NCBI RefSeq assembly: GCF_023091245.1
Contig: NZ_JAHWXN010000001.1
Location: forward strand, 2,790,001-2,854,000
Length of the DNA: 64,000 nucleotides
Source: Microbacterium croceum
GTDB taxonomy: Bacteria > Actinomycetota > Actinomycetes > Actinomycetales > Microbacteriaceae
Direction of reading: 5' to 3'
Part shown: positions 1-64,000 of the stretch, in pieces
Layout: every line of letters begins with the position of its first letter
Numbering within the stretch: position 1 is the first letter of the stretch
The notes under the pieces: model-generated
What the model saw: only the letters and a program-made list of their open reading frames with translations
Databases searched by the model: none
Told to the model about the DNA's origin: nothing
Position numbers and translations under genes: made by a program

Positions 1-1477
1 TGGTGCGCTGCGCCTCCTCGCCCTGGATGAGCATCTTCGTGAAGTCCTCGTTGAACACGTCACGGACGATCTTGACGAGCAGATCCGGCTCGGCGTGCAG
101 CAGGGCGGGAGCCTGCTGGTTCTCCACCTGCTTCTGGATGTGCTCCCACTGGCTGGTGAGACGCTGCACATCACGGGTGAGCTGGTCTTCGGTCGCACCC
201 TCGGCTGCCGTGCGGACGATCACGCCGGAGGACTCGGGCAGGACCTCCTTGAGGATGCGCTTGAGGCGGGCGCGCTCGTTGTCCGGCAGTTTGCGGCTGA
301 TGCCGTTCATCGAGCCACCGGGCACGTACACGAGGTAGCGGCCGGGCAGCGAGATCTGGCTCGTCAGACGGGCGCCCTTGTGCCCCACGGGGTCCTTGGT
401 GACCTGCACGAGCACACGGTCGCCCGGCTTCAGGGCCAGCTCGATACGACGCGGCTGGTTGCCGGTCTCGACGCCGTCCCAGTCGACCTCGCCGGAGTAG
501 AGCACGGCGTTGCGGCCGCGGCCGATGTCGACGAAGGCGGCCTCCATGCTCGGGAGCACGTTCTGCACGCGGCCGAGGTAGACGTTCCCGATGAGCGATG
601 CGTCCTGGTTGCGGGCCACGTAGTGCTCCACGAGAACGCCGTCCTCGAGGACGCCGATCTGGGTGCGACCGTTCTTGGAGCGCACCACCATCATGCGGTC
701 GACGGACTCACGACGGGCGAGGAACTCGGCCTCGGTCACGACCGGGCGACGGCGACCGGCATCGCGACCGTCGCGGCGGCGCTGCTTCTTCGCCTCGAGG
801 CGAGTGGAGCCCTTGATGGCCTTCGGCTCGGTGATGTACTCGACGACGCGCTGACGCTGGCGCGGCTCTTCGCGCTGGTCGTCTCCGTCGGAACCTCCGC
901 GGCGGCGACGACCACGGCGAGCCGAGGTCGATTCCTCCTGCGGCTGCTCACGCTCGGCGATGCGGTCGAAGATGCGCTCGCGCTCAGGGCGTGCGGGCAG
1001 CGGGACGATCGCCGGTGCGTAGAAGTGGAGCTGCGTGGACACCTGCGAGACGAAGACCTCGGGCAGCAGGCCCAGCGAGACCGCAGTCACCGGGGTGGGA
1101 GCGGCAGGCTCCTCGACCGGAGCAGGAGCCTCGTCTGCGGGAGCTGCTTCCTCGGCGGGAGCGTCCGCAGCGGGAGCGTCGTCAGCAGGAGCTTCCACAG
1201 CAGGAGCTTCCTCCGCAGGAGCATCCTCGACAGAGGGAGCCTGCTCCTCAGCAGGAGCCTGCGCCTCGTCTGCGGGAGCCTCCTCGGCAGTAGGTGCGGC
1301 ATCCTCCTCGCCGGAGGCGCTCACCTTCTCGACGTTCGTGGCAGATTCGGCAGAGCTTTCCGCTGCTTCTTCAGACACACCCTCGGCCTCGGAAGCGGTG
1401 GGCTCCGTCAGCTGATCCGCGGCGTCAACCGGGAAGTCGAGGGTAGGGGTGTTGTTGTCATTGTTCTCGTCGGCCAT
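1..1477 (-). CDS. rne: Ribonuclease E/G, 5' portion (runs off the window)
   Basis: Endoribonuclease that starts mRNA decay and matures rRNA and tRNA in the cytoplasm. The frame stays open for 492 codons from the ATG at 1477 to the window edge, so the catalytic core is cut. Residues 1 to about 145 are a low-complexity acidic Ala/Pro/Glu tail with repeated APAEEAPA-like units. An Arg-rich stretch follows (RRGRRRRGG), then the S1-like RNA-binding region with GNVYLGRVQNVLPSMEAAFV and DIGRGRNA, and the family sequence LTSQISLPGRYLVYVPG. These motifs make the family call secure. Long disordered N-terminal extensions are typical of actinobacterial RNase E/G. The gene faces away from the neighbouring integrase. 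Confidence 0.95.
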   Translation of the reverse strand, partial: MADENNDNNTPTLDFPVDAADQLTEPTASEAEGVSEEAAESSAESATNVEKVSASGEEDAAPTAEEAPADEAQAPAEEQAPSVEDAPAEEAPAVEAPADDAPAADAPAEEAAPADEAPAPVEEPAAPTPVTAVSLGLLPEVFVSQVSTQLHFYAPAIVPLPARPERERIFDRIAEREQPQEESTSARRGRRRRGGSDGDDQREEPRQRQRVVEYITEPKAIKGSTRLEAKKQRRRDGRDAGRRRPVVTEAEFLARRESVDRMMVVRSKNGRTQIGVLEDGVLVEHYVARNQDASLIGNVYLGRVQNVLPSMEAAFVDIGRGRNAVLYSGEVDWDGVETGNQPRRIELALKPGDRVLVQVTKDPVGHKGARLTSQISLPGRYLVYVPGGSMNGISRKLPDNERARLKRILKEVLPESSGVIVRTAAEGATEDQLTRDVQRLTSQWEHIQKQVENQQAPALLHAEPDLLVKIVRDVFNEDFTKMLIQGEEAQRT

Positions 1478-1803
1478 CTCTGGCTTGCTCCCTGCGCGGG
1501 CACTAGGTGCTCCGCGAAATCTCATGCGTCACCCGCGGGTGTCGCGAACTCATTCGGTCTGCGACCGGCTCATGGCTCTGATCGCTGGGGCATGGGCCCC
1601 GAAGTCTGCGTCAATACGTGTGACGGCGGCGCCGCTCATCGCATCACAGGCCATTATCGCACGCCGCACCCGTTCGTCCTACTTCTCAGCCGGGAGTAGG
1701 CGAGTCGGGGCGGTGGGCCAAAACGGGTAGGCCAAGAACCGCGGGCCAGACACTGGATGAACGCTCTCCGACCGGCGTATCACGGGTAGGAGGACCACAC
1801 ATT
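1478..1803. other. Gap between rne and the integrase; probable left end of the integrative element
   Basis: 326 bases with no convincing gene. The half next to rne should hold its promoter and 5' leader, but I see no unambiguous -35/-10 pair. The half next to the integrase carries three spaced GGCCA-containing repeats and a strong AGGAGG ribosome-binding site just before the integrase ATG. The 9-mer TTATCGCAC at 1654-1662 recurs at 6219-6227 beyond the other end of the element and is a weak candidate for an att core. Confidence 0.5.
1712..1748 (+). repeat. Three imperfect GGTGGGCCA-type direct repeats upstream of int
   Basis: GGTGGGCCA (1712-1720), GGTAGGCCA (1726-1734) and GCGGGCCA (1741-1748) recur about every 14 bases just upstream of the integrase gene. 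The same core is present twice as a direct repeat and once inverted at the other end of the element (6114-6149). The spacing and position suit arm-type integrase or excisionase binding sites. That role is inferred. Confidence 0.5.
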
Positions 1804-2859
1804 ATGAGCACCAAGAAGTACCGCGCGAGGATTTGGAATCCGGAGATCAAGAAGAAGATCGACCTGGGCTACTACGACTCCGAGGAAGAGCGCGACCTAG
1901 TCGAAGCCCAGGCCAAGTTGGACCTGTCGCAGCACCGAACCCCGAAAGTCATCGAAGACCGCAGTAGGGGCGGTGAGTTGTTCGTGACGTTCGCCGAGCG
2001 CACCCTCCTGGACCGGAAGCGCCGGGTTACTCTCTCGACCTGGACCAACTACCAGGCGATGCTTCGGAAGTGGGTGATCCCCACCTTCGGTCAGATGAAG
2101 CTCCGAGACATCACGCCCCGCGACATCGATAGGTGGTTCAACGAGGTACTCCCCCAGGGCTCGCCGTCCAACGGTCAGCGCTACAGCATCCTCTCCATGG
2201 TGATGATCCGCGCGGTGAAGATGCAGGAGATCCCGTCCAATCCCTGCATCGTGGAGGGAGTCGCCGCGACGAAGACGAAGCGGAGGCCCACGTGGAGCTG
2301 GAGCGACTTCCAAGTCCTCTACGAGGCGGCGGCAACGGATCAGGAGCGCGCTCTCCTCTGGGCTCTCGCTGGCTCCGGATGTCGAATCGGTGAAGCTCTC
2401 GCGCTCAATGTCGAGGACATCGACATGCCGAACTCCGAGATCGTGGTCTCGCATCACATGGTGCGCACGCAGCGAGTCCAGGGCACCAAGGCACACCCGG
2501 AGCAGGTCCGGTACCTCACTATCCCGCCGCAGGCTCCGGAAGCTCTCCAGACGCACCTGAACGGCTCCGGGAGGGCGATGGACCAGCCGGTGTTCGTGAA
2601 CTCCCGAGGCGGTCGCCTTGGCTACGACCGGGCACGCCGGACCTTCGACAGCATCCGATCATCACGGGGGTTGGACGACCTGGTGATCCACGACCTCCGC
2701 CATCTCAGCCTGACTGCATTCGGAAAGACCGGCGCGACCCTAGCTGAGATCATGCAGCGAGGTGGACACTCCGACATGCGCACGGCGCTCCGCTACCAGC
2801 ACGCCTCACGTGATCGGGATCGTGCGCTGGTACAGAGGATGGCGGAGATGATCCCGTGA
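1804..2859 (+). CDS. Tyrosine-family site-specific integrase
   Basis: Phage-type tyrosine recombinase of 351 aa, expected to integrate and excise the surrounding element. Residues about 55-150 form the SAM-like core-binding domain and about 165-350 the catalytic domain. The catalytic set is visible: Arg194 (SGCRIGEALA), His296 and Arg299 (HDLR), His322 (GGHSD) and the nucleophile Tyr331. Lys229 is a possible beta-hairpin lysine. The N-terminal 45 residues resemble an AP2-like arm-binding domain. AGGAGG lies ahead of the ATG, and the stop overlaps the next gene by GTGA. The gene looks intact. No tRNA flanks the element, so its attachment site is probably intergenic. Confidence 0.93.
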   Translation: MSTKKYRARIWNPEIKKKIDLGYYDSEEERDLVEAQAKLDLSQHRTPKVIEDRSRGGELFVTFAERTLLDRKRRVTLSTWTNYQAMLRKWVIPTFGQMKLRDITPRDIDRWFNEVLPQGSPSNGQRYSILSMVMIRAVKMQEIPSNPCIVEGVAATKTKRRPTWSWSDFQVLYEAAATDQERALLWALAGSGCRIGEALALNVEDIDMPNSEIVVSHHMVRTQRVQGTKAHPEQVRYLTIPPQAPEALQTHLNGSGRAMDQPVFVNSRGGRLGYDRARRTFDSIRSSRGLDDLVIHDLRHLSLTAFGKTGATLAEIMQRGGHSDMRTALRYQHASRDRDRALVQRMAEMIP

Positions 2860-3137
2860 GTGAGCCACTGGATTTTGATGACCTGCTTGCGCTGGAAGAC
2901 AAGCGCGAGGCGGATGCTCGGATGACGGCGCGTTGGTCGCCGCTCTGGGAAGAGGCGGAATCGGCGCTGCGGACTGACGTCGGGCTAGTGATCGAACTGG
3001 CGAAGGAAGTGAACCGGGTCATCGAGTTCGAGCAGGGCCGCGAAGCGCGGAGCGAGCGCGCCCGGCAGGCGAGCTTGCGCAGTGCGGCGACACGCGCCGC
3101 ACGAAAGGCCCAGCGTGAGTCCGCTGGTGAGGGCTAG
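2856..3137 (+). CDS. Hypothetical small charged protein downstream of int
   Basis: 93 aa, GTG start overlapping the integrase stop (GTGA), so it is translationally coupled to int. It is strongly charged, with a Glu/Arg-rich helical middle and an Arg/Ala-rich C-terminus (RAARKAQRES). I do not recognise the family. Size and position would fit an excisionase or accessory DNA-binding factor, but no helix-turn-helix is evident. Its 3' end overlaps the convergent next gene by a few bases. Confidence 0.6.
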   Translation: MSEPLDFDDLLALEDKREADARMTARWSPLWEEAESALRTDVGLVIELAKEVNRVIEFEQGREARSERARQASLRSAATRAARKAQRESAGEG

Positions 3138-3454
3138 AGATCCTCGCTAACCGACACGGCGTTACCCCATACCCAGCACCGGAACGTCTCATCGATGCCG
3201 TGGAACTCGATCCCGGCTGCGAGGGGGGTGGATCGCACGATCTTCGCGTCCACTCGGACGGCCTCAGCTCCGAACCGCACCCATGCATGCACCCGGCGCT
3301 GGAGAGCGTACGGGTAGACCGTGACAGGGTGTTCGCGTAGGGCTAGTTCCCGATCCGAGAGCGTCTGGAGAGGACCACGCCGGGCTGCTGCGGAGATGGC
3401 GGCACGCGCGCTGCGGACGTCGTTCGACGCCTTCAGCCTGTCGCTCGCTCCCAC
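3134..3454 (-). CDS. Hypothetical protein on the integrative element
   Basis: 106 aa on the minus strand, convergent with the small gene after int and overlapping its end by 4 bases. The N-terminal third is basic and alanine-rich. The C-terminal half (HAWVRFGAEAVRVDAKIV through CWVWGNAVSV) looks like a small beta-rich domain with conserved-looking Trp residues. No family is recognised and no signal peptide or membrane segment is seen. It is accepted because the frame is uninterrupted, it fits end-to-end with its neighbour, and no better frame exists here. Confidence 0.55.
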   Translation of the reverse strand: MGASDRLKASNDVRSARAAISAAARRGPLQTLSDRELALREHPVTVYPYALQRRVHAWVRFGAEAVRVDAKIVRSTPLAAGIEFHGIDETFRCWVWGNAVSVSEDL

Positions 3455-3615
3455 GCTTCCGCCTCACTTTCGCGGCTCTTTCGAGGGTAGCAAGAGTCGA
3501 ACATTTGTTCTATTCGGACAGGGCTCCGGTGTCGGTGCTCCCGGATACGCTGTAGCGGTCTGCGAAACGTTGAAGACGATGCTGCGTCTCGGTCGCATCG
3601 GCTTTCTGGGGGAAC

Positions 3616-4929
3616 ATGCTGAACAACCGTGAACTGGCATCGGTGATTCTGATCGGGCTACTCATCCTGATCGCGCTCGCGCTGCCCAAATGGCGGGACA
3701 TCTTGGTGTCATCGATCCGGACTGTCGCACAGTCACTCTTCCAATGGGTGATCCTGCGCATCTTCGGCCTCTTCGTCGTTTGGGTTGCTCTGTGGATCTG
3801 GCTCGCGTGGCTGATCGGTGCATGGGACCTGGCCCTGTTGAAAGACACCGTCATCATCCTGTTCGGTATCGGATTCCCGCTTCTGTCCAAGGCCATACAG
3901 GCCAAATCGGGGCCGGAGATCGTCGGTCATATCCGTCGCGAGACTCTGACGTTGTCCGCGCTGTTCTTGTTCTACCTGAACCTGGAATCACTCCCATTGT
4001 GGGGCGAGCTGATCGCCCAGCCGGTGATCGTGATCTTGTCCGTCATGACGGCGTTCGCTCAGCGTGACGAGAAGGGGCGGAGAGTCGTCGGCTGCTTCTC
4101 CATCCCGCTCTTCCTGATCGGAATCGGGCTGGTCGTATGGACCACTGTGCAGACGGTGAACGACTGGGACAAGCTCGACTGGCCGGAGATGTTGGCCCAG
4201 CTAGCTCTCTCCGTCTGGCTCCCGTTTACTATGTTCCCCTTCCTGTACATAGTGGCCTTTTACGCGGCCACCGAGATGATCTTGAAGCGGTTGCTCTGGA
4301 TGAACACCAAGATGCCCCTCCGCGCTCGCCTTGGCGTGCTCGTAGGGCTACGAGGGTCCGTTCGCTGGGCAAAGGAACTCACGGGGCGGTACAACCAGGT
4401 GGCTGAGGCCAGGACGTTTCGACAGGCCCTGTCCAGGATGCGAGACTTCCGCGACGATGTTGAACGTCGTCACACCCGGGAGGCGAATCGTCTCGCCGAC
4501 CTGGAGGGCTTCGCCGGTCAGGTCGGCGTGGACGGTAATGGCGCTCAGCTCGACCGGCGCGAGTTCGATGGAACGAAGAGAGCGCTCGAATTCGTCCACA
4601 CTGCCCAGGCGCTTCGCTACGAGCGCCTGGGGGAAGTCTTCTGGGATGACCTCACCGACATGGTCATCAGTCCAGCGTCGAAATGGGGCTTGCCAGATCA
4701 GCACGGCATCGTGGTCGAAACGACGAGGGATAAGAAGAAATGGCGGGCATGGCGGCGTTTGCCATCCGGCTGGGTGCTGGGGATCGGAGCGACTGGGCGC
4801 TTCGGGGAGTACCGTTACGCCGGTGAACAACCGCCGACGTCCTGGCCGGGAGCATCCGATGAGTGGATCGACGCTGCGGTCGCGCTCGGTCCCGTCGATT
4901 GGGAACGGAACGACGGGTCACGTCTGTAG
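3616..4929 (+). CDS. Multi-pass membrane protein of unknown function, with soluble C-terminal half
   Basis: 437 aa. Hydrophobic segments lie near residues 8-25, 45-75, 80-95, 115-130, 135-150, 165-185 and 195-220, so the first half is a bundle of about 6-7 membrane helices. After residue 225 the protein is soluble: a charged helical, possibly coiled-coil stretch (RFRQAL to DLEGFAG), then a Trp-rich module ending in VLGIGATGRFGEYRYAGE. GGGGG precedes the ATG. I do not recognise the family. As the largest cargo gene of a small integrative element it is a candidate for a host-interaction or defence function, which is speculation from context. Confidence 0.75.
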   Translation: MLNNRELASVILIGLLILIALALPKWRDILVSSIRTVAQSLFQWVILRIFGLFVVWVALWIWLAWLIGAWDLALLKDTVIILFGIGFPLLSKAIQAKSGPEIVGHIRRETLTLSALFLFYLNLESLPLWGELIAQPVIVILSVMTAFAQRDEKGRRVVGCFSIPLFLIGIGLVVWTTVQTVNDWDKLDWPEMLAQLALSVWLPFTMFPFLYIVAFYAATEMILKRLLWMNTKMPLRARLGVLVGLRGSVRWAKELTGRYNQVAEARTFRQALSRMRDFRDDVERRHTREANRLADLEGFAGQVGVDGNGAQLDRREFDGTKRALEFVHTAQALRYERLGEVFWDDLTDMVISPASKWGLPDQHGIVVETTRDKKKWRAWRRLPSGWVLGIGATGRFGEYRYAGEQPPTSWPGASDEWIDAAVALGPVDWERNDGSRL

Positions 4930-4956
4930 GCCTTAGGGCCTTTCCCGGGCCATGGG

Positions 4957-5430
4957 CTATTCCGTGGTGAGGTCGTCGTGGCGGGGACCGTAGTCCGGGG
5001 GCTCGCCGTTCTCGCCCCCGACCGGCTTGCCGTCTGGGCGCTTCAACGGGACGTGACAGGTCTGGCAGATGATCCAGTCGACGTCGTCGTCGTCCTCGTC
5101 CTCGCTCGGGAGATGATGGCCGCGAGCCAGGCATTTGGCTGCGTTGGCGTCGCTGCCCTCGCGGAAGCTGAGCATCATTCGGATGCTGTCGGCATCGTTC
5201 ACGAAGTAGCCGCCATCGCGCCGCACCCAGAGTCCGGCGGTCTCCAGCTCGACCGCGGTCAGCGTCGTCGCCGCGGCAATGGCCTCTAGGTAATCGTCTG
5301 TGACGAATCCAGGGGTGCCGCGTTGGAAGCTCTCGGTGATCGCGAAGTGGTGGAGCTGGAACGCTGGCATGCTCAGCGCCGGAAGCCCTTCAGCCTGGAG
5401 GAACGTCTCGCGGTCGTCGTCATCGTCCAT
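4957..5430 (-). CDS. Phage-type hypothetical protein with C-terminal Cys/His cluster
   Basis: 157 aa. Residues 10-75 (LPALSMPAFQLHHFAITES through ETAGLWVRRDGGYFVND) resemble the winged-helix N-terminal module of actinophage replication-type proteins, where a short helical domain ends in AGLW...DGGY. Residues about 95-135 contain CARGHHLP, an Asp/Glu run, then ICQTCH, which could bind one metal ion. The C-terminus is charged. The exact role is unknown. It is convergent with the upstream membrane-protein gene. Confidence 0.6.
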   Translation of the reverse strand: MDDDDDRETFLQAEGLPALSMPAFQLHHFAITESFQRGTPGFVTDDYLEAIAAATTLTAVELETAGLWVRRDGGYFVNDADSIRMMLSFREGSDANAAKCLARGHHLPSEDEDDDDVDWIICQTCHVPLKRPDGKPVGGENGEPPDYGPRHDDLTTE

Positions 5431-5479
5431 GAGTACAGCGTGGCAGACGGTACCGACGAGAGGCGGACGAAGCGGGCGT

Positions 5480-5704
5480 TCAGAGCGTCGCGATCACTCG
5501 GTAGAGCGTCGCCTGAGAGATCTCGGTCATGCGGGCGATGTCGGCGCGGCTGTGGTCGCCGGAGGCCAAGAGCTTCTTGATCGTCGCCAGCTTCTTGGAG
5601 TCCACGACGGAGGGACGACCGCCGACACGGCCCTGCGCCTTCGCGGCGTCGAGACCGGCGCGTGTGCGCTGCACGATGGTGGTGGCAGCCGTGCGAGGCA
5701 TCAC
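5480..5704 (-). pseudogene. C-terminal remnant of a serine resolvase/invertase
   Basis: Encodes only the tail of a resolvase/invertase: the end of the long helix (RTRAGLDAAKAQGRVGGRPSV) followed by the DNA-binding helix-turn-helix (ADIARMTEISQATLYRVIATL). The whole catalytic domain, including its nucleophilic serine, is absent. The sequence upstream does not continue the protein in any frame. It ends abruptly next to the fragment that begins at about 5709, which suggests a recombination junction. It is either dead or, less likely, a free HTH peptide. Confidence 0.8.
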
Positions 5705-5708
5705 GGCC

Positions 5709-6092
5709 TTTGCGCCTGTTGGCGATCATCTCGCTGACCGTCTCGCGGGCCTGAATCGATATCGGAACCTCCTGGTCCACGGCGTGTGGCTCTGGCGACG
5801 GGGAGCCGTCATGGTGGTGAAGCGCTCCCTCGACTCAGGCGGGGAGCGCATGGTCGAGTACGACACCCTCACGTTCGAAGAGATCCATGAGCTGGTGCGT
5901 GACTACCAGCGGCTCGGCAAGTTTGCGGACCGGTTCGTCGCCATCCTCACGAAGAACATCGCGCGACCGTACGAGGACCTCTACCGGTGCCCGAATGACG
6001 GGACGCCGCTGAAGGGCTCGCTCGTGGACGACATCATGGTCCAGCTCTGTCCAGCCTGCGGATATACCGCCAAGGCGACACCCACCTTCTAG
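5709..6092 (+). pseudogene. 3' fragment of a HEPN-like / zinc-ribbon protein gene
   Basis: About 127 codons in an open frame from the junction: DHLADRLAGLNRYRNLLVHGVW, then a helical region, then CPNDGTPLKG...CPACGY. RNLLVH matches the R-X4-H signature of HEPN domains (often RNases or nucleotidyltransferase partners). The end is a zinc-ribbon-like Cys set. The frame runs back into sequence antisense to the resolvase remnant, so the native N-terminus is missing. An ATG at 5811 could start a shorter 93-aa product without the HEPN motif. The family call is inference from a short motif. Confidence 0.5.
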
Positions 6093-6113
6093 CTGACGAA
6101 GCCAGCCGCACCA

Positions 6114-6149
6114 GTGGGCCATGAGGTGGGCCATGATCTATGGCCCACC
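6114..6149. repeat. Direct and inverted GTGGGCCAT repeats at the right end of the element
   Basis: GTGGGCCATGA occurs at 6114-6124 and again at 6126-6136. The second copy is also the left half of a perfect 10-bp inverted repeat, GGTGGGCCAT (6125-6134) against ATGGCCCACC (6140-6149) with a 5-base spacer. It lies just after the last open frame of the element and mirrors the repeats in front of the integrase. It could be a recombinase/excisionase site or a transcription terminator. Confidence 0.55.
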
Positions 6150-6321
6150 CTTGCTACTGTTGGCCTCGCAGAGAGCTCTAATTTCAGAAATAGCAGTGAC
6201 TTCTGGGCATAGCCGTCTTTATCGCACCATGTGGCCGTGATCGTGGCATCTCGTCTCCGACGCGGTGTTTTCTCCGGTGCGTTCACGCCACATCCATAGC
6301 AGCCGCTGAGATAATCCACAT

Positions 6322-6933
6322 ATGAGCGAGCAGCGCACCCGCCCCGTCATCTATGCCGTCTGGCTGATCATCGCGAGCGTGGTGGGCTGGTTCGCCGCCT
6401 TCCAGCTCACAGTCGAGAAGTTCGCTCTTCTGGAGAACCCGCAAGAGGCCCTCTCCTGTGACCTGAGCCCATTCATCCAGTGCAGCACCAACCTCCAGTC
6501 GTGGCAGGGGTCCGTGTTCGGGTTCCCGAACCCGATCATGGGACTCACCGGCTGGATGGCACCCCTCGTCGTCGGCGTCGCGATCCTGGCTGGGGCGCGC
6601 TTCCCGCGCTGGTTCTGGGCAGCTTTCGGTGTGGGGATCACCTTTGCGTTCGGACTCGTCTGCTGGTTGATCGGCCAGAGCCTGTACGACTTGTTCGTCC
6701 TGTGCCCGTGGTGCATGGTCACCTGGGCCGTCACGATCCCGACATTCTTCGCCACGATGCTGCACCTCACGCGCAACGGAACCTTCACCAGCAACGAGAA
6801 GGCCCAGGCTCGTGCAGACAAGCTGATGGCCTGGGTTCCGCTCCTGACGATCGTTTCCTACGCGATCATCATCCTGCTCGCGCAACTCCAGGGTCTCGAC
6901 TTCCTGGGTGAGATGGTCAAGATCCTGTTCTGA
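6322..6933 (+). CDS. Vitamin K epoxide reductase (VKOR) family protein
   Basis: Membrane quinone-linked thiol oxidoreductase that recycles oxidants for disulfide formation in exported proteins, the actinobacterial counterpart of DsbB. The protein has 203 aa and about five membrane helices (near residues 10-30, 72-92, 97-118, 127-147 and 170-190). The redox residues are present: the loop pair Cys46 and Cys54 (SCDLSPFIQC) and the CXXC at Cys128-Cys131 (LCPWC). No thioredoxin domain is fused, so a separate DsbA-like partner is expected elsewhere. It converges on ndk across a strong hairpin. It is unlike the adjoining mobile DNA and marks the return to core chromosome. Confidence 0.92.
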   Translation: MSEQRTRPVIYAVWLIIASVVGWFAAFQLTVEKFALLENPQEALSCDLSPFIQCSTNLQSWQGSVFGFPNPIMGLTGWMAPLVVGVAILAGARFPRWFWAAFGVGITFAFGLVCWLIGQSLYDLFVLCPWCMVTWAVTIPTFFATMLHLTRNGTFTSNEKAQARADKLMAWVPLLTIVSYAIIILLAQLQGLDFLGEMVKILF

Positions 6934-6951
6934 CGCCTGCCGTGAGATCGA

Positions 6952-6987
6952 CGAAGGCCCGCCCACTTCACAGTGGGCGGGCCTTCG
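6952..6987. terminator. Bidirectional hairpin terminator between VKOR and ndk
   Basis: Perfect 16-bp inverted repeat (6952-6967 and 6972-6987) around a 4-base loop, between the ends of two convergent genes. No long U-tract follows, which is common for actinobacterial terminators. Confidence 0.8.
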
Positions 6988-6998
6988 TGCGAACGGGC

Positions 6999-7415
6999 TC
7001 AGTCGAACCAGATGCCGAGCTCGCGGGCCGCGGACTCGGGGCTGTCGGAGCCGTGCACCAGGTTCTGCTGCACCTTGAGGCCCCAGTCGCGACCGAAGTC
7101 GCCACGGATCGTGCCGGGTGCGGCGGTGGTCGGGTCGGTCGTTCCGGCGAGCGAACGGAAACCCTCGATCACGCGGTTGCCCGCGAGTCGGATAGCGACC
7201 GAGGGGCCGGAGAGCATGAACTCGAGGAGCGGCTCGTAGAACGGCTTTCCCTCGTGCTCGGCGTAGTGCTCGGCGAGCAGGTCGCGATCCGGCTCCACGA
7301 GACGGATGTCGACGAGCGCGTAGCCCTTCGCTTCGATGCGGGCGAGGATCGCGCCGGTCAGGCCGCGCGCGACGCCGTCGGGCTTGACGAGGACGAGGGT
7401 TTCTTCGGTGGCCAT
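6999..7415 (-). CDS. ndk: Nucleoside diphosphate kinase
   Basis: Cytoplasmic enzyme that transfers the gamma-phosphate from ATP to nucleoside diphosphates through a phosphohistidine. The product is 138 aa, the usual family length. The signature NLVHGSDSPESA contains the catalytic His, and the N-terminus (EETLVLVKPDGVARGL) is diagnostic. ATG at 7415 is chosen because homology begins there; upstream codons in the same frame are not family-like. It is the last gene of the ileS-folC-DUF4233-ndk run, one base after the DUF4233 stop. Confidence 0.97.
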   Translation of the reverse strand: MATEETLVLVKPDGVARGLTGAILARIEAKGYALVDIRLVEPDRDLLAEHYAEHEGKPFYEPLLEFMLSGPSVAIRLAGNRVIEGFRSLAGTTDPTTAAPGTIRGDFGRDWGLKVQQNLVHGSDSPESAARELGIWFD

Positions 7416-7416
7416 G

Positions 7417-7830
7417 TCATTCACTCTCTGTCTGAGTCTCTGTCGAGGGCTCGGCGGGACGTCGTGCGTCCAATCGGGCCCCTCCGATGGTCGCATACGC
7501 CCACATGCCGCCGAAAATCACGACGACGAGCAGGATTGCGGGAACAAGGATCGCGGCGAGGGCGAGGATCACCTGGATCACCCATCCTGCCGTGATCGCC
7601 CAGGGCTTCGCCGCCATTCCGGCGGTGGCGATGCAGGCGAGTGCCAGCACGGCACCGCCCACGATCCCCCACCACTGCTCGACGCCCGCAGGCAATGCCT
7701 TGAGCCCGAACACCGTGAGACCGGCGAGGAACACGACGATCGCCTCGAAGCCGAGGACGATCGGCGCCAGCTTCTGCACGAGCGTGCGCGGCGGACGGGG
7801 AGCCCGGGCGGGGGTCGCATCGGCGCTCAT
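7417..7830 (-). CDS. DUF4233 family membrane protein
   Basis: 137 aa with four hydrophobic segments (about residues 25-45, 57-75, 80-97 and 98-115) and short polar ends. The family is known mainly as the small gene between folC and ndk in actinobacteria, exactly its position here; its function is unknown. The ATG at 7830 overlaps the folC stop by ATGA, so translation is coupled. An in-frame ATG three codons upstream is possible but lies deeper in folC. Confidence 0.85.
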   Translation of the reverse strand: MSADATPARAPRPPRTLVQKLAPIVLGFEAIVVFLAGLTVFGLKALPAGVEQWWGIVGGAVLALACIATAGMAAKPWAITAGWVIQVILALAAILVPAILLVVVIFGGMWAYATIGGARLDARRPAEPSTETQTESE

Positions 7831-9179
7831 GCGCGCCACCCCGATTTCCAGTCCTCTTCCTCCGACAGCGCGATGGCCTCACCGGCGAGCACGACGGATC
7901 CGGCGATCACGACCGCGCGGCGGTCGGACGATGCGGCCCACTCCCGGGCGGCATCTGCTGCCTCGGCCAGCGTGTGGTGCACGGTGGCGCGCCGGCCGGT
8001 CTGCTCGACGAGGTCGGCGATGGCATCCGCTTCGCTCGCCCGGTCGGAGTCGGGAGCCGTGGCGAACACGTGCGCGACGCCGGGCGCAAGCTGCGCGACG
8101 ATGCCCGCCGCGTCCTTGTCGCTCAGGATGCCCAGCACCAGACCCCACTCGTCGAAGTCGAAGCTGTCGTCCAGCGCCTGCGCCAGCGCATGCGCGCCGT
8201 GCGGGTTGTGGGCGGCATCGACGACCACCGTGGGGGCGATGCCGAGCAGCTGCAGACGACCAGGCGAGGTCGTCCCCTGCAGGCCGTCCGAGATGATGTC
8301 TGCCCCGATGCGCTGCGTGGCACCGCCGATGAGGGACTCGACCGCGGCCACCGCGAGTGCCGCGTTGTGGCCCTGGTGCGCGCCGTACAGCGGCAGGTAC
8401 TCCTCGGAGTACTCACCCGCGAGTCCGCGGATCGAGATGAGCTGGCCGCCGACGGCGAGCTTCTGATCCGTGAGGCCGAACTCCTCGCCCTCGAACGCGA
8501 TGGTCGCGTGGCGCTCGGCGGCGACGCGGCGCAGCACCTCTGCGGCCTCTGCGGGCTGCTGAGCAGAGACGACCGCCGCCCCCTCCTTGATGATCCCGGC
8601 CTTGACCTGCGCGATCTCGGTGATCGTGTCGCCCAGGCGATCCGCGTGGTCGATGTCGATCGGCGCGAACACCGCGACGTCGCCATCGGCGGTGTTCGTG
8701 GAGTCCCACTCCCCGCCCATGCCGACTTCGAGCACCAGCACGTCCACGGGCGCGTCCGCGACCGCGACGAAGGCGAGCACGGTCAGCAGCTCGAAGAACG
8801 TCAGCGGTTCTTCGCCGTCGGCCTCCAGCTCGGCGTCGACGATCCCGACGAACGGTTCGATCTCGTCCCAGGCGTCGGCGAACGCCGCATCGGCGATCGG
8901 CTCGCCGTCGATCAGGATGCGCTCGGTGAAGCGCTCCAGGTGCGGGCTCGTGAACAGTCCGGTGCGCAGCTCGTGCGCCCGCAGCAGGCTCTCGATCATG
9001 CGCGCGGTGGAGGTCTTGCCGTTCGTGCCGGTGATGTGCACGACGCGGTAGGTGCGCTGCGGGTCGTCCAGGTACGCCAGGATTCGCGCGGTGCGCTCCT
9101 TGCGCGGCTGCACCCAGCGCTCCCCCGAGCGGCTCAGGAGAGTCTCGTAGACGGCATCCGCCCTGTCCTTGTCGGTCAT
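7827..9179 (-). CDS. folC: Folylpolyglutamate synthase / dihydrofolate synthase
   Basis: 450-aa Mur-ligase-type enzyme that adds glutamate to dihydropteroate and folates using ATP. The P-loop is [11 protein letters not shown] (near residue 50), followed by [12 protein letters not shown], the Mur-family central domain with [14 protein letters not shown], and [11 protein letters not shown] in the C-terminal domain. Length is normal. Its ATG overlaps the ileS stop by ATGA and its stop overlaps DUF4233 the same way, so all four genes behave as one translational unit. It is therefore probably co-regulated with ileS by the T-box. Confidence 0.96.
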
Positions 9180-12100
9180 GCGTCTGCTCCGATCCGGCTG
9201 ACGGCGATCGTGAAGTCCTCGCGGTTGGCGTACGTACCCTTCGGGATCACCGCCGTGAACTCGGCGAAGGGCAGCTCCGCGTCGCCGCGCAGCAGCGAGT
9301 GCTCCAGAGCGAGCGTCTCCCCCGCGACCTCGGCGATCTCGAACGCGGCCGAGACGGCGTCCGCATCCTCATCGCTCGCGAAGCGCAGGTCCAGACGGAT
9401 GCGGTCGCTCACGTCGAAGTCCGCGTTCTTGCGGGTCTCCTGCACGGCGCGGATGACGTCGCGCGCAAGGCCCTCGGCCTCGAGCTCCGGCGTGGTCTGC
9501 GTGTCCAGCAGCACGAAGCCGCCCGTCGGCACGATGGCGAGAGCCTCTCCCTCCGGGCGACCGGTCGTCTCGAGCACCAGCTCGTACTCCGACGGCTCCA
9601 GCGCGATGCCTCCGGCCGTGACCACACCAGCGGTCTCGGACCAGTCCCCGGCCTTCGCCGCCTTGATGACGGTCTGCACGTTCTTGCCCAGACGCGGACC
9701 GGCCGCGCGGGCGTTGACGCTCAGACGGTGGTCGATGCCGTAGGACACCGCTGTGTCGTCGGCGAGCGTTACGAGCTCGACGGACTTCACGTTGAGCTCC
9801 TCGCGGAGGATGTCCTCGAACTGTCCGAGCGAGGCCGCGAGCGGAGAGACGACCGTGAACCGTGCGAGGGGAAGCCGCACGCGCAGCTTCTCCTTCTTGC
9901 GCAGCGCGTTGCCGACGCTCGACAGCTCGCGCACGGCATCCATCGCGTCGCGGATCTCGTCGGCTGCGGGGAACTGCTCGTCATCCGGCCAATCCGTCAG
10001 GTGCACGCTGCGGCCACCGGTGAGGCCCTGCCAGACGCGCTCGCTGATCAGCGGCACCAGCGGCGCGGCGACACGCGTCAGCGTCTCGAGCACCGTGTAG
10101 AGCGTGTCGAACGCCTCCCGGCTCTTCGGATCGTCGGTCACGCCGACCCAGAACCGATCGCGCGAGCGACGGATGTACCAGTTCGTCAGCACCTCGGCGA
10201 AGTCGCGCAGCCGCGCGGCCGCGGTGGTCGAGTCGAGACCTTCGAGGTCGGCGCGCACATCGCGCACCAGATCGCCGAGTCGGGCGAGGATGTAACGGTC
10301 GAGCACGTCGGTCGAGTCCGTGCGCCACTCGGCTTCATACCCGCCGCTGGGCTGGGTCCCTGAGCTTGTCGAAGGATCCGAAGCGTTCGCATACGTCGCG
10401 AAGAAGTACCAGGAGTTCCACAGCGGCAGCAGGAACTCCCGCACACCGGACCGGATCCCTTCCTCGGTCACCGCCAGGTTTCCGCCACGCAGCACGGAGC
10501 TCGACATCAGGAACCAGCGCATCGCGTCGGAGCCGTCTCGGTCGAGCACCTCCGACACATCCGGGTAGTTGCGGAGCGACTTGGACATCTTGTAGCCGTC
10601 GCTGCCGAGCACGATGCCGTGGCAGCTCACGCCCGTGAAGGCGGGGCGGTCGAAGAGCGCGGTCGACAGCACGTGCATGACGTAGAACCAGCCGCGCGTC
10701 TGCCCGATGTACTCGACGATGAAGTCCGCAGGAGCGTGAGAATCGAACCATTCCTGGTTCTCGAACGGATAATGCACCTGCGCGTAGGGCATCGAACCCG
10801 AGTCGAACCACACGTCGAAGACGTCTTCGATGCGGCGCATCGTGCTCTTGCCGGTGGGGTCGTCGGGGTTCGGACGGGTGAGGTCGTCGATGTACGGCCG
10901 GTGCAGGTCGATCTCGCCCTCCGGGTTGCGCGGCAGCGTCCCGAAGTCGCGCTCGAGGTCCTCCAGCGACCCGTAGGCATCGACGCGCGGGTACTCCGGG
11001 TCGTCGCTCTTCCAGATCGGGATCGGCGAGCCCCAGTAGCGGTTGCGGCTGATCGACCAGTCGCGTGCGCCCTCGAGCCATTTGCCGAACTGCCCGTGCT
11101 TGACGTTCTCCGGCACCCAGGTGATCTGCTCGTTGTTCGCGAGCATGTCGTCCTTGATGTCCGTCACACGGATGAACCAGCTCGACACGGCCTTGTAGAT
11201 CAGGGGGTTACGGCAGCGCCAGCAGTGCGGGTACGAGTGCTCGTAGCTCTGCAGACGGACCAGGCGTCCGCTATCGCGGATGAGACGCACGAGCGGAGTG
11301 TTCGCGTCCATCCAGAGCTCGCCGGCGACGTCTGTGACGTTCGGGAGGAACCGCCCGCCGTCGTCGAGCGAGAGGATCGTGGGGATGCCGGCGGCACCGG
11401 CGACGCGCTGGTCATCCTCACCGTACGCCGGTGCCTGGTGCACGATGCCGGTGCCGTCGCTGACCGTGACGTAGTCGTCGACCAGGATGCGCCAGGCGTT
11501 CTCGGTGCCGTAGGTCTCTTCGTCGGCGTAGTAGTCGAACAGACGGTCGTAGGTCACGTCCTGCAGCTCCGCGCCGCGGACCGTCGCATCCACCGCGGCG
11601 AGCGCGTCATCGACGCTCTCGTAGCCGAGATCCTTGGAGTATCCGCCGAGCAGTTCGCGTGCGAGCAGGTAGCGGTGCGCCGAGGCCTCGACCGCGGCAT
11701 CCGTCGTCCCGGCGGCCTGATGCACGTCGGCCGCGCCGTTCGGACCGGCCGGCAGCACCACGTATTCGATCTCCGGACCCACGGCGAGCGCGAGGTTGGT
11801 GGGAAGGGTCCACGGGGTGGTCGTCCAGGCGAGCGCGCGCACTCCGGTGAGGCCGAGGGCCTCGGCCTTGGCGCCGGTGAGCGGGAAGGTCACGGTGACG
11901 GACGGGTCCTGGCGCATCTGGTAGACGTCGTCATCCATGCGCAGCTCGTGCGCGGACAGCGGGGTCTCGTCGCGCCAGCAGTACGGGAGCACACGGTATC
12001 CCTCGTAGGCGAGGCCCTTGTCGTAGAGGGTCTTGAAGGCCCAGAGCACGCTCTCCATGTATCCGAGGTCGAGTGTCTTGTAGCCGCGCTCGAAATCGAC

Positions 12101-12574
12101 CCAGCGCGCCTGACGGGTGACGTAGTCCTGCCACTCACGCGTGTAGGCGAGGACCGAGTCCTTGGCCTTCGCGTTGAAGACGTCGATGCCCATGGCCTCG
12201 ATCTCGCTCTTCTCGGTGATCCCGAGCTGCTTCATCGCCTCGAGCTCGGCCGGGAGCCCGTGGGTGTCCCAGCCGAAGACCCGGTCGACCTTGTGACCGG
12301 TCATGGTCTGGAACCGCGGGAACACGTCCTTGGCGTAGCCGGTGAGCAGGTGACCGTAGTGGGGCAGGCCGTTGGCGAACGGCGGGCCGTCGTAGAACAC
12401 CCACTCGGGCGAGCCCTCGCGCTGCGCGATCGAGGCGCGGAAGGTGTCGTCCTTCTCCCAGAAGGCGAGCACCTCCTCCTCGATCTGCGGGAAGCGGGGG
12501 CTGGGCGCGACGGAGGCAGCGGCGGGGCCGAAGGAAGAGGTCCCTGAGCTGGTCGAAGGGCGGGGGTAGGTCAT
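9176..12574 (-). CDS. ileS: Isoleucyl-tRNA synthetase
   Basis: Charges tRNA-Ile; class I synthetase of 1132 aa, of the long type with C-terminal extension. The HIGH-type motif is HYGH at 72-75 ([13 protein letters not shown]) and the KMSKS loop is [12 protein letters not shown] near 660. The editing domain lies between them, with TTPWTLPTN around 250. Two oddities: residues 5-12 and about 733-739 both encode a PSTSSGT peptide that comes from a 21-bp repeat lying inside the reading frame, the first at the disordered N-terminus and the second in a surface linker after FATYANASD. Expression is predicted to respond to uncharged tRNA-Ile through the T-box leader directly upstream. Confidence 0.98.
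10355..10375 (-). repeat. REP-like 21-mer inside ileS, copy 2
   Basis: GGTCCCTGAGCTTGTCGAAG plus G on the + strand. In the ileS frame it is read as DPSTSSGT. It differs at one base (T/G) from the copy near the start of the gene. Closely similar short sequences are known to me as interspersed repeats of some actinobacterial genomes, from memory and not from a search. Confidence 0.75.
12539..12559 (-). repeat. REP-like 21-mer inside ileS, copy 1
   Basis: GGTCCCTGAGCTGGTCGAAG plus G on the + strand, only 15 bases inside the ileS start. It is read in frame as RPSTSSGT at residues 5-12. It matches the copy at 10355-10375 at 20 of 21 positions and has the same orientation and reading frame. Confidence 0.75.
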
Positions 12575-12579
12575 CGTGT

Positions 12580-12778
12580 CTCGCAGTGGTCGTCGTGGCG
12601 GATGCTCCTGCGAGGACGACCCTCGCGGACCGCGGTACCACCTCGCGTGCCACGCCTGACGACGCGACCACTCTCACTGCGGCTGTGACGGGCCTGCCCC
12701 GCTCGGTTCTACTGGGTCCGTCTCCGGACTGTTCTTCCGAGAGCTCCCCGGTGATGCCGGATCGATGCTCGTCCCTCC
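12580..12778 (-). promoter_or_regulatory. T-box leader controlling ileS (ultrashort stem I, Ile specifier)
   Basis: On the minus strand the leader contains the T-box sequence GAGGTGGTACCGCGGTCCGC (+ coordinates about 12623-12642), which binds the free 3' end of uncharged tRNA. Upstream is the compact specifier region around 12745-12765, with CCGGCATCACCGG presenting an ATC (Ile) codon in a loop, then CTCTCGGAAGAAC. Ultrashort stem I and translational control are established for actinobacterial ileS T-boxes. The pairs TGGTCG/CGACCA and GCAGTG/CACTGC near the start codon could form the alternative sequestering helix. A TACACT -10-like hexamer at 12779-12784 would start the transcript just upstream of the specifier. 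Confidence 0.92.
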
Positions 12779-12795
12779 AGTGTACGCGTGTGTCA

Positions 12796-12867
12796 GGCTT
12801 CGGAGATCGGCCACATTCAGGAACGTTTCGCGGCCGGCGATCCGAGATGCTGCAGAAATCCGAAGTC
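12796..12867. repeat. Palindromic repeat, copy A
   Basis: The right arm TCCGAGATG..GCAGAAATCCGAAGTC (12841-12867) matches the right arm of the copy at 13528-13555 at 25 of 27 positions. A diverged left arm (12796-12822) pairs with it at about 18 of 27 positions across an 18-base spacer. The end of this arm contains the stop codon of the neighbouring pseudogene. Confidence 0.7.
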
Positions 12868-13388
12868 ATGCGCGCGGCACGCGGTGGAGTCCTTGCGCGA
12901 CAGCGTGCATGATCAAGTCGTGCACGACGTGCCACTGATCCATCACCTGCCGATACCCCACGCGGATGACGTGGTAGCCGAGCATCTTCAGCTCGGCGTC
13001 ATGGCGGATGTCTGGAGTCGACGAGCGAATCCGGATCGCGTGGGATCAACGGACGCGCCCAGTGGACACGCACTCCCTGGTCCGTGCGCACCGCGGCTCG
13101 AGGCGCTGCTCCGACATGACAGAGACCGTCGTCTTCGTGCACCCAGAGGCCCAGCCGGCGGGCCTGCGTGACGCAGGTGAGCACCACTCCTCGTCTCGCC
13201 GCGTCGATCAGCATCGGATCTGCCTGCGGAAGAGCGATCCAGCCCTGTCGCACCGCGAACGCCGCCGAACCGGCCACTGCGTGCGCGATGTCGTATCTGC
13301 TGAGTCCTCGCGCACGAAGCGCGGAGGTTCGGGCGACACCGCCCAGCATCATGACCTCCTGGATGAGTCGGGGCGTATGTGTCGACAT
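12866..13388 (-). pseudogene. AbiEi-like / DUF559-type protein gene with internal deletion
   Basis: The N-terminal part reads normally from the ATG at 13388 (STHTPRLIQEVMMLGGVAR, ARRLGLWVHEDDGLCHVG, VHWARPLIPRDPDSLVDS), matching the winged-helix start of AbiEi/DUF559-type proteins common in Microbacteriaceae. It then hits a stop after SRHPP. In the next frame the C-terminus of the same kind of protein continues at once (DIRHDAELKMLGYHVIRVGYRQVM) to a TGA at 12866-12868. The middle, roughly 100-150 codons with most of the Vsr-like nuclease fold, is missing, and the join shifts the frame. Family name and deletion size are inferred. A truncated 129-aa product is possible. Confidence 0.75.
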
Positions 13389-13488
13389 CCATCGACCCTG
13401 CCTTCTCCTCATCCGCCTCCCGCGCCCTCAGGCCGCGCGTGGTGCACCCGCAGCCCCAGCTTCTCTCTGTGTAGGAAAAGTGAGACCC

Positions 13489-13555
13489 GGACTTCTGCCG
13501 CATCTCGGAGGACGTTGGGCGCAGCTGTCCGAGATGTCGCAGAAATCCGAAGTCC
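13489..13555. repeat. Palindromic repeat, copy B
   Basis: Left arm GGACTTCTGCCGCATCTCGGA (13489-13509, key half GCATCTCGGA) and right arm 13528-13555 ending in CAGAAATCCGAAGTCC form a stem; the left arm lacks 7 bases present on the right. The unit would fold into a long hairpin with an 18-base loop. Same orientation as copy A. Together the two copies bracket the AbiEi/DUF559 pseudogene. Confidence 0.8.
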
Positions 13556-13599
13556 CGCCCCGCCCCTCCCCTGTCGGCAGCACCCCGTACCCTCGACAC

Positions 13600-14247
13600 A
13601 TGGCCCGCACCGAATCCCCCGCCGAGCCGCGGGTCTCACCACCCGATCTGCCCGAGGAGTTCACCCCGGCCGCCCCGGCCCGCAACGCCGACCTCATCGC
13701 GGCGACGCTCGATGTCAGCGGCACAGTCGACCTCGCCTATGCGTCGCTCGAACAGTGTCGGATGACGGCGGATGCCGATGCCGTCGACCTGACCGGCGGC
13801 ACGATCCTCGACGTCGAACTCACCGACGCACGCATCGCCTCGCTGCGTCTGCGCGGCGCCGGTGTGCGTCGACTGCGCATCGTGGGCGGACGCATCGGTA
13901 CCCTGGATCTGAGCACGGCGCGCATCTCGGAGCTCGAGCTGACGGGTGTCCGCATCGACTACCTCAACCTCGGAGCAGCGCGCGCGACAGACGTCGAGAT
14001 CTCGGACTGCCGCCTCCGCCTGCTCGACATCCCCCAGGCCGAGCTCACCCGCGTGCGCTTCACCCGCACCACGTGCGACGAGATCGATCCGCGCGGCATG
14101 CGCGCCACCGACGTCGACCTGCGCGGCCTCGACGCCCTCTCGTTCCTCGACGCGAACAGCCTCCGCGGCACCACGCTCACGGAGTTCCAGGTGCAGCAGC
14201 TGGCTCCCGTGATCGCGGCCGGTCTCGGCATCCAGATCAAGGGCTGA
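13600..14247 (+). CDS. Pentapeptide-repeat-like protein
   Basis: 215 aa, cytoplasmic, with no signal peptide. After a 30-residue acidic/Pro leader it consists of about eight degenerate short repeats of the type D/E-L-T-G/D-A-R-I (for example VDLTGGTILDVELTDARIASLRLRGAGV), suggesting a right-handed beta-helix of the pentapeptide family. The function of such proteins is varied and cannot be told from sequence. ATG at 13600 is chosen because the codons upstream, in the same open frame, run through the palindromic repeat and are not protein-like. Convergent with the peptide importer operon. Confidence 0.85.
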   Translation: MARTESPAEPRVSPPDLPEEFTPAAPARNADLIAATLDVSGTVDLAYASLEQCRMTADADAVDLTGGTILDVELTDARIASLRLRGAGVRRLRIVGGRIGTLDLSTARISELELTGVRIDYLNLGAARATDVEISDCRLRLLDIPQAELTRVRFTRTTCDEIDPRGMRATDVDLRGLDALSFLDANSLRGTTLTEFQVQQLAPVIAAGLGIQIKG

Positions 14248-14280
14248 CGGCACAGGCCCGCCCGCCCGCGGGATCCCGAC

Positions 14281-15798
14281 TCAGCGCACCCCACTCGCGG
14301 CGAGCAGCTCTCGGGTGAACGAGTGCTGCGGCGCGTCGAACACGTCCGCGATGCTGCCCTGCTCGACGATGCGCCCGTCCTGCATCACGAGCACCTCATC
14401 GGCGACGGCGCGCACCACGTCGAGGTCGTGCGAGACGAAGATCATCGTGAGCCGGCGCTCGCGCTGCAGACGCAGCAGCAGCTGCAGCACCCGCTCGCGC
14501 ACCGATGGGTCCAGCGCGGACACCGGCTCGTCCAGCACCAGCACGTCCGGATCCGCGGCCAGCGCCCGTGCGATCGCCGCACGCTGCCGCTGACCTCCCG
14601 ACAGCGCGGCCGGACGCCGTGCGGCGAGCCCCGACTCGAGGTCGACCTCGGCGAGTAGCTCCTCGACCCGGCGCGGCCGCTCCCCCCGCGGCACACCTCC
14701 TGCGGCGAGCGCCTCCCGCAGAGAGCGACCGACCGACCAGCGCGGGTCGAAGGCGCCGAGGGGGTTCTGATGCACGAGCTGCACGCGGTGGCCGGGCTCC
14801 CAGCGCACCTCACCCTGATCGGCGTGCTCGACCCCCACGACCATGCGCGCCAGGGTCGTCTTACCCGAGCCGGACTCCCCCACGATGCCCAGTGTGCGAC
14901 CGCGTGGAACGATGAATGAGGCATCGACCACGGCCGGGACACCCGCGAACGCCTTCGACACCGCGGACGCAGTCAACACGGCCGCTGCGTCGGCCGCAGC
15001 ATCCGGCACGCGCGGCTCGTGGATCGTGGCCGCGATGAGCTCCCGCGTATACGGATGCTGCGGCGACTCGAGGACGTCCGCCACCGCACCGGACTCCACG
15101 ACCTCGCCCCGTCGCATCACCAGCACCCGGTCCGCGAGGCGCCGCACAGCTGCGAAGTCGTGACTCACGAACACGACAGCGGTCCCGGCATCCGCGATCT
15201 CACGCAGCAGGTCGAGGATATGCGCCTGCACGGTCGCATCGAGCGCGGTCGTGGGCTCATCCGCGACCAGCACGGCAGGCATCGCCGCGAGCGCCGAGGC
15301 GATCAGCGCGCGCTGGCGGAGCCCCCCGGACAGCTCATGCGGATACTGCCGCACTCGGCGCTCCGGCTCCGGCATCCAGACGCGCCGCAGCAGCGCCTGC
15401 ACGCGGTCACCGATCACCGCACCGTCCAGAGCGGCTGGATGCAGCCGCAGCGGCTCCGCGATCTCGGTTCCGATCCGTTGCAGCGGATCGAGCGCGACGA
15501 GGGCGTCTTGCGATACCAAGGCGATCTGCGCGCCCCGGATGCGTCGCCAGGCGGGGTCCTTCCACCCGCGCACATCGACTCCCCCGACATCCAGACGGTC
15601 GGCATCCACGCTCGCACCCGACGGCGTGAGCCCGAGCAGGGCGCGCGCTGTCAACGACTTGCCCGCCCCGGACTCTCCGACGATCGCGACGCACTCACCG
15701 GCAGACACCGTGAACGAGACTCCGTCCACGACAGGAGCAGCGGCGAAGCGTATCCGCAGATTCTGCACATCGAGCACGGGAGGTGCCATGCCGCTCAT
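14281..15798 (-). CDS. Peptide ABC importer, fused double ATPase (DppD-DppF type)
   Basis: Energises peptide or nickel/peptide import; two complete ABC domains in one 505-aa chain. First domain: Walker A GESGAGKS (near 40-47), signature LSGGLRQR, Walker B VLVADEPTT. Second domain: Walker A GESGSGKT (near 310), signature LSGGQRQR, Walker B VLVLDEPVS. The ATG at 15798 follows GGGAGG and overlaps the permease stop by ATGA, so the roughly 260 codons open upstream in this frame are an artefact of the permease gene. It is the last gene of the four-gene operon and ends near the 13600-14247 gene. Confidence 0.93.
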   Translation of the reverse strand: MSGMAPPVLDVQNLRIRFAAAPVVDGVSFTVSAGECVAIVGESGAGKSLTARALLGLTPSGASVDADRLDVGGVDVRGWKDPAWRRIRGAQIALVSQDALVALDPLQRIGTEIAEPLRLHPAALDGAVIGDRVQALLRRVWMPEPERRVRQYPHELSGGLRQRALIASALAAMPAVLVADEPTTALDATVQAHILDLLREIADAGTAVVFVSHDFAAVRRLADRVLVMRRGEVVESGAVADVLESPQHPYTRELIAATIHEPRVPDAAADAAAVLTASAVSKAFAGVPAVVDASFIVPRGRTLGIVGESGSGKTTLARMVVGVEHADQGEVRWEPGHRVQLVHQNPLGAFDPRWSVGRSLREALAAGGVPRGERPRRVEELLAEVDLESGLAARRPAALSGGQRQRAAIARALAADPDVLVLDEPVSALDPSVRERVLQLLLRLQRERRLTMIFVSHDLDVVRAVADEVLVMQDGRIVEQGSIADVFDAPQHSFTRELLAASGVR

Positions 15799-16607
15799 CG
15801 CATCCTCCCTTCGGAGCCGGCTCGCAGCATCCGGCCGACGATGGTCGCGGCCACCACGGTGATCGTGATGGCGATGCCGGGGAACACCGAGATCCACCAC
15901 GCCTGCCCCAGCACGTTCCGGCCACCGGCGAGCATCAGCCCCCACTCCGGCGTCGGCTCGGCAGGTCCGAGTCCGAGGAAGCTGAGCCCGGAGGCGGCGA
16001 GGATGGCGGAGCCGATGCCGATGGTCGCGAGCACGCTCAGCGAGCCGAGCACACCGGGCAGCACATGCCGCACGAAGGCGGGCACCGCCGGCACACCGAG
16101 TATCCTCGCGGCCTCCACGTGCTCCGCCACGCCGAGCGTGCGGGTCTGCACGCGCGCCAGACGGATGTACACGGGCACGGCCGCCAGCGTCACCGCGAGG
16201 GCCACGTTGACGGGGCCGGGGCCGAGGATGGCGATCACGACGAGGGCGACGAGGAACTCGGGGAATGCCATCAGCACGTCGTTGACGCGCATCAGCGTGA
16301 CGTCCGCACCGCGCGGCGCGATACCCGCCAGCGCTCCGACCGCGAGCCCGACGACGACAGCGATCGCGGTCGCGAGCAGCCCGACCCCGACAGACCGTCC
16401 GGCGCCGTACACCACGCGGGAGTAGACGTCCCTGCCACTCTGATCCGTGCCGAAGAGGTGCCCGTCGCCCGGAGGCAGCAGCGCGCCCCGCACGTCGGTC
16501 TGCAGCGGGTCGTGCGTCGCGAGCACGCCGGGGAACGCCGCCGCGAACGCGATCAGCAACAGCACGGCGACCGCACACCACAGCAGCACACGCTGCGACC
16601 GCCTCAT
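15795..16607 (-). CDS. Peptide ABC importer permease (DppC type)
   Basis: 270-aa inner-membrane permease with five to six helices. The OppC/DppC-type N-terminus is followed by HLFGTDQSGRDVYSRVVYG, diagnostic of the subfamily. The EAA-loop that docks the ATPase is EAARILGVPAVPAFVRHVLPG. ATG at 16607 overlaps the preceding permease stop by ATGA. It is expected to pair with the DppB-type subunit encoded just upstream. Confidence 0.93.
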   Translation of the reverse strand: MRRSQRVLLWCAVAVLLLIAFAAAFPGVLATHDPLQTDVRGALLPPGDGHLFGTDQSGRDVYSRVVYGAGRSVGVGLLATAIAVVVGLAVGALAGIAPRGADVTLMRVNDVLMAFPEFLVALVVIAILGPGPVNVALAVTLAAVPVYIRLARVQTRTLGVAEHVEAARILGVPAVPAFVRHVLPGVLGSLSVLATIGIGSAILAASGLSFLGLGPAEPTPEWGLMLAGGRNVLGQAWWISVFPGIAITITVVAATIVGRMLRAGSEGRMR

Positions 16608-17554
16608 CGTCGCGCTCCCGAGGCAGCGGCCGTGCGGCGCAGGCGCGGGTCGATGAGCGGATGCAGCAGCTCGACGAACAGGTTCACGGTCACGAACACC
16701 AGCGCGCTGAGCAGGATGATGCCGGAGATGACGGGCAGGTCGCGGTCGCTGATGGCGGCGAGGGTGACCCGGCCCAGCCCGGGCCGGGCGAACACCGTCT
16801 CGACCAGCACGGCGCCGCCGAGGACCGACCCGGTGAGATAGGCCGTGAGCGTCACCGCGCTGGACGCGCCATGGCGCAGCCCGTGGCGCAGGGTGAACCA
16901 CCCGCGACTGGCGCCGCGCGCACGCACGGTCTCGGCGAACGGCATCCGCTCCGCCTGGATCAGCCCATCGCGCAGCACCTGGCCGAGCAGCGCCGCCACG
17001 GGAAGCGCCAGCGTGACGGCCGGCAGCACGATGGTCGCCGGATTGCGGCTGCCCGACACCGGGAACCAGCCGAGACCGAAGGCGAACACGCTCAGGAGCA
17101 CCAGTCCGATCCAGAAGACCGGCGACGACAGCACGACCAGCTCGACCCCGGTGGCGACGGCGCGGGCGACCTCGCCGCGCGCGAGCAGCGCGACGGAGAG
17201 GGCGAGCACCGCCGCGATCCCGAGCGCGAGCGCCGACAGCTGCAGCGTCGCGCCGAGCTGACGGCCGATGACCTCTGTCACCGGCAGCCGCAGCTGATAC
17301 GACTCACCGAGGTCGCCGCGCACGAGCTGTCCGAGATACGTCAGGTACTGCTCGAACGGCGGGCGGTCCAGGCCGAGGTCAGCACGGATCCCGTCTTTCA
17401 CGGCCTCGCTGACCTGAGCCTGCGGACCGAGCATGACCGACACCGGGTCGCCCGGGATCACCCGGAACGCGAGGAACGCGACCGTGGCGGCACCCCACAG
17501 CACGACGACCACGGAGGCGAGCAGCCCGGCGATCCGCAGGAGCACAGCTCTCAC
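16604..17554 (-). CDS. Peptide ABC importer permease (DppB type)
   Basis: 316 aa, six membrane helices. Subfamily hallmarks are FRVIPGDPVSVMLGP after the first helix, GDLGESYQLRLPV, and the EAA loop ETVRARGASRGWFTLRHGLRH. It lies 34 bases downstream of the substrate-binding protein gene and overlaps the second permease gene by ATGA. Confidence 0.94.
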   Translation of the reverse strand: MRAVLLRIAGLLASVVVVLWGAATVAFLAFRVIPGDPVSVMLGPQAQVSEAVKDGIRADLGLDRPPFEQYLTYLGQLVRGDLGESYQLRLPVTEVIGRQLGATLQLSALALGIAAVLALSVALLARGEVARAVATGVELVVLSSPVFWIGLVLLSVFAFGLGWFPVSGSRNPATIVLPAVTLALPVAALLGQVLRDGLIQAERMPFAETVRARGASRGWFTLRHGLRHGASSAVTLTAYLTGSVLGGAVLVETVFARPGLGRVTLAAISDRDLPVISGIILLSALVFVTVNLFVELLHPLIDPRLRRTAAASGARR

Positions 17555-17588
17555 CGCTCCCCCTCCACGCCGCAGGATCGCCCCGCGC

Positions 17589-19208
17589 TCAGCCGACCGT
17601 CACATCGTAGAACAGGGGCCGGCCGTACAGGTCGTAGTCGAGACCGTCGATGCGCTCGCCGACGGCCGTGATCGCGGACGGGCTGTACAGCGGCACGATG
17701 GCCGTGTAGGTGGCGTTCCACTTCTGCAGCTGTGTGTACAGCGCGTTGCGCTCGTCCTGGTCGCTGGTGGCGACGGCCGTGTCGAGCAGTGTGTCGATCT
17801 CGGGGTCGGACACCTGAGAGGCGTTCTGGAAGCCGTCGGTGTGCAGGTGGCTGCGGAGCAGGTCGGGGTCGACGCCGGAGAAGCCCCAGTCCGTCAGGTC
17901 GAACGTCTTGGGCCCGTACTGCTCGTTGTAGGCGCCCGGCTCGAGCACCTCGCGGACCACCTCGAAGCCGATGTCCTTGAGGTCGGACTGGATCGCGTTG
18001 GCCAGCGCGGCACGGTCGTCGGGAACCGGCGTCCAGGCGATCCAGCGCACCGAGAGGCGTGTGCCGTCCTTGGTGCGGTAGCCCTCATCGTCGCGGTCGG
18101 TCCAGCCCGCTTCGTCGAGGAGCGCGTTCGCGGCCTCGGGGTCGAACGCCCACGTGCCCTCCAGCGCGGCGTCGTAGCCCGGCGTGGTCGATCCGAGCAC
18201 GCTCCACGCGCGCGGGAACTGTCCGAAGAAGATCTCCTCGACCGCCGCATCGATGTCGATGCCCCGAGCGAACGCTTGACGCACCTTCTCGTCCGCGAAG
18301 ACGCCGTACTTCTCGTTCAGGTACAGCGAGTACGGGAGGCCCGGGTACTCGATGGAGTCGACCGTGACCCCGTCGCCGAGATCCTTCGCGAGGTTCGGGG
18401 GGATGTTGCTGGCGAGATCGGACTCCCCGCTCTCGATGACTCCCGCGCGCACCGACGCCTCGGGCTGGATCTCGACCCGGAGCGTCTCGAACGCCGGAGC
18501 CTTCTCGCCGTGCGGACCCCAGGCGTAGTCGTCGTTGCGCGTGTACACGAGCTCCTGATCGGGCGTGTACTCGGTGAGCTCGAACGGCCCGGTGCCGACC
18601 GTGATGCCGGGGCCGCCGGCCTTGAGCTTGTCGGCCGAATCGGCCAGCACGGCCGGCGAGTAGAAGCCGAGCTGCGGCGTGCTGGCCGCCTGCAGGAACG
18701 GCGCGTACGGCTGAGAGAAGCTCACCTTCACGGTGTGGTCGTCGATGACTTCCGTGCCCTCGTAGAAGTCGGCACCGAGCATGCTGGCTGCCTGCGCCGA
18801 CGCGGTCTCAGGGTCGACGATGCGGTCGAAGTTCGCCTTGACCGCCGCCGCATCGAAGGGCTCTCCGTCGTGGAAGGTCACATCATCGCGGAGCGTGAAG
18901 GTGTACTCCGTGCTGTCGGGCGACACCTCCCAGTCCGTCGCGAGCCACGGAGAGAAGGTGCCGTCGTCCTCCTGGAAGACCAGGGAGTCGAGCACCGCCC
19001 GCTGCACCATGCCGGACACGTCGAGCTGGCTGACCTGCGGGTCCATGTGCCCCGCAGAGAGGTTCGCCCCTTCGATCGACCAGACGAGTTCGGCGTCGGA
19101 GTCCCCGCCGTTCTGCGCTGCGGGAGTGGCGCACGCGCTCAGCACGAGAGCGGTGGTCGCGGCGAGCGCGGCGAAGGGCAGGAGACGACGCACGGATCTT
19201 GCGGGCAT
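17589..19208 (-). CDS. Peptide ABC importer substrate-binding lipoprotein
   Basis: 539-aa family-5 solute-binding protein (SBP_bac_5, DppA/OppA-like). The signal peptide ends in the lipobox LSAC with the lipidated Cys26, so it is anchored on the outer face of the membrane. Typical stretches are YTFTLRDDVTFHDGEPFDAAAVKANFDRI and GTGPFELTEYTPDQELVYTRNDDY. It is first in the operon; its promoter must lie in the 171 bases shared with divergent valS. Specificity (oligopeptide, dipeptide or other) cannot be read from sequence. Confidence 0.95.
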   Translation of the reverse strand: MPARSVRRLLPFAALAATTALVLSACATPAAQNGGDSDAELVWSIEGANLSAGHMDPQVSQLDVSGMVQRAVLDSLVFQEDDGTFSPWLATDWEVSPDSTEYTFTLRDDVTFHDGEPFDAAAVKANFDRIVDPETASAQAASMLGADFYEGTEVIDDHTVKVSFSQPYAPFLQAASTPQLGFYSPAVLADSADKLKAGGPGITVGTGPFELTEYTPDQELVYTRNDDYAWGPHGEKAPAFETLRVEIQPEASVRAGVIESGESDLASNIPPNLAKDLGDGVTVDSIEYPGLPYSLYLNEKYGVFADEKVRQAFARGIDIDAAVEEIFFGQFPRAWSVLGSTTPGYDAALEGTWAFDPEAANALLDEAGWTDRDDEGYRTKDGTRLSVRWIAWTPVPDDRAALANAIQSDLKDIGFEVVREVLEPGAYNEQYGPKTFDLTDWGFSGVDPDLLRSHLHTDGFQNASQVSDPEIDTLLDTAVATSDQDERNALYTQLQKWNATYTAIVPLYSPSAITAVGERIDGLDYDLYGRPLFYDVTVG

Positions 19209-19379
19209 GGCGATTCCTCAGAATGAACGGATCGGGATGCTCTCAGTCTAGAGCGGATTCTTGGACTGGGTCGAAGAGTGACGACATCCGCCCGCGTCGG
19301 CACCTCGGTAGAATGAGGCGCACACCCCACACTCAGGCACGCTCACACAGTGCCGCATACATCGCTCAAGGAGACCCTC

Positions 19380-21974
19380 ATGTCCGTGATTCCCGACAAG
19401 CCCGCACTCGAAGGTCTCGAAGCGAAGTGGGACACCACCTGGGCAGAGCAGGGGACGTACCTTTTCGACCGGCTCCGTGCCGCCCAGTCCGGCCGTGAGG
19501 GCGTGTACTCGATCGACACCCCGCCGCCGACCGCCTCCGGCAGCCTCCACATCGGCCACGTGTTCTCGTACACGCACACCGACGTCAAGGCGCGCTTCGA
19601 GCGCATGCGCGGCAAGACCGTGTTCTATCCGATGGGGTGGGACGACAACGGCCTCCCCACCGAGCGCCGAGTGCAGAACTACTACGGTGTGCGCTGCGAC
19701 CCCACGCTCCCCTACACCGAGGACTTCACGCCGCCGTTCGAAGGTGGAGACAACAAGTCCAGCCGTGCCGCCGACCAGGTGCCGATCAGCCGCCGCAACT
19801 TCATCGAACTGTGCGAGCGCCTCACCATCGAGGACGAGAAGCAGTTCGAGGCTCTGTTCCGCCAGCTCGGGCTGAGCGTGGACTGGACCCAGACCTACCG
19901 CACGATCTCCGATGAGACGATCCGTCAGAGCCAGCTCGCGTTCCTGCGCAACATCGAGCGCGGCGAGGCCTACCAGGACCTGGCGCCCACGCTCTGGGAC
20001 ATCGACTTCCGCTCCGCCATCGCGCAGGCCGAGCTCGAAGACCGCGACCAGCAGGCCGCGTACCACACCATCGAGTTCCCGTTCGCCGACGGCTCCGGCT
20101 CCATCGCGATCGACACCACCCGCCCCGAGCTGCTTCCCGCGTGCATCGCGATCGTGACGCACCCCGAGGGTCCGCACAAGCACCTGATCGGCACGAAGGT
20201 GCGCACGCCGTTCTTCGGCGCGGAGATCGAGATCCACGGACACCACCTCGCGCAGCCCGACAAGGGCACGGGAGCGGCGATGGTGTGCACCTTCGGCGAC
20301 GTGACCGACATCGTCTGGTGGCGCGAGCTGCGCACGGTCGCCGACCAGCACCTCCCCAACATGACCACGATCGGTCTCGATGGCCGCTTCCTGCCAACGG
20401 CGCCGGAGTCCGTCGGGAACGCGGAGGCCATCGACTGGTACGCGGAGAACCTCGCAGGCAAGACGGTGTTCAGCGCCCGCAAGGCCCTCGTGGAGAAGCT
20501 GCAGGAGACCGGAGACATCACCGCGGTCGGCAAGCCCTTCACCCACGCCGTGAAGTTCTTCGAGAAGGGCGACCGCCCTCTCGAGATCGTATCGACGCGT
20601 CAGTGGTACGTCCGCAACGGCGCCAGGGACGTGACGCTGCGCGACGAGCTCATCGGCCGCGGGCAGGAGCTCACGTGGCATCCCGACTTCATGCGCGTGC
20701 GCTACGAGAACTGGGTCGGGGGCCTCACCGGTGACTGGCTCGTGTCGCGTCAGCGGTTCTTCGGCGTGCCGATCCCGCTCTGGTACGGCCTCGACGAGAA
20801 CGGCGAGCGCGACTACGACCGGGTGCTCACGCCCGACACCGCTTCGCTGCCGATCGACCCGACGATCGATGTGCCGGCGGGCTACACCGAGGACCAGCGC
20901 GGCGTGGCCGGGGGCTTCGATGCCGAGGCCGACATCCTCGACACCTGGGCGACCTCGTCGCTGACCCCGCAGCTCGCCGGCGGATGGCAGCGCGACGAGG
21001 AGCTGTGGCAGCTCACCGCCCCGTTCGACCTGCGCCCGCAGGGTCAGGACATCATCCGCACCTGGCTGTTCTCCACCATGCTGCGCTCGACGCTCGAGGA
21101 CAGCCGCGCGCCGTGGCGCAACGCCGCGATCTCCGGCTTCATCGTCGACCCCGACCGCAAGAAGATGTCGAAGTCGAAGGGCAACGTCGTCACCCCGGCC
21201 GACATCCTGGACGCGCACGGCTCCGACGCGGTGCGCTACTGGTCGGCTTCGAGCCGCCTGGGCACCGACGCGGCCTTCGACCCGCAGAACCCGACGCAGG
21301 TGAAGATCGGTCGCCGCCTGGCGATCAAGGTCCTCAACGCCGCGAAGTTCGTGCTGTCCTTCCCGGTCCCCGAAGGAGCGCAGGTCACGCACGCGCTCGA
21401 CGCATCGATGCTCGCGTCGCTCGACGGTGTGATCGCCGATGCGACCGCCGCGTTCGAGAAGTACGACCAGGCCCGCGCGCTCGAGATCACCGAGGCCTTC
21501 TTCTGGACGTTCTGCGACGACTACCTCGAACTGGTGAAGGAGCGCGCGTACGACCAGAACGATGTGGGACAGGCCTCGGCCGCCCTCGCGCTGCGCCTCG
21601 CGCTGTCGACGCTGCTCCGGCTGCTCGCCCCGGTGCTGTCGTTCGCGACCGAGGAGGCGTGGTCGTGGTTCGAGGAGGGATCGATCCACACCGCATCCTG
21701 GCCCGAGGCTCTCGGCATCGACGGTGATCCCGCCGTCCTCACCGCCGCGAGTGAGGCGCTGATCGGCATCCGTCGCGCCAAGACAGAGGCGAAGGCATCG
21801 CAGAAGACGCCGGTCGCCCGCGCCGCCATCGCCGCTCCGGCCGCAAGGCTCGACGCCCTGCGTGCCGCCGCCGACGACCTGCGTGCGGTCGGCCGCATCG
21901 CGGAGCTCGAGTTCACCGAGGCGGAAGCATTCGCCGTCACGGCGATCGAGCTCGCCCCGGTCGAGGCCTCCTGA
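19380..21974 (+). CDS. valS: Valyl-tRNA synthetase
   Basis: Class I synthetase of 864 aa that charges tRNA-Val. HIGH is at residues 57-60 (SGSLHIGHVFSYTHTD) and KKMSKSKGNVV lies near 594. The sequence MGWDDNGLPTERRVQNYYGVRCDP belongs to the archaeal/alphaproteobacterial-like ValRS type that several actinobacteria carry instead of the common bacterial form; that assignment is from memory of the families. The C-terminal coiled coil of common bacterial ValRS is short or absent. ATG at 19380 follows AAGGAGA. No T-box is seen upstream. The stop overlaps the next gene by TGATG. Confidence 0.96.
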   Translation: MSVIPDKPALEGLEAKWDTTWAEQGTYLFDRLRAAQSGREGVYSIDTPPPTASGSLHIGHVFSYTHTDVKARFERMRGKTVFYPMGWDDNGLPTERRVQNYYGVRCDPTLPYTEDFTPPFEGGDNKSSRAADQVPISRRNFIELCERLTIEDEKQFEALFRQLGLSVDWTQTYRTISDETIRQSQLAFLRNIERGEAYQDLAPTLWDIDFRSAIAQAELEDRDQQAAYHTIEFPFADGSGSIAIDTTRPELLPACIAIVTHPEGPHKHLIGTKVRTPFFGAEIEIHGHHLAQPDKGTGAAMVCTFGDVTDIVWWRELRTVADQHLPNMTTIGLDGRFLPTAPESVGNAEAIDWYAENLAGKTVFSARKALVEKLQETGDITAVGKPFTHAVKFFEKGDRPLEIVSTRQWYVRNGARDVTLRDELIGRGQELTWHPDFMRVRYENWVGGLTGDWLVSRQRFFGVPIPLWYGLDENGERDYDRVLTPDTASLPIDPTIDVPAGYTEDQRGVAGGFDAEADILDTWATSSLTPQLAGGWQRDEELWQLTAPFDLRPQGQDIIRTWLFSTMLRSTLEDSRAPWRNAAISGFIVDPDRKKMSKSKGNVVTPADILDAHGSDAVRYWSASSRLGTDAAFDPQNPTQVKIGRRLAIKVLNAAKFVLSFPVPEGAQVTHALDASMLASLDGVIADATAAFEKYDQARALEITEAFFWTFCDDYLELVKERAYDQNDVGQASAALALRLALSTLLRLLAPVLSFATEEAWSWFEEGSIHTASWPEALGIDGDPAVLTAASEALIGIRRAKTEAKASQKTPVARAAIAAPAARLDALRAAADDLRAVGRIAELEFTEAEAFAVTAIELAPVEAS

Positions 21975-22189
21975 TGCAGTTGGGGACGCGCTGGGCGACC
22001 GGTACCGAGGCTCCGGCCTCGGTACCGGCGTCGCTGCGACCCGCCATCGCCGAGGTCGAGAGTCGCGGACTCGTCGGGCACTGGACGCTCACATGGCTCG
22101 AGGGTCGCGCGATCGCCGAGCTCGACGCCGGCTGGGAGGTCCTCCAGTCGGCCTCCGGCGAGATCATCGCCCGCCCCTTCGAGGACTGA
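21974..22189 (+). CDS. Small hypothetical protein coupled to valS
   Basis: 71 aa, predicted soluble, starting within the valS stop (TGATG). The sequence is tidy and domain-like (GLVGHWTLTWLEGRAIAELDAGWEVLQ), suggesting a small beta-rich fold rather than random translation. I do not recognise the family. Coupling implies co-expression with valS. Confidence 0.7.
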   Translation: MQLGTRWATGTEAPASVPASLRPAIAEVESRGLVGHWTLTWLEGRAIAELDAGWEVLQSASGEIIARPFED

Positions 22190-22225
22190 GCCACGGGCGC
22201 GTCCCACGGTGGTTAGGCTCGGAGG

Positions 22226-24277
22226 ATGACCGATACCGCGAACCCGCTGCTCCAGCCGTCGACCTTGCCGTACGGCATCCCCGACTATCGTGCGATCCGT
22301 CCCGAGCACTACATCCCGGCGTTCCGCGCCGCGTTCGAGGAGCACCTGCAGGAGATCTCCCGCATCACGATGGTGCGCTCGATGCCGACCTTCGAGAACA
22401 CGATCGAAGCGCTGGAGCGGGCGGGCGGGACTCTTGAGCGTGTGGCCCACGCGTTCTACACGGTCAGCTCGGCCGATGCGACCCCCGAGATCCAAGCCGT
22501 CGACGAGCAGCTCGCGCCGTTGATGGCAGCGCACACCGATGCGGTGTCGCTGAACGGCCCTCTCTACTGGCGCGTGCAGCAGGTGTTCGACCAGCTCGAC
22601 TCCCTCGACCTCACCCCGGAGCAGCGCTATCTCGTCGAGCGCCATCACCGCGAGATGACGCATGCGGGCGCGGCTCTTGACGACGAGGCGAAGGCGCATC
22701 TGACTCTGCTCAATCAGCAGCTCTCCACGCTGAGCAACACCTTCGAACGCAACCTCCTGAACGACACGAACGATCTGGCCGTGGTCTTCGACGCCGCCGA
22801 GCAGCTCGACGGATTGAGTGCCGGCGAACTTTCCGCCGCCGCTCGCTCGGCCGCCGAGCGCGGGCTCGACGGTCATTACGTCGTCTCGCTCACCCTGTTC
22901 ACCGGGCATCCGTACCTGGCACAGCTGCGCAACCGCAACTCCCGCCGTGCGATCATGGCCGCCTCGCAGGCGCGCGGATCCCGTGACAACGCGAACGACA
23001 ACCGCCCCGTGCTGCGCGAGATCGTGCGCCTCCGCGCCGAGCGCGCGGCACTCCTCGGTTACGAGTCGCACGCGGCTTACGTCACAGCCGACGAGACCGC
23101 CGGCAATCCCGGAGCCGTGGAAGACATGCTGCGCGCCCTGGCTGCACCATCCGCCGCGAATGCGCGCGCCGAACGGGAGGCGCTGCAACTGATCGTCGAC
23201 CGCACCGAACCAGAGCCCTTCCCCGTCGAGGCGCATGACTGGGCGTTCTACACCGAGAAGGTCCGCGAGGCGCTGTACGACATCGATACCAGCGCCCTGC
23301 GTCCCTGGTTCGAGGCCGAGCGGGTGCTGCAGGACGGTGTCTTCTTCGCGGCGACGCGCCTGTACGGCGTGACCTTCGCCGAGCGCCCGGATCTGGTCTC
23401 ATATCACCCCGGTGCGCGGGTCTTCGAGGTCAGCAACGCCGACGGGTCTCCTCTGGGTCTCTACATCCTCGATCTGTACACCCGGGATTCCAAGCGCGGC
23501 GGCGCGTGGATGAACCCGATCGTGAGCCAGTCGCGCCTACGCGGTACCTCCCCGGTCGTGGTGAACAACCTCAACGTCCCCCTCCCTGGGGACGGCGAGC
23601 CCACCCTTCTCACACTCGACGAGGTCACGACCCTCTTCCACGAGTTCGGGCACGCCCTCCATGGTCTCTTCGCCACCGTCACCTATCCGCACTTCGCGGG
23701 GACGAACGTGTTCCGTGACTTCGTCGAGTTCCCGAGCCAGGTCAACGAGATGTGGATCCTCTGGCCCGAGGTGCTCGACAACTATGCCCGCCACCATGAG
23801 ACCGGCGAGCCCCTGGACCCCGCGATCGTAGAGCGTCTCCGCGCTACCGAGACCTTCGACCAGGGACACGCGACGAGCGAGTATCTCGCGGCGGCATGGC
23901 TCGATCAGGCCTGGCACCGGGTCGGGACGGATGCCGAGATCGACGACGTCGCCGCTTTCGAAGCCGCAGCGCTGGCCGATATCGGTCTGGACGACCCGGT
24001 GGTGCCGACCCGGTACTCCTCGACGTATTTCGCCCACGTCTTCTCGGGCGGATACAGCGCCGGGTACTACTCATACATCTGGAGCGAGGTGCTCGACGCC
24101 GACACGGTGGACTGGTTCCGCGAAAACGGTGGACTCACCCGCGAGAACGGCGATCGGTTCCGCCGACTGCTGCTCGGTGTGGGCGGATCGAAGGATCCCC
24201 TCGAGGCGTACCACGACTTCCGCGGCCGTGTCGCCGACATCGCCCCGCTGCTCAAGCGCCGCGGACTCGAGGCCTGA
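22226..24277 (+). CDS. dcp: M3 family oligopeptidase (peptidyl-dipeptidase Dcp type)
   Basis: Cytoplasmic zinc metallopeptidase that degrades short peptides, releasing dipeptides in the Dcp branch. The HEXXH site is [11 protein letters not shown] at about residues 471-480, with the third ligand expected in the downstream [12 protein letters not shown]. The product has 683 aa with no signal peptide, normal for the family. The N-terminal half is helical. It stands alone behind valS and its small partner, 37 bases after the latter. Its product could process peptides brought in by the nearby importer, though that link is inference. Confidence 0.94.
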
Positions 24278-24313
24278 GAAGCGTCAGACGGCCGGTCTCG
24301 CGGAGTCGAGCCT

Positions 24314-24342
24314 CACGGGGACGTCGTGACGACGTCCCCGTG
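24314..24342. terminator. Hairpin between convergent dcp and clpX
   Basis: Perfect 13-bp inverted repeat CACGGGGACGTCG...CGACGTCCCCGTG with a 3-base loop, located between two convergent genes. Likely bidirectional. Confidence 0.75.
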
Positions 24343-24362
24343 CACGAGGTGATGGTCGGCTG

Positions 24363-25631
24363 TCAGGCGCTCTTGCGCTTGCGCTCCAGCACGATCGTGG
24401 GAGGCGCACCTTCGTCGACCGCCGCGCGGGTGATGATCACCTTCGCAACGTCGTCCGCCGAGGGGATCTCGAACATGATCGGGCCCAGAACGTCTTCCAG
24501 GATCGCGCGGAGCCCGCGCGCACCGGTCTTGCGCTCCACAGCCAGGTCGGCGATCGAGCGCAGCGCGTCCTCGTCGAACTCGAGCTGGACGCCGTCGATC
24601 TCGAACATGCGCTGGTACTGCTTCACCAGCGCGTTACGCGGACCGGTGAGGATGTCGATGAGCGCGGCCTGGTCCAGAGGCGACACCGAGGTCACCACAG
24701 GCAGACGCCCGATGAACTCGGGGATCAGCCCGAACTTGTGCAGGTCCTCTGGCAGCACCTCGCCGAAAAGGTCGAGGTCCTTCCCCTTGTCGTGCAGCGG
24801 GGCACCGAAGCCGATGCCGTGCTTGCCGACACGTGCCGAGACGATGTCTTCGAGCCCGGCGAATGCACCGGCCACGATGAACAGCACGTTCGAGGTGTCG
24901 ATCTGCAGGAACTCCTGGTGCGGGTGCTTGCGTCCGCCCTGCGGCGGCACCGAGGCGACTGTACCCTCGATGATCTTCAGCAGTGCCTGCTGCACGCCCT
25001 CGCCGGACACGTCGCGCGTGATCGACGGGTTCTCGGCCTTGCGCGCGATCTTGTCGACCTCGTCGATGTAGATGATGCCCTGCTCGGCCCGCTTCACGTC
25101 GTAGTCGGCGGCCTGGATCAGCTTGAGGAGGATGTTCTCGACGTCTTCGCCGACGTAGCCGGCCTCGGTCAGCGCGGTCGCGTCGGCGACGGCGAACGGG
25201 ACGTTGAGCTGCTTCGCCAGCGTCTGCGCGAGATAGGTCTTGCCGCAGCCGGTCGGACCGATGAGGAGGATGTTGCTCTTGGCGATCTCGACCTCGTCGG
25301 CCTTCTGCTCGGCAGTCTGCAGCGTGCCGCGTGCGCGAATCCGCTTGTAGTGGTTGTAGACGGCCACAGCCAATGCGCGCTTCGCAGGCTCTTGACCGAC
25401 GACGTACTCCTCGAGGAACGAGAAGATCTCTCGCGGCTTGGGCAGATCGAACTCGGCGACGCCGTCCGCGGAGGACTCCGCCATGCGCTCCTCGATGATC
25501 TCGTTGCACAGCTCGACGCATTCATCGCAGATGTACACACCGGGGCCAGCGATGAGCTGCTGCACCTGCTTCTGACTCTTTCCACAGAATGAGCACTTGA
25601 ACAGGTCAGCGCTTTCACCGATACGGGCCAT
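24363..25631 (-). CDS. clpX: ATP-dependent protease ATPase subunit ClpX
   Basis: Hexameric AAA+ unfoldase that feeds substrates to ClpP. The N-terminal zinc-binding domain has Cys13, Cys16, Cys35 and Cys38. Walker A is GPTGCGKT (near 117-124), Walker [11 protein letters not shown], and the ClpP-docking IGF loop is seen in HGIGFGAP. The product has 422 aa. ATG at 25631 is preceded by AGGAGG and matches the family N-terminus; the in-frame ATG 33 bases upstream is rejected. It lies 6 kb from the clpP pair, separated by the deoxyribose operon, unlike organisms where clpP and clpX adjoin. Confidence 0.97.
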
Positions 25632-25740
25632 GCGCGTCCTCCTAGGGGATCCAGAGATCGTCATCCGAGCCTAACCGCTGCATCCGACACCGGGACGCAT
25701 TGAGGCGTACTCTCCTGAACCGAGTCCGAGACGATACAGA

Positions 25741-25776
25741 AGGACCCGCAACGCATGGTGCGCGCTGCGGGTCCCT
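25741..25776 (-). terminator. Terminator of the deoxyribose/ALDH operon
   Basis: GC-rich stem of about 14 bp (AGGACCCGCAACGC against GCGCTGCGGGTCCCT, one mismatch) shortly after the last ALDH stop. On the minus strand it is followed by a T-rich TTCTGTATC. Confidence 0.7.
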
Positions 25777-25791
25777 GTGTATGCGAAGCGA

Positions 25792-26643
25792 TCAGACCAT
25801 GCTCTTGGTGTGCCACACCGTCTTGATCTCGGTGAAGGCGCCGATACGCTCGGGCGACGCGACGACCTCTCCCGGCGGGAGCACACGCGTGAGCGTGTCG
25901 GCAGCAGCGATCTGCAGGTCGACCCAGTCGAGGTTCCCCGCGCCGGCGAGATCGAGGGCGTTCACGTCCTGGTGCGAGGCGAGCCACGGCGCGATCTCGG
26001 CGGGCGATCCGGTGAGGACGTTGACGACTCCCCCGGGCACGTCACTCGTCGCCAGCACCTCGGCGAGGCTGATCGCCGAGAGCGGGTGCTGCTCGCTGGC
26101 GATCACGACGACGGTGTTGCCGGCGACGAGTGCCGGAGCGACGACCGAGACGAAGCCCAGCAGCGCCGAGTCCTGGGGCGCGACGATCGCGACCACGCCG
26201 GTCGGCTCGGGGAGCGAGATGTTGAAGTACGGACCGGACACCGGGTTCGCGTTGCCGGCGACCTGCGCATACTTGTCGCACCACCCCGCGTACCAGACCC
26301 ACAGGTCGATCGCTTCGTCCACCTGCGAGCCTGCGGCCGCGGCCGACACGCCTTCCTGTGCGATGATCTCGTCGATGAACTGCGCGCGGCGTCCTTCCAG
26401 GACCTCCGCGACGCGGTAGAGCACCTGTCCACGGTTGTAGGCGGTGGCCCCCGACCAGCCCTTGACCGCGGCGCGGGCGGCCACGACGGCATCTCGGGCG
26501 TCCTTACGGGATCCCTGCGCGGCGTTCGCGAGGAAAGCGCCCTTCGCGGAGAGCACTTCGTAGGTGCGACCGGACTCGCTCCGCGGGAAGGCCCCGCCGA
26601 TCGCCAGCTTGTACGTCTTCGGCACGCTCAGTCGCTTGCTCAC
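25792..26643 (-). CDS. Truncated aldehyde dehydrogenase-family protein without catalytic cysteine
   Basis: 283 aa corresponding to the NAD-binding half of aldehyde dehydrogenases (GPYFNISLPEPTGVVAIVAPQDSALLGFVSVVAPALVAGNTVVVIAS). It ends before or without the catalytic domain; no Cys active-site motif or LELGGK glutamate is present. Its ATG overlaps the stop of the full ALDH by ATGA. The reading frame is clean and the ends are normal, so this is a built-in short paralogue rather than a broken gene. It is probably a structural or regulatory partner of the upstream ALDH, which is inference. Confidence 0.85.
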   Translation of the reverse strand: MSKRLSVPKTYKLAIGGAFPRSESGRTYEVLSAKGAFLANAAQGSRKDARDAVVAARAAVKGWSGATAYNRGQVLYRVAEVLEGRRAQFIDEIIAQEGVSAAAAGSQVDEAIDLWVWYAGWCDKYAQVAGNANPVSGPYFNISLPEPTGVVAIVAPQDSALLGFVSVVAPALVAGNTVVVIASEQHPLSAISLAEVLATSDVPGGVVNVLTGSPAEIAPWLASHQDVNALDLAGAGNLDWVDLQIAAADTLTRVLPPGEVVASPERIGAFTEIKTVWHTKSMV

Positions 26644-28082
26644 GATGCGGCTCCCTTCAGGTAGGCGGTGAGCCCCTGTCGTCCGCCCTCGCGGCCGTAT
26701 CCGGACTCCTTGTAGCCGCCGAACGGGCTCGACGGATCGAATCGGTTGAACGTGTTCGCCCAGATGACACCGGCCCGCAGCCGATCGGCGACCGCGAGGA
26801 TCCGCGATCCCTTGTCCGACCAGATACCGGCCGAGAGACCGTAGGGAGTGTTGTTCGCCTTGGCGATCGCCTCGGCCGGGGTGCGGAAGGTGAGCACTGA
26901 CAGCACAGGTCCGAACACCTCGTCACGGGCAATGCGGTGCGAGGCCTCGACTCCGGTGAAGATCGTCGGCGCGAACCAGAAGCCCTTCTCCGGGATCACG
27001 CAGTCGGCGGTCCAGCGCTCGGCGCCTTCGGCCTCTCCGATGTCGCTGAGCTCGCGGATGCGCGCCAGCTGCGCGGCCGAGTTGATCGCACCGATATCGG
27101 TGTTCTTGTCGAGCGGGTCGCCCAGACGCAGCGTCGACAGGCGGTTCTTCAGCCGATCGATGACCTCGTCGTGGATCGACTCCTGCACGAGCAGACGGCT
27201 GCCCGCGCAGCACACGTGTCCCTGGTTGAAGAAGATGCCGTTGACGATGCCCTCGACGGCCTGATCGATGGGAGCGTCGTCGAACACGATGTTCGCGGCT
27301 TTGCCACCGAGCTCGAGCGTGAGCTTCTTGGGCGTCCCGGCGACGGCACGGGCGATGTCGCGTCCGACGCCGGTGGAACCGGTGAAGGCGACCTTGTCGA
27401 CGTCCGGGTGGCGCACGAGCGCGGCACCGGTCGCACCAGCACCCGTCACGATGTTCACGACACCCGCGGGCAGGTCGGCCTGCTGCAGGATCTCGGCGAA
27501 GATCAGGGCCGTCAGCGGGGTGGTCTCGGCGGGCTTGAGCACGACCGTGCTGCCGGCCGCGAGAGCGGGAGCGACCTTCCACGCCAGCATGAGCAGCGGG
27601 AAGTTCCACGGGATGATCTGCCCGGCGACGCCGAGCGCGCGGGGGTTCGCGCCGAGTCCGGCGTGATCGAGCTTGTCAGCCCATCCCGCGTAGTAGAAGA
27701 ACCAGGATGCGACCAGGGGCACGTCGACGTCGCGGCTCTCCTTGATGGGCTTGCCGTTGTCGAGGCTCTCGGCCACCGCGAGTTCGCGGGCGCGCTCCTG
27801 CACCAGGCGGGCGATGCGGAACAGGTACTTCCCGCGGTCGCGGCCGCTCATCTTCGACCAGGTCTTGTCGTACGCACGGCGGGCCGCAGCGACCGCGCGG
27901 TCGATGTCTTCGTCGCTGGCCGAGGCGATCTCGGCGATGCGCTTCTCGCTCGACGGCGAGATCGTGGTGAAGCTGGAGCCGGTGCCGTCGACGAACTCGC
28001 CGTCGATGAACAGTCCGTAGCTGTCCTTGAGGTTCAGGACTGCCGTGGACTCGGGAGCCGGAGCGTATTCCAGGAATGACAT
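26640..28082 (-). CDS. Aldehyde dehydrogenase
   Basis: 480-aa NAD(P)-dependent aldehyde dehydrogenase. The catalytic Cys lies in FFNQGHVCCAGS, the general-base Glu in LTLELGGK, and the cofactor site in IIPWNFPLLMLAWKVAPALAAG and FTGSTGVG. It sits in a deoC operon, so the likely substrate is acetaldehyde released by deoxyribose-phosphate aldolase, giving acetate. The substrate is inferred from context only. It starts 10 bases after deoC ends and is overlapped by the short paralogue. Confidence 0.92.
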   Translation of the reverse strand: MSFLEYAPAPESTAVLNLKDSYGLFIDGEFVDGTGSSFTTISPSSEKRIAEIASASDEDIDRAVAAARRAYDKTWSKMSGRDRGKYLFRIARLVQERARELAVAESLDNGKPIKESRDVDVPLVASWFFYYAGWADKLDHAGLGANPRALGVAGQIIPWNFPLLMLAWKVAPALAAGSTVVLKPAETTPLTALIFAEILQQADLPAGVVNIVTGAGATGAALVRHPDVDKVAFTGSTGVGRDIARAVAGTPKKLTLELGGKAANIVFDDAPIDQAVEGIVNGIFFNQGHVCCAGSRLLVQESIHDEVIDRLKNRLSTLRLGDPLDKNTDIGAINSAAQLARIRELSDIGEAEGAERWTADCVIPEKGFWFAPTIFTGVEASHRIARDEVFGPVLSVLTFRTPAEAIAKANNTPYGLSAGIWSDKGSRILAVADRLRAGVIWANTFNRFDPSSPFGGYKESGYGREGGRQGLTAYLKGAAS

Positions 28083-28091
28083 ATGAGGCTC

Positions 28092-29093
28092 CTAGTCGAT
28101 CGTGACGTAGTCGGGGCCGGAGTAGTGGCCGGTGGTGAGCTTCTGGCGCTGCAGCAGCACGTCGTTCAGAAGGCTCGAAGCGCCGAAGCGGAACAGGTGC
28201 GGCTGAAGCCACTCCTCACCGACCGTCTCAGCGACGGTAACGAGGTACTTCACCGCGTCCTTGGACGCGCGGATGCCGCCGGCCGGCTTCACACCGATCT
28301 TCGCACCCGTGCCCTGGTGCCAGTCGCGCACCGTCTCGAGCATCAGCAGGGTGGTCGGAAGCGTGGCCGCAGGCTGCACCTTTCCGGTCGACGTCTTGAT
28401 GAAGTCGCCGCCGGCGAGGATGCCGAGCCAGGACGCCCGCTTGATGTTGTCGTACGTGTTGAGCTCACCCGTCTCGAGGATGACCTTGAGCGATGCGGAG
28501 GAGCCATCCGCGCGACGACATGCCTCCTTCACCTGGACGATCTGGTCGTAGACCAAGCCGTATCGACCGGACAGGAACGCCCCGCGGTCGATCACCATGT
28601 CGATCTCGTCAGCGCCGGCCGCGACGGCTTCAGCCGTGTCGGCGAGCTTGATGGCAAGCGAGGAACGTCCGCTCGGGAACGCGGTTGCGACGGCGGCGAC
28701 GGAGATCAGCCCATCGTCGGGATCGCCGTGCTGGGCACCGAGAGCGGCCACCGCATCCGGCACCATGTCGCCGTAGACGCAGACGGCGGCGACCTGGGGG
28801 GTCGAGGCGTCAGCAGCATCAGGGTTCTTGGCCTTGGCGACGAGCGAACGCACCTTGCCGGGAGTGTCCGCGCCCTCCAGAGTCGTCAGGTCGATCAGCG
28901 AGATGATCTTGTCGAGGGCCCAGGCCTTCGACGTGGTCTTGATCGAGCGAGTGCCGAGTCCGGCCGCGCGCTGCTCCAGGCCGACGGCGTCGACGCCGGG
29001 AAGGCCGTGCAGGAAGCGACGGAGGGTGGCGTCATCCGGCTCACCGCCGAGGACATCCACCGCCGTCCTGCGGCTGAGTTCTGTGGTCGTCAC
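28092..29093 (-). CDS. deoC: Deoxyribose-phosphate aldolase
   Basis: Cleaves 2-deoxyribose-5-phosphate into glyceraldehyde-3-phosphate and acetaldehyde in the cytoplasm. The Schiff-base lysine lies in GGDFIKTSTGKV and a further family motif is IGVKPAGGIRASKDAVKYL. The product is 333 aa, of the longer DeoC class. Its ATG overlaps the regulator stop by ATGA. The glyceraldehyde-3-phosphate formed would enter the lower glycolysis encoded by gap-pgk-tpiA elsewhere in this window. Confidence 0.96.
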   Translation of the reverse strand: MTTTELSRRTAVDVLGGEPDDATLRRFLHGLPGVDAVGLEQRAAGLGTRSIKTTSKAWALDKIISLIDLTTLEGADTPGKVRSLVAKAKNPDAADASTPQVAAVCVYGDMVPDAVAALGAQHGDPDDGLISVAAVATAFPSGRSSLAIKLADTAEAVAAGADEIDMVIDRGAFLSGRYGLVYDQIVQVKEACRRADGSSASLKVILETGELNTYDNIKRASWLGILAGGDFIKTSTGKVQPAATLPTTLLMLETVRDWHQGTGAKIGVKPAGGIRASKDAVKYLVTVAETVGEEWLQPHLFRFGASSLLNDVLLQRQKLTTGHYSGPDYVTID

Positions 29094-30025
29094 TGTTCCT
29101 CCAACAATGCTCGTGCTGTGGTCTCATCGGTCACCAGAACGCTGCACAGGCCGCTGGTGACCACGGTGCGCGCGATGTCGTGCTTGGCGCGGCCGGCGGT
29201 CACGAAGATCGCCCGCTCCGCGCCGCGAAGTCGGTCCAGGGCGACACCTACCGTGCGGGCGTCGAGCTGGGAGTCGACGACGTTGCCCTCGGCGTCGACG
29301 TAGCGTCCGAGCACGTCTCCGACTGCTCCTCGGCGCGCGAGCTCTTCGACGTCCTCTGCACTGAGATAGCCGTTCTCGACATGGGCGGATGACGCGTCGC
29401 AAGGACCGGCCGTGAAAAGGAATGCCTGCGCATCCGCCGCCTCTTCGAGGATGGCGGCGACGGTGCGGTCCGACTCGATGGCCTGCTTGGTCTCCACACG
29501 TTCGAGGATCGCGGGGCTCGGCAGCAGCGAGACATGTCCGGACGCGCGCTGGGCGATCGTGACGGCGAGGCCGGCCGCTCCCCCGGAACGACGGTTGAGG
29601 CTGACGCCTCCGTTGAGCTGCACGACGGTCACCCCGCTCGCCCACCCGTCCGGCAGCGCCTCGGCGACCGCTCGCAGAGTGCGGCCCCAGCTCACACCCA
29701 GCGTGCGAGGCACGGGGCGCAGAGCTGTGAGGTAGTCGGCCGCCGCCTGTGCCACGCGCTCGAGGGTGCCATCATCGCCATCCGGTGCCGGCACCACGAC
29801 GGCTTCGGCGAGCCCGTGCCGCTCGATCAGGAGCCGCTCCAGTCCCAGCCGTCGCGCCCGCGGGTGAACGATCTCGATGCGGACGATGCCGCGTTCCCGC
29901 GCCTGAGTGAGCAGACGCCCGACCTTCCAGCGCGAGACCTTGAGGAGGGCGCCGATCTCGTCCTGAGTCTTGTCCTCGTCGTAGTACAACTCGGCGATAC
30001 GGACCATGAGCAGTTCGTCTTCCAC
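29090..30025 (-). CDS. SorC/DeoR-type sugar-phosphate-responsive transcriptional regulator
   Basis: 311 aa. The N-terminal helix-turn-helix is at residues about 15-50 (DKTQDEIGALLKVSRWKVGRLLTQAR), and the C-terminal sugar-binding domain has GVSWGRTLRAVAEAL and a closing TDETTARALLEE. The layout matches the SorC family that includes Bacillus DeoR, whose effector is deoxyribose-5-phosphate. It is first in the operon it probably controls, and a perfect palindrome lies 56 bases upstream. GGAGG precedes the ATG. Confidence 0.92.
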   Translation of the reverse strand: MEDELLMVRIAELYYDEDKTQDEIGALLKVSRWKVGRLLTQARERGIVRIEIVHPRARRLGLERLLIERHGLAEAVVVPAPDGDDGTLERVAQAAADYLTALRPVPRTLGVSWGRTLRAVAEALPDGWASGVTVVQLNGGVSLNRRSGGAAGLAVTIAQRASGHVSLLPSPAILERVETKQAIESDRTVAAILEEAADAQAFLFTAGPCDASSAHVENGYLSAEDVEELARRGAVGDVLGRYVDAEGNVVDSQLDARTVGVALDRLRGAERAIFVTAGRAKHDIARTVVTSGLCSVLVTDETTARALLEEQ

Positions 30026-30080
30026 GGCAACCTCCTTCCGTGTACAGCGTACGACTGTTCCCTCGGAGGTGCACGTCGAT

Positions 30081-30092
30081 GCTCATATGAGC
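30081..30092. promoter_or_regulatory. Candidate operator of the deoxyribose operon
   Basis: Perfect 12-bp palindrome GCTCATATGAGC in the short region upstream of the regulator gene. Position and symmetry suit an autoregulated SorC-family operator. No second copy is seen nearby. Confidence 0.5.
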
Positions 30093-30134
30093 AGATCGCC
30101 CGCTGCGCTCTGCGCATCTGCCGCCCAGACACGA

Positions 30135-30171
30135 AGAAGGGGCGGCAGTCGCGATGACTGCCGCCCCTTCT
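30135..30171. terminator. Hairpin terminator between the deo regulator promoter and clpP2
   Basis: Perfect 16-bp inverted repeat AGAAGGGGCGGCAGTC...GACTGCCGCCCCTTCT with a 5-base loop, ten bases after the clpP2 stop on the minus strand. It ends the clpP1-clpP2 transcript. Confidence 0.85.
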
Positions 30172-30180
30172 CGGTGATCG

Positions 30181-30822
30181 TTACGCGCGCTTGCGCGAGG
30201 TGAGCACCTGGTCGACGATGCCGTACTCGAGCGCCTGCTCGGCCGAGAGGATGTTGTCGCGGTCGATGTCCCGGTTGACCTGCTCGGCCGGCTTACCGGT
30301 GTGCTTCGCCATGGTCTCCTCGAGCCAGGTGCGCATCCGGAGGATCTCCGCCGCCTGGATCTCGATGTCGGACGCCTGGCCCTGCCCAGCCTCGCCCATC
30401 GCGGGCTGGTGGATCAGCACACGGGCGTTCGGCAACGCGAGACGCTTCCCGGGGGCACCCGCTGCGAGCAGCACGGACGCGGCGGAGGCCGCCTGGCCGA
30501 GCACGACGGTCTGGATCTGCGGTGCGACGTACTGCATCGTGTCGTAGATCGCCGTCATCGCGGTGAACGAGCCACCGGGCGAGTTGATGTACATCGTGAT
30601 GTCACGCTCGGCGTCCTGGCTCTCCAGCACGAGGAGCTGCGCCATCACGTCGTCCGCCGATGCATCGTCGACCTGGACGCCCAGGAAGATGACGCGGTCT
30701 TCGAACAGCTTGTTGTACGGGTCCTGGCGCTTGAAGCCGTAGGCCGTGCGCTCCTCGAACTGCGGGAGCACGTAACGGCTGGACGGAAGGTTCCCTGCGG
30801 ATTGGAAAGTGGGGGTGTACAT
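30181..30822 (-). CDS. clpP2: ATP-dependent Clp protease proteolytic subunit (ClpP2 type)
   Basis: 213-aa serine peptidase subunit. Catalytic Ser is in GQAASAASVLLAAG, His in VLIHQPAMGE, and Asp in the QVNRDIDRD region. The substrate-strand motif INSPGG is present. The N-terminal leader (TPTFQSAGNLPSSRYVLPQFEER) is typical of actinobacterial ClpP2, which joins ClpP1 in a mixed tetradecamer. It lies 20 bases after clpP1, so the two are co-transcribed. It is expected to work with the ClpX encoded nearby. Confidence 0.95.
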   Translation of the reverse strand: MYTPTFQSAGNLPSSRYVLPQFEERTAYGFKRQDPYNKLFEDRVIFLGVQVDDASADDVMAQLLVLESQDAERDITMYINSPGGSFTAMTAIYDTMQYVAPQIQTVVLGQAASAASVLLAAGAPGKRLALPNARVLIHQPAMGEAGQGQASDIEIQAAEILRMRTWLEETMAKHTGKPAEQVNRDIDRDNILSAEQALEYGIVDQVLTSRKRA

Positions 30823-30842
30823 GGTGTCCTTTCGAATCCGGT

Positions 30843-31439
30843 TTACTCTGCGGCGTCCGCAGTGCCGCCGCCACCGGCGACGTCGCTGGCGTGCTCGCGG
30901 ATGTGGTCGACGAAGCCGTACTCGAGCGCTTCTTCCGCCGTGAACCAGCGGTCGCGGTCGCCGTCCTCGTTGATCTGCTCGACAGACTTTCCGGTCTGTC
31001 CCGCCGTGATCTCGGCCAGACGCTTCTTCATCGACAGGATGAGCTGCGCCTGGGTCTGGATGTCGCTCGACGTGCCACCGAAGCCACCGTGGGGCTGGTG
31101 CAGCAGCACGCGCGCGTTCGGCGTGATGTAGCGCTTACCCTTGGTGCCGCTGGTCAGCAGCAGCTGCCCCATCGACGCGGCCATGCCGATGCCGACCGTG
31201 ACGATGTCGTTCGGCACGAACTGCATCGTGTCGTAGATCGCCATTCCGGCGGTGATGGAGCCACCGGGCGAGTTGATGTAGAGGTAGATGTCCTTCTCAG
31301 AGTCTTCTGCGGCGAGAAGAAGGATCTTCGCGCAGATCTCGTTGGCATTCTGGTCTCGCACCTCTGAGCCCAGCCAGATGATGCGATCTTTCAGCAGTCT
31401 GTCGAAGACGCTCGTTGCGACGAGGGGTTCTGCAGCCAT
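30843..31439 (-). CDS. clpP1: ATP-dependent Clp protease proteolytic subunit (ClpP1 type)
   Basis: 198 aa. Catalytic Ser is in [14 protein letters not shown], His in [12 protein letters not shown], and [18 protein letters not shown] lines the active site. It ends in a Gly/Ala tail. CAGGAG precedes the ATG. In actinobacteria ClpP1 and ClpP2 are both needed for an active protease, and here they form a two-gene unit ending at a strong hairpin. Confidence 0.95.
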
Positions 31440-31520
31440 GTCAGCTCCTGATTCCGTGTTTCAGTGATTCGAATCTACCGGCGACAACGCGGGCCCCAGC
31501 CCGTGTTCGCCGTCGGCATA

Positions 31521-32003
31521 TCAGCGTGGCGGACCGCTCAGCTCGCGGGCGTACGCGGAGACGGAGCGCGTGTACCGCGGTAGGTGCGGCGCCAGAGCTT
31601 CGAGCGCGACGGCAGCACCGGCGCGCGCATCGCCCTGCGACACCAGCGCCAACGCGTAGAACGCGGACGCCGCATCCTGGAACGCGCCTCCGCGGTCTCT
31701 CTCGATCCTCAGCATCTCGACCGCCTCATCGATGCGACCGAGGTTGCGCAACGTGCTCGCCAGTTGGATCACGGCCTGAGGACGATGCTCGTCGTCCAAT
31801 CCGGCAGCCAGCGCCTCGCGGTACAGCGTCTCGGCCTCCGCCTCGAGTCCCGCGGAGTCGCGCGCGCCCGCTCGCTCGAACAGGGCGCGCGCGTCGGCTA
31901 CGGGTCGTTCGTGCGCCAGCTCGTCGATACGCTCGATGCGTTCCGCGTCCGTCAGGGCGGCGTCATCCCACACCGCGTCGATCCGCGCGTCCCAGGTGTC
32001 CAT
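31521..32003 (-). CDS. Tetratricopeptide-repeat protein
   Basis: 160 aa, soluble, entirely helical. TPR-like pairs are visible around residues 30-130 (AEAETLYREALAAGLDDEHRPQAVIQLASTLRNLGRIDEAVEMLR). Such proteins are scaffolds; the partner is unknown. It lies between clpP1 and tig, separated from tig by a hairpin, and is probably transcribed alone. Confidence 0.85.
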   Translation of the reverse strand: MDTWDARIDAVWDDAALTDAERIERIDELAHERPVADARALFERAGARDSAGLEAEAETLYREALAAGLDDEHRPQAVIQLASTLRNLGRIDEAVEMLRIERDRGGAFQDAASAFYALALVSQGDARAGAAVALEALAPHLPRYTRSVSAYARELSGPPR

Positions 32004-32024
32004 CGTGATCCTTCGTGTGACGAG

Positions 32025-32058
32025 AGAAGGGGCGGATGCCGCAGCATCCGCCCCTTCT
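32025..32058. terminator. Terminator downstream of tig
   Basis: Perfect 15-bp inverted repeat AGAAGGGGCGGATGC...GCATCCGCCCCTTCT with a 4-base loop, 17 bases after the trigger factor stop. It shares its outer AGAAGGGGCGG with the clpP2 terminator. Confidence 0.85.
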
Positions 32059-32075
32059 GGTGATTCGATCCGCGA

Positions 32076-33560
32076 TCACTCCGCCTTGTCGGCGGCCTTC
32101 TTCGCGGGAGCCTTCTTCGCCGCCGGCTTCTTGGCCGCAGGCTTCTTCTCAGCCGGCTCCTTCTCGGAGTCCGCAGCGTCGTCGGCCTTCTTGGCCGGAG
32201 CCTTCTTCGCAGCCGGCTTCTTGGCCGGAGCCTTCTTGGCAGGCTTCTCCTCAGCCTCAGCCTCAGCCTCAGCGGCCTCATCATCGACGACGATGAAGTC
32301 GGAAAGGTCGACGGTCTTGCCGTTGCTGTCGACGACGTTCACCTTGCCGAGAGCGATCGCGAGCGCCTTGTTGCGTGCGACCTCTCCGACGAGCGCCGGA
32401 AGCTGGTTGGAGGACTGCAGCGCCTCGACGAACTCCTGGGGAGCCATTCCGTACTGCGCAGCGGACTGGACGAGGTACTGGCTGAGCTCCTCCTGCGAGA
32501 CCTGCACATCGGCCTGCTCGGCGATCGTGTCGAGCAGCACCTGCGTGCGGAACTGCTTCTCGCTCGCCTCGGTGACCTCGGCACGGTGCACGTCGTCCTC
32601 GAGACGACCTTCGCCCTCGAGGTGGTTGTGCACCTCGTCCTCGATGAGCTTCGGCGGAACCGGGATCTCGATCTGCTCGAGCAGCACCTCGACGAGCTTG
32701 TCGCGGGCTGCGGAGCCCTGCGTGAAGACGCCCTGCTGCGCGACACGCTCGGCGAGGCTCTCACGGAGCTCGGCGATGGTGTCGAACTCGCTCGCGATCT
32801 GCGCGAAGTCGTCGTCGGCAGCAGGAAGCTCGCGCTCCTTGACAGCCTTGACGCTCACGGAGACCTCGGCCTCGGAGCCGGCGTGGTCGCCGCCGACGAG
32901 CGCGGAACGGAAGGTGGTGTCCTCACCCGCGGTGAGCGACTCGATCGCGTCGTCGATGCCCTCGAGCAGCTCACCGGAGCCGATCTCGTAGGAGACGCCC
33001 TCGGCGCGGTCGATCTCGACGCCATCGATCGTGGCGACCAGGTCGAGCTCGACGAAGTCGCCCTTCGCTGCCGGACGGTCGACAGGGATGAGCGTGCCGA
33101 AGCGCGCGCGCATGTTGTCGAGCTCCGCGTCGAGCGCAGCGTCATCGGCCTCGACGGCGTCGACGGTCACGGTGATGCCGTCGTACGGGGGCAGCTCGAT
33201 CTCGGGGCGCACGTCCACCTCGATGTCGACCAGCAGGTCGCCCGAGAAGTCCTTCTCGTTCGGCCACTGGGTGATGTCGGCAGCCGGACGTCCGACGACG
33301 CGGAGCTTGTGCTCGACCGTGGCCTCGCGGAAGAACTTGTCGAGGCCCTCGTTGACGGCATGCTCGATCACCGCGCCGCGACCGATGCGCTGATCGATGA
33401 TCGGGGCCGGGACCTTGCCCTTGCGGAATCCGGGGATCTGGACGTCCTGAGCGATGTGCTCGTATGCGTGAGCAATGCTCGGCTTGAGGTCGTCCGGGGT
33501 GACCGTGATGCTGAGCTTGACCCGGGTCGGGGTCAGCTTCTCGACGGTGCTGTTCGCCAT
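32076..33560 (-). CDS. tig: Trigger factor chaperone
   Basis: Ribosome-bound chaperone and prolyl isomerase. The ribosome-docking signature is GFRKGKVP in the N-terminal domain, the FKBP-like domain follows around residues 150-240, then the helical C-terminal arms. Residues after about 430 are an added tail: an acidic AEAEAEAEE block, then many [12 protein letters not shown] repeats. This makes the protein 494 aa, longer than the roughly 430-450 common in bacteria; basic Lys/Ala/Pro tails are known in actinobacterial trigger factors. ATG at 33560 is chosen because the codons upstream run into the tRNA-Pro gene. Confidence 0.97.
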
Positions 33561-33622
33561 GCTGGTGTGTTCTCCTTGTGGTTTCCGCGCTGACACGCGG
33601 CTTGAAGGCTTGTCGAGCCGTG

Positions 33623-33696
33623 TCGGGGCGACAGGAGTTGAACCTGCGACCTCCCGCTCCCAAAGCGGGCGCTCTACCAAACTGAGCTACGCCCCG
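33623..33696 (-). tRNA. tRNA-Pro (anticodon TGG)
   Basis: 74-nt cloverleaf: acceptor CGGGGCG/CGCCCCG, D arm GCTC..GAGC, anticodon stem CCCGC/GCGGG enclosing TTTGGGA with TGG, and T arm GCAGG-TTCAACT-CCTGT. The genomic 3' end reads ACA after the stem, so CCA is not encoded. Confidence 0.96.
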
Positions 33697-33805
33697 GGGA
33701 ATCCGCACGCAGATTCAGCCCCATCGAGTCTAACGGACAGGAACACCCTCGACAGTCCGCTATGATGGACAGGTCGGTTCGTGATCTCCGAGATCGTCCG
33801 ACAAC

Positions 33806-33879
33806 GGGGCTGTAGCTTAGTGGTAAAGCCTCTGTCTTCCAAACAGATGATGCGAGTTCGATTCTCGTCAGCCCCTCCA
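33806..33879 (+). tRNA. tRNA-Gly (anticodon TCC), CCA encoded
   Basis: Acceptor GGGGCTG/CAGCCCC, short D loop (AGCTTAGTGGTAAAGCC), anticodon stem TCTGT/ACAGA around CTTCCAA with TCC, T arm GCGAG-TTCGATT-CTCGT, discriminator T and an encoded CCA at 33877-33879. Divergent from tRNA-Pro. A TATGAT hexamer at 33761-33766 may be the -10 element. Confidence 0.96.
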
Positions 33880-33884
33880 CAGAG

Positions 33885-33920
33885 AATCCCGGTCAGACCA
33901 GCAACGGTCAGGCCGGGATT
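33885..33920 (+). terminator. Terminator after tRNA-Gly
   Basis: AATCCCGG (33885-33892) pairs with CCGGGATT (33913-33920), with further pairing GGTC/GACC inside the loop, then TTCT. It is placed immediately after the tRNA. Confidence 0.65.
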
Positions 33921-34107
33921 TCTGCGTCGACACCCCGAACCGCGCGATGATGACGGGGCCCGGCTTCCGCGGTATCGACAGAACCAGAGCGATCGCTGTC
34001 GCAGCGACACCGGGGCGGCAGCACCCACCCCCGGCGGCGGGTCATCCGGGAATGGCTGACTAAACTCGTCGCAATGTCCATGCCTTCGCTCAGGCGGAAG
34101 GGAAGCC

Positions 34108-35319
34108 GTGAACGACGTGAGTGCGAGCGAGTCTCGGGATGCCGCTCTGCCCGGAGGGCATGCGCTGCCCCCGTATTTCTCTGCGTCGCCACCCCGGACC
34201 CGCATCCGGAAACGCCGCCCGGGGCTCCTCTGGGGGCTCGTCGGGGGTATCGCCGTCATCGCGACGGTCTCCACGCTCCAGCTCACAGCCGACGCGAGCT
34301 ATGACGCGGCGGAGGTGCAGTACCGGGAGGCCGCGCAGACGGCAGCAGGCGCACGGCTCACGCTCGACGAGGCGACCGCTGATCTGCGCGACGTCCAGGA
34401 GTCGGCGGCCCTGATCCTGGAGAGCGACACGGGGGCGCTGGTCGACCCCGCCGCCAAAGGCGACGTGACCGCGTCGGTCGCCGACGCAGAGGATGCGGCT
34501 GCTGCTGCCGATTCTCTCCTCGCGGAGGCCGTCCCCGCCGTCGGAGAGAAGCCCACCTGGTTCTGGGACCTGTATGCCGGTGCCGGTGCGCTCGACGAGG
34601 ACCGCCGGAGCGTTGCGCGTCTCGAGGACCGGATGCAGAGCGAGCGCGAGGCGATCGGCACCGCGGGCGACGCGCTCACGGAGTCGGGACTCTCCCTGCT
34701 GACGACAACGGCCTCGGCCGCCGCAGATCACGAAGCGGCCCACATCTCGGCGCGCAACGACGACGTCATCGCTCTGCGCGAGGCTGCGGCGACAGCATCC
34801 GCCGTCACGACGATCGACGCCGATGCGGTGACCGCGTTCACGTCTCTGCAGTCCGCGGCCGCTCAGCTCGTCGCTTCCGAAGACGCGGAGCTCGCGGAGA
34901 AGTCCGGACCGTTGCTGGCCACGCGTCTGGAAGTCGAGGCGTTCGCGCGCTCGATCGCTCCTGGCGTCCTGCTCGAGTTCGATTGGGCGCCGATCGTCAA
35001 CGGCGTCGGATACAACGGCAGCATGGGCGGCTACACGACCTGGTGGTGGGACGAACCCGGGCGCGCCACGATCCAGCTGTCGAACTCCGTCGCCGAGCAG
35101 TGGCCGGCCGACCGGAGCAAGGCGCTGGTGGTGCACGAAGTCGGTCATGCGATCAGCGTGAAATGTGCCGACATGTACGACGCCTCCACGCAGGACAGCA
35201 TCGAGAAATGGGCGACCGCCTGGGCGATCAGCATGGGATACACCGATGACGCGAACGGTGTCTGGGCCTACGGATACCCACCGCAGAACTACATCGACGC
35301 GGCGGCCGGATGCCGCTGA
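34108..35319 (+). CDS. Membrane-anchored protein with HEVGH metalloprotease-like motif
   Basis: 403 aa. A basic cytoplasmic tail (PRTRIRKRRPG) and one membrane helix at about 39-57 give a type II anchor. Residues 60-290 are Ala-rich and probably coiled coil. The C-terminal 110 residues form a Trp/Tyr/Gly-rich domain with VVHEVGHAISVKC, where His343, Glu344 and His347 make an HEXXH zinc-type site. Two Cys (after the site and at the C-terminus) could form a disulfide outside the cell. The exact family is not recognised. GTG at 34108 follows GGAAGGGAAG. It may be an extracytoplasmic peptidase, which is inference. Confidence 0.8.
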   Translation: MNDVSASESRDAALPGGHALPPYFSASPPRTRIRKRRPGLLWGLVGGIAVIATVSTLQLTADASYDAAEVQYREAAQTAAGARLTLDEATADLRDVQESAALILESDTGALVDPAAKGDVTASVADAEDAAAAADSLLAEAVPAVGEKPTWFWDLYAGAGALDEDRRSVARLEDRMQSEREAIGTAGDALTESGLSLLTTTASAAADHEAAHISARNDDVIALREAAATASAVTTIDADAVTAFTSLQSAAAQLVASEDAELAEKSGPLLATRLEVEAFARSIAPGVLLEFDWAPIVNGVGYNGSMGGYTTWWWDEPGRATIQLSNSVAEQWPADRSKALVVHEVGHAISVKCADMYDASTQDSIEKWATAWAISMGYTDDANGVWAYGYPPQNYIDAAAGCR

Positions 35320-35326
35320 CGGAAAC

Positions 35327-35362
35327 GACGAAGCCGCCGCGATCATTCGCGGCGGCTTCGTC
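35327..35362. terminator. Bidirectional terminator between the HEVGH gene and rbpA
   Basis: Perfect 15-bp inverted repeat GACGAAGCCGCCGCG...CGCGGCGGCTTCGTC with a 6-base loop, then TTTC, between convergent genes. Confidence 0.9.
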
Positions 35363-35378
35363 TTTCGTCAGGTGGAGA

Positions 35379-35732
35379 TCACTGTCCCCGACGCTCTCGG
35401 AGCTGATTCAGAGCGTCGTCGAGAAGCTGAACGGCTTCTTCGTCCGTGCGGCGCTCCTTCACATAGGCGAGGTGCGTCTTGTACGGCTCGGCCTTCGCGA
35501 GGGCAGGAGGGTTCTCCTTGTCGCGGCCGGCGGGAAGCCCGGACTGCGGATGATCGATCGTCTCGGGGATCTCCTCCTCGGGGAGCCCGGCGGCGAAGTA
35601 GCGCACCGTCTCGTTGCCGAGGCCGTCCCAGTAGGAGACCGCGATGCGGTCAGCGTGGTAGCCGTGATCCTGCTCCCCCATGGGACCGGAACCGACACGT
35701 GTACCGCGAATGGCGTTACCACCGGTAGCCAT
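35379..35732 (-). CDS. rbpA: RNA polymerase-binding protein RbpA
   Basis: Actinobacterial transcription factor that binds the housekeeping sigma factor and stabilises the promoter open complex. The product is about 117 aa: an N-terminal tail (GGNAIRGTRVGSGPMG), a core with IAVSYWDGLGNETVRYFAAG, and a C-terminal sigma-interaction helix (TDEEAVQLLDDALNQLRER). The N-terminal half lacks the zinc-binding cysteines of Streptomyces RbpA, as in many relatives. ATG at 35732 shares a base with the secG stop (TGATG), so it is coupled to secG. Confidence 0.93.
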   Translation of the reverse strand: MATGGNAIRGTRVGSGPMGEQDHGYHADRIAVSYWDGLGNETVRYFAAGLPEEEIPETIDHPQSGLPAGRDKENPPALAKAEPYKTHLAYVKERRTDEEAVQLLDDALNQLRERRGQ

Positions 35733-35980
35733 CAGATCACCTCGAACTTCGTGATGAGGCCCAGCGCGACGATCGCCACGAACCAGACCAGGGCCAGAAC
35801 GACAGTGAAGCGGTTCAGGTTCCGCTCCGCGAGACCGGAGGATCCGACTGCTGAGGTCATGCCCCCACCGAACATGTCGGAGAGGCCACCACCGCGACCC
35901 TTGTGCAGAAGGATGAGGAGGGTCAGCAGGACGCTGGTGATGCCCAGCACGACCTGCAGGACGAACTCGAGAATTGCCAC
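35732..35980 (-). CDS. secG: Preprotein translocase subunit SecG
   Basis: 82 aa, two membrane helices (residues 3-22 and 58-78) joined by the conserved loop HKGRGGGLSDMFGGG. Accessory subunit of SecYEG. It follows tpiA, as in most Gram-positive gap-pgk-tpiA-secG clusters, but a hairpin and a -10-like hexamer in between suggest an independent transcript shared with rbpA. Confidence 0.95.
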   Translation of the reverse strand: MAILEFVLQVVLGITSVLLTLLILLHKGRGGGLSDMFGGGMTSAVGSSGLAERNLNRFTVVLALVWFVAIVALGLITKFEVI

Positions 35981-36025
35981 GAGAAAGAGCCTTTCGCTGG
36001 GGCAGGAGCGCCCCCGTAACGGTCA

Positions 36026-36031
36026 AGTATA
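36026..36031 (-). promoter_or_regulatory. Possible -10 element for secG-rbpA
   Basis: TATACT on the minus strand, 46 bases upstream of the secG ATG. No good -35 is seen at the expected distance. Confidence 0.4.
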
Positions 36032-36038
36032 CGGTGCA

Positions 36039-36056
36039 GCGGGGCCGGAGCCCCGC
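36039..36056 (-). terminator. Short hairpin after tpiA
   Basis: GCGGGGC and GCCCCGC, 7-bp arms with a 4-base loop, six bases beyond the tpiA stop. No U-tract, so it may be a weak terminator or attenuator. Confidence 0.5.
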
Positions 36057-36061
36057 CGCAC

Positions 36062-36853
36062 TCACACGCCGACGTGCTTCTCGAAGCGGATGATCGCGGC
36101 GAACTCGTCGACGACGAGGCTCGCCCCACCGACCAGCGCACCGTCCACGTCGGGCTCACGCATGTAGCTCGCGATGTTCGCGGACTTCACCGACCCGCCG
36201 TAGAGGACACGCGTCCGTGCGGCCGCGTCATCGCCCAGCACCTTCGCGATGACGGCGCGCAGCGCGGCGCAGACGTCCTGCGCCTGCTGGGGCGTGGCAG
36301 CCTGTCCCGAGCCGATCGCCCAGACGGGCTCGTACGCGACGACGATGTCCGCCGTCGGCGCGACACCCCGCAGTGCGGCCTCGAGCTGACCGGCCGGAAC
36401 GGCGCTGGCACCGAACTTCTCCAGGTCTTCCGCGGTCTCCCCCACGCAGATCACCGGCACGAGTCCGTGCTTCAGCGACGCCTGCACCTTGGCGGCCACC
36501 ACGTCATCGCCCTCGGAGTGGTACTCACGACGCTCGGAGTGACCGATGATGACGTATTTCGCGTCGAGCTTCGCGAGGAACGCCCCCGACACCTCTCCGG
36601 TGTACGCACCGGAGTCGTGAGCCGAAAGATCCTGAGCACCGAGCGAGAACGGGATCTTGTCCGCATCGATCAGGGTCTGCACGCTGCGGATGTCGGTGAA
36701 CGGCGGGAAGACCGCCACCTCGACGGAGCCGTCCTCGTGCTTGGCATCCTTGAGCGTCCAGTGCAGCTTCTGCACGAACGCGACCGCCTGCAGGTGGTCC
36801 AGGTTCATCTTCCAGTTGCCCGCGATCAGCGGGGTACGGGGCGTCACGCCCAT
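36062..36853 (-). CDS. tpiA: Triosephosphate isomerase
   Basis: Interconverts dihydroxyacetone phosphate and glyceraldehyde-3-phosphate. 263-aa TIM barrel with AGNWKMN at the N-terminus, the catalytic His in VIIGHSERR, the catalytic Glu in VAYEPVWAIGSG, and YGGSVKSANI at the phosphate site. It overlaps the end of pgk by 10 bases, so the two are probably translationally coupled. Confidence 0.97.
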   Translation of the reverse strand: MGVTPRTPLIAGNWKMNLDHLQAVAFVQKLHWTLKDAKHEDGSVEVAVFPPFTDIRSVQTLIDADKIPFSLGAQDLSAHDSGAYTGEVSGAFLAKLDAKYVIIGHSERREYHSEGDDVVAAKVQASLKHGLVPVICVGETAEDLEKFGASAVPAGQLEAALRGVAPTADIVVAYEPVWAIGSGQAATPQQAQDVCAALRAVIAKVLGDDAAARTRVLYGGSVKSANIASYMREPDVDGALVGGASLVVDEFAAIIRFEKHVGV

Positions 36854-38058
36854 CCGAGCACCTCCAGGCCGGGTAGTTTCTTGCCCTCGAGGAACTCGAG
36901 GCTTGCGCCGCCGCCGGTCGAGATATGACCGAACTGGTCGTCGCTGAAGCCGAGCTGACGCACGGCAGCGGCGGAATCGCCACCACCGACCACGCTGAGG
37001 CCATCGACCTCGGTGAGCGCCTGCGCGACGGTCTTGGTGCCGGCCGCAAAAGCCGGGAACTCGAATACGCCCATCGGGCCGTTCCAGAACACCGTCTTGG
37101 ATGCGCGGATGACCTCGGCGAACCGAGCCGCGGTCTCCGGTCCGATATCGAGGCCGATGCCCGAGGCGCCGAAGGGCGTCGTCTCGATCGCATCGGCCGC
37201 GGCGACCTCATGCGCCGCGTCGGCGCCGAAGGACGCAGCGACGACGACATCGGTCGGCAGCACGATCTTCACGCCGCGCTCGGCGGCTTCCGCGAGGTAC
37301 CCGCGGACCGTCTCGAGCTGATCCTCCTCCAGGAGGCTCGATGCCACCGCGTGCCCCTGCGCCTTGAGGAAGGTGAACAGCATGCCGCCGCCGACGAGGA
37401 TCGTGTCGACGCGCGGCAGCAGGTGCGAGATGACGCCGAGCTTGTCACTGACCTTCGAACCGCCCAGCACGACCGCGTATGGCCGCTCCGGGTTCTCGGT
37501 GAGACGGTCGAGCACATCGAGCTCGGCTGCGATCAGCAGACCGGCAGCAGACGGCAGCAGCTTCGCGAGCTCATAGACGCTCGCCTGCTTGCGGTGGACG
37601 ACACCGAAGCCGTCCGAGACCAGTACGTCGCCGAGGGCGGCGAGCTCCGCTGCGAACGCCGCACGAGTGGCGTCGTCCTTTGCGGTCTCACCGGCGTTGA
37701 AGCGGAGGTTCTCGATCACGACGACTCCGCCGTCTTCGAGCGATGCCACAGCTTCCTGTGCCGATTCGCCGACAGTGTCACGCGCGAACGCGACCGGCTT
37801 GCCGAGCAGCTCCGACAGTCGCTGGGCGACCGGCTCGAGGCTGTACTGAGGATCGGGCGCGCCATCCGGGCGTCCGAGGTGGGAACACACGACGACGCGG
37901 GCACCCGCGTTGATCAGTGCGTTGAGGGTCGGCAGCGAGGCGCGAACGCGGCCATCGTCCGTGATGATCCCATCCCGCAGGGGGACGTTGAGATCACAAC
38001 GGACGATGACGCGCTTGCCTTCGAGCGACCCCAGCGTGTCCAGGGTGCGCAGAGTCAT
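36844..38058 (-). CDS. pgk: Phosphoglycerate kinase
   Basis: 404-aa glycolytic kinase that makes ATP from 1,3-bisphosphoglycerate. Family sequences seen are VIVRCDLNVPL, CSHLGRPDG, VLGGSKVSDKLGVI, FWNGPMGVFE and the nucleotide-site VVGGGDSAAAV. One point differs from the usual DDGFGVVHR: here VSDGFGVVHRK, within the normal range. It lies ten bases after gap. Confidence 0.97.
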   Translation of the reverse strand: MTLRTLDTLGSLEGKRVIVRCDLNVPLRDGIITDDGRVRASLPTLNALINAGARVVVCSHLGRPDGAPDPQYSLEPVAQRLSELLGKPVAFARDTVGESAQEAVASLEDGGVVVIENLRFNAGETAKDDATRAAFAAELAALGDVLVSDGFGVVHRKQASVYELAKLLPSAAGLLIAAELDVLDRLTENPERPYAVVLGGSKVSDKLGVISHLLPRVDTILVGGGMLFTFLKAQGHAVASSLLEEDQLETVRGYLAEAAERGVKIVLPTDVVVAASFGADAAHEVAAADAIETTPFGASGIGLDIGPETAARFAEVIRASKTVFWNGPMGVFEFPAFAAGTKTVAQALTEVDGLSVVGGGDSAAAVRQLGFSDDQFGHISTGGGASLEFLEGKKLPGLEVLGWA

Positions 38059-38068
38059 GTATCTGAGC

Positions 38069-39079
<1,011 letters not shown>

Positions 39080-39156
39080 TCAGGTCTCCCTGTTTCTCGT
39101 GCGCCGAGCGCTGCATTCCTGCAGACGCGAAGCGCGGGGGGTTTTTGGCTGAGATG

Positions 39157-39188
39157 GCGTCCCGGCGAGCCGAAACCCACCGGGACGC
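39157..39188 (-). terminator. Hairpin after the superoxide dismutase gene
   Basis: GCGTCCCGG and CCGGGACGC, 9-bp arms around a 14-base loop, 8 bases past the sod stop on the minus strand, upstream of gap. Confidence 0.55.
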
Positions 39189-39195
39189 GACCCGG

Positions 39196-39822
39196 TTACG
39201 ACAGTACCAGCAGGCCGTTCGTCTGCTTACGGGCGACTTCGAAGCGCTGGGCGACGTTCTCCCAGTTGGCGATGTTCCACGCCGCCTTGACGTAGTCGGC
39301 CTTGACGTTCAAGTAGTCCAGGTAGAAGGCGTGCTCCCACATGTCCAGCTGGAACAGCGGGATGGTACCCTGCGCCGTGTTCGCCTGCTGGTCGAAGAGC
39401 TGCTGGATGATCAGGCGCGATCCGATCGAGTCCCAGCTCAGAACCGCCCAGCCGGAGCCTTGGATGCCGGTGGCTGCGGCGGTGAAGTGCGCCTGGAACT
39501 TCTCGAAGGAGCCGAAGTACTCGTCGATGGCCGCCTGCAGCTCGCCCTCGGGCTGGCCTCCGCCGTTCGGCGACAGGTTGGTCCAGAAGATCGAGTGGTT
39601 GACGTGCCCGCCGAGGTTGAACGCGAGGTCCTTCTCGAGCTTGTTCACATTGGCGAGGTTGCCGCTGTCACGGGCTTCGGCAAGCTGGTCGAGTGCCGTG
39701 TTGGCGCCGGCGACGTAGGCCGCGTGGTGCTTGTCATGGTGGAGTTCCATGATCTTGCCGCTGATGTGGGGCTCGAGAGCTGCGAAATCGTAGGGAAGGT
39801 CAGGGAGCGTGTAGGTCGCCAT
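39196..39822 (-). CDS. sodA: Superoxide dismutase (Mn/Fe family)
   Basis: 208 aa. Metal ligands are visible: His in [18 protein letters not shown], His in [10 protein letters not shown], and Asp/His in [13 protein letters not shown]. The stretch [10 protein letters not shown] favours the Mn or cambialistic branch, but metal choice is not certain from sequence. There is no signal peptide, so it is cytoplasmic. ATG at 39822 is the family start. It sits between gap and whiA, which are usually neighbours, and appears to be an independent unit. Confidence 0.95.
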
Positions 39823-39961
39823 GTCGCTTTCATCCAATCCGCGCCGCGCCGCGGCGCTTGCCGATCCTCCGCGCCACCGATGTGCGGCGTAGAGCGGACG
39901 TAACTCATCCTACTGACGACAACGCGCGCATGTCCCGGAACCTTCCGACGTGTGACGCAAA

Positions 39962-39990
39962 AGAACCGGCCCCAGGACGGGACCGGTTCT
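39962..39990 (-). terminator. Terminator of the uvrA-uvrC-rapZ-whiA run
   Basis: Imperfect stem AGAACCGGCCC / GGGACCGGTTCT, followed on the minus strand by TTTTGC, 17 bases after the whiA stop. Confidence 0.75.
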
Positions 39991-40006
39991 GAAGTCGTCG
40001 CGGCGC

Positions 40007-40984
40007 TCAGACGTCGAGCCCTGCCGGCACCGCAGCTTCGGTTCCGGGGATGCCCTCCTGCTGCGCCCGCTTGTCCGCCATGGCGAGCAGGCGGCGGATA
40101 CGGCCCGCGACCGCGTCCTTGGTCAGAGGCGGGTCAGCATGGTGGCCGAGTTCGTCGAGGCTCGCGTCGCGATGCGCGAGACGCAGTTCTCCCGCCACCT
40201 TGAGATGGTCGGGGACTTCGTCGGCAAGGATCTCGAGTGCACGTTCCACGCGCGCGCAGGCGGCCACGGCGGCCTGCGCGGAACGCCGGAGGTTCGCGTC
40301 ATCGAAGTTGACCAGGCGGTTGACACCCGCGCGGACCTCGCGACGCTGCCGCAGCTCTTCCCACGCGACCGCGGTCTTCTGTGCGCCCATCTCGCTCAGC
40401 ACGGTGCGGATCGCCTCGCCTTCGCGGACAACTACGCGCGGCATCCCGCGGACTTCCCGCGCCTTCGCGGCGACGCCGAGACGATGCGCCGCCCCGACCA
40501 GTGCCATAGCCGCTTCAGACGACGGGCAGGCGACCTCGAGCATCGCGGAACGACCGGGCTCGCTGAGCGTTCCCGCTGCGAGGAACGCACCGCGCCACAG
40601 TCCGGCGATCTCGGCACGCGAGCCGGTGGTCAACCGGTTCGGCAGCCCGCGAACCGGACGACGGCGCTGGTCCAGCAGACCGGTCTGACGGGCGAGCGTC
40701 TCTCCTGCGCCGATGACGCGGACCGCCCAGCGTGCGCCCTCGTTCGCGGTGCTCGACTGCACCTGCGCGATCTCGGGGCGGACACCGTAGATCTCCGCGA
40801 GATCGCGCGCAACGCGGCGCGCCAGCGTCTCCGCATCCACCTCTGCTTCGACGGCCACCCGGCCGGCGATGGAGTGCAGCCCACCGGCGAACCGGAGGAT
40901 AGCGGTCACCTCCGCGACACGCACCGTGGGGGGTGCATTACGGATGCTGACCAGCTCAGCCTTGACGTCGGTGGTTAGTGCCAC
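40007..40984 (-). CDS. whiA: WhiA-family DNA-binding regulator
   Basis: 325 aa. An N-terminal LAGLIDADG-like domain ([12 protein letters not shown], then RFAGGLH) is fused to a C-terminal helix-turn-helix ([45 protein letters not shown]). WhiA controls sporulation septation in Streptomyces and cell division or chromosome segregation elsewhere. It follows rapZ with only 68 bases between; the yvcK gene that normally separates them in actinobacteria is missing. Confidence 0.95.
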
Positions 40985-41052
40985 GAGGCTCCTCTACGTT
41001 CACGCGCCGGATCGCGACGCAAACGTCCAGCTTACCCGGCTGGGCGCACTGC

Positions 41053-41925
41053 TCACTCCCTGCCGAGGTCCCTGTGACGCACATTGACGGCGACGCCGGG
41101 GATCGCGGCAATCCTTCGAGCGAGCTCTTCAGACATCGCCACGGAGCGATGCTTCCCACCTGTGCAGCCGATGGCGACCGTCGAGTGGCTCTTGTTCTCC
41201 CGCTGATAGCCCTCCAGCACCGGCACGAGAGCGGCGGCATAGGCGTCCAGGAACTCCGCCGCTCCCTCACGGGTGAGCACGTAGTCCCGCACAGGCTCGT
41301 CCTGCCCCGTGAGCCCGCGGAGTTCCTCGTTCCAGAACGGATTGGGCAGGAAGCGCATGTCGGCCACGAGGTCGACGTCAGTGGGCAGTCCGTACTTGAA
41401 CCCGAAGCTGAGCAGCGTCACCCGGTGCCTGGCTTCCCCCTCCTCCGAGAAGAGATCGGAGACCTGGGTGGCCAGCTGGTGGATGTTCAGCGACGACGTA
41501 TCGATCACCAGGTCCGCTGCTTCTCGGATCGGCGCGAGGCGGTTGCGCTCGATTCGAATGCCGTCGAGCAGCGTGCCGTCGCCCTGCAGCGGCTGTGGGC
41601 GCCGCACGGCCTCGAAGCGCCGGACGAGCACATCATCGGAGGCGTCGAGGAACAGCACCCGCACCGAGCCACGGGAGCGGAGAGCCCTGGCCACGCCCGG
41701 GAAGTCGTCGAAGAGGTTGCCCCCGCGCACGTCGACCACCGCGGCGACCTTGGGGAGCGCTTTGCCGCCCATGTCCGTGAGGTCCAGGAGGGGGCGGAGG
41801 ATCTGCGGAGGGAGGTTGTCGACCACGTACCAGCCAAGGTCTTCCAGCGCGTTGGCCACGGTCGTCCGACCGGCGCCGGACATACCCGTGACAATGAGGA
41901 ACTCGCCCTTGTCCCCGTCAACCAT
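41053..41925 (-). CDS. rapZ: RapZ-family nucleotide-binding protein (YvcJ)
   Basis: 290 aa. The P-loop is [11 protein letters not shown], with Arg in the usual Lys position, as seen in actinobacterial members. Further marks are DNLPPQIL and, in the C-terminal domain, [18 protein letters not shown]. It is an RNase adaptor in E. coli; its role in actinobacteria is not settled. It lies between uvrC and whiA, as is standard. Confidence 0.94.
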
Positions 41926-41959
41926 GGTTCACTGCTCCTTCTCCCCCTCGCTTCCCAGC

Positions 41960-43860
41960 CTAGCGAGTGGAGAGATGGGTGTGGATGTTCTGAGCGAGCA
42001 CGGGACCGATCCCCTGGACTTCCTCGATCGCTCCCGGTGGAGCGGCGCGCAGCGCGGCAACGGAGCCGAAGTGCTTGAGCAGCACCTTGATGCGCGAGGC
42101 CCCCAGTCCCGGCACTTCAGCGAGCACGGAGGTGATGTCGTTCTTGCGCTTCTTACGCTGATGGACTATCGCGAAACGATGCGCCTCGTCGCGAAGGCGC
42201 TGCAACAGATACAGCGCCTCGCTCGTTCGCGGGAGGATCACCGGGAAGTCCTCGCCGGGGAGCCACACCTCCTCGAGGCGCTTGGCGATGCCGCACACCG
42301 CGATCTCGGTGTGGTTCGCATCACGTAGCGCACGGGCTGCGGCCTCGACCTGGGGCTTGCCACCATCGACCAGCAGCAGCTGCGGCGGGTACGCGAAACG
42401 GGGCTTGCGCTTTCCCGCTGTCTCGCCGTCTTCGCCGACGACCTCGTCGGAGGTCGGGTCGATGATGACGACGGGCTCAGGCCGGTCCAGGTATGCCAGG
42501 CGCCGACGCAGCACCTGATACATGGAGTCCGTATCGTCGGTGGTCTCGGCGATGCCGAACGAACGGTACTGGTCCTTGCGAGGCAGGCCGTCTTCGAAGA
42601 CCACCATCGAGGCCACGACGTTGGTACCGCTGAGGTGCGAGATGTCGAAGCACTCGATCCGCAGCGGGGCCTCGGTCATGCCCAGGGCTTCCTGCAGGTC
42701 GGTGAGGGCCTGTGTGCGCGCGATGTAGTCGCTGGTGCGACGAGTCTTGTGCCGGATCAGCGCCTGTTGGGCGTTGAGAGTGGCCGTACGCATCAGGTCG
42801 GCGCGCTGACCGCGCTGCGCTACGGCGAGCTCCACCTTGCGGCCGCGTCTCGTCCGGAGCCATTCCTCGAGCTCGCGCGCATCATCCGGGAGGGTGGGCA
42901 CCAGGATCCGGCGCGGCACGTCCTGCGCCTCGCCGTACGCGCGCTGCAGCACCTGATCGACCAGTTCGCCGCGGGAGATGTCGATCTCCTTCTCGATGGT
43001 CATCGCCCGCACACCGCGCACGCGCCCCTTACGGATCACGAAGTGCTGCACGGCGGCGGAGAGCTCATCTTCCGCGATGCCGAACAGATCTGCGTCCTCA
43101 TCAGAGGGCAGCACCAGTGCGCTCTTCCCGAGCACGGCTTCGATGGCTGACAACTTGTCGCGGTACTTCGCCGCAGCCTCGTAGTCCATCGCCGCCGAGG
43201 CGGATAGCATCCGCTTGGTCAGCTCACGGGTGAATCGCTCGTCGCCGCCAGCCATGAACGCCACGAAGTCATCGACCATGGCGCGGTGCTCTTCGACGGT
43301 CACCGTCATCGAGCAGGGGCCGCCGCACTTGCCGATCTGACCAGGGAAGCAGGGGCGCCCGGTCTGCATCGCGCGCTTGTAGCTCGCGTCACTGCAGGTG
43401 CGGATCGGGAATGCCTTGATCATGAGGTCGATCGTCTCGTGCACTGCCCAGACCTTGGGGTACGGTCCGAAGTAGCGCGCGCCGGGGATCTTTCGATTCC
43501 GCGTGACGATCACCCGCGGTGCTTCATCCGCAAGCGTCACCGCCATGAACGGGTAGGACTTGTCGTCCTTGTAGCGCACGTTGAATGGCGGATCGAACTC
43601 CTTGATCCACATGTACTCCAGCTGGAGGGAGTCGACGTCGGTCGGCACAACGGTCCACTCGACCGACGAAGCCGTCGTGACCATCCTCCGCGTCCGCTCA
43701 TGAAGCGTGCGCAGCGGCGCGAAGTAGTTCGATAGACGCTGGCGGAGATTCTTCGCCTTGCCCACATAGAGCACACGCCCCTCGGCGTCACGGAAGCGAT
43801 ACACCCCTGGGTCTGTCGGGATCTCGCCCGCCCTCGGCTTGTACGGCAGCACGTCTGCCA

Positions 43861-43861
<1 letters not shown>
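41960..43861 (-). CDS. uvrC: Excinuclease ABC subunit UvrC
   Basis: Makes both incisions in nucleotide excision repair. 633 aa: GIY-YIG nuclease at residues 15-95 ([25 protein letters not shown]), Cys-rich [28 protein letters not shown], a UVR motif near 205-240, an RNase H-like domain with [23 protein letters not shown], and C-terminal helix-hairpin-helix ([19 protein letters not shown]). Its ATG overlaps the uvrA stop, so UvrA and UvrC are translated together. Confidence 0.97.
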
Positions 43862-46749
<2,888 letters not shown>

Positions 46750-46801
46750 CGGACAAGTCTACGAGGGGCCACGGACATTGGCTCCGCGTACGCTGCGAGC
46801 G

Positions 46802-47245
46802 TCAGTCGGATTCGGTACGGCGCCCGACAAACGGCCCCAGCCCGTCGCGCAGCGCCGAGATCTCCCCCACGTTCATTCCCACCGCCGACATCACTTCATG
46901 GGGCACGTCGAGCGCACGCTCTCGCAGCGCGCGACCGCTGTCGGTCAGAGTGATCTCGAGCCGGCGTTCGTCCTCGCTGCTGCGCTGGCGGACGATCAGC
47001 CCTTCGGCCTCGAGACGCTTCACGAGCGGAGAGGCGGTGGCCGGCTCCATCGCCAGCTCCCCGGCGAGATCGTTCAGCGAGCGCGGATCCCGTTCCCAGA
47101 GCGCGAGCATCACGAGGTACTGCGGGTGCGTGAGCCCGAGTGGCTCCAGGATCGGGCGGTAGATGGCGACCACATTGCGCGCGGCCGTCACCAACGCGAA
47201 GCAGAGCTGGTTCTCCAGCCGGAGCAGATCATCGGTCGACGTCAC
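46802..47245 (-). CDS. MarR-family transcriptional regulator
   Basis: 147 aa. The winged helix-turn-helix is at about 35-105 ([63 protein letters not shown] family pattern), with flanking dimerisation helices. There are two cysteine-poor termini and one Cys near residue 14, so an OhrR-type thiol switch at that place is possible but unproven. It is divergent from a small zinc-ribbon gene, with a symmetric operator in between, and probably regulates itself and that neighbour. Confidence 0.92.
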
Positions 47246-47265
47246 GAAGCCAACTATACATCTGC

Positions 47266-47278
47266 ACTAATCATTAGT
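47266..47278. promoter_or_regulatory. Probable MarR operator
   Basis: ACTAATCATTAGT, a perfect 6+1+6 palindrome in the 44-base divergent intergenic region, AT-rich against a GC-rich background, followed by a partial repeat (ACTAAC). MarR-family sites typically look like this. Confidence 0.7.
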
Positions 47279-47289
47279 ACACTAACCAC

Positions 47290-47532
47290 ATGGCACACGA
47301 CCAAGATCGTCCACCGCTCCGCACGCGCATCCGCGAGGCGGGAGGGCTCTATGCCTGGGTTAACACCAACCTCATCCGATTCGCCGGCCCGGCATCGGTG
47401 GGACCGTACGAGAAGACGCCTCCCCCGAGCGCAGCGGAACGCGCCGAGCGTTCCTGCCCGTTGTGCGGTGCGCCGATGACCGAGCATGAGATCGACCGCT
47501 CCGGAGTCAAGACGCTGGTGCACTGCCCCTGA
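47290..47532 (+). CDS. Small protein with C-terminal zinc-ribbon-like motif
   Basis: 80 aa, soluble. The C-terminal half has [25 protein letters not shown], where Cys-X2-Cys plus His and Cys residues could hold zinc. The middle contains [15 protein letters not shown]. The function is unknown. It is divergent from the MarR gene across the ACTAATCATTAGT operator, so it is likely its target. Confidence 0.75.
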
Positions 47533-47574
47533 CGCCGCGTTTTACGGCCCATCCCGCGCAGGGATGCCAATCGG

Positions 47575-47907
47575 TCAGCCCGCCCCCTCCGCGTTCTCCC
47601 GTGCGACGTCCAGCCAGTACATGAGCTCGCCGTCGTCGGTGATCGCGTCGGCGATGACGTCGAGCCACCCGGTCGCCATGGTCCGCGTGCCCATCACGGC
47701 ACGCGCAACTCCAACGCGGGTGGACAGCGCGGCCCCGGTCTCCTCATCGACACGGACCAGCAGTGTCCCACCCGGTCGCGCCCCGACGAGGATGTGTCCA
47801 TCGAGGAGGAACGCCCTCGTGCCGAACATACGACGCTCCTCGACGCCACCCGCCGTGCTCAGCAGCGCCCGCACCCGGTCTGCCAGCTCCTCGCCTGCCG
47901 CGTCCAT
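47575..47907 (-). CDS. TfoX N-terminal-domain protein
   Basis: 110 aa. The pattern ADRVRALLSTAGGVEERRMFGTRAFLLDGHILVGA followed by LLVRVDEETGAAL matches the stand-alone TfoX/Sxy N-terminal domain. In gammaproteobacteria TfoX governs competence; the small actinobacterial forms have no established role. It sits 20 bases downstream of the uvrB stop in the same direction, so it may be read through from uvrB. Confidence 0.85.
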   Translation of the reverse strand: MDAAGEELADRVRALLSTAGGVEERRMFGTRAFLLDGHILVGARPGGTLLVRVDEETGAALSTRVGVARAVMGTRTMATGWLDVIADAITDDGELMYWLDVARENAEGAG

Positions 47908-47927
47908 CTCACCCTCCGGTCACGCGC

Positions 47928-50000
47928 TCAGGCATGGCCGGCACGCTCCATCGCCCGCAGTTCCTTCTTGAGGTCCTGAACCTCATCACGCAGACGACCA
48001 GCGAGTTCGAACTTGAGCTCCGCCGCCGCTGCGAGCATCTGATCGGTTAGATCCTGGATCGTCGCCTCGAGCTGCTGCGCACCCTCGGCCGCGATGCCGG
48101 TCCGACGCAGGTTCGGCGTAGGGGACTTGCCCTTGCCGCTGGCCCGACCGCGCCCCGACATCAGCTCGGCGGTGTCCGCCCCTTCGCGCGCCAGCACTTC
48201 GGTGATGTCGGCGATCCGCTTGCGCAACGGCTGCGGGTCGATGCCGTGCTCCGCGTTGTAGGCGACCTGCTTCTCGCGTCGACGATCGGTCTCCTCGATC
48301 GCCTTCGCCATCGAGTCGGTGATCTTGTCGGCGTACATGTGCACCTCGCCCGACACGTTTCGTGCCGCGCGACCGATCGTCTGGATCAGTGAGGTTCCCG
48401 AACGAAGGAACCCCTCCTTGTCCGCGTCGAGGATTGCGACCAGGGACACCTCGGGGAGGTCGAGACCTTCGCGAAGGAGGTTGATGCCGACGAGCACGTC
48501 GTACACGCCCGCCCGCAGTTCGCTCAGCAGCTCGACGCGGCGCAGCGTGTCGACATCCGAGTGCAGGTAGCGCACGCGCACACCGTGCTCTCCGAGGAAG
48601 TCTGTGAGCTCCTCCGACATCTTCTTCGTGAGAGTCGTGACGAGCACGCGCTCATCGCGCTCCACCCGCTGTCGGATCTCTTCGAGCAGGTCGTCGATCT
48701 GTCCCTTGGAGGGCTTGACGATGATGTGCGGGTCGACCAGACCGGTCGGGCGGATGATCTGCTCCACCACGCCGTCGGCGATTCCCATCTCGTACTTGCC
48801 CGGCGTCGCCGACAGATACACCGTCTGCCCGATCCGATTCTTGAACTCGTCCCAGCGCAACGGACGGTTGTCCATCGCGCTCGGCAGACGGAATCCGTGG
48901 TCGACGAGGGTGCGCTTGCGCGAGGCGTCGCCCTCGTACATGGCGCCGATCTGCGGCACGGCGACGTGCGACTCGTCGATCACGAGCAGGAAGTCATCGG
49001 GGAAGAAGTCGAGCAGCGTGTGCGGAGGCTCCCCCGGTTCGCGCCCATCCATGTGGCGCGAGTAGTTCTCGATACCGGAGCAGAACCCGAGCTGTTGGAG
49101 CATTTCGAGATCGAAGCTCGTGCGCATACGCAGACGCTGCGCTTCGAGGAGCTTGCCCTGACGCTCGAACTCCGCGAGCCGCTCCTCGAGTTCCTTCTCG
49201 ATCGTGCCGATCGAGCGCTGGATGACGTCTGTGCCGGCGACGTAGTGCGACGCGGGGAAGATCGGCACCGACGCGAGCTTCTCGATGACCTCGCCCGTCA
49301 GCGGATGCAGTGAGTAGAGCGCCTCGATCTCGTCGCCGAACAGCTCGATGCGGATCGCGTGCTCCTCGTAGACCGGGATGATCTCGATCGTGTCGCCGCG
49401 CACGCGGAAGTTCCCGCGCGAGAAGTCGACGTCGTTGCGGTTGTACTGCATCGCGATGAACTGACGGATCAGAGCGTCACGGTCGTAGCGCTCGCCCACC
49501 TGCAGCGCCACCATCGCGCGCAGGTACTCCTCCGGCGCACCGAGGCCGTAGATGCACGAGACAGTGGACACCACGACCACGTCGCGCCGGCTGAGCAGGG
49601 AGTTCGTCGTGGAATGCCGGAGCCGCTCGACCTCGGCGTTGATCGATGAGTCCTTCTCGATGAAGGTGTCGGTCTGCGGGACGTACGCCTCCGGCTGGTA
49701 GTAGTCGTAGTAGGAGACGAAGTACTCGACGGCGTTGTTGGGCATCAACTCGCGGAACTCGTTCGCGAGCTGCGCGGCGAGGGTCTTGTTGTGCGCGAGC
49801 ACGAGGGTCGGCCGCTGCACCTGCTCGATCAACCAGGCCGTGGTCGCCGACTTGCCGGTACCGGTCGCTCCGAGGAGAACGACGTCCGTCTCCCCTGCAT
49901 TGATGCGTGACGCGAGTTCGGCGATCGCCTGCGGCTGGTCACCGGCGGGGGCATACTCGCTGATGACCTCGAAGGGGCGGACGCTGCGGGTGGGTTGCAT
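47928..50000 (-). CDS. uvrB: Excinuclease ABC subunit UvrB
   Basis: Helicase-like subunit handing damage from UvrA to UvrC. 690 aa: Walker A GATGTGKS (44-51), beta-hairpin sequence [25 protein letters not shown]-like [13 protein letters not shown], motif [11 protein letters not shown], and a C-terminal UVR motif ([31 protein letters not shown]). ATG at 50000 is the family start ([24 protein letters not shown]); the roughly 300 codons open upstream are antisense to the next gene and are rejected. Confidence 0.98.
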
Positions 50001-50156
50001 AGTTCCAGCGTAGGCCGCCCCTCCGACATCCGGGCCGGTCACGCTGCCAGCGAAGCCTCCGGGCAGATGCCTTCGACACCTGCACTGCTGCAGCACGTGC
50101 TCCGCGCGGTGCACGGCCGACGTCCTCCTCCGCACACCTCGCCCTAGGGTGGAAGT

Positions 50157-50771
50157 GTGATCGAGTTCATCGTCGGCTCCAGCCTCGCCGCGGCCGCCGG
50201 TCTGAACGCCTGGATGCCGTTGTTCCTTCTGGGCTTGGCCGATCGGCTCCTTCCCGCCGTGCAGCTGCCCACCGGGTGGTCCTGGCTGTCCAGCGACCTC
50301 GCGCTCTGGATCGTCGGGGCACTGCTGGTGCTCGAGATCATCGCCGACAAGATCCCGGCGCTCGACTCGGTGAACGACCTCGTCCAGAGCCTCGTCCGCC
50401 CGGCCGCCGGCGGCGTCGCGTTCGGCGCGGGAGCCAGTGCGCAGACCGTCGCCGTCGACGACCCCGCCTCCTTCTTTGCGAGCGGCTCCTGGATCCCTAT
50501 CGCCACCGGAATCGTGATCGCCCTGGTGGTGCACGTGGTGAAGGCCGCCGCCCGCGTTGCGGCGAACGCCACCACCGGCGGGCTCGCCGCCCCTGTCCTG
50601 AGCACCGCGGAGGACGCCGCATCGTTCGTGCTGGCCGCCGCGGCGATCATCGTCCCCGCCCTGGCGATCATCCTGCTCGTCGGACTGATCGTCACCGCGG
50701 TCGTACTGATCAGGCGCCGCGCTCAGAAGCGCCGGATGAACGTTCAGCCGAACGGCGGCGTGCGCAGGTAG
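50157..50771 (+). CDS. DUF4126 family membrane protein
   Basis: 204 aa with about five hydrophobic segments (near 3-32, 52-65, 112-138, 150-165 and 160-188) and a very basic C-terminus (RRRAQKRR). The pattern [17 protein letters not shown] at the N-terminus and [28 protein letters not shown] is typical of DUF4126. Function unknown. GTG start at 50157. Divergent from uvrB. Its 3' end overlaps a pseudogene on the other strand. Confidence 0.85.
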
Positions 50772-50956
50772 GGCGTCGCGGTCGGCACTGTGACGGGACC
50801 GCGCGACAGACGGTCGCGACCCAACATCTGCGGCAGCACGGCCTGCGTCGAGTAGAGCTGTGCGAACGTCGTGATGCCCGCGAAGAAGAGTCCGGCGATC
50901 AGACGTCGGTAGAGCGGAGAGCCCGGAGCATGACCGGTGTAGGACTCCCCGTTCAC
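50744..50956 (-). pseudogene. N-terminal remnant of an MFS transporter
   Basis: The first about 45 residues ([37 protein letters not shown]) are the start and first membrane helix of an MFS transporter. The rest is unrelated sequence up to the stop, so about nine-tenths of the protein is missing. GTG overlaps the coaE stop by GTGA, showing that an MFS gene once followed coaE in an operon. The 3' break lies near 50820. Confidence 0.75.
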
Positions 50957-51552
50957 CGCGGGTGGATCCGCTCCCAGAGCGCATCGGTCTGCGCGATCGT
51001 ATCGGTGAGCGTGCCGGAGGTGTCGATCACGATATCGGCGATCGCCAGTCGCTTCTCATCAGAGACTTGGGCCTCGATACGCGCCTGCGCGGCAGACTCG
51101 TCCATGCCGCGCAGCGCGACGAGACGACGTCGTCGTACATCGGCGGGCGCGTGCGCCACGACGATCGTGTCCCAGGGGTCGTCCACTCTCGCCTCGACCA
51201 GAAGGGGCACGTCGTAGACGATGACCGCGGACGGATCGGCGGCCAGGGCGGACTCGAACCGGCGCTGCGACTCGGCGCGTACGGCCGGGTGGACGATGGC
51301 GTTCAGCTGCTGCAGAAGCACAGGGTCTCCGAAGACCTTTGCGCCGAGCGCGGCTCGATCGAGCGCACCGTCTGCCGTGATCACATCCGCGCCGAACGTC
51401 TCGGCGATCTGTTGCAGCACGGGAGTCCCCGGGGCCTGCACGTCGCGGACGATCTGGTCCGCGTCTACGATGACGGCACCGTGCTCGGCAAGGCGGCGCG
51501 CGATGGTCGACTTCCCGGATGCGATGCCACCGGTGAGCGCGATGAGAGGCAT
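50953..51552 (-). CDS. coaE: Dephospho-CoA kinase
   Basis: Last step of coenzyme A synthesis: phosphorylates dephospho-CoA. 199 aa with P-loop [11 protein letters not shown] at the N-terminus, DADQIVRDV, and the lid region [23 protein letters not shown] at 51552 is the family start; an ATG three codons earlier (51561) is also possible. The rpsA-coaE-uvrB order is standard in actinobacteria; here an MFS remnant and DUF4126 lie between coaE and uvrB. Confidence 0.96.
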
Positions 51553-51628
51553 GAGGTCCATCCTGGCACGCGGCGGGTTCATCGCTGTGCGGCGTGCCCG
51601 CGAGGTCGGGGCATCCGGGGAGACGCGA

Positions 51629-51660
51629 AACGGGCCGCCACCCGAAGGTGACGGCCCGTT
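51629..51660 (-). terminator. Terminator of rpsA
   Basis: 14-bp arms AACGGGCCGCCACC / GGTGACGGCCCGTT with one mismatch and a 4-base loop, 14 bases after the rpsA stop. On the minus strand the stem continues into GTTTCGC. Confidence 0.75.
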
Positions 51661-51674
51661 CCAGAGAGTGATGC

Positions 51675-53132
51675 TTACGCGTTGCCGCCAGAGAGCTTCT
51701 CGCGGAGAGCCGCAAGTGCCTCGTCGTCGGCAAGCGTGCCGGCACCAGCGGTCTCGCTGGAGAAGGTCTGACCGCCGCCGAAGTCCTCGCCGGCTGCCGC
51801 CTCGGCCTCGGCCGCCTTGGTGACCTGAGCCTTGTGCGCCTCCCAGCGAGCCTGGGCCGCAGCGTACTCCTGCTCCCATGCCTCGCGCTGGGCGTCGAAG
51901 CCTTCCTTCCAGGCACCGGTCTCGGCGTCGAAGCCCTCCGGGTACTTGTACTCGCCGTTCTCGTCGTACTCCGCGACCATGCCGTAGAGGGCCGGGTCGA
52001 ACTCGGTGCCGTTGGGGTCGACCGACTCGTTGGCCTGCTTGAGCGACAGCGAGATGCGGCGACGCTCCAGGTCGATGTCGATGACCTTGACGAAGACCTC
52101 TTCGCCGACGGAGACGACCTGCTCGGCCAGCTCGACGTGCTTGCTGGAGAGCTCCGAGATGTGGACGAGGCCCTCGATGCCGTCTGCGACGCGCACGAAC
52201 GCACCGAACGGAACGAGCTTGGTGACCTTACCCGGCGTGACCTGACCGATCGCGTGGGTACGGGCGAAGACCTGCCACGGGTCCTCCTGCGTCGCCTTCA
52301 GCGACAGGGAGACGCGCTCGCGGTCCAGGTCAACCTCGAGGATCTCGACGGTGACCTCCTGGCCGACCTCGACAACCTCGGAGGCGTGCTCGATGTGCTT
52401 CCAGGACAGTTCGGAGACGTGCACGAGGCCGTCAACGCCACCCAGGTCGACGAACGCACCGAAGTTGACGATCGACGACACGACACCCTTGCGGACCTGA
52501 CCCTTGTGCAGGTTGTTCAGGAACGTGGTACGCGACTCCGACTGCGTCTGCTCGAGCAGCGCACGACGGCTGAGGACGACGTTGTTGCGGTTCTTGTCGA
52601 GCTCGAGGATCTTCGCCTCGATCTCCTGGCCCAGGTACGGCGTGAGGTCGCGGACGCGACGCAGCTCGATGAGCGAAGCCGGGAGGAAGCCACGGAGTCC
52701 GATGTCGACGATGAGGCCACCCTTGACGACCTCGATGACGGTACCGGTGACGACGCCGTCGTTCTCCTTGATCTTCTCGACGTCTCCCCAGGCACGCTCG
52801 TACTGTGCGCGCTTCTTGGAGAGGATCAGGCGGCCTTCCTTGTCCTCCTTCTGGAGAACGAGGGCCTCGACCAGGTCGCCGACAGCGACGACCTCATTGG
52901 GGTCGACGTCGTGCTTGATCGAGAGCTCGCGCGAGGGGATGACACCCTCGGTCTTGTATCCGACATCGAGGAGGACCTCATCGCGGTCGATCTTGACGAT
53001 CGTGCCTTCGATGATGTCGCCGTCGTTGAAGAACTTCAGGGTCTTCTCGACCGCGGCCAGGAAGTCCTCAGCAGATCCGATGTCGTTGATGGCGACCTGC
53101 TTGGTGGCCGGGGCGGTCGTTGCGGTAGTCAT
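51675..53132 (-). CDS. rpsA: 30S ribosomal protein S1
   Basis: 485 aa with four S1 RNA-binding domains (about 35-105, 125-190, 210-280 and 295-365), each with the GxV..I..FGAFVDL-type core, for example KGVVSSIVNFGAFVDLGGVDGLVHVSEL. The C-terminal 110 residues are an acidic, Trp-containing tail of the actinobacterial form. ATG at 53132 is the family start. Promoter sequences probably lie in the 237 bases upstream, where a GATAAT hexamer occurs on the minus strand at 53272-53277. Confidence 0.97.
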   Translation of the reverse strand: MTTATTAPATKQVAINDIGSAEDFLAAVEKTLKFFNDGDIIEGTIVKIDRDEVLLDVGYKTEGVIPSRELSIKHDVDPNEVVAVGDLVEALVLQKEDKEGRLILSKKRAQYERAWGDVEKIKENDGVVTGTVIEVVKGGLIVDIGLRGFLPASLIELRRVRDLTPYLGQEIEAKILELDKNRNNVVLSRRALLEQTQSESRTTFLNNLHKGQVRKGVVSSIVNFGAFVDLGGVDGLVHVSELSWKHIEHASEVVEVGQEVTVEILEVDLDRERVSLSLKATQEDPWQVFARTHAIGQVTPGKVTKLVPFGAFVRVADGIEGLVHISELSSKHVELAEQVVSVGEEVFVKVIDIDLERRRISLSLKQANESVDPNGTEFDPALYGMVAEYDENGEYKYPEGFDAETGAWKEGFDAQREAWEQEYAAAQARWEAHKAQVTKAAEAEAAAGEDFGGGQTFSSETAGAGTLADDEALAALREKLSGGNA

Positions 53133-53271
53133 GTAGTGGGTTGTCCTTGTTGAATGGGAACTCAGGGCTGTGAGGCAACGGCCGCGCACGGCCGACAGCA
53201 TGCTTCACAGCGGATGGATTGGATTGCTCGTCACGAGCGCATGCAAGTGCACGCCACGAGTGACACTTCAG

Positions 53272-53277
53272 ATTATC
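53272..53277 (-). promoter_or_regulatory. Possible -10 element for rpsA
   Basis: GATAAT on the minus strand within TCTGATAATCTG, about 140 bases upstream of the rpsA ATG. It would give a long leader. No convincing -35 is seen. Confidence 0.35.
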
Positions 53278-53369
53278 AGAACTTCGGATGACGATGGGAT
53301 CAGTGTCACCATCGACGTCACTGTGGATAACTCTCGCCGCCCCCTGGCGCATTCCACTAGCGTGACCGG

Positions 53370-53915
53370 GTGCCTCGCCTCCACCCCGCTCATCGCCGCT
53401 CCCTCGCCACCTGCTGCGTCGCACTGTCGGCCATCGGATTCCTCGGATGCTCCCCCGCGCCGGAGCCCGGGCCGACCCCCACACCCGCATTCGCCTCGGA
53501 GGAAGAGGCCTTCGCAGCGGCGGAGGAGACATACCGGGCCCTGACGGCGGCTCTAAACAGAATCGACACTCGGGACCCGGGCACTTTCGAGCCGTTGTAC
53601 GCGTTATCGAGCGGAGACTTCGAGGAGGCAGATCGCGAGGCTTACTCGAAGATGCATGCAGAGGGCTATGTGATCGCCGGCGAGACCGTCATCATCTCCT
53701 TCGAAGGCAGGACGTTTGATTCTACGCACTTGACTGTCGTAGCCGATGTCTGCCTCGACGTTAGTCAGGTCACCGTTGTGGACGCCCAAGGGATCTCGCA
53801 AGTAAGCCCGGATCGCCCAGCCAGATACGCGCTGTTAGTCACGTTCGTAAGCGAAGGCGATCGAATGCTCACAGACTCTGCTGAAGTGAACGAAGACGGC
53901 GAATGCGCCTCCTAG
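53370..53915 (+). CDS. Hypothetical lipoprotein
   Basis: 181 aa. A basic N-terminus, a hydrophobic core and the lipobox IGFLGC (Cys at 27) predict a lipidated exported protein. A Pro/Thr-rich linker follows, then an alpha/beta domain of NTF2-like length (SEEEAFAAAEETYRALTAALNRID to the C-terminus). Function unknown. GTG start. Base composition within this gene and the next is noticeably poorer in GC than that of rpsA. It overlaps the next gene by 13 bases. Confidence 0.8.
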   Translation: MPRLHPAHRRSLATCCVALSAIGFLGCSPAPEPGPTPTPAFASEEEAFAAAEETYRALTAALNRIDTRDPGTFEPLYALSSGDFEEADREAYSKMHAEGYVIAGETVIISFEGRTFDSTHLTVVADVCLDVSQVTVVDAQGISQVSPDRPARYALLVTFVSEGDRMLTDSAEVNEDGECAS

Positions 53916-54706
53916 CTGCCGTGCTGATGAGCGGACTGGCAGTGCCAATAGGCACTGGTTTCCCAACGCTAACGGGCGTGGAAGATCCCAATCCACCAAT
54001 TGGTAGCGCTGCGATCTCGACGGGAAACACCACCCTCACCGTCACGGGCGAGCGCAACACCCCGGGAACGGCCGCGCCGTCGTCCCCCGACAATGTTCAG
54101 GACTCGAACGCCGGCACGCAGCGCCCACCACAGGAACCGACGTTCGATGAGTGCTTGCCTCTCTGGAACACCGGTCAAGAGTGCTTCCCCGCCGGAGAAG
54201 ATGCTCCCGCAGCATCGACGCTCCCCACGATCACGATGAATGATCTCGTGGCCTTCTCCCCGGCCCCGGTCGCTGCCCTGGGCGAACCAGGCAATCTCGG
54301 TATCGCCGGCATGCCGACGAACTTCGTTGCCACGGCGTCCGCGCACACCCGCACCGGCACGCTCTTCGGCTTCCCCCTCACCGTGCGCTTCACACCGGTG
54401 GGCTACGACTTCGACTACGGCGACGGCGATCGCGCAATCCTGACGACAGGAGGGCAGAGCTGGAGCAGCCTCGGCCAGGCGCAGTTCACGCCCACATCCA
54501 CCAGTCACGTGTATCAGGAGCGGGGGACGTACCTGGCCGACGTCGACGTACGCTACACCGCCGAGGTCGATCTCGGCACCGGCTGGCTTCCCGTACCCGG
54601 CGAGATGCGGACCGAAGGCCCTGATCAGGAGATCCGCGTGTTCGAAGCCCACACCGCCCTCGTGGCATACACCTGCGAGCAGAAGCCGACCGGACTCGGC
54701 TGTTGA
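53903..54706 (+). CDS. Hypothetical secreted protein with PKD-like domain
   Basis: 267 aa. A short hydrophobic start (RLLAAVLMSGLAVPIGTGF) looks like a signal peptide. A disordered Pro/Asn/Thr region precedes a PKD-type immunoglobulin fold: VRFTPVGYDFDYGDGDRAILTTGG ... SHVYQERGTYLADVDVRYTAEV. The Cys at both ends of the middle and the final Cys may form disulfides. It overlaps the lipoprotein gene, so the pair is likely co-expressed and works outside the cell. Function unknown. Confidence 0.8.
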   Translation: MRLLAAVLMSGLAVPIGTGFPTLTGVEDPNPPIGSAAISTGNTTLTVTGERNTPGTAAPSSPDNVQDSNAGTQRPPQEPTFDECLPLWNTGQECFPAGEDAPAASTLPTITMNDLVAFSPAPVAALGEPGNLGIAGMPTNFVATASAHTRTGTLFGFPLTVRFTPVGYDFDYGDGDRAILTTGGQSWSSLGQAQFTPTSTSHVYQERGTYLADVDVRYTAEVDLGTGWLPVPGEMRTEGPDQEIRVFEAHTALVAYTCEQKPTGLGC

Positions 54707-54721
54707 GACCGACCGTCACCG

Positions 54722-55236
54722 CCTAGCTGACGAAGCGCAGCACCACCGGCTCGCCCTCATCATCCACGTGATCCGCGAGCATCAGCACGGCGTCTGCAGC
54801 GATGCCTTTCGCCGACGCGAAGGTGATCTGCGGCACCAGGTCCCTCGTGCCGGGGTGTCCGAGGGGGACTCAGTGGGACGACACCCTCGGTCTTTTTCAC
54901 CATTTCCCCTGCGCCGGACTCCGGCAGGCAGGTCGACGATCCCCAGGTGAGCACGGCCAGTTCCTGCTCCCCGATCCGCGCGACGCCCGGAACCTGCTGC
55001 GGTTCTCCGTCCGCCGGCACGATGCCGCCGTTCTCGAGGCCGGGCAGCGTGAGCGAGGCCTTCCCCGCACTCTCCGTGGTGACGGTGAGCTGCACCGTCG
55101 ATTCGGGCGCTGGCGAGCTCCCCGTCTTCGTCTCGCACCCGGTCAACTGGGAGGAGAGCAGCAGCCCGCCCAGGGCGAGTGCGGAGAACGTTCGAAGAGA
55201 AGCGGTCGTGCCTCTGAGTGTCGAGGAGCGACTCAC
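54722..55236 (-). pseudogene. Frameshifted lipoprotein gene
   Basis: The 5' part from 55236 encodes a lipoprotein: hydrophobic leader, LSSQLTGC lipobox, then a small beta domain (VQLTVTTESAGKASLTLPGLENGGIVP, VLTWGSSTCLPES). After VVPLSPPRTPRHEGPG the frame turns arginine-rich and continues meaninglessly. In the next frame, sensible sequence resumes (GTRDLVPQITFASAKGIAADAVLMLADHVDDEGEPVVLRFVS) and stops at 54722. A one- or two-base shift in the C-rich stretch near 54855-54880 explains this. It could be a true mutation or a sequencing error. Confidence 0.75.
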
Positions 55237-55295
55237 CGCCTCCGGTGCAGCACAGTGCCGTCCGCGTGTCGCCCGCCCGTGCCAGACTGTCGTTC

Positions 55296-56228
55296 GTGAC
55301 CGACCGTCTCATGTTGCTCGATACCGCCAGCCTCTACTTCCGCGCCTTCTACGGTGTGCCAGACAAGGTGACAGCGCCCGACGGGTCCCCCATCAACGCC
55401 GCGCGCGGGTTGCTCGATATCATCGCGAAGCTCGTCACCCTCTACGAACCCACGCAGGTGATCGCGTGCTGGGACGACGACTGGCGTCCCCAGTGGCGAG
55501 TCGATCTCATTCCCAGCTATAAGGCGCACCGGGTCGTCGAGGTCGTCGCTGCCGGCCCGGATGTCGAAGAGGTGCCCGATCCACTCGAAGCGCAGATCCC
55601 CCTCATCCGCCAGACGCTCGACGCGCTCGACATCCCCATCATCGGCATCGCCGAGCACGAGGCCGATGACGTGATCGGCACCCTGGCGACAGACGCCGAC
55701 ATGCCCGTCGATATCGTCACGGGCGACCGCGACCTCTTCCAACTCGTCGATGACGCCCGCGACGTCCGGGTGATCTACACCGCACGGGGCATGAGCAATC
55801 TCGAGATCGTGACCGATGCGACCGTCGTGGCGAAGTACGGAGTTCTCCCCTCTCAGTACGCCGATTTCGCGACGATGCGGGGAGACGCATCGGACGGCCT
55901 CCCCGGAGTCGCGGGGGTCGGCGAGAAGACGGCGGCAACGCTCTTGCAGAACCATGTCGATCTCGCCGGGATCCGCGCTGCCGCCGAGGCCGGAGAAGGC
56001 ATGAGCGCCGGCGTGCGTGCGAAGGTGCTCGACGCGTCCGCGTACCTCGACGTCGCACCGACCGTGGTCGCGGTGGCGACGTCCCTGCCCATCTCGGCAC
56101 CGGGCACCCGCTTGCACGCTCTCGACGAGGCAGAATCCGCAGCCGCTCTGGCGCTGGCGGCGAAGTGGAACCTGGGCGGCTCGATGGATCGCGCGATCGC
56201 CGCCGTCACTGCCGTGGCCGCGGTCTGA
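55296..56228 (+). CDS. 5'-3' exonuclease (stand-alone, PolI N-terminal-domain type)
   Basis: 310-aa FEN-type nuclease equivalent to the N-terminal domain of DNA polymerase I, without any polymerase. Metal-binding acidic residues appear in MLLDTASLYFRAFYGVP, CWDDDWRPQWR, EHEADDVIGTLA and VTGDRDLFQLVDD. The helix-hairpin-helix is GDASDGLPGVAGVGEKTAATLL. GTG at 55296 is preferred; an ATG five codons later is an alternative. Probably helps in Okazaki-fragment or repair processing. Convergent with the PHP gene. Confidence 0.93.
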   Translation: MTDRLMLLDTASLYFRAFYGVPDKVTAPDGSPINAARGLLDIIAKLVTLYEPTQVIACWDDDWRPQWRVDLIPSYKAHRVVEVVAAGPDVEEVPDPLEAQIPLIRQTLDALDIPIIGIAEHEADDVIGTLATDADMPVDIVTGDRDLFQLVDDARDVRVIYTARGMSNLEIVTDATVVAKYGVLPSQYADFATMRGDASDGLPGVAGVGEKTAATLLQNHVDLAGIRAAAEAGEGMSAGVRAKVLDASAYLDVAPTVVAVATSLPISAPGTRLHALDEAESAAALALAAKWNLGGSMDRAIAAVTAVAAV

Positions 56229-56255
56229 ACGGCCCCTCCGAGCTCGACCTCAGGA

Positions 56256-57242
56256 TCACCCTGTCCAGGCGAGCAGACGCTCCACACCCCACGTGGTGAC
56301 GATCCGCGCAGCTGGAACACCTGCGCGCTCGGCTCGCTCAGCCCCGTGGTCGAGCAAGGAGAGCTGACCGGGGGCGTGGGCGTCGGAGTCGATCGAGAAC
56401 AGGCACCCTGCGGCGAGGGCGATCTCGATGAGCTCGTCCGGCGGATCCTGGCGCTCGGGTCGCGAGTTGATCTCTACCGCCACGCCGTTGTCTGCACAGG
56501 CGGCGAAGACGGCGGCCGCGTCGAAGGCGGACGGTGGGCGGGTCCCCCGCTCCCCCTCGACGAGCCGGCCGGTGCAGTGGCCCAGCACGTTGACGCGCGG
56601 ATGCGAGACGGCCGCGATCATGCGTGCGGTCATCGGACGGGCGTCCATGCGCAGCTTCGAATGCACGGACGCCACGACCACGTCGAGCTCTGCGAGCAAC
56701 TCGGGGTCCTGATCGAGCGCCCCGTCCTCCAGGATGTCGACCTCGATACCCGCGAGCAGGGTGAATCCGTCTCCCGACTCCGCCCGGACAAGCGGGATCT
56801 GTTCCCGCAGACGCTCGGCGGACAGACCGCGGGCGACCCGCAACCTGGGTGAGTGGTCGGTGATCGCCTGATACTCGTGCCCCTGTGCGCGCGCGGCCGC
56901 AGCCATCACGGCGATCGAAGTCGTACCGTCCGACCACTCCGTATGGGCGTGGAGGTCTCCGCGGAGCCTGCCGCGCAACGCCGACACCCGTTCGGGCTCG
57001 ACATCACCGCGCAGTTCCACCAGGTACTCCGGCACCTTCCCTTCCTGCGCCTGACGGATCACGGCGAAGGTCGATTCGCCGATGCCACGGCTCGCACGCA
57101 AACGGGTCGGGTCCGTACGGACGTCGTCGGGGAGTTCCTGGAACGTCGCAGCGGCCTGACGGAACGCTTTGGCGCGGTACCGTGACGCCCGTTCGCGCTC
57201 GAGCAACGAGGCGATCTCGAGCAGCGCGGCGACCGGATCCAC
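56256..57242 (-). CDS. PHP-domain phosphoesterase with N-terminal helix-hairpin-helix region
   Basis: 328 aa. Residues 1-85 are helical with an HhH-like RASRGIGESTFAVI. Residues 90-325 form the PHP domain with the metal set GDLHAHTEWSDG, ITDHS, GIEVDI, VASVHS, LGHCTG and DSDAHAPGQL. This corresponds to the end of PolX-type polymerases without the polymerase part. It may act in DNA repair or as a histidinol-phosphatase-like enzyme; the substrate is unknown. Its stop is close to that of the exonuclease gene. Confidence 0.9.
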   Translation of the reverse strand: MDPVAALLEIASLLERERASRYRAKAFRQAAATFQELPDDVRTDPTRLRASRGIGESTFAVIRQAQEGKVPEYLVELRGDVEPERVSALRGRLRGDLHAHTEWSDGTTSIAVMAAAARAQGHEYQAITDHSPRLRVARGLSAERLREQIPLVRAESGDGFTLLAGIEVDILEDGALDQDPELLAELDVVVASVHSKLRMDARPMTARMIAAVSHPRVNVLGHCTGRLVEGERGTRPPSAFDAAAVFAACADNGVAVEINSRPERQDPPDELIEIALAAGCLFSIDSDAHAPGQLSLLDHGAERAERAGVPAARIVTTWGVERLLAWTG

Positions 57243-57252
57243 GTCGAGGCTC

Positions 57253-58317
57253 CTAGACCGCCGCGAGCTCGCGGCTCACACTGATCCACTGATCGAGCTT
57301 GGCTGCGGCACGGCCATCATCCACGGCAGCCGTCGCGCGATCGTAGCCCTCCCGCAGGCGCTCGAGGATCGGCACCTGCACCTGGGTCGCATCCTGTGAC
57401 AGGTCATAGGCCACGATCCCTGCGGCCGCGTTGAGCAGCACGATGTCACGGACGGCACCGGCCTCGCCCTGGAGCGTGCGGCGGAGCACCTCGGCATTGT
57501 GCTCGGGTGAGCCTCCCAGCAGATCGGCGAGTTCGGCGAGAGGGATGCCGAGATCGCGAGGATCGAGATCGTGCTCGTGGATGTCGCCGCGAGTGACCTC
57601 CCAGATCCGGCTGTGGCCGGTGGTGGTGAGTTCGTCGAGGCCATCGTCGCCCCGGAACACGAGAGCGGTGGCACCACGGGTACGGAACACGCCCGTGATC
57701 AGGGGCACCCGCTCGATCTGCGCGACACCGACCGCATTCGCCTCGGCGCGCGCAGGGTTGCAGAGCGGGCCGAGCATGTTGAACACCGTCGGCACGCCCA
57801 GTTCAGAGCGCACGGGGCCTGCGTGCTTGAAGCCGGGATGGAACGCCCCCGCCCACGCGAAGGTGATGCCCGTGCGGTCGAGGATCGACGCGACCGACTC
57901 GGGGTTCAAGGTCAGCTCGAGGCCCAGAGCCCCCAGCACGTCCGACGAGCCCGATGCCGAGCTTGCTGCGCGGTTGCCGTGCTTGACGACGGGAATGCCC
58001 ATGGCGCCGATGATGATGGCGGCGGTGGTGGAGACGTTCACCGTGCCGACCCTGTCTCCGCCGGTGCCGACGATGTCGAGCACGTTCGGTGAGACGGGCA
58101 GCGGAACTGCCGCCTCCAGGATGGCGTCGCGGAACCCGACGATCTCGTCGATCGTCTCGCCCTTCGCCCGGAGAGCGATGAGGAAGCCGCCGAGCTGCGC
58201 CGCCGTGACGTCGCCGTTCATGATCTGACGCATCGCCCACGTCGATTCCCAGACGCTCAGATCACGTCGCTCCAGCAGCGAGGTGAGCACATCGGACCAG
58301 GTCAGCGAATCAGCCAT
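57253..58317 (-). CDS. trpD: Anthranilate phosphoribosyltransferase
   Basis: Second step of tryptophan synthesis: joins anthranilate and PRPP. 354 aa. The PRPP loop is DIVGTGGDRVGTVNVST, and the anthranilate/Mg2+ region has KHGNRAASSASGSSDVLGALG. It is away from other trp genes, as is common in this group. ATG at 58317 is the family start; in-frame codons upstream are not conserved-like. Divergent from ctaE across 191 bases. Confidence 0.96.
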   Translation of the reverse strand: MADSLTWSDVLTSLLERRDLSVWESTWAMRQIMNGDVTAAQLGGFLIALRAKGETIDEIVGFRDAILEAAVPLPVSPNVLDIVGTGGDRVGTVNVSTTAAIIIGAMGIPVVKHGNRAASSASGSSDVLGALGLELTLNPESVASILDRTGITFAWAGAFHPGFKHAGPVRSELGVPTVFNMLGPLCNPARAEANAVGVAQIERVPLITGVFRTRGATALVFRGDDGLDELTTTGHSRIWEVTRGDIHEHDLDPRDLGIPLAELADLLGGSPEHNAEVLRRTLQGEAGAVRDIVLLNAAAGIVAYDLSQDATQVQVPILERLREGYDRATAAVDDGRAAAKLDQWISVSRELAAV

Positions 58318-58425
58318 GTGTGCGATCCTATCGGCGCGGGAAAACGTGCAGATCGTTCCGAACGTGTGACCGTCGTGACGGCTTCCCCCGTTTCCCGCGG
58401 ATTCACCGACTATTCGCAGTGTTTT

Positions 58426-58441
58426 CTTAGGGTTACCTAAG
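58426..58441. promoter_or_regulatory. Palindrome upstream of ctaE
   Basis: CTTAGG-GTTA-CCTAAG, a perfect 6-bp inverted repeat in the trpD/ctaE intergenic region. It resembles the two outer parts of a DtxR/IdeR iron box (TTAGG...CCTAA) but is 5 bases too short. It is a candidate operator only. Confidence 0.4.
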
Positions 58442-58508
58442 TCGGCTACCGGCAAAACGAGGGCGCCCGGTGCAAGAATCACGTCCGAGGATCGGCCATA
58501 ATGGAAGG

Positions 58509-59162
58509 GTGACGACCTCAGCGACGTATGCCCCGGCGGCGAGAACCATCAAGCGGCCCAACCCGGTAGCTGTCGGAACCATTGTGTGGCTCGGCAGTGA
58601 GGTGATGTTCTTCGCGGGACTCTTCGCGATCTACTTCACCCTTCGCAGCACCTCCCCCGAGCTCTGGGCGGATCGCACCGAACTGCTGAACGTACCGTTC
58701 GCGTTCGTCAACACGGCGATCCTCGTCCTCTCCTCCTTCACGTGCCAGATGGGCGTGTTCGCGGCCGAGGACCTGCAGCCCTACAAGATCGCAAAGGGCC
58801 AGAAGAACGGCGCCGGTCGCCGTCGCCTCTTCGGCTGGGGCATGGTCGAGTGGTTCTTCCTCACCTTCGCGCTCGGAGCGATCTTCGTCTCCGGCCAGGT
58901 CTGGGAATACGCCCAGCTCGTCGCCGAGGGAATGCCGATCCAGGCCGACTCCTACGCTTCTGCGTTCTACCTCACCACCGGCTTCCACGCGCTGCACGTC
59001 ACGGGCGGACTGATCGCGTTCCTGCTCGTCATCGGACGCGCATACGCCGTCAAGAATTTCCGGCACAAGGAGGCGACCTCCTCGATCGTGGTGTCCTACT
59101 ACTGGCACTTCGTCGACGTCGTCTGGATCGTGCTGTTCGTCGTTATCTACTTCCTGAAATAA
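58509..59162 (+). CDS. ctaE: Cytochrome c oxidase subunit III
   Basis: 217 aa, five membrane helices. Subunit of the aa3-type terminal oxidase. Family sequences are [35 protein letters not shown] and [24 protein letters not shown] at 58509 matches the usual VTTSATYAP start. It opens the ctaE-qcrC-qcrA-qcrB cluster, in which actinobacteria build a bc1-aa3 supercomplex. Confidence 0.96.
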
Positions 59163-59182
59163 GAGCGGAGCTGATCCCCGAG

Positions 59183-59986
59183 ATGGCACGAGAGAAGAAG
59201 CGCCGTTCGAATGGCCGTCGCAGTCCCCTGGCTGCGGCAGCTCTCATCGGAGCAGGCCTCATGATCACCGGCGGCGTGTACGCCGGTGCCACCGCCGCAT
59301 TCGCTGCGTCGGACACCCAGACCGCTGCGACCTCGCAGCTGACCGTGGAGGACGGCGAGAAGCTGTTCACGGCGAACTGCGCGACCTGTCACGGTCTCGA
59401 CCTGCAGGGCACGGCCAACGGCCCGAGCCTCTACGGGGTCGGCGAGCTCGCCACCGAGTTCCAGCTCTCGACCGGTCGCATGCCGCTGCAGATGCAGGGG
59501 CCCCAGGCTCCGCAGAAGGCGCCGCAGTTCACCGAGGAACAGATCCTCGCGATCTCCTCCTTCGTCCAGGAGTCCGCTCCCGGCCCGACCTTCCCCGATG
59601 ACCACATCCTCGACGGTGGCGGCGATGTGGCGAACGGTGCCGAGCTTTTCCGCGTCAACTGCGCGATGTGCCACAACGTGGCCGCCGCGGGTGGTGCGCT
59701 CACCGAGGGCAAGTACGCCCCGGCTCTGACCGAGACCAGCGCTCTGCACATGTATGCCGCCATGGTCACCGGCCCCCAGAACATGCCGGTCTTCGGAGAC
59801 ATGAACCTGTCGGACGAGGACAAGCGCGACATCATCTCCGCGCTCCTCTTCCAGCAGCAGTCCGTGCAGATCGGCGGATTCTCGCTCGGTTCGCTGGGCC
59901 CCGTCTCCGAGGGCCTGTTCGTGTGGATCTTCGGCATCGGCGCTCTCGTCGCCATCACCGTGTGGATCACGGCGAAGTCCAACTGA
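59183..59986 (+). CDS. qcrC: Cytochrome bc1 complex diheme cytochrome c subunit
   Basis: 267 aa. An N-terminal helix exports and anchors the protein, two class I cytochrome c domains carry CATCH and CAMCH haem sites, and a C-terminal membrane helix (FVWIFGIGALVAITVWI) anchors it. The diheme form wires the bc1 complex directly to the oxidase, without soluble cytochrome c. Methionine sixth ligands are expected in GRMPLQ and PQNMPVF. Confidence 0.96.
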   Translation: MAREKKRRSNGRRSPLAAAALIGAGLMITGGVYAGATAAFAASDTQTAATSQLTVEDGEKLFTANCATCHGLDLQGTANGPSLYGVGELATEFQLSTGRMPLQMQGPQAPQKAPQFTEEQILAISSFVQESAPGPTFPDDHILDGGGDVANGAELFRVNCAMCHNVAAAGGALTEGKYAPALTETSALHMYAAMVTGPQNMPVFGDMNLSDEDKRDIISALLFQQQSVQIGGFSLGSLGPVSEGLFVWIFGIGALVAITVWITAKSN

Positions 59987-60022
59987 CGCTTATTCATCGA
60001 AGAGGAACGTACGAGGAGCACC

Positions 60023-61099
60023 ATGGCACACGACGACGACTCGCAGGCTCTTGACAGGGCCTACCAGCCCTCTCCGGGGCTGGGTGTCGCAGTCAGCGAT
60101 CCCGTGCAGAACCCGGGGCTTCCGCCGCACCGCGAGCGGATGACCGACAAGGACCCGCGCGCTGAGAAGACCGCGGACCGCACTGTCTACACCCTGTTCT
60201 ACCTCTCGCTCGCGGGCAGCATCTGGGCGGTCGCCGCCTACATGCTGTTCCCGATCGAGAGTGGCGCGCTCATCGACATCCGTCAGAACAACCTCTTCAT
60301 CGGCCTGGGCATCGCCCTCGCCCTGCTGAGCATCGGTATCGGCGCGATCCACTGGTCGAAGGCCCTGATGTCCGACAAGGAGCACATCGAGTACCGCCAC
60401 CCCACCCGTGGCAAGGACTCGACGCGCGAGGCCGCCATCAAGGCGTTCGCCGACGCCAATGAAGAGTCCGGCTTCGGACGCCGCACGATGATCCGCAACT
60501 CGCTGTTCGCCGCGGTCGTGGCTTCGATCATCCCCGGCGTCACGCTGTTCCGTGGCCTCGCGCCGCACTCGACGCCTGACGACCCCACGGCCGGCGACCC
60601 CGTCACGCTGCTCAAGCACACGATGTGGGACGAAGGCATGCGCCTTGTCCGCGATCCGGACGGCACGCCGATCCGCGCCGCCGACGTCACCCTCGGATCC
60701 GCCTTCCACGTGATCCCCGCAGATCTGGCGGAGCTCAGCCACCATGATGGCTACCTCGAGGAGAAGGCCAAGGCGATCGTGCTGATGATGCGCCTGCGCC
60801 CCGAGCAGCTGATCGAAGCCGAGGACCGCAAGGACTGGTCCTACGACGGCATCGTCGCGTACTCCAAGGTCTGCACGCACGTCGGCTGCCCCGTCGCCCT
60901 GTACGAGCAGCAGACCCACCACTTGCTGTGCCCGTGCCACCAGTCGCAGTTCGATGTCACCGATCACGCCAAGGTGATCTTCGGACCGGCTGCACGCCCG
61001 CTGCCGCAGCTGCCCATCACGGTCGATGACGAGGGTTACCTCGTCGCACGCAGCGACTTCAAGGAACCCGTCGGCCCGAGCTTCTGGGAGCGCCATTGA
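60023..61099 (+). CDS. qcrA: Cytochrome bc1 complex Rieske iron-sulfur subunit
   Basis: 358 aa. Three N-terminal membrane helices (near 54-76, 91-115 and 160-180), an actinobacterial trait. The Rieske domain holds the 2Fe-2S ligands Cys284, His286, Cys303 and His306 in CTHVGC and CPCHQSQFD, with a likely disulfide Cys289-Cys305. The stop overlaps the TTG start of qcrB. Confidence 0.97.
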   Translation: MAHDDDSQALDRAYQPSPGLGVAVSDPVQNPGLPPHRERMTDKDPRAEKTADRTVYTLFYLSLAGSIWAVAAYMLFPIESGALIDIRQNNLFIGLGIALALLSIGIGAIHWSKALMSDKEHIEYRHPTRGKDSTREAAIKAFADANEESGFGRRTMIRNSLFAAVVASIIPGVTLFRGLAPHSTPDDPTAGDPVTLLKHTMWDEGMRLVRDPDGTPIRAADVTLGSAFHVIPADLAELSHHDGYLEEKAKAIVLMMRLRPEQLIEAEDRKDWSYDGIVAYSKVCTHVGCPVALYEQQTHHLLCPCHQSQFDVTDHAKVIFGPAARPLPQLPITVDDEGYLVARSDFKEPVGPSFWERH

Positions 61100-62910
61100 G
61101 CACCGCAACGCTGTCCAAAGACGACAAGGAAACCAAGGCACCGCTCGGCGGTCGCTTCGTCGGTGCCGCGTCGAACTACATCGATGAGCGCACCAGCCTG
61201 TCTGGCTTCGTCAAGGAGCTCGGTCGCAAGATCTTCCCCGACCACTGGTCGTTCATGCTCGGCGAGATCGCGCTGTGGAGCTTCGTGGTCGTGTTCCTCT
61301 CCGGAACCTTCCTGACGTTCTTCTTCCAGGCCTCCATGGTCGAGACCCACTACACCGGCGCCTACGCTCCGATGCGTGGCATCGAGATGTCCGCGGCCCT
61401 CGAGTCGTCGCTCCACATCTCGTTCGATCTTCGCGGCGGCCTCCTGGTCCGCCAGATCCACCACTGGGCCGCCCTGGTCTTCGTGGCTGGTATCGGCGTG
61501 CACATGCTCCGTGTGTTCTTCACCGGCGCATTCCGCAAGCCGCGCGAGCTCAACTGGGTGATCGGCTTCGTGCTCTTCATCCTCGCGATGGCAGAGGGCT
61601 TCACCGGCTACTCGCTCCCCGACGACCTGCTCTCGGGCAACGGTCTGCGCATCATCGACGGCATGATCAAGGGCTTCCCGATCGTCGGCACCTGGATCTC
61701 GTTCCTCCTCTTCGGCGGCGAGTTCCCCGGCACCGACATCGTCGGCCGCCTGTACACGCTCCACATCCTGCTGCTGCCGATGCTCGTCATCGCACTCATC
61801 GTGGTGCATCTCATGCTGATGATCGTCAACAAGCACACGCAGTTCGCCGGCCCCGGCCGCACGAACGACAACGTCGTGGGCTACCCGATGATGCCGGTCT
61901 ACATGTCGAAGATGGGCGGCTACCTGTTCATCGTCTTCGGCACGATCGTGCTGATCGCGACGTTCTTCCAGATCAACCCGATCTGGAACTACGGCCCGTA
62001 CGACCCCTCCCCCGTCTCCGCCGGAACCCAGCCTGACTGGTACATCGGATTCGCGGATGGAGCGCTGCGTCTGGCTCCGTCCAACTGGGACGTCGTGTTC
62101 CTCGAGCGCACCTGGTCGTTCGGCATCCTGGTGCCGGTCGCGGTCCTGGGCCTGTTCATCGTCGCCGTGGCGATCTACCCCTTCATCGAGGCGTGGGTCA
62201 CGGGCGACAAGCGCGAGCACCACATCGCTCAGCGTCCGCGCAACGCGGCCACCCGCACCGCCATCGGCGTGGCAGGCGTCGTCTTCTACGCGGTGCTGTG
62301 GGCTGCGGCATCCTCCGACCTCATCGCGACGCACTTCATGCTCACGATGGAAGGCGTCATCCATACGCTGCAGGCGATGCTGATCCTCGGGCCGATTCTC
62401 GGCTACTTCGTCACGAAGCGGATCTGCATCGCCCTCCAGAAGAAGGATCGCGAGATCGTTCTTCACGGATTCGAGTCCGGCCGTATCGTCCGCCTCCCCG
62501 GTGGCGAGTTCATCGAGGTGCACCAGCCGGTCGACCAGTACGACCGCTGGAAGCTCATCGACGTCGACGTCTACGAACCGCTCGTCGTGCGCCCGAACGC
62601 CAAGGGCCGCATCCCGTGGACCGAGAACCTCCGTTCCTCGATCTCTCGCTGGTTCTTCGAGGACCGTCTCGCGCCGCTGACGCAGGCGCAGATCGATGAG
62701 GCTGACGCACATCAGCATCACGTCACGGCTCACAACGAGGAGACCGAGGCTGCCGAGATCCAGGGCGCTCATGAGCGCGCCGGATTCCCGGACGCCCCGC
62801 TCACGGTGGATGAGACACACGTCGACGAGACGCCGAACACTCCCAGCACGGTCATCGCGACCGAGCCGGTGAAGAAGCCGCGCAAGAAGAAGTCCGAGGA
62901 CGGCGAGTAG
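61096..62910 (+). CDS. qcrB: Cytochrome bc1 complex cytochrome b subunit
   Basis: 604 aa with about nine membrane helices. Oxidises menaquinol and carries two b haems bound by His in HHWAALVFVAGIGVHMLRVFFTGA and LYTLHILLLPMLVIALIVVHLMLM. The quinol-site marker is in the ef loop region NPIWNYGPYDPSPVSAGTQPDWY. A soluble C-terminal extension of about 170 residues ends in KKPRKKKSEDGE. The start is TTG at 61096, within the qcrA stop (TTGA), so translation depends on coupling to qcrA. Confidence 0.97.
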   Translation: MSTATLSKDDKETKAPLGGRFVGAASNYIDERTSLSGFVKELGRKIFPDHWSFMLGEIALWSFVVVFLSGTFLTFFFQASMVETHYTGAYAPMRGIEMSAALESSLHISFDLRGGLLVRQIHHWAALVFVAGIGVHMLRVFFTGAFRKPRELNWVIGFVLFILAMAEGFTGYSLPDDLLSGNGLRIIDGMIKGFPIVGTWISFLLFGGEFPGTDIVGRLYTLHILLLPMLVIALIVVHLMLMIVNKHTQFAGPGRTNDNVVGYPMMPVYMSKMGGYLFIVFGTIVLIATFFQINPIWNYGPYDPSPVSAGTQPDWYIGFADGALRLAPSNWDVVFLERTWSFGILVPVAVLGLFIVAVAIYPFIEAWVTGDKREHHIAQRPRNAATRTAIGVAGVVFYAVLWAAASSDLIATHFMLTMEGVIHTLQAMLILGPILGYFVTKRICIALQKKDREIVLHGFESGRIVRLPGGEFIEVHQPVDQYDRWKLIDVDVYEPLVVRPNAKGRIPWTENLRSSISRWFFEDRLAPLTQAQIDEADAHQHHVTAHNEETEAAEIQGAHERAGFPDAPLTVDETHVDETPNTPSTVIATEPVKKPRKKKSEDGE

Positions 62911-62929
62911 AGCCCGCTCGCTCCCCCGC

Positions 62930-62965
62930 TGAAAGGGCCCTGTCCATCCGGACAGGGCCCTTTCA
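62930..62965 (+). terminator. Terminator of ctaE-qcrCAB
   Basis: Perfect 16-bp inverted repeat TGAAAGGGCCCTGTCC...GGACAGGGCCCTTTCA with a 4-base loop, then TTTG, 19 bases after the qcrB stop. Confidence 0.9.
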
Positions 62966-62989
62966 TTTGTCCATGACAGGATCGAAGGT

Positions 62990-63403
62990 ATGACATCCGC
63001 AGTCAGACTCATCCGTTCCGATTCTCTCGCCGATGCCCCCTACGCGTACGCTGCCACCGCTCCGGCCGGCTCTCGCCTGATCTTCCTCGCCGGCGCGTGT
63101 CCTCTCGAAGACGACGGGACGACCACAGCCCCCGGTGACTATGCTGCACAGGCGGCGCGCTGCGTCGAGACCCTCCAGACCGCGCTCACGGCTGCCGGAG
63201 CCTCACTCACCGACATCATCAGCACACGCGTCCTGGTAGCCTCCTCGCGCCAAGAAGACCTCGCGACATCCTGGGACGTCATCCACGCTGCCTTCGGCTC
63301 TCACGACGTGCCCAGCACGCTCCTGGGTGTGACCGTACTCGGGTATGACGACCAGCTCGTCGAGATCGAGGCGATCGGGGCGGTGCCCGGAGACGCATCG
63401 TGA
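62990..63403 (+). CDS. RidA family protein
   Basis: 137 aa trimeric Rid/YjgF-type protein. Matching stretches are RLIFLAGACPLEDDGTTTAPGDYAAQAARCVETLQTALTAAGASLTDIISTRVLVAS and STLLGVTVLGYDDQLVEIEAIG. RidA proper hydrolyses reactive enamines. Whether the catalytic Arg is kept at its place is unclear (a TRV is seen in the middle, but no final LVEIEAVA-type extension), so activity is uncertain. It overlaps the acetyltransferase gene by GTGA. Confidence 0.85.
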   Translation: MTSAVRLIRSDSLADAPYAYAATAPAGSRLIFLAGACPLEDDGTTTAPGDYAAQAARCVETLQTALTAAGASLTDIISTRVLVASSRQEDLATSWDVIHAAFGSHDVPSTLLGVTVLGYDDQLVEIEAIGAVPGDAS

Positions 63404-63903
63404 CCCGGTCGATACGTCCGGCCGAAAGCGCCGACGCTGAGGTGATCCAGGCGATCGAGACCGCAGCGGATGCACTGCTCATCGATGTGCTGGGCGCCTG
63501 GCAGTGGCCGCCCGCCGCCGACGGCGCTTCACGTCTGTCATCCCCCGGTTTCGTGCTTGTCGGAGAGGATGAGGCCGACCACTCCCCCGTGGGGTTCGTC
63601 CACGTCCTCGACGTCGACGGCCACGCGCACCTCGAACAGCTGTCCGTGCTGCCCGAGGCAGGTCGCAGAGGCCATGGTCGCGGCCTCGTCACCGCGGCAC
63701 TCGACGAGGCTCGCGAACGCGGCTATACGCGCGTCACGCTGCGCACGTACGCAGAGATTCCCTGGAATGCGCCCTTCTACGCGTCCTGCGGCTTCCTCGA
63801 GAGCATTCCGGAGACGCCGTTCCTCCGTGACCTCGTCGACGTCGAAGCATCGCTCGGGCTGGACAGGTATGGCCGGCGCGTACAGATGACAGTCGAGCTC
63901 TGA
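63400..63903 (+). CDS. GNAT family N-acetyltransferase
   Basis: 167 aa. The acetyl-CoA loop is EAGRRGHGRGLVTAALDEARERGY (Arg-Gly-X-Gly type), preceded by HLEQLSVLPE and followed by WNAPFYASCGF. Substrate unknown. GTG start overlaps the RidA stop, so the two are co-translated. It ends at a hairpin. Confidence 0.92.
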   Translation: MTRSIRPAESADAEVIQAIETAADALLIDVLGAWQWPPAADGASRLSSPGFVLVGEDEADHSPVGFVHVLDVDGHAHLEQLSVLPEAGRRGHGRGLVTAALDEARERGYTRVTLRTYAEIPWNAPFYASCGFLESIPETPFLRDLVDVEASLGLDRYGRRVQMTVEL

Positions 63904-63942
63904 CCGGACGTCGATGGCCGTATTCCGCTCATCGACGTCCGG
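63904..63942. terminator. Hairpin after the acetyltransferase gene
   Basis: 13-bp arms CCGGACGTCGATG / CATCGACGTCCGG with a 13-base loop, immediately after the stop. Confidence 0.65.
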
Positions 63943-63986
63943 ATGAAGACGTCTCTCCACCCGCCGCCGCTTCTAGGCTGGAGAGC

Positions 63987-64000
63987 ATGATCGACCGCGC
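63987..64000 (+). CDS. Possible start of a gene cut by the window end
   Basis: ATG at 63987 after GGAGAG spacing (CTGGAGAGCATG). Only four codons (Met-Ile-Asp-Arg) are visible, so no identity can be given. Confidence 0.3.

Follow-up and report, generated by a model that had tools for sequence, protein, structure and literature searches.

The ileS gene in the 64-kb stretch of DNA analysed here (the window) contains two copies of a repeat that is probably a short, non-autonomous REP-like palindrome, tolerated within genes where it stays in frame, with both ileS copies arriving after the lineage had split from its nearest sampled relatives. The repeat is dispersed, its flanks covary as a stem, its sites are empty in close relatives, occupied ileS genes are scattered over the tree, its copies are biased in frame and strand, and the genomes that hold more than one copy have no Y1 transposase.

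Two Copies of the Repeat in ileS

The gene and the two copies have the following positions in the window:

9176..12574, minus strand: ileS, isoleucine--tRNA ligase, 1132 amino acids; open reading frame that hosts both repeat copies
10355..10375, minus strand: repeat copy 1, minus-strand sequence CCTTCGACAAGCTCAGGGACC; encodes PSTSSGT, residues 734–740
12539..12559, minus strand: repeat copy 2, minus-strand sequence CCTTCGACCAGCTCAGGGACC; encodes PSTSSGT, residues 6–12

The top PDB matches of the ileS product were isoleucyl-tRNA synthetases (E 4.7e-211), and the reading frame is intact despite both copies. Five IleRS matches were found in the own genome, and those listed include ileS itself and one at 26% identity. 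As the earlier note had described, the two copies are nearly identical (20 of 21 bases) and lie on the same strand and in the same frame, copy 2 encoding its peptide directly after MTYPR and copy 1 directly after YANASD. The 20-mer GGTCCCTGAGCTTGTCGAAG matched at 10355–10374 with no mismatches and at 12539–12558 with one; the window held no further match within 3 mismatches, and 100 dinucleotide shuffles of it yielded none. The note had also placed the copies at the N-terminus and in a linker, where extra residues are tolerated. Both places vary in length across the genus, and 8c8v, the top PDB match, has gaps in the stretch containing the copy 1 peptide. In IleRS, the copy 1 site would correspond to the transition between the catalytic and anticodon-binding parts.

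The ileS leader (window 12600–12800, minus strand) contains AGGTGGTACCGCGG and AGTAGAACCGAGCGGG, which in our estimation resemble T-box leader motifs. Rfam gave no T-box match in the leader at E up to 1, and nothing close to the gathering score over window positions 9000–13500.

Structure of the Repeat

The repeat is a conserved 22-bp block, CCCTTCGACARGCTCAGGGACC. Within it, the bases flanking the core, TTCGACNNGCTCA, pair with each other to form a stem that is short and variable. Among 164 listed matches from many phyla, three Microbacterium loci included, pairs 1, 2 and 3 outside CTTCGACARGCTCAG were Watson–Crick in 150, 139 and 87, compared to shuffled means of 67, 55 and 61, with no excess beyond the third pair (fourth pair 54 vs 51 shuffled). 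In 161 copies from the genus, pairs 1 and 2 outside CTTCGACARGCTCAG were formed in 152 and 134, compared to shuffled means of 115 and 116; the shuffles ignore kinship, yet three or four pair types are found at each cross-phylum position. The stability of the hairpin was ordinary (z −0.4 to −1.2; +0.6 to +0.9 for the ileS copies with their own flanks). The conserved core and the covarying flanks, predicted to form a short stem across phyla, mark the repeat as REP-like.

The genus consensus (161 copies) ends in GGGACC, which is GGTC on the other strand, and the end has the form GACC(CAG). In the listed cross-phylum matches, the ends within 9 bases of the core were CGAAC in 40/164, TGAC (GTCA on the other strand) in 31/164 and GACC in 8/164. 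Tandem arrays are frequent in the genus, the dense ones repeating 24-bp units or the GGCTCAGGGACCCAG half, and inverted pairs account for 3 of 117 clusters. Inverted pairs are frequent among the listed loci of other phyla that have at least two cores. Inverted or tandem pairs of the core were seen in sphingomonads, betaproteobacteria, Bacteroidetes, Chloroflexi and others (e.g., L118, L120, L131 and L160).

Dispersal and Copy Number

The 3.68-Mb own genome (G000) has 41 matches to GGTCCCTGAGCTTGTCGAAG within 2 mismatches and 33 copies of the exact core, CTTCGACNNGCTCAGG, compared to none for either reversed-pattern control. Across 59 genomes of the genus, the own included, the exact core was present in 38, ranging from 0 to 92 copies. 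The highest numbers were found in G005 (92), G029 (87), G058 (81), G019 (78) and G030 (52), and the core was absent from G002, G004, G009 and others; the reversed-pattern control gave 1 or 2 in five genomes and 0 elsewhere. Copy number was erratic within one clade (4 in G020, 33 in G006, 36 in G024 and 81 in G058).

Among 297 genomes of the order, counts above 4 occurred only within the genus (106 in G166), with 0–4 copies outside the genus and 0–2 outside the family, close to the control. A scan of 257 Gb of contigs found the same core in many phyla among the matches listed. A 15-mer has many chance matches in 257 Gb, and lone matches prove little; repeated and paired matches, and covariation, do not arise by chance. 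There were 64 plasmid records with a core match, the named genera being mostly sphingomonads and rhizobia, with two Microbacterium. In phage records, the matches listed span 18–19 bases at one place each, and we take them as chance. In viral contigs, the 22-mer, with A or G at its variable base, was exact in 14 stretches (L099–L112), of which L102 and L107 contain four each. When the literature was searched by sequence, CTTCGACAAGCTCAGG and GAGCTTGTCGAAG did not occur in the papers searched, and GCTCAGGGACC appeared in 11 papers on human, animal or virus subjects, judged by title.

The G049 genome has a region of 1.04 Mb without an exact copy (G049:C1:1790526-2825902), opposite dnaA (at 1.2 kb of 4.37 Mb) and hence around the expected terminus. 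With 36 places, a random gap this large has P 0.002, for a gap that was picked post hoc. A one-mismatch copy in ileS (L059) falls inside it. We considered a replication-strand bias and rejected it, as the listed G049 copies alternate in strand by eye.

The ileS Sites across the Genus

Long ileS matches (73–100% identity) were found in 58 of the 59 genomes, the own included, and were fragmented in four; G055 gave distant matches only. The gene was read in 50 genomes (30 loci and 20 further stretches), and the N-terminal site could not be read by pattern in three rows (L065, L309 and L321), leaving 47. A site was counted as occupied at up to 5 mismatches to the 22-base consensus, a level that shuffled linkers never reached and shuffled N-terminal stretches reached in 1 of 1880. 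By this count, the N-terminal site was occupied in 5 of 47 genomes (G000, G029 at another position, G030, G025 and G048) and the linker in 6 of 50 (G000, G029, G030, G036, G049 and G058). The N-terminal site of G045, which reads PSRSGT and has 6 mismatches, was left uncounted. The 8 species with an occupied ileS had more copies of the repeat than the 42 with an empty one (Mann–Whitney p 0.0015, kinship ignored).

Both sites were empty in G040 and G002, the nearest rows of the ileS tree (support 97 for the group that these two form with the own genome), and the linker site was also empty in G005. At the N-terminal site, G002 reads CCC CGT TCC TCC TTC, whereas the own genome reads CCC CGC (21 nt) TCT TCC TTC, a difference consisting of a 21-nt insertion and two adjoining silent third-base differences. 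This is the only site at which a clean insertion is demonstrated, and no target-site duplication was noticed. When the two sites were left out of the IleRS tree, a quick tree with 15 of 47 inner branches open, the fewest changes required were 5 at the N-terminal site (47 rows) and 6 at the linker (50 rows).

The earlier note had suggested that a spreading short repeat had entered an essential gene without breaking it, leaving a peptide tag. This suggestion has stood up well: the genome holds further copies, the two in-frame copies face empty sites in G040 and G002, and in the nearest sampled relatives the residues are missing, not specified by unrelated codons. Mobility is what we infer from this pattern of presence and absence. 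The suggestion can also be refined, in that no RAYT-type transposase is present, copies of the repeat also occur in intergenic DNA and in further conserved genes, it is also read in the frames LRQAQGP and PFDKLRD, and copies within and downstream of genes are oriented with transcription.

Other Host Genes and the Bias in Frame and Strand

Contexts were scored for every copy in G000 (33) and G049 (39) and for 27 of the 87 in G029, namely those listed first. To these were added single loci from 29 other genomes, among which G029, G049 and G036 appear again with duplicates removed, and an extra G036 stretch. L032 was dropped since it is the same cluster as L033, and three inverted pairs were set aside, leaving 114 clusters. 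Of these, 28 were in frame inside a gene, a call that depends on a purpose-built codon score. From their sequences, we take the hosts to include RlmN, a UbiB-like kinase, RecQ, a cysteinyl-tRNA synthetase-like protein and an HrpA-like helicase; LepA and riboflavin synthase (RibE) were named by homologue search.

For LepA and RibE, the best 120 of 8000 homologues were collected with queries that carry the insert, so the occupied fractions given here are inflated: the LepA loop, readable by peptide pattern in 119 of 120, had the LRQAQGP form in 20, a PSTGSGT-like form in 6, an ERAE-type form in 2 and none in 91, and PSTGSGT-type inserts, many of them tandem, were present in the riboflavin synthase loop before FEVSLI/FEISLI in 82 of the 117 rows that could be read. 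The homologues of LepA and RibE also indicate that the genus is probably Microbacterium. One LepA loop thus carries the repeat in two frames (20/119 and 6/119), and it is 12–13 residues long when occupied, compared to 7 in most empty rows. The RibE loop (L030:1311-2276, L243; homologues P0121-P0240) is hypervariable, and in many of the listed homologues it contains tandem arrays of PSTGSGTQEGSGT-type units whose lengths differ greatly.

The in-frame copies were sense in 26 cases and antisense in 2 (p 3e-6). One of the three antisense frames has a stop, and the excess of sense copies (26/28) still has p 1e-4 when this is allowed for. The 26 sense copies are read as PSTxSGT in 20, LRQAQGP in 5 and PFDKLRD in 1 (p 9e-6), and this frame bias is consistent with selection for a harmless peptide. 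Outside reading frames, copies between co-directional genes were sense in 24 and antisense in 6, those downstream of a gene were sense in 18 and antisense in 2, and those upstream were divided 12 vs 9; a second count with slightly other flanks gave 22:6, 19:3 and 12:11, respectively. When split by genome, all transcribed classes leaned towards sense. Within single genomes, significance was reached by the in-frame class in G000 (9:0) and G049 (12:1), by the downstream class in G029 only (8:0) and by the co-directional class in G000 only (8:1, p 0.04). For copies that give rise to no peptide, the strand bias must stem from selection at the RNA level or from strand-specific insertion.

Search for a Mobilising Enzyme

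The Y1_Tnp domain (PF01797) was absent from 58 of the 59 genus genomes, and all those with two or more copies of the repeat were among these. The sole Y1_Tnp gene is in G041 (G041:C15:20980-21342; L098), which has one copy. Since the positive control was detected in 5 of 14 known genomes, the search itself works. We also considered and rejected a resident RVT_1 protein as the source of copies by reverse transcription: RVT_1 was present in 6 of 59 genomes and did not track copy number, the carriers being G005 (92 copies) and five genomes with 0 copies, with none in G000, G029, G058, G019 and G049. Ten genes neighbouring the dense G029 arrays contained no transposase domain and no common candidate (lipoyl ligase, aldehyde dehydrogenase, formamidopyrimidine-DNA glycosylase, and CysZ-like, SnoaL-like, MoaF, phosphomethylpyrimidine kinase, HIT, ACT and GntR/FCD proteins). 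Since there are 33 copies here and 0 in G002, where the ileS sites are empty, the data argue that the repeat went on spreading recently without a resident Y1 gene.

Origin and Spread of the Repeat

In the explanation that we favor, the repeat would be copied by a hairpin-recognising activity other than RAYT. Copies inside genes would survive where the frame is kept and the peptide, mostly PSTGSGT or PSTSSGT, is tolerated, presumably at a terminus or in a stretch of variable length, and selection against harmful peptides may produce the frame bias. The ileS gene would have gained its two copies after the split from the nearest sampled relatives. Against this explanation, no mobilising enzyme was found, and the net gain at an occupied place can differ from 21 nt, as seen in the LepA loop and in the ileS linker of G049, which has a net gain of +6 residues relative to G052. 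The single ileS copy of G025 also makes recombination of ileS alleles possible. If the tags had been passed between species in this way rather than inserted repeatedly, it would account for the identical N-terminal junction of G000 and G030 and for G025, where the only exact core in the whole genome is the N-terminal ileS copy. However, the occupied genes are scattered on the ileS tree, their positions and units differ (the N-terminal site of G029, which has three related units in ileS; the unit present twice in G036; one sense and one antisense copy in G058), and 31 other copies in the own genome would be left unexplained, which makes such a transfer rather improbable. Were the repeat a canonical REP, spread by a RAYT (Y1 tyrosine transposase) of the same genome, it would likewise be a short dispersed palindrome with a conserved unpaired end, and the few inverted pairs would suit this reading, but with PF01797 missing from 58 of 59 genomes, one copy in the sole carrier and a control that worked, we consider it very unlikely. 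It is just as unlikely that the repeat is a functional DNA site under selection (an uptake sequence, a Chi-like site or a protein-binding site): the core is very uniform in many genomes, but near-complete close relatives such as G002 have 0 copies, copy number is erratic within a clade (4, 33, 36 and 81), tandem arrays occur, and the changes seen in the stems are compensatory. The peptide is of a kind typical for flexible linkers, and yet chance or convergent coding of Ser/Thr/Gly linkers has a negligible probability, given that the same nucleotides are read in three sense frames and also occur in antisense and between genes, and that reversed-pattern counts were 0 in the own genome.

The strand bias bears on a further alternative, namely that strand is set at entry, by insertion into strands exposed by transcription, and not by later selection alone. 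The sense excess downstream (18 vs 2) and between co-directional genes (24 vs 6), where the codon score indicates no in-frame peptide, points in this direction, as do the lack of an upstream bias (12 vs 9) and the persistence of the in-frame bias (26/28, p 1e-4) after allowing for the antisense stop in one of three frames. However, RNA-level selection could yield the same pattern, reverse transcriptases do not track copy number, and a second repeat family, described below, is unbiased in G049 (8 vs 9 downstream). We therefore regard insertion linked to transcription as unlikely. A bolder and still doubtful possibility, to which we would give slightly more weight, is that transposase-less 22-bp palindromes with one core across many phyla are multiplied strand-specifically on transcribed DNA by some activity, of the host or of a mobile element, that has escaped recognition, and so continue to furnish essential proteins with flexible linkers.

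Relationship to Known Systems

As described in the main text of Di Nocera et al. (2013, PMC3733652), CGTC REPs are short palindromes with an unpaired terminal tag and a patchy distribution over several phyla, which lack a dedicated transposase; other enzymes may move them, or they may be on the way to extinction. Some copies lie inside genes, tRNA synthetases included. The tag CGTC (or TGTC or CCTC) stands beside a stem of 8–9 bp that starts with AT and has a loop of 4–5 nt, and head-to-head inverted dimers predominate. That main text names neither Actinobacteria nor Microbacterium, and our literature search found nothing that joins REPIN or RAYT with Actinobacteria. By this description, the present repeat is similar in being a tagged palindrome, patchily distributed over several phyla and found inside genes, tRNA synthetases included, with no associated Y1 transposase in either case (PF01797 in 1/59 genomes here). 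It is set apart by the GGTC end of the genus repeat in place of the CGTC tag, by its many tandem arrays and few inverted pairs (3/117) compared to the inverted dimers of CGTC REPs, and by the many genus copies that are in frame and sense-oriented. As to the stem given for CGTC REPs (PMC3733652), three outer pairs covary in the repeat and none beyond them, an 8-pair stem would by our reading require two inner G.A mismatches, and there is no AT start in the genus. Because the end and the organisation differ, the repeat is CGTC-like rather than a member of the CGTC REPs. The RAYT-borne GTAG REPs, as covered in the same text, are also dispersed short tagged palindromes; unlike these, the repeat has another end sequence, and its own genome has no Y1_Tnp (PMC3733652).

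Rickettsia palindromic elements (RPEs) are, in the passages that treat them, about 150 bp long with a conserved open reading frame (PMC10969869). The likeness lies in palindromes that sit in frame in unrelated genes (PMC10969869, PMC3733652); the repeat is 22 bp and adds about 7 residues per unit, compared to about 150 bp in RPEs (PMC10969869). Here, as in RPEs, the palindrome is in frame in conserved genes with empty orthologues (ileS, and LepA with 91/119 lacking the insert). We file the repeat with REP/RPE-type palindromes that enter proteins. Its interest lies mainly in the missing mover and the strand bias. How REPs without RAYT multiply was left open in the text cited (PMC3733652), and with copy numbers that range from 0 to 92 among species of one genus, sites that are empty in some of them and a Y1 gene missing from the copy-rich genomes searched, multiplication without RAYT becomes testable by gene content. 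The repeat also presents a case of essential proteins growing in frame through short repeats, with a clear preference of frame and strand, and database peptides such as PSTGSGT, LRQAQGP and PFDKLRD can accordingly be repeat insertions rather than conserved motifs.

A Second Repeat Family

A second family, GAGCGAGCGNAGCGAGNCGAAAC, with the consensus context CCGGTCGTTGAGCGAGCGAAGCGAGACGAAACGC, gave per-genome counts of 0 to 113 when up to 2 mismatches were allowed, and its species pattern was different: G008 had 113 matches and none of the first family, whereas G058 had 0, compared to 81 of the first. In G049, there were 82 matches within 2 mismatches, and the exact matches formed 41 clusters in 40 stretches. 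None of these clusters was in frame, and they showed no strand bias (8 vs 9 downstream); the strand bias is therefore not common to the two families tested. By our reading of the sequences, both families appear to have the frame GGTC-NNTGAG-loop-CGAANN in common. The second family (GGTCGTTGAGCGAGCGAAGCGAGACGAAAC; L330–L369) lies mostly beside the 3' ends of genes in G049, where this could be called. The ileS linker of G022 (L043) contains a different repeat, related to the second family, which reads VVERAERDE.
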